A stretch of DNA of 64,000 bases from Hoplostethus atlanticus. Taxonomy: Eukaryota; Chordata; Actinopteri; Trachichthyiformes; Trachichthyidae. The stretch spans positions 1,860,001 through 1,924,000 of the forward strand of contig JAXDDX010000054.1 in the NCBI GenBank assembly GCA_034670405.1, read 5' to 3'. Both the position numbers and the translations under genes were made by a program. Each line of letters opens with the position of its first letter. Position 1 is the stretch's first letter. Shown in pieces: positions 1 to 64,000 of this stretch. A model generated the notes under the pieces. The model was not told the DNA's origin. It saw only the letters and a list, made by a program, of their open reading frames with translations, and ran no database searches.

Positions 1-390
1 CGACCTACATCCCCCCCCCAGCCCATGGGTTGAATATGTATTGAAGGCAGACAGTTGAATGTGATTAAATGCATGTAGGCTGCTTGTTGAGTACTACAGA
101 GCTGCAACAAGGGAACTGTGTGCGCTGTCCGTGGTGCTGAAATGTGCGGGATGCGGTTTCCCTTTTGCAGAGTGTTTGCAAACAAGCCAAACGGGCTTTG
201 TTTTGTTGGAAAAAAGCATTCAGTGATTTCGGATACGTCTGGCAGTGTTGAAATGGCGCAGATAAAGAACGGGCATGATGTGGCAAAACCCCCAAAACGG
301 GTGATTACTAATGCGGCAGGCCTATTAAGATACCTTTTAAAGATGATATCGAGTTGTTTGGTGGTGTCATGTTTTTTTTTTCCCGTGCAG

Positions 391-514
391 AATTATGATC
401 TAGCCTAAGGTAGTTGAAGAGACGAGCGATACCCAACACCTGAACGCAGCACGCACAGCTCCAATCCCTTTGTATAGATGCGGTTTGTTGGACTCTCTTT
501 CGAAAACGGTGACA
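391..514 (+). other. Possible non-coding alternative 5' exon (weak)
   Basis: A long pyrimidine tract followed by GTGCAG ends at about 390, and a good donor (CAG then GTAATT) follows at 514/515, framing about 124 nt. No long reading frame crosses it. It lies upstream of elavl2 on the same strand, so it could be an alternative 5' UTR exon, since ELAVL2 genes use several. Splice-like signals also arise by chance, so this is only a candidate. Confidence 0.2.
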
Positions 515-1708
515 GGTAATTGCAAAGATGTAGTGCAACACGCAATTCTCAGGAAAATCCACTACTATCACGCCATGGTGCTATTCCCGCCTGCCGCACT
601 GTGCATGCCTCGGCGTTTGACTTCAAATTCCATATTTAGGAAAAAAAAATGCTTGGTCGTGTTTGAGTGACTCAAGTGAGGACGAATGGGATCTTTTGGT
701 TTGGAAAGACGGTTAAGCCTGACGAGGACCGTGTTATAGCCAATTACATTGAAGGGCTGCTGTGTGCATAGCGGTAGATGGAGCTACTCCGGGTATACTT
801 CCGCGTCTAATGCGTGCTCATGTGTAGGTTGAATGGATGAAACGGAGAGAGCGGAGAGGTATAGCCTTGCTGTGATACGCCCCTATATATTTGCCGGCAG
901 GACTATCTTCCTTTTAAAGACAACCTCCTCCTTGCATTGGTTTCCACTCAGTGATGTCGCGTATTTGTGTGGCGCACCTGTAAAGAGCGAGACAGGCAGA
1001 AGCCGGCTTTTTTAATTATTTGATTCCTTTTATTTCTTCTGTTATTTTTCCTTTTGTTTCATGCATTTGCTGAAAGGAACCCATTTCTGTATTTTGATTT
1101 AATAAATATTTCATTTCCTCATTTTATCTTGTTTGTGTTGGCTTTTATGTTTCGAAGTTTGAACTAAGAGAGAGCGGAATTCATCATTTTACAAGCTATT
1201 GGCCAGGTGTTTGATTCAGAGATTGTTTGCCTAAGGACGTCCGTAACTTTCATTTATAGAAACGGTAAGATATTTTACACATTTGCTCATTCATCTAAAA
1301 CACTTTGAAATCGATATTTCAGAATATGCCAATTCCTTGAAGTCAGTGAGTAGAGCAGACCATGCATTCATTGTAGTCTTATCTTATTGCATGTCAACGC
1401 GATAGGAAAGTCAGTGTGAACGTTGCAGTTACATTCATTGTTCCACGGACTGATGGTTTTCAACTCTGAATTGGGATGCCTTGGCAAATGAAAGGGCCTA
1501 CATGATGGGATAAGTAGGCTATCTCCCCACATGCGCCCATTTTAAAATCTTCTAAGGTTACAATCATGGGCGAGCATATTTATTTCTCTAGTGTGCAGAA
1601 AAGGGCCTTGGCGTTGGATTTAGAACGTGGGATCCGGCTTTGGTAGTTCGTCTTTTACCGCATCTAAAGGGCTGAAGTGAACATGTTTGCATGTTGCACA
1701 TATTAGAC

Positions 1709-1728
1709 TATTATTATTATTATTATTA
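1709..1728. repeat. ATT trinucleotide microsatellite
   Basis: About six tandem ATT units are visible directly. No coding context. Confidence 0.9.
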
Positions 1729-2463
1729 GGCTTACTGCCTGCATATCTAGGGTTACAAATTATGTATTGTTGCAAATATCGCTGCGGCCAATTAACCCTG
1801 ATTCAAAAATAGGTTTTCAACATAGGTTAGTAGTCTTTTTTTTTCATCAAAATCAAAACTTGCATTTTATTTAGGCTACAAATAAACAAAGCGCGGGCAA
1901 ATAGCCCACTCTTACAACTGGGTTGGAAACATACTATGGTAGGGGCGACTTGATGGGTTTCACCGTAAAAACAGGTGTTTGAAGATTCATTCACAGGTTA
2001 CTGTGCAACTCCTGGTGAATGACAAGCCAAGAAAAGATGCGAGAGTACGCTATGTTAGGTATAGTTAAGTTAGGTGCAGCCTGTGCGTTGCACTACCACT
2101 GATGCAATTGTTCGACTGCAGATCTGGCTAACTTTTTGCCAAACAGAAACGCTGGACATTGAGAAGCTTCCATTAACCAAGATATTACACCCACTGCACT
2201 GCAAGCTATATATCCTCATTACCTTCATATATTTTTATGTCCTATTGCTATATCATTTTCTGTGGTATGTTTTTTACTTAGCGTAGCTGGATTAATATTG
2301 TTTTTTTTAAGTTTTGCTGTCATGTTTGTATTTCTAAAATGTATTATAGGATTAGTTATTTTTGTAATGGCAATGCATGTCCTCAGGTATAGATGCTAGA
2401 CAGGCATAGTTCAAATACCTAGTATCTGGCAACCTCCGCTATGGATTTCCACGACATCACAAT

Positions 2464-2664
2464 CAGGGGTTTTCAAACTTTTTCACAGACCCCATTTGAG
2501 AGTTTGCCCTTTGTTGTTAAATAGGATAAGGCACCTAATTATATATATTAACTGTCTATAGTGGGGCGAGTGAAATCTACTATCAAAACAAGTCATGCTT
2601 GTACATGAAATTAACTACCGCTTCAAACCCTGGTGGTCCCCGGACCCAGCTTTGGAAACCACTG
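2464..2664. mobile_element. hAT-type MITE remnant
   Basis: The left end reads CAGGGGTTTTCAAACTTTTT and the right end, reverse-complemented, starts CAGTGGTTTCCAAAG. These form diverged terminal inverted repeats of the widespread CAGNGGTTCTCAAA type found in non-autonomous hAT elements. The element is about 200 bp. I could not see a clean 8-bp target duplication (flanks ATCACAAT and CATTATGC), so it is probably old. It ends just upstream of the candidate elavl2 promoter. Confidence 0.65.
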
Positions 2665-2779
2665 CATTATGCTCAAACTACTTCATTGTATTTTTTTTCC
2701 TTTGGCTTGACGGTTTCACTGCAAATGGCACTCAGATGTGAGGTACCATAAAAGACGTGTACACCTGCAACAAATCAAT

Positions 2780-2895
2780 TAGTCAATAAAGGCTGCTTCC
2801 GGGTTGACAAACGGACCCTTCCAAGGTCCTCTCTGATTGGCTGAGGGTTTACTTGGTTTAGTTTACTTAGGGTGGCCGCGTTCCCGCCACCGCCC
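2780..2895 (+). promoter_or_regulatory. Candidate elavl2 promoter
   Basis: An inverted CCAAT box in good NF-Y context (GATTGGCT, 2835-2842) is followed by a GC-rich patch with CCGCC and CCGCCCCCC around 2881-2900. No TATA box is obvious. This arrangement lies directly upstream of a segment ending in a consensus splice donor at 2985, which fits a CCAAT/GC promoter of a neuronal gene. The start site cannot be placed from sequence alone. Confidence 0.4.
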
Positions 2896-2985
2896 CCCAC
2901 TCTACTGCGCAAAGATTGCGACCCAGAGTTTGATATCTACGGACATTCATCAATAAATACCCGCGAATCGTATTCAACACCCTCA
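2890..2985 (+). other. elavl2: Candidate non-coding first exon of elavl2 (5' UTR)
   Basis: The segment ends in CACCCTCAG followed by GTAAGG, a near-perfect donor, and lies just below a CCAAT/GC-rich promoter-like block. It has no usable long reading frame, as expected for a 5' UTR exon. It would splice to 13734 (alternative coding exon) or to 15047/15050. The 5' edge given here is a guess because transcription starts cannot be read from sequence. The assignment to elavl2 rests on strand, position and the donor. Confidence 0.45.
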
Positions 2986-5900
2986 GGTAAGGTGTAATGT
3001 CACAAGGGATTATTGCAAATATATTAATTGCCAAAATACGCTCCAAAAACTGAATAAAATTGCATTGCACGCGGCAGGCTAATCCAAATTTCTGTTTGCG
3101 TCAAGCCGCACCAAGTCCCGTTTAAGTTGCTCGCAAGATTTCAGCAAAAATTGAAGTCTTATAACGTTATAGCTTAATTTTAAGCACAACGTGCACGTTG
3201 GCTAGAATGAGTATGGTAGCAAAGTGCCGCAAGAACAACGGAAAGCTCAGTGCTAGCTAACTTGCAAGACTCAACTAAGAAAGCTCTAACCTGAACTAAA
3301 GAAACCCTGCAAACGCAGCTTTTATGTAATCCTGTGCACCCTTTAGGTTCTCCTTTCCACTTTAGCTTTTCACACAAAACCGCCTTAATCGCCACAATTT
3401 AGGCGGATAATGTTTGTATTTTGGAAAAAGCGTTAAGCTAATCGACCACGTCGGTTGTCTGCGGTTGCAGAACAGCTGGTGCAATTAACGCTCATTACAC
3501 GTTTGCGAAGTTGGCTGAAAATCCAAATGTTATCCTAACTTGGGCCACTTAGTGTTTGCTGCCTAACCAGCTAACGTTGGCGCAAAGTTAACTCAAGGCT
3601 GCTGTGGGGTAATTTGCACTGTAATTGACTGATTTCACTGAGTTAGTATTCCAGCGCAGTCGTTTATTGTGCGCAGGGCGTGTACACTGCAGCACAGGTG
3701 TCAGAGATGAACCAATTTAGCAGCCAGCTCTCACCCCCCACCCCGTCCATTCACGCTTTCAAACGCCTAATTTAAAGGCCTTTTACGTTTTAACTAAACA
3801 CTGCGTTTCATTTAAAACTATTTCTATCGGTACATGTACAGCTACATCCATGTACTGTTTCCACCGTCAAATACTTTACATACTTTGAAGGTTTTATACA
3901 GTTTTGTATCTAAGTTATGAAACTGAAACTGGCCTAATATGATTCATTTAGGCTGTGAAATGTTTGACTGCACACACTAGCCATTCATTAAGCAGTGAAG
4001 GTCAAGATTTGTTTTCCTCCAGTTCATAAAATAATTGGTTATTTTCCACTACAGTAGTGCCATGTTAATGACAAACCTGTGTAGGACAAAAGTCTGTTAA
4101 TTTCCTCCCTTGTATGAGTGCATGCAATGTGTGGGCATTAGCCATACTCATCAGAGCGTAATATCTCCACTTGTGGGTTAATGCAAACATACGTCTACTG
4201 TAGCTTCAGGTTGCTTGCACAGCTTTGAAAAGGAGAATTGTCAGACTCTATTCTGTGGTATTTTCTCAAAGGTAGTTTCTACCTGGTTAGCATCTCTAGT
4301 GATTACGGTTGTAGTATCTGGCCTTGAATACTGAGCAGCGAATGTGTTGAAGCTTCAGGCGTTTGAGTTATAGTAGGCAGTCTACGGTGAGTAATCATCA
4401 GTTGGTAGGTCATGAAAAGACTGCGTATCATCAAGCCAGCTACTAAAAGCCTGACCAGTTAATTTACGAGGAGGCTGCTGATACTCATGCCATCTGTGGT
4501 CCTGTGGGGATAGGGAGATGGACCAATAGAAAGGATTAACTGAGGGGTTAAGGGTGTGGCACACTCTTTGCCTTACGGTTTCCCCTCGCCTTACTTTGAA
4601 TTGGTGCCAGCTATTCCTCAGTTTAACATTGGCTAGTGGAGTTTCCTGGGAGTTGCGTCGCTTTGAAAACTGTGTAGTTTAATATAATTTTTGCAAAATC
4701 ATCCTCAAGTCTAGCCTTCACTTGATATAGCATAGTTAAGGGACAAGTGGGAAATATTTAGGATTAGTGCAATACTTTTGTAATAGTAATTGGTCATCAG
4801 TAAGAGACTAGATGTACACGTTACTGCTTTTTGCTGAGCAAGTAGTACATTTTTTTTGTGACAACTTCAGTAAGTTCAGTAAGACTAGGCGTTGATCTAA
4901 TAAAAGGTCACCCCCCCCCATCCAATTTTTGTTGTTTGATAAACATTTCAGCATCAATTAGCATTTTCCTTTGTTCTTGGTATGTGTGGCTTTCATGGCG
5001 AGTACTGATAGTTAAGGGCTGATTCCAGTCAATATTGGTATAAAGATGAGTAATATCAGTAAACGTCTATTGTCTGTTATTGTTCTCATGGAAAGTCCAG
5101 CTTTACTTTAGGTAGCACACCCCCACATTTCCTTTTTCTATATATATTTTCTGCTTTATAGGTATTTTTCACCCTGAATGTTCCTGTGCCTTCCACAATT
5201 CTAGCAGTTTCTGTGCTCTGTGAGGGGCAAGAGGTAAGAGTGGTTGTCTTGATGTATTGTTGAGCCCAGACATTTGCCTTTCTAAATAAAGGCTGCTGAC
5301 AGAGCAACTTAAATGCAGGAGAGTGAGTGAACTTGCAAAGGCCACGTCAGTGTGATCTGTGCAGCAATGTGTGCTGCTGTCAGAATTGGGTTAGTATACA
5401 GGGGGTGGCTCCAGCAAAAAAAGCAATCCCCTTTCTCCTCCTCCTCCTTCCATCCCATTCCCCCTCTCTTCTCCCCATGCTCTCTCCCTCTGCAGTTGAG
5501 ACCTAGTCTGAGGTCTGTGGGTGGTGTGTGGGACTCCTTCCCTGTCCATGTTTGTTGGCCACAGGGTGTCCCTCCCTCTGCGTGTGCAGGTCAATGCCGG
5601 AGGCCAGCACCGCAGTGTCCTTGGACCCTATCACTGCATCACAGCAGCTCTTATAGATCTCCCACATCCCATGCGCTATATAGGTGCTTTTATTCCATCT
5701 TGTCTTTGAGGCTTTTTATTCATTGTGGTGTAATGTCCACTATAGCCCACCATAATGAGTATGAATAGGCCTATGTTTTCTTTTTGGTGTCTAGAAAACA
5801 TTTTAGGCTTCAATTATGTTGGCGATTATGGGATTGAACCTCCTAGTCAACACAACTAGTTTCAAAAGAGATTGATAATGTAAGTTGGCTCCTGAGGAAC

Positions 5901-6375
5901 AGAATACGATAGATGAGGCGTAGTAGATGCTGAAATGTGAGTTACAACCTCAGCATTGAACTCAAGTCCCAGTGCAGAGTGAGTTATTACTGCCCAGTCA
6001 TTTTCCTGTGCTCTGACTTGATTGGTCTTTTATAAAAGTTGTCATTTGCATGACTATGGTTTTTTGTTGTTTAGTATCCCCTCCTATTCTAAGCGTGAGA
6101 GCTATTTCTAGAGCATTGTCAGCAGTTTGTGTTGGCACAGATACCCCACGACTCGAAGGAGCACAGATGCACTGCGTCATAGGTGCAATGAATTATGGTC
6201 ATTGTAGTTCACAAACAGGTTTTCGCCGCTTGGCTTAGCAGCATTACATCTTGATTGTCTGAAAACTGCATTGTGAGAATCGGCAGCTTCAGACATTATA
6301 GCCAATTTACCTGAGCGGGCTGCACAAATAATACAATTATATGGCAACCACTAATATTTATCACTTTAACATCAC

Positions 6376-6405
6376 TATATATATATATATATATATACAC
6401 ACACA
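6376..6405. repeat. AT/AC dinucleotide microsatellite
   Basis: About ten AT units run into a short AC run, directly abutting the hairpin repeat that starts at 6405. Confidence 0.9.
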
Positions 6406-6550
6406 GATAATTAAGAATGTAAGAGTTGTTACAGAAAGCAAGTTTATAAAAATGTGTTTTAGCTAAGTTTAGCTAAATCACTTCACTCCTTTAAATCTAT
6501 TCTATTTTTATAAACTTTCTTTCTATAACAACTTACATTCTTAAATCTGT
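6405..6550. repeat. Imperfect inverted repeat (MITE-like hairpin)
   Basis: The arm at 6405-6453 (begins AGATAATTAAGAATGTAAG) matches, with a few mismatches and indels, the reverse complement of the arm at about 6502-6550 (ends CTTACATTCTTAAATCTGT). The loop of about 50 nt contains a direct repeat of TTTAGCTAA. This is a foldback element or MITE core next to a microsatellite. I cannot assign a family. Confidence 0.75.
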
Positions 6551-9500
6551 TATTATAGGCCAATTTATTAATTAGCATTTTTGTCCTGTTTTTGTTATTT
6601 TTTTTGCTCTCTAAAGTGCTTCAACCATTATTAATAAAAATAATATTATATGGCCCGTGCTCCTTTTCATGTAGCTAGCAGATGGACTACCATCTGAAAC
6701 TGGCCAGGCTATATTAGGGTAGGTTTCAGTTCCCTTTCCTAAAGGAGACAAGATGTTTGGGCATTTTACAACATTGTTGTTTATCATTTGTCTTTGCTTC
6801 AGTTGTCTTTGCGTCAGTGTGTGGGTAGACTAGTTACGTCTGTCTTCAGCTGGGATATTTTGAACTGTTACTTCTGGGCTATTGTGGGCTTTTAGTTTTC
6901 AAGGACAGGCCATGCATGTCTGCGTGCACTCTGGAGCTCTTCACTCTGCAACTTGTCACACATACATGGCCAATTTAATCCTCTGAGGAACTAATAGTAG
7001 CTGTGCCCTCACTTTTTAAGTGCTCAGTGTCACATCAGTACATGCTAGCCTTGTTCACTGGCGGTGTCAGGTACGGCTCTCCTCAATTAAAGAAATTCTA
7101 ACAGTAATTTGGATTTTGTTGACCAATTTGACCAAACACAATCTTCAAAATTGCTCCAACTACATTGTCCCGCTTAGATATTGTGTTTGTCAAAGAAGAC
7201 CAATACATATTTTAAACTACTGTTGTGATTCGGGGAAAAGTACTTAACACTGTTTTTAAAAACCTAAAGCAATAAATTGACTAAAGAAAACCACTGAAAA
7301 AAGCCCTGATAACCGAATAGTCGACTAATTTACAAAGGGGGCAGGCAGAGGTTTAGCCAAAGCAATTAGATAGTGCTTATGGATAGCAGTTGAGGTATGA
7401 CGGGGCCATTTCATGCAATGCCATTGAAACGGTCATTGTTCTATGCCAAGGAACCAGTGGGCTTATTCGAGAAAGTAAAAAAACAAACAATCAACGGCAG
7501 TATTACAGTGGTGCAGGTGGGCAGACCTTGACACTTAAAGAGAAGTTGTATATTAGTTCTATCTAATTCAAGGTGTTAACATTGGATTGACTTTGTTTCT
7601 GGCTACCCTTCATAGCTGAAATGATCCAAAGGGCAATGAAACTTCCTTATAAAATTAATACTTGCAAGCTTGCTGGTGACTCACGTTTCTGAACTAGAGT
7701 ACATTTATTTAGCTTGACAACCTTTTATTGAAGCTGCCATTAATTGAAAATATTCCTAGTTGTAGTCTACATGTGTCGGGAATTTCTGTACTCTTTGCTC
7801 ATTAAATTTTAGGTGGCTAGATGTTTTTCTCAACAGGCAAAGATGAAACTTAATGTTGTTTTGGCTGTATGGAAACGATTTGTCTAGTGCATCAGTTTTT
7901 GTTTTTTCCTTTACCAAGTACAGAAATGTGAGCTGGTTGTTATTGTAATCCCATATCAGTTGATTTACTGCTCTATTTTATTCAGAGAGTTTCATCAGCT
8001 GTCAAGTCTCGCCCCCAAACACCTTGGCAAAGTCACTTTTCCATGTAATTAATTAGCACAATCCACTGAGACAGAGCTTGCCACCACCAGTAGCTTTCGG
8101 AGTCTAGGGATGATTTAGGCTAAGGCTCAGTACCTGTGACTATTTGTGAGTACACCACTTGCATGTGAAAATATGGCAAGTCTGCTATAATTTTAGAGTG
8201 GCCCTTAAGCTGTTTGCTATTTGCGTATTGTTATAAAATATTTACAACTTTAAGGTGTGTCAAAAGCATTCACTTTATTTAAATGTAGACATTGCTGCCC
8301 AAATTAGGTATCTTCTGCTCTCCAACAGCTTGTTTCTTTTCATAGAAACATTGCGTGCAATGGCTTTTCTCCCCTCTGTGAGAAGGCAGTGGGATCTGAG
8401 AGTACCAGTAACTAAACATGCTACACTTTAATGAGTCCTAAAAGGGAGCCTGCTCAGTGGGGTAAAACTGTGGAGGTGGATGGGTTTATCCTAGCAATGA
8501 TGGAAAATAAAAAAAGAACCTCATGATCTTTAACTGGGGCTGGTTTCTGACGAAAACCGTGAGGCGAGGCCTCCAGGGGAACAAGATGCTCCGCACTGAA
8601 ATGCCAGCACTAGGAGGAGGCTGCTGGCTGGCTGCACATAGTGAAAGCCTTCACTGAAATTTTTGGGGAGAGGCGTCTTGCCAAGCTTCCTCTTCCAAGT
8701 GTTTATCTAATGAAATATTTCTGCCTTGTGGCACTATCTCCAGCGGGACAATAGCCAATGTTTGTACTCTGTACTTACAATGAAAGGTGAATTGGAGATT
8801 GAAGCAAGTCACTTTCCCGAAAAACAATATGTTCTCTTGCTATGTTTGTATTGTGATCTACTGCCTTTCTCTCTGCGAGTGGGGAGGCTACTCACGGAGC
8901 AGAGAATTCCCCAGAATTATAGTTTGGCAAGTGAGAAGTTTGGCTGAATTTGACTTTTAGGGTTTTTGTAATTTCTGTCCTTGTGCCCTTTCTGTCATCT
9001 TAACTGAACGGCCGAGGGTTGACAAGTGAAAGCAGTAATTGAAACATACTGTTTGCAGGCTTGTACTGGTTTCACACTTCAAGACAAATAACAGATGGAA
9101 AGAGCAGCAGGAGAGTTGACTTGAGCTGTGAAGTTCAAGCCCACATCATTGCACAACTGGAATGCTTGCAGTATATTTATAGTTGATGTGGACTGTATTT
9201 GGCACAATCAGGAAGGCTTAAATCTGTTGAAATTGAGACAAGCGTCAGAAAACCTTTTGGAAATTGTTTTAAATGTTTTTTGTTGGCCTGTTTTTTTTTT
9301 GTCATGCACTGTCTTGGTCTTATGGATAGCATAAGCTGCATAGTTCCAATTTTAAAGTCCAAATCTAGATTCCAGATTGAAAAAAAAAAAATACCCCAAA
9401 AAAAATCATAGCAGGATTTAACATTAACAGTTTTTACCTCTTGCTTGGTTGGGCCATTAGGTTACTTACCCCTAGTCTTGCCCTAGTTTTCACTGGCCCA

Positions 9501-12230
9501 GTAGGTCAAAATGACCACTTTTTCATAAGTTTAAGTAAATTATTGCTAAAAATATGAATGTAAAATGGCAAAGAAAATGGAACGACCAACTAAGTATATA
9601 ATCGTCCATGTTTACATACTTTCTGTAAATGTTACCAGCAGTAACATGGAAAAAATAAAACATAACAGTAGAAATTCATTAGGCTGCTCAATTTCTCCAT
9701 TCATCTGTCTTGCCTGTACATTAATCTGACCTAATGAGTGGTTGTCAGCTCGCTGCTTTGTCAACACAGGCTGGCACTTGTCGTGGGCATCGAGTGTTTA
9801 CTGTAATTGGTGGTCCCTTTTTTTATTTATTTTATTTTTTTTATAAATGAGCTAGCTTGATCTGCCTTTCTTGGAAATGGTTGACAAACAGTGTCGCTTC
9901 CACAATGTAAGAAACTGTTTACATTTCATTTTGTAATTCATATTATCCACCACCATGTTTGCTCCGCACAGCTGCTGTTGAACCACCCAGTTGTTGTCAC
10001 AATATCCTAATGCGCAATTCATTTTTCTCCTCATTCGTGCAGACTGTACTGGATATGTTGTTTCCTCTAATGAATAAACCCTATCTCTATAATAAGTGGT
10101 CCTAACTGCATAGGAGTTGGAGCCATTTGCTGTAGGGCTCTAGTTTTCTATTTTTATTTAGGTTCTATATATAGCCAGTGAGTTTCGACCTTGGTTGTGG
10201 GACATGCAAGGAAATTAATTGCATCATGTATTTGCACTTGGGTGCTACTGCAATGGCGCTGAATAGCAGTGAAAAGCCTGAAAATGCCGGGAATGGATGT
10301 TATTTTGAAAAAAACTTCCCTACAGGTCCGGATGAACACTGAAGAACAATGCTCTCACCAACTTGCAAGCATAGTTAGCCTTAATGTTGAAATGTTACAC
10401 AGTAGAAATTATGGATGGGCACGTCCAATCATCTTCGCAGTTCAACTAATTGAAATTTTCAATTAATCAATTAGGTGGAATCAATGGAATGGTCTGTTCA
10501 TACAATGGCTGTTTATCAAAAGGACACCGTTGTAATAGTCGGTATAGCCATATGCTCATTTGGCAACACTGCAGCTAAGGAGGAAAAGACATGTATGTCT
10601 ACTATATGGAGCATCATGATTGTCATAAGAGACTTTACACTATTGTGTCCACATTGTTTCTGCAAAATGGCTGTACTGACAGGTAAAGGAGTATATTTAC
10701 ATATGCCATTGCATTGTGTCATAGCAAAGAGTAAAAAAAAACCTGTTTTCAAATTATGTGATTTACCGGCCTGAGTTGTTTGTGCATTATCTCCCCTGTA
10801 GTTTACATTTATAGTCCTGTATCGTGCAGTACACTTATAAAGCATAAAGACAAATCACAATGTCTGGAAATCTAGAGAAAAGGACTAAAAACAGGAAAGA
10901 GATGCTTGAGGTAAAAAAAAAAATCTAATAGAATTACAGTTAACATGACAAATAAATGGCATCAGAGCCAGAAGGATATTTTGAGTATGCAGGATATGAA
11001 TCACACCTATACAAGTAGAAATATGATCTTGTAAGAGCATGTTTTTGGCTCAGTTAAAACCATGGTCATGTTAAATTTGATTGTGGGGAAGTGGGATGCC
11101 GCTTTGTATGAATGTTTAACTGGAATGTGTTTAAAAGTGTTTTTTGTTTTTTTTGCCAGGGGTAAACAAGTAAATCATCACCTTAATGCTGTGTAAATTA
11201 GAGATTGTAAACGATTAGGCCTAAAGCATTTGTCTTTCAACCAATCCAAAGCAAATTTTCAAATACACCTATGGATTTCAATGTCAGGCTGTTGCCAGTG
11301 GCAACATTCTCTGTCTTGCGCTTTTGTACTTAAAGGAGTGGGTTGCAGCCATTTATGTGTGTATTCACCTTTGTTACCCTTAATATTGAACAATTTGAAG
11401 CTATAATATCTAATGTGTCTAAAGCAGTCTGCTCTTCCAAGAAGGCAAATATTGATAGATGGTGGATTAATCTGGGATGTCTGTAGACAATTGTAGCTTT
11501 GAAATTTTGAATGGCAGAATGTTGTGATTGGCTTATAAACCTGAGGGGTGTTCCACGAAGCGAGCTTGCCACTTATCCAGGCTTATTTCGCTTAGTCCTG
11601 GCTCATTTTCAGGTTTATTCGGTTCCACAAAGCAAGCTCAGCATAGTTCAAGCCAAGTTGCTCTGGCAACTTATGCTTCCAAACTAGCCTGCCTCGGGGC
11701 AGGCTAGATATCAGGCTAAACCACAGCTGAAGCTTAATCGGTACTCCCGTAACACTGATCCGACTGAAACGCAACAACAAGGTTCCGCCATCCTAATGTT
11801 CAACACTATTACCCTAGACCCTACACTATCAGACATAAAATGCAACGTTAATAGAAAATAAAAAATATAAAATGATGTAGGCTGTATCGGGGATACAGTC
11901 ACGGTTCAGAGCGTTGCTAGGCAACCCCATTTAACCATGAGTGTCCAGCGAGACCTCAAGTGCCTGTATTGCTTTTTGAAAACGGTTACAACTTATAGAA
12001 ATAATTATTTGATGACAATATTATTTTATTTTCTAAATTATTTTTATTTAAGAAATTCAGTGAAATAATAAAGTACCTTGAATATATGTCAAGATGTTTC
12101 CACGGTTGCTAGGAGACGCATTCACTGTTTCTGTATGGGATTTACAGTCACTGTAGAACACGCTTTCAACCGATCAATTTCCAGGATGGAAACAACCGAT
12201 TTCATAAAAATATAATGAAAGTAAGAACCA

Positions 12231-12303
12231 GCCCGAACAGCTCAGTCAGTAGAGCCATGAGACTCTCAGCCTTAAGGTTGTGAGTTCGATCCCCATATAG
12301 GGT
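12231..12303 (+). pseudogene. tRNA-Lys-like sequence inside the transposon
   Basis: The segment begins GCCCGAACAGCTCAGTCAGT and carries an A-box-like AGCTCAGTCAGTAG and a B box AGTTCGATCCC, with spacing like a tRNA. The first half, including ATGAGACTCT, follows the pattern of vertebrate tRNA-Lys. The 3' half of the anticodon stem and the acceptor stem no longer pair properly, so it is not a functional tRNA. It may be a tRNA pseudogene or the head of a tRNA-derived SINE that landed in the Harbinger-like element. Confidence 0.65.
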
Positions 12304-12520
12304 CCAGTACTGTACGATGATTGTAATGTAGTAAGATGAAACTTTACTACATCATTTATGGCGATAGATAGTACATTTACAGTCTTGAGGTTTCATATAT
12401 GGCCTGGTTTAATTTATAATATTTTTAGCACAGCTTTTCAGTTCTTTAATATTGTTGGAACACATGATATTAATAAGGTCTATACAATTTGTTTGTTTTT
12501 AATTCAACAATTACTTACGC

Positions 12521-12688
12521 ATTCAATCTAGCAGCAATTCGTTGCCAATCTTTCTCTCCCTTTATTTATGGAAATCGTATTTCCCTTTTCATTGTAATAT
12601 GGCTGAATTCTCCATAGACCTCCACTAAAAGTCGCTGTTCAGTGGGCCTGAACATTGTGGCTCTGTCTTTACCGTCATTTTTCGCCAT
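12521..12688 (-). pseudogene. Broken Myb/SANT-like gene of the Harbinger element
   Basis: Reading the - strand from the ATG at 12688, the product starts MAKNDGKDRATMFRPTEQRL and continues LLVEVYGEFSHIT, then meets a stop after about 40 codons. In another frame, just before a donor (GTAAGT) near 12520, the sequence DWQRIAARLNA follows. Together these match the usual pattern of the Myb/SANT-like DNA-binding domain of PIF/Harbinger accessory proteins (a T-x-x-E-x-x-L-L-v-E start and a late W-x-x-I-A-x-x-L-N-A). A frameshift or small deletion and a stop separate the halves, so it is a relic. The family call is from memory of that domain. Confidence 0.6.
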
Positions 12689-13733
12689 GATGAATCGATC
12701 AGATCCATGATCGACCTCTCGGGCTGCTTAAATAAACTGTGTATAAATGTGCACGCGCAATTATCTGGATTGCTTGAGCCTGGCTCGGTTTAGCCTGATC
12801 ACGGTAGCTTGATTTGGGCTTTGTGGAACCGATTTAGCCCCGATTGATTTGTTAGGTTAATTCAAACCAGGCTTGCGAGGTTAATCGCCGCTTTTCTAAG
12901 CCTGCTTTGTGGAACAGCCCCCTGGTGTAAAACAAAATGTCCTGTTGGTCCACAATGGTGGCGAACAAAATGTTGCATATTGCTTGATTGTAGTGAGATT
13001 TCTCATCTAGACAGCCTAGTTTTGCTACCACATCAGCGTAATTGAATAGATGTGAATGGATGGGTGGCTTGTTTTTACCCTGTTTGTTGTGATTAAGCCA
13101 AAGTTCTTGACTACTAAGTTACCAAGGTGTTTGTCAATACGCTCTGGCTTCTTATCTCACATTGACAATCATGTGTCCAGTTGCCTTTGGTTTAGGGGCC
13201 ATGGGTGTGTTTAAGATCTCATGAAAACATGCAGATACATTGTTTGAGGTTCAAATGTCCCGAGTGTTTGCAGTGTTTTGTTTGCTTCTTTAAACTTGGT
13301 TAACAAATGTAGTATGTGTGTCAGCGTGACTCAAGCGGTGGCTCTTTCTGCTGGATGTGAGCAAATTGAGCCTGATTGAGTTGTGCTGTCCAATTTCAGT
13401 GTACCTCCCTGTGAAGCATCCATTTTACTAATTGCCATTTCTCATGCTTATTGTCCCTGTTCCTGTGGCCAGGTTTCTATCTTGACTGAACATTTCTACA
13501 TCCCTTGGTTCCGCTGTTTGCTCCTTGTGGAAGATGAATTGTGACTAAGTGAAACATTGCCTTTTGCCTCTCCCTGGTTTAAACCAATTTGCATGGACAG
13601 CCAGTTCCCAAAAAATACCCCCCCCCACCACCCCACCACCCCCCGCCTCCAACAATGACATGTGATCACCACTGACTGTTGCTTTTGTTCTTGTTGATCT
13701 AACATGAAGTACTTTTTGTGTCCACATTTGCAG

Positions 13734-13824
13734 ACGGCAACTCCAAACTAACATGGCAGTCAGACTGTGCGATGTGGCTTCTCTGCTTAGAAGTGGTTCG
13801 TGGGCGGCTGAGCCTTGGACTGGG
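13734..13824 (+). CDS. elavl2: Alternative 5' coding exon of elavl2 (N-terminal extension)
   Basis: A strong acceptor (pyrimidine tract then TTTGCAG at 13728-13733) precedes 19 nt of leader and an ATG at 13753. The frame then gives 24 codons beginning MAVRLCDVASLLRSGSWA and ending EPWTG, closed by GGG with a GTCTGT donor at 13825. I recognise this as the N-terminal extension of longer vertebrate ELAVL2 isoforms, which reads on through QVIAA into METQ. Joining to 15047 keeps phase 0 and adds Gln-Val-Ile-Ala-Ala before the standard start, predicting a 388-residue protein. The upstream acceptor shows it is spliced to a 5' exon rather than being a first exon. The role of the extension is not known to me. 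Confidence 0.85.
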
Positions 13825-15046
13825 GTCTGTGGCACTTCTTTCTTGACTTCATTTGGCCAGAAGGCCTGCTCATTGACTCAGGCCATACCAATGACGTTAA
13901 CGCTCAGTCATGTTCGGACGTTCAAATCAAGTTAATCACGTGTTCAATTTTGAATTTATGGTACTTTTTTTGTGTATGAAAAGCCCCCAAGTTGTTCATA
14001 ACTTATGAGACTGTATTGGTATGGTCTAAAACTGTGTACTGCTACTGATATGTTAACCTCCATAGAATCACTTTTCACAGTATGACACTCTCTGTGCACA
14101 AATTATTTGTCAAAATGTCATGGTCTAAGAATAACATGGGTAGTTGTGTAATTAAAACAATCTGCATTCTGCACATTGCTGAATATGTTAACAAAGGATG
14201 ACTCTTCATACATTAACTTGCTACTGGTTACCTTAACATGTACGATTTCATCTACAAACATATTACCGTATAGCTCAAGGCCTGTTGTCTGACGCTAGTG
14301 TACTGATGGCTGCAGATTGCTGCTGCTATAGGCGTTGCTTTTCAGATAGGTTATTATGCTGAATGAAGTGTTTCACTTTGGTTGCCACATTTAACCTTGA
14401 AAGATATTTCTAAACACATTACATGCCAGCTTTAATACTGCTTTATCAAATGGTCCATTTTGACAGATTATAAAGCTTCTCTTTGCCTCTCCAGAGTAGA
14501 ACATCTTGTCTACTTGGAAACAGCAGCAATCATGTTTTTTTATTAATCAATCTACAGTCTTTTTTTCCCCCTGTTCATTTAAGCATTTCATATTTGGCCA
14601 AATATCAAAACAAAAAGCACAATTTAGCATCTTTCAAAACCCAATTCTCCTGTGTGGAGGGGAAATAAGCTTAACAACTTCATTCATTCATTACACCTTA
14701 AAAACATGTTTTACAATGTTAATAATATTGACAAGGCTACTATGCTGTCAGAAAAACATTTTGGATGAAGGACAGCACCCTAATTCATATGTTAATGCTA
14801 GGCAACAAAACAGAAGAAACTATTCAGAAATGGTCTGAACATAAATACCCTTGACTTAGAAAGTGCTCTGTGCAGCTTAGTCTAGTTGCTTTAGTTTTAG
14901 TTGTATATCACTGTATCAACAAAATTAATATACCAACAAAACAGTATCATAGGGTAAGTCTCCATGTGTGAAGAGTGTCCTTTTTTAACTGTCTTTGTAG
15001 CTTTAAGTAGCGCGTGGCTCTGACCTGAGTTTTTCTGTTTCTTTAG
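13825..15046 (+). other. elavl2: elavl2 intron between alternative exon and main start exon
   Basis: About 1.2 kb of AT-rich sequence without recognisable exon or repeat. It ends in a pyrimidine-rich tract and TTTAGCAG, a tandem NAGNAG acceptor. Confidence 0.7.
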
Positions 15047-29283
<14,237 letters not shown>

Positions 29284-31670
29284 TATCCACTCAGATTGTT
29301 TCTAGAAAACTCTGCAGAAAATGGAAACAGAAAATGGAAACGTATCGACCGTAAACTTTCTACATTAGTAAAAACATCTTTGTAAATCAGTGTTACGAAG
29401 GAAAACTATATTTAGCGTCCAACAATGTGATTTTCTTTTCTTTTCCTTCATTGCTAAGCTTTGAATCTTCTTGATATACTTTATGTTGAAACAAAAAAAA
29501 ACTGCAGGTTTCCATGCCTGTGATGTTGCATTCTATTGCTGTCTTTACAGATGGACCTTCTAAAATGTTACTAATAGGTTTTTGTCATTTTGTTGCACAT
29601 CTGCTTTGAAACAGTAAGTCTTGTAAGGCTTTGTGTAGTGATTTACTTTGTATTTTTCTGTGTCCTGATTTTGCCTTAGGTGCGTTATGCCTTCAGTGGT
29701 TAGCAAGTACTTATTTTGAACTATTTGCGGTTTTGTTAACTTTGTAAGTATTCTGTTTATCGTAATATGAGTTGGTTATTGGTTGGCTGCATAATGTTGC
29801 TTATTGTAAAATTAATGGAGAAAAGACAAAAAAAATTCTTAAAGCAGTACCTTGCCAAAGAGCTAAGAACCTCTTTGATGTGGGTTTAAAAAGCATCTAT
29901 TTTTATAAAAAGAAAAATTTGGAGAAACTTTTTACTGGACCTGGAACAAAATATTTTGACTTGGATACTTTGAGAAATATCTTCATATGACACCTTGTGA
30001 GCTTTTGAACTTTACCAGAAAGTTTGCAGTGGTTGAAATTTCTGGAGAGATTTATGATGTAAAAGATACCTTTTGAGATCTTTGTATTATCTTTAGATTC
30101 TAGAATCAATGGCAGTGCTGGTTTCATTTGTAAAATCATCTGTGGGTCGTCCCATCATCCTGGTTGTTATATGACTAGCAACTCGCTTTCCGATTTGGAA
30201 TTGGAAATGGATAAAAATACAAAGGTTTGATTCGCAAAAGTGCATGCAAAATTATAACATGGACGTATCTTAAAAGGTAAATGGGGGATAAAAATCAGTT
30301 CTTCCTAAAGGATTCCCTTCAGACAAAGCTCATGGTGTTTTGTGGTGTACTCACGCTATATCATTAGACGAATTTTGTCTTAATGTCAACCAATAAGGGT
30401 TTTTACCTACTTTGTATGAAAGATTGAGGAGGACAAGCCGATGAGGGCAGCAGCATAAGAAAACTACTTTGAATGACGAATAGAACGGATTACTCCTGAG
30501 CTTAGAGCTATGTAAATAAGTCCTTTTTTATGTTGAGTATTTGGCGAACATATTTTGGTTCTAATTTTGGACTTCATTGCAAAGTGCTTTTTTTGTTTTT
30601 TTTTAAGGAGTATGTAAGGTATTTTCATTTTGGATATTGCCTTTTTTCAGTTGTTTCCATTCTGTTGAAATACTTGATTTGTTGTCCTATGGACTAGCAT
30701 TACAGTGCATCAAATTTGTTGGTTGTTTGGTCTGTAGATAGTCTTGCTTCGTATAAAGGTATTAAGAAACTATAGACATTTGTTTTTTTTGTTATTTTAT
30801 ATATAAACATTATAGATATATATATTTATGTGGTAAAGAATGGATATGAACCACAGTTTTGAACTATTTGATTACTTTTTTTTTCATACTCATATATACG
30901 TAATGCATATAACCTGTCTTTAAAATCGTAAAAAGGTGTATATTGCTTTATTCACTTTGGGGAAGGACGGTGAAGCCGTTCCATGACCATAGCAAAATGG
31001 GTTGCAAGAGATTGACTTAACATCTTGCTTATCTTGAACAAACAAGAGGCTGGTCAAGCCTTAGATGCACTGAATACTGCACCTGCATCCTGCTTGGTAT
31101 TTAGCCAATTACTAGTCATGCTTCCCCTTAAAATGAGCAGTGTGCTATGCATTATAAAATTATCTTTGCAACTGCTTTTTTCTTGTTTATCTATTCCTTC
31201 TTTGGGTTACTTGTACAAGTTAAACTTTAAGTCTAGATGAGCTGTGATACTTGCTGCTGTGGGGTAGGGGCTGCATTTTTCATGCCTGACCTCTCGTTGA
31301 TAACTCATTAGTAACTTTTTCTTTTTGTAACTGGCAACTTACTCATGATGATTGGGGTCTGACAATTTGTGCTGATGGCCCGGCATGAAAAAATATGTTC
31401 CTTCCCACCCCTCTTATTTCAATTCTTAATGTGAGAATGATTATTTATTTGAAGTTGTACAGTATGACTTGGTTCACAGCATTTTTGGAATAGAATATAT
31501 CTTTTGTTGAGTATTTAAAAGGATGTACATGTTCTTTACTTTGTGTTTGGATACTTTGGATTTTTTCCATGTTCAGTACATCAATAAATAAGTTGAAGGG
31601 CAATGCAAATTTGTGAATGAATCCCGTCATTACCTTTTCATTATATTAAAGAATGCCTTTTTGGTCTTTA
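29284..31670 (+). other. elavl2: elavl2 3' UTR (about 2.3-2.4 kb)
   Basis: Strongly AT/U-rich, with many U runs (for example around 30,590, 30,781 and 30,878) and a UAUAUA-rich stretch near 30,800. Hu proteins bind such elements, so autoregulation is plausible. A perfect Pumilio-type site, TGTAAATA, lies at 30,511-30,518. The 3' end is inferred from the poly(A) signals at 31,583 and 31,645. Confidence 0.75.
31583..31588 (+). terminator. elavl2: Poly(A) signal AATAAA of elavl2
   Basis: Canonical AATAAA in TCAATAAATAAG, about 2.3 kb after the stop codon. A second variant hexamer, ATTAAA, is at 31,645-31,650. Either or both may be used. Confidence 0.6.
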
Positions 31671-32439
31671 GAGGACTGTTAAAGTAGGGCTGGTATCAAT
31701 TTACCTTCAGCCAATTTAGCATGTAGGATTATTTCTTTTCCATTGTGTCTTTTGAAGTCCTTAATATTTCAATTGTTGAAGCATTTTCAGTTTTTTTGTT
31801 TTTTTTTAATTCACTCTATCCTTGTGTAAGGGTGTGAGCTTAAACCAAAATCGCAGCCACCATAATCCTGTTTAATGCAATTAATTTCTTCCCTCAAGTT
31901 TTCTGACTCACTTCAAAGTGTGCCTCCTACGGCAAAGGGTATCTCTAGATTAACAACATGAGGGTTTTCTCCAATGTCTTGAGAAATCGCAAACCAATTG
32001 CTGCGGCTCCAGATAGTAGACATTTGATCACCGACTCCTGAATGTTTTTCAACTAAAACCACAACAGGTGTGTGAGATTTTCTCGTGTGTGAAACCTATG
32101 CCAATAACTGAATTGTACTGTATGGAAATACAGATGGACTAGGGAATTGTCTTGCAATTCATCAAGTCAGTGCAGGCTATGCGTACGATTCTTTTATTTA
32201 CTTTTTTATTTTAAATAAGAAGCAACTGCTGACATTTCTCATACTTCTATCCCAAAGTAGCCACCACAAATAGCAATGCATCATGTTCCTTTTTTTGGCA
32301 ATGGGTTATTGTGGTCATGGTTGCGGCAACTGGTAATACTGTTAATTTGTATCTCTCTCTGTTTTCCCTTTGTACTGCAACACGATAAAGTTAACAAACA
32401 CAGAGCATTTTACTTGCATTTAACATCAAAAGTTCATCC

Positions 32440-32770
32440 ATCTGAAAATAGCCAATCTAATTACTGGTTTCCCCCGCAGTTAATTGGGGCAGAGTTCAGG
32501 CGCTGGCTCGACTGTGCTGTCACAAAAGGCGGTACAAGGCTTGAAGGAAGAAGCCTGATATAGAGTATTGATTTTCCTTATCTCATGCTCCACTTGAGGC
32601 CGACAGCCTTGGCGAAGATGAAATGGCCCGCTTTGAAGTGTGCTTCCCTACTGTGCAGCCACCTCACACGGCCTGACTGTCATTTTAAGGGGCATTGGAA
32701 GGACGTAGACGTGAGCCACTGAAGCAGCCACACAGCCTTTTTGTAAAGAAAAGGTCTTTTAAGTGTGCCG
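32440..32770. promoter_or_regulatory. Candidate conserved non-coding element
   Basis: Mixed-composition block with homeodomain-like words (TCTAATTACTGG, GCAGTTAATTGG) and GC-rich words, distinct from the flanking AT-rich sequence and lacking repeat structure. Suggestive only. Confidence 0.2.
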
Positions 32771-34786
32771 TGTTTGGCCAGGGGGAAAAAAAGCTCCAGC
32801 CCAACACTTAATTTAATGAAGACAATATTTATGCCATGCTCACTCATGTAGTATATCTATCCTTCTACGTGGCTAGCTGAGGATAAAGGCTCTAATCTGC
32901 CTGCTACTTAAAAAGCTTTCAGTACCTCAGAGTCCTTGTGATATTTACTGTTCCATTAACCTGCGTCTTAGAACAAAAGTAATCTCTCCTGACGGTCATT
33001 TTTAGTATCAAAGGGACCAATTCTCTGACTTGCTGTGGTGTTTAAAAGAATCCTTTTTTGTCATTTTTGAATCCATGGCACTTGTCGGGTTTGTTGTGCT
33101 TTACGGGGTAATGGATATTGGCATGTGAGAAGCTTTGGCGGAGTGACAACGCGTTGGTTCTTATCCGTCATGTTTGTGGCGGTTCTCCCAGCTTGAGCCC
33201 AGTGTTGTCATGGCAGACAAGTGATATGATTGGGCGTCTTCCAGCTATATGTTCTGATTACATGGTGCCAGTAAAAAATAGGATTAGGTTGAGAGGCTTT
33301 AGCAGTTAATGGCTATCTCTGATGAGTTATAATATTTGACATGCTAAAACAGATTTTCAGTTTTGCTCATGTTGGCTCTTGGTTTCTTCAGTGAGCACAC
33401 TGAGTCATAGGAGTGTGGCTGGTGCTTAAAGATTACTTTAACTTTTTTTTGTGTGCTTTGGACACGCAGTCATTCAGATCATAAGATGATAGCCTGGAGT
33501 GGAGTGAATAATGAATAAGTGTAACAGTGAAGCCCGACCAAACGTGATTTGCCAAGCGACCGATTCTGCATCCATTAATTTTCTGTGAGAAGCGAGCAAT
33601 GTGCTGCGTGGCGCATGCTGGGATAACTTGCGATGCGAATCAAGCATGCGATGCAGGGAAAGGGGGTTGGACAAAAATGTAGGATTACGCAATGCATCTA
33701 GCGGCTTTCACCCACTTTCTCAATACCAGGAAGTAATATTAGCTGTCAAAGTATGTCTTTGGTGGGCAAATTGATTATAGTGTCAGATTTCCCAAATTGT
33801 TTGCCCCCTCTACCCCTATAGGGACACTGAGTAGTAGTTAGGCTATTGCAGGTGCCCCTGGTGGGTAGTCTACACACACTATTAAGACTAATTTAGCAGA
33901 GTTCAACAGTCATTAGCGATAGTTCTTTCTTACTCACTTTGGACTAATTCAAACTTATTTGTCCCACTCCATTCCCTGGTTATTAAAACTTTACACAGCT
34001 CTCTAAACTCAACAAAATATTTGGGTCAGACAGGCTGATTGACTCCCGTTTGCTACCGCTAGTTGACACACCCAGAAGCTCAGAAGACCAATTTGACCAA
34101 TTGAAGGGGCCAGCTGTGGCTCTACGTGAGTTTGCCAAGAGTGGGGCTTCAGCATACGGCACTAAAATGGATTTAAGAGCACACCATTTTATCTTCAGTG
34201 ACTTCTTAGTGCCTGCACTTTAAGGGCCAAAAGTATAAAATTGCATTTGGATGGAAAGTCACAGGTCAAAGCTAACCCAGACCATTAAACAAAACCGTTT
34301 GTTATCTTGATGCAACGCCATCTTTTCTCTCTAAGGAGTTTGTAGACTTGAGGTTGATGCTATCTGCTATTCCACCTTTTGAAATTACTTTGACTTACAT
34401 GCATTCTGTTTTCTAAAATATCTAGAGGAAGTGTTTTTAAATAGGCTTTCACTATAGTCCTCTGACCATTATGAATAATAGTGGATGGAAAACGTTTGTC
34501 CTGTCTGCCCTTGATGTAGCTTCATAATTCCAACGTAATGTAAAGGGATTTCGCTTTGGACTGCAGTTGTCAAACGGGCAAGGCGTGGGAGATCCGACCT
34601 CCGGCATTGTCTTCTATACATTTTATTTTCATCATTCTACCCCCCACCCCAAAAGCCATATTTAAGACAAAATGGGTAAGACAGATTGTTTCTCCATTGT
34701 CATCCCACCCATTCGCTCCTCTCTCACGCATCCCCTTGCGTCCATGATATCTAGCATAGCATGATATCTGTGATGAGGGAGACGAT

Positions 34787-34925
34787 AAATAAAACATGCC
34801 AGTAAATTTGGTCCGGCGCTGCTGATGTCAGCAGATGCCCATAAACAAATTTGCATGTGGCCTGTCTGCTGATGTGATTTATGGCCAGCAGGTTTTACAT
34901 TTTGCTCATTTATAGTCTGCGCCTA
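34787..34925. promoter_or_regulatory. Candidate enhancer with octamer motif
   Basis: Contains a perfect octamer ATTTGCAT (about 34,849), the partial palindrome GCTGATGTCAGCAG with a related CTGCTGATGTGA, and ATTTATGGCC. The dense motif content without repeat features resembles a developmental enhancer. Not proven. Confidence 0.3.
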
Positions 34926-35271
34926 TCCTGTCAGTAACAGTTTTCAGCACAACTGAGCCACAAGGGCCGTTATCCGTCATGGTTTTTACTATTGTGTCTG
35001 TTTGAGAGCTTGTATTCATACAGACAAATGAGATTATTAGTGGTGGATAATGACAGCAAGATTGTAGTGCCCCCTTTGGCCAATCGATGTAAGATTCATC
35101 AGTTTAAAGTCCATAGTCTTCAAAGCACAAACACGTAGAGCAAGGTAAATTGTGTATGTAATCATTGGATCCACAGTCTGGGAGGCAAACTGGAGTAAGT
35201 TTTATTGTCCCATGGCCATCCCGTTAGTGGTTTCATGGTTGTGTTGAGTTGTGAGTTGTGGTGCTGGTGTA

Positions 35272-35352
35272 TAGTGCTGCAAGATTTGGTGAAAAAGTCA
35301 TATTGCGATTATTGTGGACAATATTGCAATTTGCGATTGCGATATAATAAAC
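35272..35352. repeat. hAT-like repeat fragment
   Basis: TAGTGCTGCAAGATTTGGTG, then GTCATATTGCGATTATTGTG and GCGATTGCGATATAATAAAC, follow the widespread fish hAT terminus (TAGGGCTGCACGATT ... TTGCGAT). The AT-rich tail to about 35,700 may belong to it. No second terminus found. Confidence 0.6.
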
Positions 35353-35746
35353 AAATGGTATCATGAGTCTACTTGCTTGGTTATCGAGGAAAATGCACAG
35401 ATTACTGATCATTTTGAAATGTAGACTAGCATAAAAAATACAAAAACAAAATTTGTACGGTACTGTTTTCAAAATAACAATATTTTACAAAATTAAATAA
35501 ATAACATAACAAAAAATATATTTTTCAAAATAAAGACATTTCTGCAAACTTGTTAGGTTTTCTCAATAGTACAACTAAATAAATATAACAATAAATAAGA
35601 AAATACAAATTTTCATTCAAATAACACATTTTGAATGCTCAAACAAACAATGACATTTAAGCAGGGTGTAACATAAAAATTAGTGATTAAGTTACAAAAT
35701 GGGGCATACTTTGTACAACCTCTTCTAAAAATGAAACGGGATTCAG

Positions 35747-35860
35747 GCTACATCCACACTAATACGTAGGATCTCCGTTCACAGAAGCGTTTTAGCACCG
35801 TTTCAGAAATTATCTCCGTTTTGCTCAATGCAGTTCACTCATATGAGCTGACAGAAATAC
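35747..35860. repeat. Degraded DNA-transposon terminus
   Basis: GGCTACATCCACACTAATAC followed by ATCTCCGTT and CGTTTTAGCACCGTTTC resembles the ends of common fish DNA repeats with an ACATCCACACTAA motif. Family and limits uncertain. Confidence 0.4.
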
Positions 35861-36070
35861 ACTGTAGGAATTGTTAAGGAGATTCGTCACCCATACACCC
35901 CCCCACCCCCCACCCAAACACCAAACACAACACTGTCTAAACAGGATGCTAGCTGCTAGCATGAGTGTTCATGTCTGCACACTCATTGGAATCACCACCG
36001 GACAGCACTCAGTCAGGATCCTGAAGGTAAAATCTGATTCCAAATCAATGAGGCTTTAACTTGTTCATGA

Positions 36071-36402
36071 CCTCTGCCAAGGAGAGTTATGTTTTTGTTA
36101 GTGTGTTTGGCAGGAGAATATCTCTCAAACTTCTGAATGGATGGACAGGTAGACCTTGGCTCTTGGAACAATTGATTTGATTCCGGTGGCGGTCCGGATC
36201 TGGGATTTCCACTATTAGACATTTATTGTTTTGAAGCTAACGTTAGGTAGAGACTTTATTCCAAATCCTAAGGGTATGTTTGCTGGGTCAAGAAATCAAT
36301 CCAACTTAAAATTTAAGTGACAGTAGTGATGTTTTTGGGTGTAACAGCAAGTTGGAGAACTGTTCAGCTCTGGCGGAGGTTTGCGCTCTGAACGCCTTCT
36401 AG
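36071..36402. repeat. Interspersed repeat, unclassified
   Basis: It starts CCTCTGCCAAGGAGAGTTAT, contains AATGGATGGACAGGTAGACC and GGCGGTCCGGATCTGGGATT, and ends GGCGGAGGTTTGCGCTCTGA near TCTAGT. I recognise this as a repeat type widespread in animal genomes (NCCTCNGCCAAGG start, GGCGGAGG near the end). I do not assign a class. Confidence 0.6.
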
Positions 36403-38679
36403 TCCATCTATTATTCATCTCACCCTACTCTGGCTAAATGAGGGAGTGGGCCCGACAAGGAAGAAAAGTTGTTTTGTTTCCTTGACTCCCTGCTTCATTT
36501 GATGTTCTTTCTTATTCTTCTTACCCTGTTCTGTCTGAACAAGGGAGGTGAAACGGACAAGGAAAAGAATCGTTTGGTTTGCTTGACTCCCTCTTTCATT
36601 TTGATGTTACCTCCACTCCTCACTCCCTAAGATTCATTTTGTGATTCGTGTAATGCCAGCCTCCAGGAGAAGCACTCATGTTTAGTACACTTTGGTCTGT
36701 GTGTGTACTGTTCTGCTTCCAGTCTCATGGCCCTGGAACAACCTGGAACAGCAGCCTAAAATCTTCTTATATCTCACTATAAAACTGCACTTTTCTAATT
36801 CCTCCTTAGACATGGGAACATTCTCACATCGTAGTGCCATTATTTATGTTCCCTTTATTTAGCTTTATTAGAGCGGTCATCACTTCATCTCACTTCTCAA
36901 GCTGATCTGATTTACATTGTCTGCTCACTGCACAGCTGTTCATTGAATTCGTCCTCTGCAGAACAATGTCTTTCATCCACCAGTGAAACGCTCTTGAACA
37001 TTTTAAATGAAAAGGGCTTTAAGTTGATTGGCGTGGAGTGGCTGAATAGTGGCCCTTTATGTGCCTTTTTACATGATCCTTTTAATGGCAAAGTGTCCCT
37101 GATGCTTCACAGGTAAATTCACGAGTGCCCTCTCTTTATGTCAGGTTTTTTTCCAACAAGCACCCCTGAAATATTCTTTTCAACAAGCGGCTACAAAGGT
37201 TTAGACATTTCACACGTGTTTATTTAAGAGGTGTGAAGTGGTGATCAGTTGATTGCACACAAATCCAAATGAGAAAATGGCAAAGTTGAAAACATTGAAA
37301 TGGAATTTAAGTATGATATAATTCCACTTTGACCGCCTTGAATTTAATTAAACCTTGACGGTCGAAGAAAAAAAAATATAGACGTGTTTAATGTGATGAC
37401 TTAATATTGTGTGCAGAATTTGTCACAGGATTTTTGCAGAAATCTCCTTCTCCCCATGTCACAAGCCTGGATTTACTGTAATTTACATTGTTCCATTGCT
37501 GAATGCTACTCCTCTGCATCATCTTCTCCATTTCTTACATCAAGACTGGCGTTTGGCTCAGCATAGGACGCCCATTCTGATGTCTTCCTACTTCTTCCAG
37601 TCCATCGTCAAAGATGTTCAGTGATTGGATTTGAAGGCTTACATCACGAACGGTGGAAGCTCGGCGTCCTCCAACCCTGTCAGATCAGCGCTGACGTCCA
37701 TCGATGAGGCATCATCTATCTTTTCCTGACGACTGCTAACAGGGCCCCCATGTTACTCTCCCTATGAGGCCTTGGCACCTCAATTCCATAATGAGGCAGT
37801 GAAGAAAAGGGGTGCAGATTAGAATAACAGCCTTAACTAATCTATAACAGGCCGACGAGGCACCGCGTTTGGGGAAAGCGTGTCATTTCTTATTTCGCAG
37901 TGCGACGGCAAAATCTCTCCTTCTCTTTCTCACCCCCACGCAAAACAAGCCCCGAGAATAGCGGCTATGGCAGGCTGCTGGCACAAGGACGGCAATCAAC
38001 AAAACGTAGCTTCCTCCCCTATCTCTCGCTCTCTCTTCTTTTTTCAGCTCCCGCAATAGTCTGAAGAGAACACAGAGGGAAATCCATGCCTCTGACTGTT
38101 GCCTTTGGAAATCAAAGATGAGCTTGGGAGGAAACAACAGAGGCTGTTCTACCAATGATTGCTATCGACAAGTCTTCCTCTTGTCCTTTGCTACTGTTGT
38201 AGGAGAGGAACAGTAGAGGCATCCAGGCAAAGTCAGTCGGTGAATGTACAGCTTACTTATTATGGTCTGTAAGCATGAACAATTGCTGTGGTTGTTGACA
38301 TAGTTGTGCAGATTACTCAAATATAATTTCATGACTGGTTCCCATTTTCATTGTCAGCAGTAACCATGTGGTATTGACATTCATACTTCAATACCATATC
38401 CATACCAAATGTTTATACTGTGGTCATTCACGGGAAAAAATGATACATTTTGACTAGAAATACTGTTCTGCCTTTCTCACTTTAGTCTTTATTATGATGT
38501 TAAGCACATCACAATAACAGAGAGACAGAGGAGATACTGTAGCAGCGTCTTATGGGCCAACATGCACGTGAACATAGATAATCTATTGTGTATTGTACAA
38601 TATACGCTGTTGTTCTCAAGCACTGGTGTGTTTTTTAAGTACTGATCCTGTGGAAATATGGGTGACCTACAGTAGGGAA

Positions 38680-38740
38680 CTTTACATTACAGTCATTTAG
38701 CAGACGCTTTTATCACAAAGCGACAGGTGATGACTTACAT
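38680..38740. repeat. Common teleost short repeat fragment
   Basis: TTTACATTACAGTCATTTAG followed by CAGACGCTTTTATCACAAAG and CGACAGG matches the very common fish repeat core (TTACATTTAGCAGACGCTTTTATCCAAAGCGACTTAC), with a few substitutions. A useful marker that the host is a teleost. Confidence 0.7.
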
Positions 38741-39174
38741 AATGAAATACAATAAATTGCCCACTACCAAGAACTCTCTTGTTTCATCATTTAACAAAAA
38801 CTGCAAATGTTTAGTCTGATGATATCTCTCAAACAATTACACATTTTTCTTTACAAATAATTTAATAATTAAAAATATTTTTCAAAGTTAAAGCACAAGC
38901 AGTAGCGACAATAACACTGTATTAATTTAGTCAATATCTGGTATTGGTTGTTAAAATACCAAAACAATCCACATTGTGTATTAGGAGCATACATGTGTTA
39001 ATATTTGAATGAAATATATGGTGTGACAAAGTTTTGGTTTGTATCAGTTCTAAATAATGTATTGAATAAGACGCATCAACTGAGCATGACAAAAATCCTC
39101 TAGCCACCACTTTAAAGAAACCTTAAAGAAGAAATGGTCATTGAATATATTTATTTATTATTTATTGTTGACTA

Positions 39175-39615
39175 TGCATGTAGTCCTGTAACCCTGACAA
39201 GGGTATTGCAGCTGAAACCTTTTATTTTTATTTTTTATTTTATTTGAAAGGAACAATGCACATTAATAAACATGGCTGTAAAGTGTACCAAATTTAACCA
39301 CAAGGCTGACTTTCATGTGCAGTCCTTGGGCAGGTTGATGGATTAAAAGAATGAAGAAAAAAAAACATGACAAAAAGTAGCACATACAATAGAAATAATA
39401 GCACAGACATATTAGTTAAAAAATAAACAAATAAAATACAGGTGAACATAAAACAGGCAGCCTCATGAACATAAAAGCAAGACCAATCCATCATCAGCAC
39501 AGAACACAACATGCAGCACATACATCACACATACAGCATCTCATGCATCATTTGACAAATAATGTGCCGACGTCGCAACATGCATCACGGGCCGAAACGC
39601 CGGACTAATGTTCAT
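39175..39615. repeat. Possible retroelement-derived block
   Basis: T-rich stretch followed by GAAAGGAACAATGCACATTA and an A-rich low-complexity stretch. It is bracketed by AGCTGAAACC and GGGCCGAAACGCC, motifs often seen near fish LINE or SINE tails. I cannot assign a family. Confidence 0.3.
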
Positions 39616-40539
39616 GTTATGATATTGTTCTTTAATATCAAAGCTGCGTTCTTTCATTCCTTCGGTTGTTTTTGATTCATGCACCTTACGGGAGCTGCAA
39701 GGTTGCAACTGATATTTTTTTTTACCCTTTGTCATTTTCTTCCACCTGCAGTGGTATGCGGGCAATCATATGAATGATAATGGGAGGCAAGGCGAGTGTG
39801 TCCTCTCCTCCATGCTGGTGTCAGGTTTACTCCTGTAATTTCAGTTCCCCTCCACTGTGACTTTGGCATTGTGGAACACATTGTAACAGCCAATAGTGTG
39901 CAACCATGGAAATGCTCAGCGTCTGTGTGTGTGTGTTGCATATATGGATGTATGCTGCCTGCATGCATGTCTGTTATTTTTCTATAGCTGTGTTTACATG
40001 TGTGCCAGGCTGAGGGAGAAATAGCTGGTGGCTGCTTCACTAGTGTCTCTCCCAGCTTTCATCTCTAATAAGGCCTGATTTAAGGACGAGCCGAGCACAG
40101 GAATAGAAATGCCTGGTCTCTCATTTCCTCTGCAGCCAGTAGAGATGAGATCTCTTCAAATTATTAAGCCAGGGAATAATGATGTTTGATTTGACTCTCT
40201 ACTGGGTGTGTCTCTGCGAGGGCTATTTTCGCCCACTGCTGCCCCTGAGAGAGAATACTTAGAAGAGGCTATGTCCACAAAAAACATCCGATCGTTGTTT
40301 GTGGATGATGTAAGGACGGTGTATTTCAGTGCTAGGCCTATAGGATGAAGAGCTGCTGTGCTGCCCTGTTGGGTAGCTTAGTGCGTCTCAATGGGATACT
40401 CCTGATCAACTCAGGTTGAATTCAGTGTGAGCACGCTGCATTTCAGATGGTCATGTGAAGGAAGTTGTGAATAGCTGACCTTGGTTACCATCTTGTCAAA
40501 GCTTTATTGAACAATCACCAATTATTACCTCCATTTACC

Positions 40540-41290
40540 TCCAAGACACTTTATTAAAATTCTCCAATCTGATTGTAATTTATTGCTGCTAATCAAAGAT
40601 AAACTGGGCCTTGGGAATCCTCCGGGAATGGAGGCCGTATTTACCCGCCTTGAGTTTCCTCAGCAGCCCAACTCAAATTCTTCTAGCATCCTAGCGCTAG
40701 AAACACACTGTGGTACTTCCCTCACTGCAGTCTGCCCTCTCTGAGGCGCAAAGTCACTTCCGTGGCTGCTTGTCAGCCGCGTTAATACTGACAAAGACCT
40801 GCACCCGTTTTAATCACGCCACGTAATAACAAAAGGTATACAAAGTTGTTTATGACTGCTCCACTGCTGAGCAATTGGGACATTCCTCATTGCGGCGCAC
40901 ATTAAAAAAGATTGCACTTTGTTCCGAGTGGCAATTGCAAATCACAAACGTCAGAGAGGCAGAGCAGAAAAGATGACTGCAATGACGCTGGAGTGTAACG
41001 GAAATACATTTCCATATTAAAGCGCGCGGCGCCGAGCAGAGCACGACTCTGTTTGAATTGCGTGCTCCAGCCTGCCTTCCTTCAGTGTATGGAATAGCAG
41101 GGCCCACGCTGCTGTGACTGCAGTACCGTAAATTTGAAGTTGTTTACGGATGCTGCCATCTTGGTGCGCTCCGGGAGGGGAAACTTGGAGCGGGGCCATT
41201 TACCGGCAGCTTGATGAGAGTGCAGTGAGGCGATATAATTAATACAACATCCCCGGGCCCACAGGCTAGGCTGCAAACATAACCTCGGAG
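40540..41290. promoter_or_regulatory. Candidate conserved non-coding block
   Basis: Alternating homeodomain-like words (TGTAATTTATTGCTGCTAAT, GCGATATAATTAATACAAC) and GC-rich words over about 700 bp, without repeat structure. It ends in a GA-rich tract. A plausible regulatory region of elavl2 or its neighbour; inference only. Confidence 0.25.
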
Positions 41291-41306
41291 GGAGGAGGAG
41301 AAAAGG

Positions 41307-41330
41307 GAGAGAGAGAGAGAGAGAGAAAAG
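41307..41330. repeat. GA dinucleotide microsatellite
   Basis: Uninterrupted GA run of about ten units within a purine-rich stretch. Confidence 0.9.
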
Positions 41331-44300
41331 AAGACGGGAGGAAAAAATAAGCATCGCTATGTAGAGAGAGAATGAGAAATAAGAAGAGTGAGAAGAGTGC
41401 AGGACAGGGCGGAGGGATGAGGGTACCTGTCAGCGCCGGGAGACACATGGCCGCCATACACGATGAAACCATGCAGCCGAGAAATCCTCATCTGGCTGAA
41501 TTACAGTCATCTCCAACTTGATCAAACCCTGAATGTGCCAATCGATGGCAGTTACCAATTTCGGTAAAGGACGTCGGGCAACACATCTGACCTGACATTG
41601 ATGTGACATGGATTTAGTGTTAAGGTCCCTTCAGCCCCTCTGTGCTTTCTGCTATGCGACATCCCAGAAGCATGGACATTAAATTGAGCTCAAGAGATGG
41701 TACAGAGGGCCCCTTCCTCTTAAGTACATGACATACTTTTCATGCCCGCAAACTACGAGCTAGACTTTTAGAATATGGTGGATTATTTGTTGAACAACAC
41801 CCTGTTTGATAGTATATGAAAGTACAACTGGATGACTGGATATCAGCGCTGAAGTTACACTGATGAGGCAACTAACACTGCATGTGCACTTCAGTGAAAG
41901 AGGAATATGTTAGCCCAAGCTATCGAGGCCCGATTGGCTTCAACGTACTTGAAAGAAAGCGGATCCATCGGCCTCTAAGACCTCTTAAACGGAGAGGAAA
42001 CGCTGCAGCTTTGGTTTTCCTTCCAATGCAGCAGATTTGTGGTAAACTGTGAGCAGAAATGATTTCACCCATGGCACTGTAGTTGTTGCTTCCCCTTAAC
42101 TTTGCCTCAGTGGGAAAACCCTTGTCTGTTGAGCTCCATCAAACAAGAGAAAAACTTGCCTGGAGATAGTGTGGTGGTGGGGGGGGGTCCATAGGGAGGT
42201 CTTCGCCTCCCCCTCTCACTCTCTCCTTATGTATCCATTTATTTTAGCTGGTGAGAAATAACATTGGGACCAAGGTTGTCAAACAACCGAGGTGCATTCT
42301 GTGGACGCAAAAAAAAAAAAAAAGCAAATAATAATGTGCAATCTCCGCTTCCCAAGAGCGTTCTTTATTGTATTACAATACAAATAGGAGTCTGTAAACC
42401 GAGGAGTGAATCTTAAAGTGGACAATGGAGCATCCAGCCTAGCTCAGACTGACCACTGCTCTCCTATCCTAAACAATGATATCAGGTTGTTTTTTTACTC
42501 AACTCTCATTTATTGTGGACATTAAGCCTGGGTTTATCACTTCTGCAAATCAGCCAAATGAGTGGAGCAAAACACTGTAAATGACATGCCTGCCAACAGA
42601 CACAAAAGAGATAGGGGCTATAAATACCCTGGATAAATCCTCCTAATCAAAAAACCGGAGGAAGCATAATATAGGAGCCCAGTGGCTGAATCCCGTTTTA
42701 AATGGTTTCTCCAGCTTTTCCTTGTGGTTAGTGTTTAGAATTCACTTGATAATTACCGTATTAAAATGCATGTAGGAGTCTGTGCAGTTGTGGTGGGAAA
42801 AGATAAGGCCGCAGAGAGTAGGGGGGGAAAGAAAGTCGACCGGAGGCCTATCAGTCAGCGCTGAATTGCTTTATAATTACTGAGATGCAGAGACATAATT
42901 TCCTTCTAAAAATAATGCAAAGTTTCATTTTCTTCCCTTCCCTTAATGCTGTTGAGGGGGGCGGGGGGGAGCAGGGCCTGAATGCATTGGCTTAACCTCT
43001 TGGTGTATTAGTCGATGTGGTGCCATGTTAAGCACAGTGTAGCCTAGTTTCTGCACAGCGTGAATGTTGCTGCCGCTCCGTTTTGGGATCGGAGGAAGAA
43101 TCCAAATTCTGACACATTGGGGTTGGATTCATGAATGTGACATATACCGTCTGGCTGGAGCGCTCTTAACTTGTCGGGAGTTTTTTAGTTTGCATGTATT
43201 TCACATAAGCCTTAATCTTTTGTGTATGCCAACAGAAAATGATATAATTTATTATATTACACACTGTGTTTACCGCACGGAGGAGCTGGAGCTGTGAGTA
43301 TCATTTGGAGCCTGTTGACAGTTTAATGGGGTACATGAAGGAGTTTAGGTAGAGATATTGGTTACTGGTTACTATACTAGGTTAGAGGTATTTTCAGGTT
43401 ATGGGATGGTTGGGTGTTTTCTAAAGCAGTTCAAGGAAGGGTGCGTCTTCCTTTTCCTACAATACATGCTGCCGTGCACTGTACATATTGGACCTTGTTT
43501 GAGAGCGTCTTCATTTGGTCTCACCGGTCCACCAGTTATCTCAAGTCATGGTCAATCGGAGCGGAGGTCCCTTTGAAACAATGAGATCTAAAAATAATCC
43601 TACACAGCCTTGTGCCTTGTAGCCTTGTTGTCTTTTATTATGTTGCAGCAATAAAAACAGCATTCATACATAAAACAGAGGACAGCACCTAACACAATAG
43701 ACCAGACAACAGGGGGAAGACAAGAGGGGGGAAATAGATGTTTTTCTAAAGCAATTTCAGCATTTACTCTCATTTTGGTTGGTTTCCAATAATGTGCATG
43801 TTTCTTTACAAGGATTGTGCAATATTGCACAAAGGGTTTATTCACCAAAATGATGAGCACTACATAAGTTACTCACTCACAATTATCAATAAGACATTGA
43901 ATAAAAAATAATCACTGCAAGATGAACATGGTTTAGAGCTACTGTAAGTAAATCAGTTAGGATTTATTGATTTAATCAATAGGCCTGTGAGATTAAAGGC
44001 ATTTATAATAATGGAAACCACCCAAATCTGGGAAAATAAACTAAATCATCCAAAGCATGAGAACGAAGCTTTTTGCCAGTTTGTGATATTACAGTGGTAT
44101 TTCAACTGATTACAGATCGATTTTAGAAGCGGCGCATCACCCACAGCTTCTGCTTTTTTCTAGGTTGTTGGAGGACAAGGAGTGGAAAGGAAAGGAAAGT
44201 AAGCAAAGGAAGCAAGGTTGCAGCCAGGGGTATGTGACGACTGGCAGGTTCTCCTATGATGAAATATTGATGGGACTGACTTTGATTCTGCAATAGGCAC

Positions 44301-44816
44301 TTTTGATCCAGATCTGTCGCGGCAGAAGAGAGACCCCCCCCCCCCTTCTCCTTCCTCAGGTGTATCGCTGGTCTTTCGCTTTAGAAAAATGCCATCCACT
44401 CTCCACTACCTTTGATCAAATGTGTAGACTTTGAAGGGGAACTTACACCAATAGTGGAGATCAATGATCTGCGCGTACAGCGAGGCACATACCCTACGTC
44501 TATAACTCAATGTTTTTGCGATGGATGCTGGATAAGTGCACTCTGGGTAAGTGCCAGTGACAGGTCTTTGCGGTTCCAAGTCAGTTGTTGACTGTTTTAT
44601 TCATCGTGCCTGCTGTTCCTATAAGTGACGGCTGAATCAACACAGGATTTTGGGGAAAAAAGTAACTATTGACGTCCATGAATAGCGATGGTGTCTCTTT
44701 CCTCTCAGCGCTCACATCACATTTAGATCCTACGTGGCCCTTTCAAGAGAAAACCCAAGCCGCGATCTGACTTCGATCATTGACAAAATCTGAAACGGGT
44801 TGTTCAGGCGTTCAGT

Positions 44817-44845
44817 GGTGTGTGTGTGTGTGTGTGTGTGTGTGT
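44817..44845. repeat. GT microsatellite
   Basis: About 14 GT units. Confidence 0.95.
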
Positions 44846-44932
44846 TCCAGCATGCTCTTTAATGCACCTCTACATGAATGCGAGTTTTCTCTTTTGTGCT
44901 CTTGATAGTATTAAGTACACCTAGCATTGTCA

Positions 44933-44935
<3 letters not shown>

Positions 44936-44970
<35 letters not shown>
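44936..44970. repeat. GT/GA compound microsatellite
   Basis: About 13 GT units followed by GAGAGAGAG. Confidence 0.95.
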
Positions 44971-44971
<1 letters not shown>

Positions 44972-45184
44972 TATGATGTGTCCAGTGCGGTGTTGTGTCC
45001 CTGGGTAAGGGAGCAGAGAGCCATCTGTCCTTCTGGCTGACCATCCGTCTGGCTGCTCAGATCCTATCACCGTGTCTCACCTGGTAATGAAAAGCTAGCA
45101 GGTACTCCGCTACAGCCCTTTAAAATGGATGACTTCCCTGCACAGTGGAGGCTGGTGTACACGCCAAGTCACTTGCTCTCCTAT

Positions 45185-45290
45185 CACTCTCTCTCCCCCC
45201 CCTCCCCTTCCCCTTCACTCCTCTCCCGCACTCTCTTGCTCTCCTTTTTTCTCCCCCCCCCCCCCACCCACCACCACCCTGCAGCATACA
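45185..45290. repeat. C/T-rich low-complexity tract
   Basis: Nearly pure pyrimidine on the + strand, including a run of about 13 C near 45,254. Open frames through it are rich in Ser, Pro and Leu and are not genes. Confidence 0.85.
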
Positions 45291-45568
45291 AACGCACATT
45301 TCCGAGGAACTGTATTTGCTTTTATTTGTCCTTTATTTGGGGCGTTGCATTGTCGCGTGCGATGACCACAAAAGCAAATATTAACCAGTGAGAAAGGTGC
45401 AAGAGGTTACCTGAACACGTGATCCGCAATCACAACAACAGTGGATTGTTTTCCGGCTATCGCTAACGAAATTCTGGTATTTGTTTTGAAAACTAGAAGT
45501 GGCCTCCCTCATTGTTTGCCCTTGCAAGTGCATTTATTGCTTAGCAGAAGAATGTAGCGCCTCTTACC

Positions 45569-45593
45569 TTCTTCTTCTTCTTCTTCTTCTTCG
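45569..45593. repeat. TTC (GAA) trinucleotide microsatellite
   Basis: About eight CTT/TTC units. Confidence 0.95.
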
Positions 45594-47279
45594 CCACGCT
45601 CCGGTAACCTATATTATGTAATGCAAAAATAATGAATCAGCCGCGGCCGCGTTGCACGTTTTGAAATTCAAAAACAGCAACGCAAAGACTTGAGCTTAAT
45701 TGTATAAGTATGTGGAAACCGCAACGCAAAATGGAGCAATGACTATTATCAGGTTGATAACCAATAATTACTAACAAACTCTGAGCTCATTAAGCTGCTC
45801 CCGTGGAGAAACCCAGCTCGATATAGCCCCCCCAGAAGCCCCTCCCCCCTCTCCCCCCTCTCCCACCAGGATCCCACTGCTCTCTCTTCCTCTCCCAGTA
45901 TCCCAGTTTCTCTCGTCGCTTTCTTCATCCCAGTCTGTTCTATGAGACCCACTATTTTCTTCTTCCTTTTCTTGGCCTTTTCCATCCTTTATCGGTGGCT
46001 TGCGATCGCCGAATCCCTCTTCTTATTCTTTCCTCTCCCACTTTTGCCGGCTAAATCCCGACATTCTGTTTATTTATATGTACATGGCAAGCCGCTCACC
46101 ACCTCCCTCCTCTCTCTCTATTCTTTCTCTCTCTGAAAGATTAGCCATCCCCTCTGCATCTCCTCTCATCTATCATCCTAATGGGGGCTACAAGGGGGGA
46201 AAAGCAACAATTTACACTGGGAGAAATGGCCACAGAAGGGCAAGGAAACCATTTGGATTGCCAGTGGAAAGCAAGTTCCAGTCTGTCACGAGGATTATTT
46301 ACACCACGCTGGTGGTACAGGCACTGGGCCTCTTCTGGAGAGCTGAAATTGTCATCTTCAAGGTTAAAGATACAGTCTATACTCGAGCAACATCTAGCAA
46401 CACTCCTGTGTCCCTGGTGGGAGGCACCTCTGTGGTTGACGGTTGTTTCCATCAGAATTGCTAACTTTGTTATGTATTGACGCCCCCGCAAAACAACCGT
46501 GTCCCTCAATCCCCGTCTTGTTGGGTGTGGTCCAACAAGCTCATGCATTGTTCTTAGCAGTCCGCAGGATTCGGCATGAGGATGATTCTATCCCACACTG
46601 CACGCTACTGTTGCTATACTAAACTGAGTGAATTGGATGGATGGGTGGTCATATATTCAACGTTTTTATGGACAGATTAATGAATGAAGCATTTCCGTGT
46701 CCACACCAAATAGCAAAACGATAAAAATAGAGATTTACTTAAAAAAACAGGTTCCATTTATGTAATTCTGATCTTTATCGTCCTCTATCGGCGACCAGTG
46801 AGAATTGCAACAACATCAACAGACCTCCTCCTACCTCCTCCCCCCTTTAGCCTTTGCATTCAAAATGTCTGCCGACGCACTCGTAGCGAGAGTACGGCCC
46901 AAAAAGTGAGTTTTGAAATCCAGAAATCTCAGCACCCTGGCGAAGTAATTGATGACTCATTGGTATCGATCGACAGCCCCATCATGATGATCGTTTTGTG
47001 CTTACGGGGCAGTAAAAACTCTCAATTATTGCCCCTTTTTAAGCCAAAGATATCAGGCCGAGGATACAGTGGCGCTCCCTCCCCGAACCTCCTCAAGCGG
47101 AGCCTCATCTACTAAGTGGGAGCTGCCGACTGCGGGAGGCCCCTGCTAACCACATGCTATCACAGCTCGGCCTCCCAGCCTCCAACCGCGACACACTTAC
47201 GCTCATCCACTCCACAGGGGAAGTGTTGAGCCTTACTCGCCGATGTGAGAGCACAAACACACAAACAGTCACCCTCCAC

Positions 47280-47575
47280 TAGATAGGCAATGCCGATTAT
47301 ACACCACCCCCCCATCCCTTCTGCCTCTCCCAGTATCACATCTTTCTCTCTCTGCTCCTCCCATTGCTGTTGTCTTCAGTCTGTCTGTCTGTCTCTCTCC
47401 TCGTCTCAAAGCCGTTTTCCCTCAAGCGCTATCCCACTCTGTCATTTTTGTTGTTTATTTGTCTATCTGTGTATCTCTTTTTCTTCCTCCCCCTAGCTCT
47501 CTCATCCCCCTGTCAATATTATTCTTTGTTCATCTCCAGCTCTAATTCTGCATCTCTCTCTCTCCTGTTGTGGCA
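47280..47575. repeat. Pyrimidine-rich low-complexity region
   Basis: Long runs of C/T with TCTGTCTGTCTGTCTCTCTC and similar words. No gene. It has a purine-rich partner on the other strand and could adopt triplex-type structures. Confidence 0.75.
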
Positions 47576-48486
47576 GCCAGCCCTCCTCCCTATTAAGGCA
47601 AAGTGTGGCACCGAGGCCCCGCCAGATGCCACACTGGCTAGAAAGCATCCACTGTGTTCTACATGACCGTACCTTCAAATACAGTGCCAGTGGTTTTGGC
47701 ACAGGCTCCCACGTTGTTCTTGCCTAGCTAGGGGCGATCTCCATTTTTGATTTCTCGAGAGTTGCATGGTAAACCTTGAATCCAGTCTGCACAAGAGCAT
47801 GCTCTAGTCCTCTTCAGGCTTTAAGGCGATGGAACAACTTTTCTGTGACTCCTCAGAGAGCATGACATTTTCATTGGATGTGGCGATACGCAGTTTTTTT
47901 TCTAGGTCTTTAGGATATTCTAAAATGAATTTGAAGCATATATAACCACACAATAGTTACCAAGCTCAAGAATGGACAAACATGCCCACAAATGGTTTGA
48001 GGTATCACCTCCTCCAAGGCAAAATATGACCAAATTTAAAAAATATATTATTAAGGAACAGGTACCAAAGAGGCTGTGAGTTTATTTGGAATCCACATAC
48101 AGGAGCAATTGTAATAGTTAGACTTGTACCATTGCCCTGCACAATATCAGTGTTTCACTCAGAGACCAGGGGGAACTGGGCATGTTGGACTCTCCGTGCT
48201 GGACTGCATTCTCACAAAGCAAATGTCATAAAAATAGTGTGCCATGTGAAAAAAAATATGTAGACTAGAGGCCGACTGTGCAGCATCATGTCAGCATCGT
48301 GAGAGTAAAAGTGGTAATACTAGGGAGATGGATGTCACTGTCGCACGCCGACTCAACTTTCAGCGCCCCGGTCCCTCTCAAGCCTGAGGGTATAACTGGC
48401 CTTCCTTCAAAGGAGGAAGCTTAAAAACAATCTCCAAAAGAGGCAGCGTAGCGTTGGATTGCGATGGGCGTCAGTCAACCAATCAG

Positions 48487-48510
48487 CAGTCAGTCAGTCA
48501 GTCAGGCAGG
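48487..48510. repeat. CAGT tetranucleotide repeat
   Basis: About five CAGT units followed by GGCAGGCGGG. Confidence 0.9.
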
Positions 48511-49199
48511 CGGGCGAGGCCCCGCTGTCTCCCACTCCAGAGAACAGGTACCCTGAACTAGTTTCAACAAAGCTGAGTCGGAGATTTAATGCAATATAAA
48601 GCCTCTGGGCCCTTTTAGCAATTTGAAGTCAACACACAAATACGCCCACGCTCAACTGTGGAAAGACTTCCCATCCCTGCCCCTTCATGTGCAAATGTGC
48701 TGACTGGAGGTGTGTGTGTGTGTGCTCAGTTTCCCTTCACACTACTCCCTCATTCCTGTTTCTGATCCCTAGCAGCACATCAATGGCCAGCCAGTTCAAA
48801 AACAGACTACAGAAATCCAAAGCCTTTTTTTTTAATTTTTTTTTTAAATGCCTTGCCCTTTTTTTTGCGCGATAATACTCCAATGTAGTTCGAACCCGCG
48901 CTGTGTGAGGTGAGTTAATTCAACCCGTGATAATCATTCAACGCGGTGAGTAGTTGTTGATACCGTGCAGATTGTTGTTGAATCTGTACTTTTTTGAGTG
49001 TGGATTTTCCCCCCGCCTCGTACGGAAAACACTCTTTATGAGACAACATCAAAGGGTCAGCGTATGGAAATGATGCACTATGAAGTTTTCCCCCAGATGC
49101 CAATAATGCAACGGTGCCATCTGCAATATCAGAAGGAGTGCTGCTCTTGACATTCTCCATGTGATTGGCAGCGTTTCCAGCTGTTGGTGGAGTTGAGGT

Positions 49200-49480
49200 T
49201 TTTTTTTTATGCTGACATCAACTTGGGCATCTGTTGCATTATTTGCATTTCCCAGCTGAACAAAGGGGAGTTTTATATCTACGATGACAACGTGTCATTG
49301 ACATTATTGATGGGGAGTCAAAACGGGTTACTTACTGAGTTTTTGTCTTGCCAATTAAGATGATCGATTGTGTTGTTTGCCTTTTTAAAGCAGCAGCAGC
49401 ATCCAAAGATTTATGATTGTAATCTGAATTACTGGATTTGTTCTTAGTGCAAATCAATGTGATTAACCTCCAACAGGTAA
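49200..49480. promoter_or_regulatory. Candidate enhancer with OCT, E-box and SOX-type sites
   Basis: Within 26 bp lie ATTTGCAT (49,241-49,248, octamer), CAGCTG (49,253-49,258, E-box) and AACAAAGG (49,259-49,266, SOX/TCF-type). They are followed by several AT-rich homeodomain words and a short CAG run. POU, bHLH and SOX combinations are typical of neural enhancers, which would suit elavl2. Motif presence only; not tested. Confidence 0.3.
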
Positions 49481-50144
49481 ACGTTGGGAGTTTAGTCTTG
49501 GAGCTTGTCTAGGTATGCACGAACACCTTCAACAAAACAATTATTCTGGAAGCTGTAGGTGAAGGGGGGGAGTGTGGATATGAGCTGAAGCTGGATAAAT
49601 AAAAAGCAACAGTCCCTGGGCTGCAGGGCCTGAGGCAATTGCATTGCTAGCAGGCAAACAGCCGCCTAGACCGCCCCAGCAGGGTAGAGATGTATCAGCC
49701 AGCCTGTTGGACACCTAACAGCTGATTTAGCTAATGGGCAGGAGGGCTCTGCTGCTGTAGCTGCACAATCTGTTATAGTAATATCACAAACTGCAATACC
49801 TAGACTGCAACATGAACAGATACTCATCTTCGGGAAATAGACATTAGATGCTCCACATGAAAATAATCACTAATAATAGAGAACTGTATGGATTAGTATG
49901 TTGAGGTGCACCATGGATACATGGTAACATGGTTGTGCAACTCAAGGTTTATACTTTTCAATTTTCCATACTTTAAATACTGTGTACATTTTTTAAAAAT
50001 ACATTTAAAATCCAAACATTATTTGGTAACAGTTGCATAAGAAGCTAAAGTCAGATCTAATGTAAGGCTAGTATTATTGCATTGTAGCAGCATAAATACT
50101 ACCACTACAATAAAGTACAAGGATGCAGTCAAAAAAAGCCCCTT

Positions 50145-50150
50145 TTTATT
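50145..50150 (-). terminator. Candidate poly(A) signal of the prkcsh-like gene
   Basis: TTTATT on the + strand is AATAAA on the - strand, 471 nt after the stop codon of the prkcsh-like gene. It is the first canonical hexamer I see downstream of that stop. Confidence 0.45.
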
Positions 50151-50620
50151 TTTCATTAAGATCGGGGCAGTTATTTGATACATCATTGGTAATGTCAATA
50201 CTGCTCTTGATCAGAAAACTATCGGCTCTAGTAATCTTGTTAGGGTTTAAGTGTTACCCCCAGTAAAGAAAATATTGCAGTCTTAAAATGAATTCAACAA
50301 AACTCACATGCACACAAGATAAGAGAGATACACTGAAATCAAACAAAACAATAACATCAACAGTGATGACGACTTGTTGCCTTTAAATTCAGGTTAAAAT
50401 ATGAACATGTAACAGAAACAGCAGCACTGTAACACTGAATGAAACTAAACAGTCCAGGAAATGTTATTGAAACGTGGATTCTGACCTTAACAATTATTGC
50501 TTGGAAGTGTATACGTTCTGACAACACAGATGTGAGAGGGGACCCTTAGGGCCGCGGTCTGTCACCCCGGGCTAGCTAGCGGGGCTAAAGCTAATTTCGG
50601 CGAGGCCAGTTAGGGGAGGG

Positions 50621-50758
50621 TCACAGTTCACTGTGAATGCCCTGCTGCTTTAGCACCGGCTGACAGGCCACAGGAGTCTGAAAGTCCATGATGTACTGGC
50701 ATTTGCTGGGCTCCTTCACCGATCGCAAGGCTGTCTCCGTCCCACATGTCAGCGTGAC
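50621..50758 (-). CDS. Last coding exon of the prkcsh-like gene
   Basis: Acceptor TTTTTCTAG on the - strand, then 45 codons from VTLTCGTETALRSV to GIHSEL and TGA (stop at 50,621-50,623). An in-frame TAG sits immediately upstream, so the reading frame is only used after splicing. It carries three Cys of the MRH fold and the EPSKCQY motif with the conserved ligand-binding Glu and Tyr. The C-terminal HSEL resembles the HDEL ER-retrieval signal of glucosidase II beta but has Ser for Asp. The tail after the MRH domain is short and lacks the Pro/Glu-rich stretch of the mammalian protein. Confidence 0.88.
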   Translation of the reverse strand, partial: VTLTCGTETALRSVKEPSKCQYIMDFQTPVACQPVLKQQGIHSEL

Positions 50759-53256
50759 CTAGAAAAAGCACAGGAAAGAAAAAGTTGAGGTGGTGTGGGC
50801 AGGAGAGACATTGTTAGCCTAAGTCAAGAGCCATGTCAGTTTTATCTGGTAACGGGAGCTGACTGAGGACATTCTCCTAGATCTGGCTTTACTGATTTGC
50901 CAGGCACGAGCATTTATCGTAGTACTTTGTAGGGATTGTGAGGGAAATGAAGGAGTGGGATTCACTACAAATGACAAAATTATGCAAAAAAATACAAGTG
51001 GAATTCACGGCAATTTGTCGAGACTCTAACATATTTAGGTCTCTGCTCAGATGAAATTACAGTACGCGGAGAGCGAAGTATATTTCATCGCTGCCCTATC
51101 TAATACGGCCGTGTATGGGAGCCGAGCTGATACGGTGACACCGGGGTACTGTGGAGTTACGGGACATCGCTACTGCGGTTCCCCATATGTGGGCAGGACA
51201 TGCTAGGACGTGATTACCACTGCCATGACTTTAATAGGTGACTTTTGTTGCCCTCTGCAAGAAAGTGGAAGGGAAAAACAACTTATTTTACTTGTGGGGG
51301 GTTTCCATAGCAACCCCTCACATCGCACTGCACCCTATACAGACAGTCCCTCCAGTGAACAAAGGCACCTGGAGAGAAAGAAAGATGGGAACTTGACAGG
51401 TATTATTGTGCTAAAATTTCAGACTGGTACAACTAGTGATTTGGTTTTGTCCTATACTTAAATTAAAAATAGTGTCTTTTGTTGTGTCGCTTAGTATCTT
51501 GTTATACAGGGATACTAGGTAGGTGTGTGTCGGTGGTGTATTTGTGGTTTGGTTTTGAATCACCATCCCTCAAATGTGTCACGGGTTCCAAGACAAGCGT
51601 GACTTTACCTCTCACTTCATGTGTGTTCATTCATTGCTAGCCTTCATTTCAGTAGCAGGGTAGCGGGTCTTAGATAGAACGATATTTTATTGTTCTCCAA
51701 GAGGACGTTCCTTTTCACAGCAGGTACATGGAAACAGTAAAGAGTTATATGAAAACAACCACACAGAGACTTTAGTCCAAGATGTAACGGAGGCGGTGGC
51801 AGAGCGCACAAAGCTGACAAAGTGAGCTTTGCTACAGATCGAGGGTCTGTGTCTGCGGCCGGACGGGAAGTGGCTGAAACATGGACTCAGGGTGCGTTCA
51901 GGGTCTCGTGCTGTAATGGATGTGTTGTGAGGGCTTGTGACTGGAAGGTCGCCCGTTTTGAATCCCCGAGTGGCTGGGAAAACGTAGGTGAATAACACTC
52001 TCCACTCTCCCCCCCTCCTACTGCTGAGGTGCCCATCTCCCAGGTGTGAATATGTGGAGCTGTATGAACGTGAAGCAGGCTGTTGCTCTGTCGGCTTTCC
52101 CAGAATAAGTCTGATTAGACAAGGAACAGAGCCACACGGGGTGCCAGCTGGACAGGAACAATTTAAAACCACAGCTTTTACATGCAATAGCCATTATCCG
52201 GTACTCTGAATTGAATAAATTAATAACCCAGAGCCTTAATGTGCACTGCATGTTCCTTAGCTTTGAGTTTCCCCCCCTCCCCATTGAAACAATACATCAC
52301 TGAGGTCTAAAGAGAGAAGCTTGTTTCACCACAGAAGAAGAGAGCACTGTGTAAAGCCGAGGTTCGGGCATTTCAAATATAATGAGGGACGACTTCTGCC
52401 GAGACTTCATTTATGTCAACTGCACACGGGGGGAAAGGGAGAGTCGTATCAAAGGAATTCAATTTAGTCTTTTCAAAGGGGGCCCCTGGATGGCAGGAGT
52501 ACATACATTTGCGGACAGCGTTTTGTTGGACTCCCATGTGAAGACGGGGAAAATGAGATGATTAAACGTGCTACATTTTTAATTGAGCAAATTCTCACAC
52601 AAAAACGTTAACGGATGTCATAAATGTGACAGGAAGAAGGGGGACATGTTGTGAGAGGAGAGAGTGGAAGAGTTGAGGGGAAAAGGCTTGAAAGAGGAAG
52701 CAAACTGGAGAACATTAACCAAAGCAGCTTACGCCACTTGGCTTTGAACGCAACATCTTTTTTTTTTTACCCTCTGAGTATTCACAACAGTTTTGCCTCA
52801 GTTCGTTATTACACATATTTGGCATCTGCGGTGAAATCCAGAATCGGAGTGGAGTTTTCGCCCCCATTACTGTGTGTTGTTTATTGTTGTTTATAAGCAC
52901 TTACAGTAGGGGACAGCCAAGTGTTGTTTTATGAAGGAATTTAACCGATAAATAGTTTGCTCATGTTTGTGTTGCCTACTGCTTCTCTATTGTAAAGGGA
53001 GAGCGGCTTCTCTTTTTTACTTTAACTTTTACTATGTCAGTCTGTCTCTCCATCCATCTGTTGATTTGTCTGTCAATGTGTAAGTCTACCAGTTTGCCGA
53101 TCTGTCTGTCCATCTATTAGTTTACTAGTGTGTGTGTGTGTGTGTGTGACACTAACCATAGTATTGCGGGTAGGGCCTTGCCAGCAGGGTTCTCCACTCT
53201 CATACCTCATCTGACTGTACTGGTTCTCTGGTGTTCCTGCCCACACCCCCCACTTT
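50621..53256 (-). CDS. Glucosidase II beta-like (PRKCSH-like) gene, 3' end only
   Basis: Two exons on the - strand join in phase 0 to give KWGVWAG...MRYESGEPCWQGPTR, then VTLTCGTET...EPSKCQYIMDFQTPVAC and an HSEL C-terminus. This follows the end of the PRKCSH MRH domain (human WGSWIG, MKYEQGTGCWQGPNR, CGKET, EPSRCEYLM, TPAAC as I recall). Glucosidase II beta is the ER-lumenal non-catalytic subunit that binds mannose on N-glycans and holds the alpha subunit in the ER during glycoprotein folding. Three of the four MRH mannose-binding residues are present with the family spacing: Arg, then Glu 19 residues later, then Tyr 6 later. The fourth, Gln, would be in a missing upstream exon. Earlier exons (signal peptide, LDLa, EF-hand, acidic coiled coil) were not found to 64,000. 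I leave the symbol empty because it may be a prkcsh paralogue rather than prkcsh itself. Confidence 0.85.
51925..52045 (+). mobile_element. tRNA-derived SINE fragment
   Basis: GGCTTGTGACTGGAAGGTCG followed by CCCGTTTTGAATCCCCGAGT carries a B-box-like core, then GGCTGGGAAAA, GTGAATAAC, CTCTCC runs and CTACTGCTGAGGTGCCC. This order is typical of a common fish SINE. The copy is diverged and its 3' part is truncated. Confidence 0.65.
53128..53149. repeat. GT microsatellite
   Basis: About 11 GT units on the + strand (AC on the coding strand), directly beside the donor of the prkcsh-like penultimate exon. Confidence 0.95.
53157..53256 (-). CDS. Penultimate exon of the prkcsh-like gene (MRH domain)
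   Basis: 100 nt between acceptor CCGATTTCAG and donor ATG then GTTAGT on the - strand. The first base completes a codon from the missing upstream exon (GGN gives Gly). The 33 further codons begin KWGVWAGTPENQYSQMRYES and end PCWQGPTRNTM. The spaced Trp residues, the CWQGP motif and the following Arg match the MRH domain of glucosidase II beta. Compared with human as I recall it, WGSWIG, AMKYEQG and CWQGPNR are each recognisable. Confidence 0.87.
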
Positions 53257-55123
53257 CTGAAATCGGGAAAAACAAGAACACGGTTACGTTCAACATTTTG
53301 AAAAAAAAGTGCCTGTGGAAAAAAAACAAAAAACTGTTTCTACCCATTAGTGTAGCCACAAGATAAACAATTTCCCAATCCCATATAAACAGTTGGGACG
53401 AATCAAGCACAGAAACAAATATTTGCTATCACTAAACACCAGGTTGGCTCGGTGAAAAACGGTTTCCTTCAGCAAAAAAATGGAAAGCTGGCAAGAAGGC
53501 CGGCCTGGCAGTGCCCTCCGTTGCTTCTCCGGCATTGGCGCTCTCTCGCATCTCTTCTCTTCTCCGACAATGGAGGGAAAATATTAATTACCGTTTGTCA
53601 GAGTTAATTCTTTGTGCGATAACACACGAGGGAAGGAGAAGAGAGGAACACAACGCCACTGAAGCCCGTCCCAAATGAGGCCCTGCCTGCCCAGTGCTAG
53701 ATAATTAGATTCTCACCAAAACTTTAAAGGGGAGTTAGTTGGGAGAACCGAAGCCAGCTAGGGTGCCACTGGACGCTCTCCAACACAGCCTGCAGTACCA
53801 ACAGATGCCTTTTGATTACACTACGCGTACGCATGGCAGATAGTGTCTTTCTTTGAGGTAACATTGGATATTTCACATTGATATCTGTTGCGTTTAACTC
53901 ATGTTGGTGGTCAGTATTGATTTTTGTCAAACAATGCAATCCTATTAGGCAGGGAAATGTTTTCTGCATTTGCTCCATAGTTGATTGAAGTCTTCCTTAA
54001 AAATGGCTGGCAATGGCAAACACCACTAACTATTTTTGTGGGTGTTTTTGTGTTAAAATTATAAATGCTACTGTTTGGGCGGCATACATGGAGGAAAAAA
54101 AACAAAACATGAAACTCTGCACCCCTCCTCTCTTATGGCTACATCTAGCCACGTTGTCAATGTTCTGTTAGCTACGAAAGGTCATGAATTCAATGTATTG
54201 TTCTTTTCTCAGCAACCCCTCCCTCTCTGCACAGTAGTTGATCGATGGGTCTGCTTTGACCACAGGGCAGGGAATCAGAGACGAGGTGAAGTCTGCTCAG
54301 TTCTTTTGCTTTTTATTACAGGAGCTAATCTGGTATATTTCATTACCAGTTTTCATATTTATGTATGCAGAACTACAGTGAGAATCTTCCATTTCTCTTT
54401 AGCTCATAATGACATTATGACGCTAAAAAAGCTTCCACTGCATTTAGATAGAACTTCACTTTCAGTCAAGTGACACAAACATTTACTTTATGTCAAAACA
54501 TTTGCTGTGGTGTCACTTTCTCAACACAAAGCAAAGAAGGTATTTGTCTCCAGACGCCTGTTCTAGACCAACGGTATGAAACGTGTGAAATGGATTTTCT
54601 TTTCTAGGATGTTTTCAAACATGTTTTGGTCGCTTTTAACGATCTGTAGCGGTTCATGTGACATTTGATACCTCGTTGCTGTTGTAATGTGATGGACTAT
54701 TTAGTAAACCTGCAGCGGAGTAACATATGAGTGACCTGTCATAGTAACCATAGCAACGCCGGTATTCACTTTGAACTACACCGAGTCCTACGCCTTACAT
54801 AAGAGGGGATGCATTTCTCGGCAGGTAAAAAAACAAGCCCTGCTGAATAATGCATCCCTCTTTCATTAGTTTTTCTGATGTCCCCCCATCAAATCATTTT
54901 CACAGCACATAGAATGGGTGTTTTAAGAGTTTACACAGAATTCGCAATTCTCGGCAGGGATGCAAAACTCGGCATAACACCGGCAGCTAGCCAACAAGAA
55001 GCCCCTGTTGGTATCGCCATGAAGTGACAGATTTGGTTGTCTTTGGCGTGATGACATGTCCACTTTGCTTTTTTTGCTTCAAAACTGAAAAGTGGCTATG
55101 ACCATGATTATCGGCGCCCTTTT

Positions 55124-55351
55124 CTAATACGTAGTTTTTGGTAAAGATGATGCTTCCAAATGTTTCTTGTAACCATCAATAAGCTTCCTGCTCCTTTCTG
55201 CTGGCAGTTTCTCCCCCTCTTCAATTACAACCCACTCCAGTTTCCAAGGATTGCTTTGACCAACTGCACATTTCAGGTCTCTCTATAGGTTCTCAACGTG
55301 ATTGAGATCAGAAACCACATCGCCGGCCACGGTGTGTTTTGGGTCATGACC
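55124..55351 (-). pseudogene. Tc1/mariner-like transposase C-terminal relic
   Basis: On the - strand the frame reads GHDPKHT, then SDLNHVENL, a TAG stop where Trp is expected (55,283-55,285), then RDLKCAVGQSNPWKLEWVV and on to RKLIDGYKKHLEAS, with a stop at 55,124-55,126. DPKHT and DLNPIENLW are signatures of the DDE domain in Tc1-like transposases. About 13 residues between the two signatures are missing, the Pro of DLNP is His, and the Trp codon is a stop, so it is dead. The open frame continues upstream to 55,555 but is not clearly transposase there. Confidence 0.75.
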
Positions 55352-57729
55352 TTCGATCGACTTCTTAACAACATTGCGAGCTGTGGAAACAGGAATACCA
55401 TGATCATGTGCTATTGTAAATCCATAGATGTGTGAAGACCGATTACAGTATTCCAGAAAATATTGTATATTATCTGTATAAAATGCCAGAGTGCCGATAA
55501 TCTTGGCCACAGCCGTATGTTGCTTTGCTCTGAACAAACACATTAGTGAATACATTTATTCATGATCCACCATTTGATTTGATCCAATGGATTTTTTCCA
55601 AACATTAAACAGCAATAACCATAAATATTAAATGACAGACTTTGCGGGAAGTAATGACACAGAAAACAAGATAATGTTTCTGTCTGATCACAGAGGGACT
55701 GAACAGAGAGTGGAGGGAAGTGAAGAAACACATACTCCTGCATGGCATTATTCTATTCTAACGAACAGGAATTCCTCTCCACATTTCTTTTGACTACACT
55801 CTTTACTTTCATTTGACCTTCCTGATGGAAAACATTGGGTTCTCTTTGATTTCAAAAAGCACTCTCCAGCCTGTACAGACGCATGGCTGTCTTAAGGTCC
55901 CCGAGTGTGGCTTTTCTGCCATCCGTGACGTGTACGGCTTATTTAAGATGTCTGAACGGGTCAGTCAGAGGTGAATTGCTCACACAAGTGGAAGCCGGCT
56001 GGGCCCGAGCGCCTCGCCTTTTTCCTTCCAGCCTGTTTGATTGGGTTTTAGCACTCGGTTAGCACCAGGAGGCCCTCAAATGGATTGCTGTCAGGGCCGG
56101 GAGACGTGGCCGAACGGAGAAAGTGACAGTGCTCCGGCTCTCGCTACCGGTTGACTAGCGATCCCTTGCGCGTCACCTCTGTACCCCCTACCCCTCCTCC
56201 TCCCTAACCTCCCCCCAACAGGGACACACACACACATACACACACTTCCTCCCCTCGCCTCCCCTTTGTTCAGTTCCTCGCCTTACCCCCATTGTCGCTC
56301 TGTCAGCCCTTCTGCGCCCCAGGAGGCAGCGCCAGGCCCTGTCAATTAGGCTCCAGTTATCACTGAGATGTGGCCGACACATTCCAGTCATTTGGACTAC
56401 CAGGAGTCACGAGATGGAACCTTATTGACAGATTGTTCCCTGTAATAATACCTCTTAGCACACGGTATCGGCAGACTATTTTCCACAGGAGGAGCATGCA
56501 CAGCCAGTTATTTACACTAGCATTTGGAAAAGAGCACTTTTGGCCTTGTTGCTTCATTTCTCCACAATTTGCGTTGACATTTAAAAAGTGTGAAATGCAT
56601 ACCTCGGCATCAGTGCATAAAGAATGTATGTTACTCTCTGATCCTTTGATCCTTTACAGTATAGCACAGGCGGAAATTGCAAAATGGACCCTCCTGTAGT
56701 TATGTCATCTCTATTTTCTCATCCAATTTATCACTTTAAGCTGCAACCACGATACACACAATGCTCCATGTCCATAACAGTGGCTCACTTGAACCTGAGC
56801 TGGCAGGGTTGGTCTCCGCAAATTACTTGGATTACTGTATCTACTTTCTTCCCTCTTACTATAACGTGTTGGTTCGTCTGCTACCAACACTCACATTACC
56901 TAGAATACCTAGACTAGTGAAAAAAATAACGTTCAGATTATTTCTAAAACACACACCCTTTTTCAGCCCACTGTGTAAGAGATGGGTTGAGAAACGAAGT
57001 AGAAATAAAATGAATACATTTAATATGTCAATTTGAATGCATTTACAAGTATGTAAATAGATTTGTGTGGGCAGACGACAGAAAATTCCCTTCCTGCTTT
57101 TGTGGAAATCCATTTCCGACCACAAGGAGACAAGGGGGATCATGAATGCAGACTTAATTTTAATGATTAATGACGGCAGATATTGAACACATGCTCTTTT
57201 TGGGTCTTAAAACGCCGGGAATCTTGTTTACAGATATCTGGGCCATGATTCATTCCTTGTCTGGCCTTCTCTAATGCCATAAAATGCACCTTCCATCACA
57301 GATAAACCTGTAATGGTGGAATATCTAGACGGCTAAACCCATTATCCATTCATTTGTGTTGCATTGTGGGTGAGATAGTGGGCCTCTGAGAACTCCATCC
57401 CGGCATCAGACATACCACTAACCACAGACATCAGAGAGTCAATCACTATGGTGTGATTTCTATGGACGCACAGAAAAGCATATGGAGACGTGATTTAATT
57501 ACATCCAGTACGTACAAAAGTACCATGAAGAGGAAAGTTTGCAGCAAGAAAGTTACTTAATAATAAACAGTCAAAACAGACGAAAATCATGGAAATCCCA
57601 TCGAGTAAAATATGAATCATAACTCCAATCTGCCAATTATGGAATTTAAGACTATACAAAAGATGTGATGTAATGATTAATGGCAGAAAGTGGTCTCAGA
57701 GTACCCACGTTATTTAACTGATTTTTTCA

Positions 57730-57985
57730 AATCCTCATTAAGAATAATTAGCTTTCTTAAAAAAGCTGATGAGCTTTCTTTTCTTCTTCCGATAATGGCT
57801 TGAGCTGATATAAGCTCCTCTTATAACGATGCGGTCGCCAGTGATTCTGTTTTAAACTTCATCGTAGCGCTAATCCACGCGCCTTGACTGATAAATCCCG
57901 AAGATCCACGGCTAATCTCGCCCCGCACTGAGAGGAGAGTTAGCCCCTCCAATATAGCCACACATCAACCTGTCAGAAGCAATTA
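57730..57985. promoter_or_regulatory. Candidate conserved non-coding element
   Basis: Dense mix of AT words (CATTAAGAATAATTAGC) and GC words (CACGCGCC) without repeat structure. Weak evidence for a regulatory element. Confidence 0.15.
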
Positions 57986-58061
57986 TCATTTCGACAACTC
58001 TACTCTGGTGTTTAAACACCCTGCAGATACTGAGAGGAGACAGAAATCTGGGCCAAAAGTG

Positions 58062-58100
58062 TATGTGTGTGTGTGTGTGTGTGTGTGCATGTGTGTGTTT
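58062..58100. repeat. GT microsatellite
   Basis: Long, slightly interrupted GT run. Confidence 0.95.
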
Positions 58101-60484
58101 GTAGACCCTAGGATTTCACTGGAGAGAAGTTGGGTGAACGAAACCACAGGCAATAAGAACAGAATGGTGGCGCCCTTTGGTATCTCACTGGTTTCCTCAA
58201 GTAGAATGAACACAAATTGGCCTTCAGTGCTGTGTTTGTATCTATTGTGTGTATTCGTTAGAAAGTCGACTGAAACAACATCGTATCTGGCTCCCACGCA
58301 CAAGGGCATGGTGGGTGAACATGTCTGCATGCATATATGCATGTATGGAACATGTTTGCATTCGATTGCTATGCGACGTCTCAGGTTTGCGTGGTTTTAT
58401 TTTATACGTTTGTATGGGAATCAAAGTTTAGCGTGATGTACATGATGTGCACGATGTCCCGGTGGGTGTTATGACATGCACAGACACTTACTTGCACAAT
58501 GAAGCAACTCCCATAAGTGCTTACTTGATGTGTACGCTACTTAGGCTACAGTAAGGAGAAAAGTCTGCCTTGTATACTATGATTACACTCAATTTAACAC
58601 CCAATGGAGAGCATCAACATCAAGCTAGGTCTTTTATATTTACTCCAGTCATTTTTCAGCTGATGGAAAGTTAGCAACTGTCAACTTAGCATGAAATTAC
58701 TTTCATGCTACTGAATCCCAACCTTGTGCATTACTAATGCCATACCTGTGTTAACATGGTATGAAGTCTGTGCTTATTATCCTCACCTTCGGATGCCTAC
58801 AGTAGCATCCACTCATTAGCTGCCACTGCAATGAATTACACCTCACAGCTATGCTTTTCGGCGCTTTAACAAGGGGTCCGGTGTAGCAAGTTAGTCCCCT
58901 CACTATGCTGTTAATGCGATAATCATTTGCAGCATGAGACACAGTGCTGCACTAACAGGCGGAGATGCTGGTTGATCCTGATGTGGTGCAGCAACAGTAC
59001 GCAAAAAAGGCCACACTCAAAGCTTCGCCAAGCAATGCCAAGCACCGCCGACCAATGCTACTCACGTAAAGTAGTCAATTAGAAAGCAGTGCCTTGAGTT
59101 GAGACCAGGCACTGTCATTACTGTGCCAGTCACTGATGCCCCCCCCCCTCACCTCTTTGCCACCCAGTGTGCCTAGCACCTTAATAAATAATTCATACAC
59201 ATAGGAACATGTGAAGGGCACATGCTGGGTGCTCGCTCAGGGCCTTGCTTCCACCCCATTGCATGATTGGTATACGAAGGGGGCATTTCCTTTGCCCGTT
59301 GAATAGTTATTTAAGAGCTGTGGGGTACAGAACAGGACTAAGATGTATTATTACACAACCGGACCGAATACAGGAGGGTGGAATTTAAACAAATCTTCAA
59401 AATGGCATGTGTGCTAGAGGTTTTAGTTTTGTGGCACCACTCTGTTGGCCAGTTTATTATGTATTACCTTGACCGACAGTCTAATTAAGGATGGATGAGT
59501 AACATTCACGGCACCTTTTTTGTTTTACATTCAGCGCACATACACCCAGGCCACAGTTCTAAAATGAACTCAGGGTGCATATTTCATCAACACTTCCCCG
59601 CCTGATATGAATCAGGGCTGATGTCAAACCCAAATCAGTATTCTGTTAACAGCTCACTTATGCCTCATTAACGACTGGGCTAGATGTTGCCATGACTACC
59701 CGGCAGAAAGGCCATCAGGGGTTCACAGTGTCAGCCCTCCACTCCCTACCACTTCAACCCTCTCCTCAGACACGCAAGAGTCATTACCCTTTGCCGTGAT
59801 TGGCAGATAAGGGCCGGGTTGTTAGACGTATAGGATGTAAACCCATAGGAAGATGAACAACGTGAGATTTGGGACTTCAGTTTCATGTATTCCAGTGTCT
59901 GCATTACATAAAGTATAGTTATTATGTGTGCTATCTGTTAGTAGGCTATACTATTATACTGTGTGATGCTCCTCTCAAGCGTTGGGCATCAAGCGGCTGC
60001 CAGGTTCCCAGGTAAAGAGGGCCCCTCTCGTCACTAATGGTACTCCAGCGAATGACCTTGACAGCTTGAAAACGAGCGCATTAAGTAGAACACTTTAATG
60101 TATAATTATGCACTTGTTCCAGTGGGACTGTCACCGCTCTGTGGGTTAAATAGTTACGGCTCAGAATAGGTGGAAAAATAAAAATAAAATATTTTTTCAA
60201 AATGTCTATCAAAACAATTAAGGGGCAGGACTGGCTTTGATATGAATACATGAAAGGGAGCATGACTCCACTCGTTAAGTGAGCACATTCAGAAAATGGT
60301 AGAAGGTAAGTAAAGCTACAACAAACACTGCTATTGGTCATCACACTAAGGGGTCGTAACTCGCTCTTATTTTTTACAAAACAGTTTGACTAAGCATAAT
60401 AATTAGCTATCCAAACACAGAGTGGTCCAATTTGCGAGACAAAATAGGTGAGAAATGTTAGCAAGCAGGCCTATCGGGAATGTC

Positions 60485-60605
60485 CTGCTGCCTCGATGGG
60501 CTGTGTGGCACATGCCATCTGCCTGTGATGTTGTAGGTTCAGGTCTGGTGCCAACCCCTCTCTCGTGTCTCTCTCAGCTGTAATGTTTAATGAAGAAGAA
60601 ATACC
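60485..60605 (+). mobile_element. tRNA-derived SINE fragment
   Basis: TGATGTTGTAGGTTCAGGTC is a B-box-like core, preceded by GCTGTGTGGCACATGCCATC and followed by GTGCCAACCCCTCTCTCGTG and a CTCTCTC tract, with a short A-rich end. The layout is typical of a tRNA-derived SINE head. Family not assigned. Confidence 0.55.
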
Positions 60606-61282
60606 TTAAATATAACCTTTCAAAGTAGGTCTGACTATTCTGACTGTTCCAACTATACTATATTTTTCAACTATTATACCCTCAATTCAGAATCAAATGC
60701 AAGAAAGTTGATTAAAAACATCTTTTGACAGCTGCCTTGGTGTGTCTCGCCCTTTCAGCCACTTCCCACTGATATCCAATTTGAGGATGAGATCCATCAC
60801 ACTCTTAATTTTCTCACCTCAGGTTGACTTTTAAAGTAACCCACATCAAACTAAAGGATGACATATGGAGTCTTGTGATGCCATTGATGGTTCAGTTAGT
60901 AAAATACCCATCACCTGTATCCTTTTGTAACAGAAAAAAGTTGTTTTGTCAAGAGCTGATGAAGTGTGTCATTCCCAGATTAAATCTCAGGTTGATGTTC
61001 AATTTCTTTGTGTTCACTTGTAACATGCTCAAGTTCCAGTAGTTATACAGTAATATCTTACAGCTCCCTTGTGATTGCTGTGCAATAAAATGGCCACCTA
61101 TTGAGATAATGATCTACTTTTCCTCTGTTTATACATGTGCAGCCACTGCAGAAAACTGCAAGTTAACAGTAATTGATCTTAAAAGGATAAGAGATGTGAA
61201 ACATTTTCTCTGAACCTCTCTTTTAATAATTTCGGGAAAAAAAGCTCCTGGGATTTCTCAGTTGCCCTCATGAGGAATTGGC

Positions 61283-61322
61283 TATTATAATATATATATA
61301 ATAATGTATTATAATATAATAC
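61283..61322. repeat. AT-rich near-palindrome
   Basis: TATTATAATATATATATAAT followed by AATGTATTATAATATAATAC can fold back on itself. A simple AT repeat. Confidence 0.8.
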
Positions 61323-63700
61323 ATTTCCATATTACCATGGCCACAGAGTAGAGTTTCTCTTTTTTTGGCCTTTGCCAATACATTTGCTCAGTTGGATCAT
61401 TCAAGCTAAGGCCTCTCAAAGGACCCTGACAGCCTGGAGGCATTCACACTGCTGCACATCCTTCTCCTGAGCACCTGGGAATTTCCTGTGTAGCACATTG
61501 TTGGGACCTTTTATTTAGAGTGCATAAATCCTTTACAAGAAATATGGGCTCAATCTAGCACTGGTTATAAAATGAGCCTGGCAATAGGTCTTTGAAAACA
61601 TCATTGTGACGCTGTGTTTCTATGTGGCTCAAGAGCAAGATGTATTTAGAGCATGTGTATTATGTCTATACTGCTACAGACAAGTCCTATTTGTTTGTTT
61701 TTCACGGTGGCCAGCACATCCCACTCTCTGTTGGGCTGCTCTGCGCTGTTGTTTCGACTGCCTGGCTTCTTCCTGCCGCATTCGCAGCGGGCATACGCAG
61801 TCATTCACTGTGGTTTGAATGTTGCTAGGCTACATCACTTCTCCACTGTTTTCTGTTTGAAAATCTACTGTTCAATAAAGCAGTTCAAGGGAGACCTGTG
61901 GGTTTGAATACTGAGCGATGTGAACCTGCAAGAGTAACTGACAGCACTAATAGCCTTTTTTGCTTTCACAATAGGCCTTTTCTTTTTTCTCCTGACTGTA
62001 GCACAGCAGCACTATACGAGCCTGCCTCCGTGCTCCATGCATTCAATCACAGTTTTCATTCGTTGGGACATTCATGGCCTTCACTTCACTTTTCTGTTGT
62101 AGAGTGCAAATTGTGTCATAACCACAATGGTGAAAATGATCCTTATATGGTGTTCTACTGTTCCTTCATGTGTTATTATCCACCCAGCACCATCTAAATG
62201 CAAGAATTATTATTCCTTATTTTATCTATCCTATTTTCAGCAATGGGTGTTGGAGATGTTCCAAGCTTAGACCGTCAAGCGCTGTGTGTTTCCAAGGTTA
62301 AAGGGTGAACAGGCAAGCTGCTCACTGGGCCCTGCACAATTTCAACACTGCCTTTTCTCTCTCCTGATGTGCTCTCAGTGATGGAAAGTGGAGAGCAGTT
62401 TGACCCCGGCGCGATACAAGGGCCTAGCTCCTTGAACCTTGCGGGGCGGCACACGCCGACCCCACGACCCCAGCGGCGTGGCCACCTGATTTCCCTAGAG
62501 TCCCAAAACAAAAACCCATTGGGTGACCCCTCAACTGATCCCTCCCTCCTCCACCGCCCATGTAAATTATCCCATCCCCCTCTGTCTGGAGGAAAAAAAA
62601 CCCTGGTTGATGCAGCGCAGGGCTGGCGGTAGTAGTAATCTTACAATGGTGCATTTTTTCTATTTTTATTTTGTCTAGCCACACATTATCAATATCTATA
62701 GATTCTTGCTTGATGAAGATTTTCATCTAGACTTTCTAAACTCCATCGTTCATCTTTACTGACCTTTGGGAGACTATGAATTCAAAATACATCAATTTAA
62801 AATAGAGAATGAAGGTTTCTGTCTGGGCCCCCTACTGTTCCATATCATGTAGCTGGAGCTTTTTCCATGTGTTTATCTAAAGCAAACTCTATAAATATTT
62901 CAACTGCACTTCTGCTAACAGTGAAAAGTTATTATGGCCGAGCAGTGTTCTGGGGGCATACTTTAAGTGCTGTTTTCAGTTGTACTTGTTGTTGTTGTTA
63001 GCAGTTAGGAAGGAAATGGCTTGAACACAGCTAATTACTCGATGTTGACAAGGTCCTTCTTGGGGACGTCCATTTTAAAAGTTAAATAAAGGACATAGAT
63101 AGTGAGCTTTAGTACTGTACGTATTTGTTTTAGGCCACCGTGGCTATTTCAAAGAAAATAAAATTGAGGTTTTATAGTAGGTACTCCTTTTTGCTGTTGT
63201 CTGATGTTTTATACTTGATTGAGCATAGAGCTGTTTCTTGTCTCTTTGCATCTCTGCCTATGAGAAAATGACATTTCACTTTGTTTTACTCTGCTTATTA
63301 CCTTGTGTGATTATATAAGATATTTCATCTGTGTCTGTAATGTATATTTGTTATTTAATTTACAGACATTTGATTGTCTACAGCTCCTATTTAACTCACT
63401 TCTCTCAAGTGAGTCAGAAACTTTAGAAGTAGCTATGTACTACATACTGTTGCTAATGTCGGTTTAATGATAATGTTAAGCTGGCAAACAATGTCATATT
63501 GGGAAGCGTGGATAAATAAGCTTAAAGGTGACATAATGTTCATACAATAAAAAAACTGAGGAGAAACAAGAACATATTTGATTGTATTCCTAGTTTGGCA
63601 GTTCGATCTCCTGCTTCAGGTCTGCTGTGACACTGCAGAGAAACCCGTCTCCGAGGCTTGTGAGATACAGATGAATGTGCTATGCTGGTGACATGGGGGT

Positions 63701-63701
<1 letters not shown>

Positions 63702-63733
<32 letters not shown>
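63702..63733. repeat. GT microsatellite
   Basis: About 16 GT units. Confidence 0.95.
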
Positions 63734-63734
<1 letters not shown>

Positions 63735-64000
63735 TCTGTTCCTCAAACTGTCAATAACAGTAATGCCTTCATGTTATGTAAGCTCATTTCAGCAACACAG
63801 GGTTAAGCAGCATGGCGTCTCAACGAGTCCTCAACTTTAGCCAAACCAGCCTCTATTGCACATTGCACTTCCTAACCTTACTGAAAGCAGCTGCAAGGAC
63901 CGTAGCACTAATCAATGTACAGCACAACATGCCAACTTCTTTATCGACTGTACGCGCCCTGTTTTGTTTCCCTCAGCCTACAGATATATACTGTAGAGCT

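Follow-up and report, generated by a model that had tools for sequence, protein, structure and literature searches.

The window analyzed here (the whole stretch of 64,000 nucleotides, C54:1860001-1924000, within a genome of 633 Mb) contains, facing the 3' end of elavl2, two exons that resemble the end of the glucosidase II beta subunit, and raises the questions of where such a gene came from, how old it is and whether it could still encode a working protein. Glucosidase II gates entry into the calnexin cycle, and its beta subunit, PRKCSH, is generally treated as the product of a single-copy gene in vertebrates. The analysis described below indicates that the gene is most likely an ohnolog of the canonical prkcsh, left beside elavl2 by the early vertebrate (2R) duplication of a block with the order elavl> <prkcsh <dmrta (arrowheads give orientation).

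The penultimate coding exon of the prkcsh-like gene (53157..53256, minus strand; detected by tblastn and spliced alignment) encodes part of the MRH domain (WGVWAG...CWQGPTRNTM); it is 100 bp long and has the same length and phases as the exon C103:1687677-1687776 of the canonical gene. The last coding exon (50624..50758, minus strand), identified by spliced alignment, reading frame, PDB and Pfam matches and a genome-wide PF13015 match, encodes the end of the MRH domain and the C-terminus ...GIHSEL, and is followed by a TGA stop codon (50621..50623, minus strand). An 81-residue peptide joined from two reading frames of the window, including 3 junction residues read from the intron, resembles the PDB entries of glucosidase 2 subunit beta (mouse and human, E 9.3e-20 and 2.6e-19) and to the Pfam family PF13015 (2.3e-17). 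The PDB and PF13015 matches and the spliced alignment bear out the initial annotation, in which two minus-strand exons had been assigned to the end of a glucosidase II beta-type MRH domain; they close a gene that has at least 14 exons.

Only the 3' part of the gene is located within the window (50621..64000, minus strand), and the rest extends outside it, up to an ATG at C54:2015206 (155206 on the window scale), giving a span of 104.6 kb from ATG to TGA. The exons were recovered with our own splice-aware dynamic-programming alignment of the minus strand of C54 with a profile consisting of human PRKCSH and the canonical fish copy. In addition to the two exons in the window, spliced alignment yielded accepted minus-strand exons at C54:1927193-1927264, 1941428-1941517, 1944212-1944281, 1980970-1981056, 1996045-1996123, 1999741-1999807, 2006940-2007069, 2011170-2011287, 2012364-2012421, 2014179-2014274, 2014534-2014650 and 2015125-2015206; the helix and EF-hand exons among these were accepted on weak similarity. 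All 14 accepted exons can be joined in phase at GT-AG sites, and the frame is open from the ATG to a missing linker and from the linker to the stop, an openness that is partly by construction given that the program penalizes stops and has no frameshift state. The region where the linker exon is expected, between C54:1980970 and 1944281, contains 29 phase-compatible candidates, with none convincing among the 25 listed; an automatically proposed linker exon (C54 1954076-1953881) was rejected as a low-complexity sequence containing a TH repeat. Introns reach 15.0 kb between adjacent accepted exons, in addition to a 36.7-kb gap in which the missing linker must be located; the introns of the canonical gene are at most 2.0 kb long.

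Judged by eye, the predicted protein has a signal-peptide-like start (MRCHIIIAVVFWSVCVDS...) and ends with ...HSEL. It matches PF12999, the PRKCSH N-domain with paired LDLa-type modules (1.5e-40, 139.3 bits, cut-off 34.9), as well as PF13015 (4.9e-24) and PF07915 (2e-8), which represent the MRH lectin domain and are both above cut-off; an NCBIfam search returned 0 families. All 16 cysteines that human PRKCSH shares with the canonical fish protein are retained, and so are, in the MRH alignment, the sugar-binding residues Gln, Arg, Glu and Tyr of this domain. The tryptophan of the CW-GP motif, which we take to be equivalent to Trp409 of the S. pombe MRH domain, is conserved as well. Trp409 is named as a key residue of the yeast domain (PMC6272264). 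The first EF-hand loop appears good by eye (DSNKDGSLTVDE) and the second is degenerate; the EF-hand Pfam models score below cut-off in this copy and likewise in the canonical copy. The acidic Glu-rich segment was not found in the search for phase-compatible exons.

Human and mouse PRKCSH (also known as glucosidase II beta, hepatocystin and 80K-H) have in common with the predicted protein the signal-peptide-like start, the LDLa-type N-domain (60/88 residues identical to human), the helical region, the EF-hand loop, the MRH domain and an ER-retrieval-type C-terminus, and are 43-45% identical to it over 416 alignment columns. The differences are the Glu-rich segment, which was not found in the fish gene, the degenerate second EF-hand loop and the C-terminal HSEL in place of the HDEL of the mammalian proteins. 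GNPTG, OS9, ERLEC1 and other MRH proteins share the MRH fold, but the gene described here has a PRKCSH-type N-domain, and its MRH domain matches glucosidase II beta (E about 1e-36) better than GNPTG (7e-14). The PF13015 score of this MRH domain is 85.2 bits, compared with 74.7 for human, 73.2 for mouse and 72.6 for the canonical fish copy; the match is somewhat longer, and the higher score weakly suggests that the domain may have kept older states. Taken at the level of sequence, the prkcsh-like gene is a second, diverged, apparently intact copy of the glucosidase II beta gene. Its product would be an ER-resident, glycan-binding alternative beta subunit of glucosidase II, in which the N-terminal LDLa-type domain would dock the catalytic alpha subunit GANAB, the MRH domain would hold mannose on high-mannose glycans, and the HSEL tail would provide for ER retrieval.

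Whole-genome searches with PF13015, PF12999 and the window protein identified two PRKCSH loci among the best candidates scored. The second locus is the canonical prkcsh (C103:1681210-1688031), located tail-to-tail with elavl3 (C103:1701952-1696350), which rules out the possibility that the gene in the window is the only prkcsh of this species. The canonical gene is compact, with a coding span, as aligned, of 6.8 kb, whereas the copy beside elavl2 covers 104.6 kb; over the 416 columns, the canonical copy is 63.5% identical to human PRKCSH and 45.7% identical to its diverged counterpart, which in turn shows 42.8% identity to human and 44.7% to mouse. The exon plan is common to both fish genes. 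After merging one exon that had been split by the program, the canonical gene has 16 exons, and 14 of its 15 junctions can be compared: 12/14 fall at the same residue and in the same phase, and the other two are in the same phase but are off by 2 and 4 residues. Given this agreement of intron junctions, the copy beside elavl2 arose by duplication at the genomic level rather than as a retrocopy. Exon 6 of the canonical gene (C103:1683241-1683382) contains a one-base frame break, with the two halves matching human PRKCSH in different frames; this is probably an assembly error, whereas a genuine break would mean damage to the canonical copy. Elsewhere in the genome, C47:2352243-2352347 weakly resembles the last MRH exon (E 0.002) and could belong to gnptg or another MRH protein.

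The gene order around the two loci speaks to their origin. The elavl2 coding exons are located on the plus strand of the window (15062..29280) at 15062-15292, 20405-20512, about 22943-23098, 25279-25506, about 27065-27106 and 28954-29280, as delineated by tblastn with a human ELAVL2 query, and of the five clear ELAVL loci detected genome-wide, this one scores highest for that query. The tail-to-tail arrangement with the prkcsh-like gene that was proposed initially therefore stands, but the distance has to be revised from about 18 kb to about 21.3 kb, coding end to coding end. On the opposite side, the strand of the prkcsh-like gene also carries a dmrta gene, by position dmrta1 (dmrt4), whose DM and DMA exons (open frames C54:2019311-2018553 and 2018408-2017452) lie some 2.2 kb upstream of the ATG; a tetranucleotide repeat is located between this gene and the prkcsh-like start, at about C54:2017068-2017292. 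Genome-wide, 3 DMA loci were found, on C54, C58 and C42. On C58, elavl4 (ELAVL exons C58:599264-637801) and a DMA gene, by position dmrta2, are tail-to-tail, about 50 kb apart, within C58:599264-688017. The DMA gene on C42 is located 49 kb from a KANK gene and is, for that reason, probably dmrt3. The five clear ELAVL loci take 25 of the 28 matches and comprise elavl2, elavl3, elavl4 and two elavl1-like genes, presumably the teleost ELAVL set; the names elavl3, elavl4, dmrta1 (dmrt4), dmrta2 and dmrt3 are based on similarity together with position. The elavl1-like pair (C4:9942322-9945158 and C148:119946-125542) is 91% identical over 321 codons, which is consistent with a pair from the teleost duplication.

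Hence three arrangements are found in one genome: elavl2> <prkcsh-like <dmrta on C54, elavl3> <prkcsh on C103 and elavl4> <DMA gene on C58, with the neighbors matching in order and orientation. Both PRKCSH loci are tail-to-tail with ELAVL genes, and this arrangement, together with the dmrta neighbors, supports the original proposal that the ELAVL-PRKCSH pair predates the vertebrate duplications. In the stretch of C58 that separates elavl4 from the DMA gene (50 kb, including 5,000 bases of N), PRKCSH gave no tblastn match at E 5 and a spliced score of 45.5, compared with 49.8 on the null strand; in 120 kb of C103 around the canonical prkcsh, the DM domain gave no match at E 1e-3. When 10 of the 132 ORFs of at least 100 aa in the C103 flanks were scanned, 2 of the 10 matched, both of PDE4 type and 1 above cut-off. 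The human neighbors CNN1, ELOF1, RAB3D and a piece of CDKN2 had no match at E 1e-3 in 161 kb of C54 or 120 kb of C103. Comparison of the same two regions at the DNA level yielded 13 matches: 4 correspond to ELAVL exons, 1 to an exon of PRKCSH, and the remaining 8 measure 34-140 bp. The longest match outside exons (C54:1980299-1980437 and C103:1731718-1731857; 140 bp, 78% identical) could be a repeat or a shared element.

The neighborhoods of both copies have counterparts in other vertebrates. In human, PRKCSH and ELAVL3 are tail-to-tail neighbors. Gene lists for cattle give RGL3, ODAD3, PRKCSH, ELAVL3 and ZNF653 in order (PMC12523860), a list for a horse region has PDE4A, KANK2, PRKCSH and ELAVL3 together (PMC9526059), and kank2, dock6 and prkcsh occur in one figure legend on notothenioid fish (PMC6884616). 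C103 also carries a PDE4 exon and a KANK gene, which, in view of the horse and notothenioid lists, fit the mammalian PRKCSH-ELAVL3 block. For the other two blocks, the synteny dmrt4-elavl2(-caap1) and dmrt5-elavl4(-faf1) has been described as shared by fish, reptile and human (PMC7689362), the same elavl-dmrta adjacency as on C54 and C58. The prkcsh-like gene fills the slot between dmrta and elavl2, and the main text of that study names neither prkcsh nor glucosidase.

The principal alternative is that the copy beside elavl2 is a fish-specific duplicate (3R or later) that moved by chance between elavl2 and dmrta, in a genome that is teleost-like and has two ELAVL1-like loci. Such a gene would have had to arrive by an independent event within a single interval of about 128 kb out of 633 Mb, with exactly the orientation that reproduces the arrangement of elavl3 and prkcsh, and not as a retrocopy. 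Phylogenetic evidence is divided. In a rooted MRH tree of the mammalian proteins and both fish copies, with S. pombe glucosidase II beta and GNPTG as outgroups, the best topology has the diverged copy branching before the mammal-fish split (AU p 0.911, compared with 0.132 and 0.094 for the two others), and a free search places it outside the canonical genes with a support of 57. The best tree goes against the placement of these exons inside fish-specific prkcsh duplicates, a possibility considered at the outset. The fish-pair topology lies 3.6 log units below it, but the AU test does not reject this topology with both outgroups (p 0.132) or with S. pombe (0.201) or GNPTG (0.525) as the single outgroup, and the long branch of the diverged copy could be drawn to the outgroup. 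A search of IMG/VR for outgroups with the N-domain alignment gave 25 pattern matches and 0 relatives. Among polarized MRH columns, 3 favor an early split and 2 the fish pair; among unpolarized ones, 8 are common to the two fish copies but not to mammals and 4 to mammals and the diverged copy but not to the canonical one, a count that favors the fish-specific duplicate. So does the asymmetry of unrooted branches, 0.21 for the canonical fish copy compared with 0.35-0.37 for mammals, although the ratio ranges from 0.25 to 1.09 at 95% (150 bootstraps), reaches or exceeds 1 in 10/150 bootstraps and goes the opposite way in the middle third of the protein; the shorter branch leans mildly against the early split and would also be expected from a fish-specific one. 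The 4DTv values (16/45, or 0.356, for the prkcsh pair; 50/123, or 0.407, for elavl2/3; 46/135, or 0.341, for the elavl1-like pair) are uninformative, as they do not separate 2R from 3R. Sequence alone does not settle the age of the duplication, which rests on position and not on trees; with the positional evidence taken into account, we consider a fish-specific duplicate unlikely.

It is also conceivable that the block duplicate is indeed old but that the gene is decaying and yields no working protein. The copy forms a long, fast branch (1.21 substitutions per site), the acidic linker exon was not found, and one EF-hand loop is degenerate, all of which would be compatible with decay. In a decaying gene, however, one would hardly expect 14 exons in phase with GT-AG sites and a complete set of the 16 shared cysteines, nor identity to the canonical copy that is patterned by domain, with 64/88 residues identical in the LDLa-type N-domain and 61/116 in the MRH domain versus 30/84 in the helix and 14/49 in the EF-hand region. 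We therefore regard this explanation as quite improbable. That the exons are chance ORFs or an assembly artefact, for which no support was found, is barely credible given their order on one strand, profile matches well above cut-off and a spliced score of 334.5 for the 3' 50 kb versus 47.0 on the opposite strand.

Under the favored scenario, in which the prkcsh-like gene is an ohnolog of the canonical prkcsh, the ancestral block elavl> <prkcsh <dmrta would have been duplicated in the early vertebrate duplications, with a different member lost from each block and all three kept only on C54. The span of more than 104 kb might reflect the position of a bystander gene in the elavl2/dmrta regulatory landscape, and exon loss in other lineages would leave an empty elavl2-dmrta interval; the DNA comparison of C54 with C103 provided no conserved non-coding evidence for the regulatory-landscape idea. 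The mammalian DMRTA1-ELAVL2 interval is gene-poor. A broader reading, to which we assign about even chances, is that jawed vertebrates obtained a second glucosidase II beta from 2R, that, at least in this fish, it has persisted as an alternative subunit that is functional and under regulation of the elavl2/dmrta1 type, and that its exons were lost from the mammalian DMRTA1-ELAVL2 interval.

In the publications consulted, neither a prkcsh ohnolog in vertebrates nor an elavl2-prkcsh pair is described. Database annotations of such genes do exist, judging from a probe named 'Predicted: glucosidase 2 subunit beta-like' in a salmon table that does not tell the locus (PMC6215684). A zebrafish review counts prkcsh among the models that show a phenotype (PMC12462111), which implies that any second copy in zebrafish would not fully replace prkcsh. 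We regard the gene described here as a duplicate retained within an already known paralogon, and it probably is a further survivor of the genome duplications of early vertebrates. The triplet on C54 provides a concrete ancestral order (elavl, prkcsh, dmrta), joins two syntenies that had been known separately and gives a checkable prediction on the DMRTA1-ELAVL2 interval of other vertebrates. If the second subunit is indeed of early vertebrate age, some fish could run two forms of glucosidase II.
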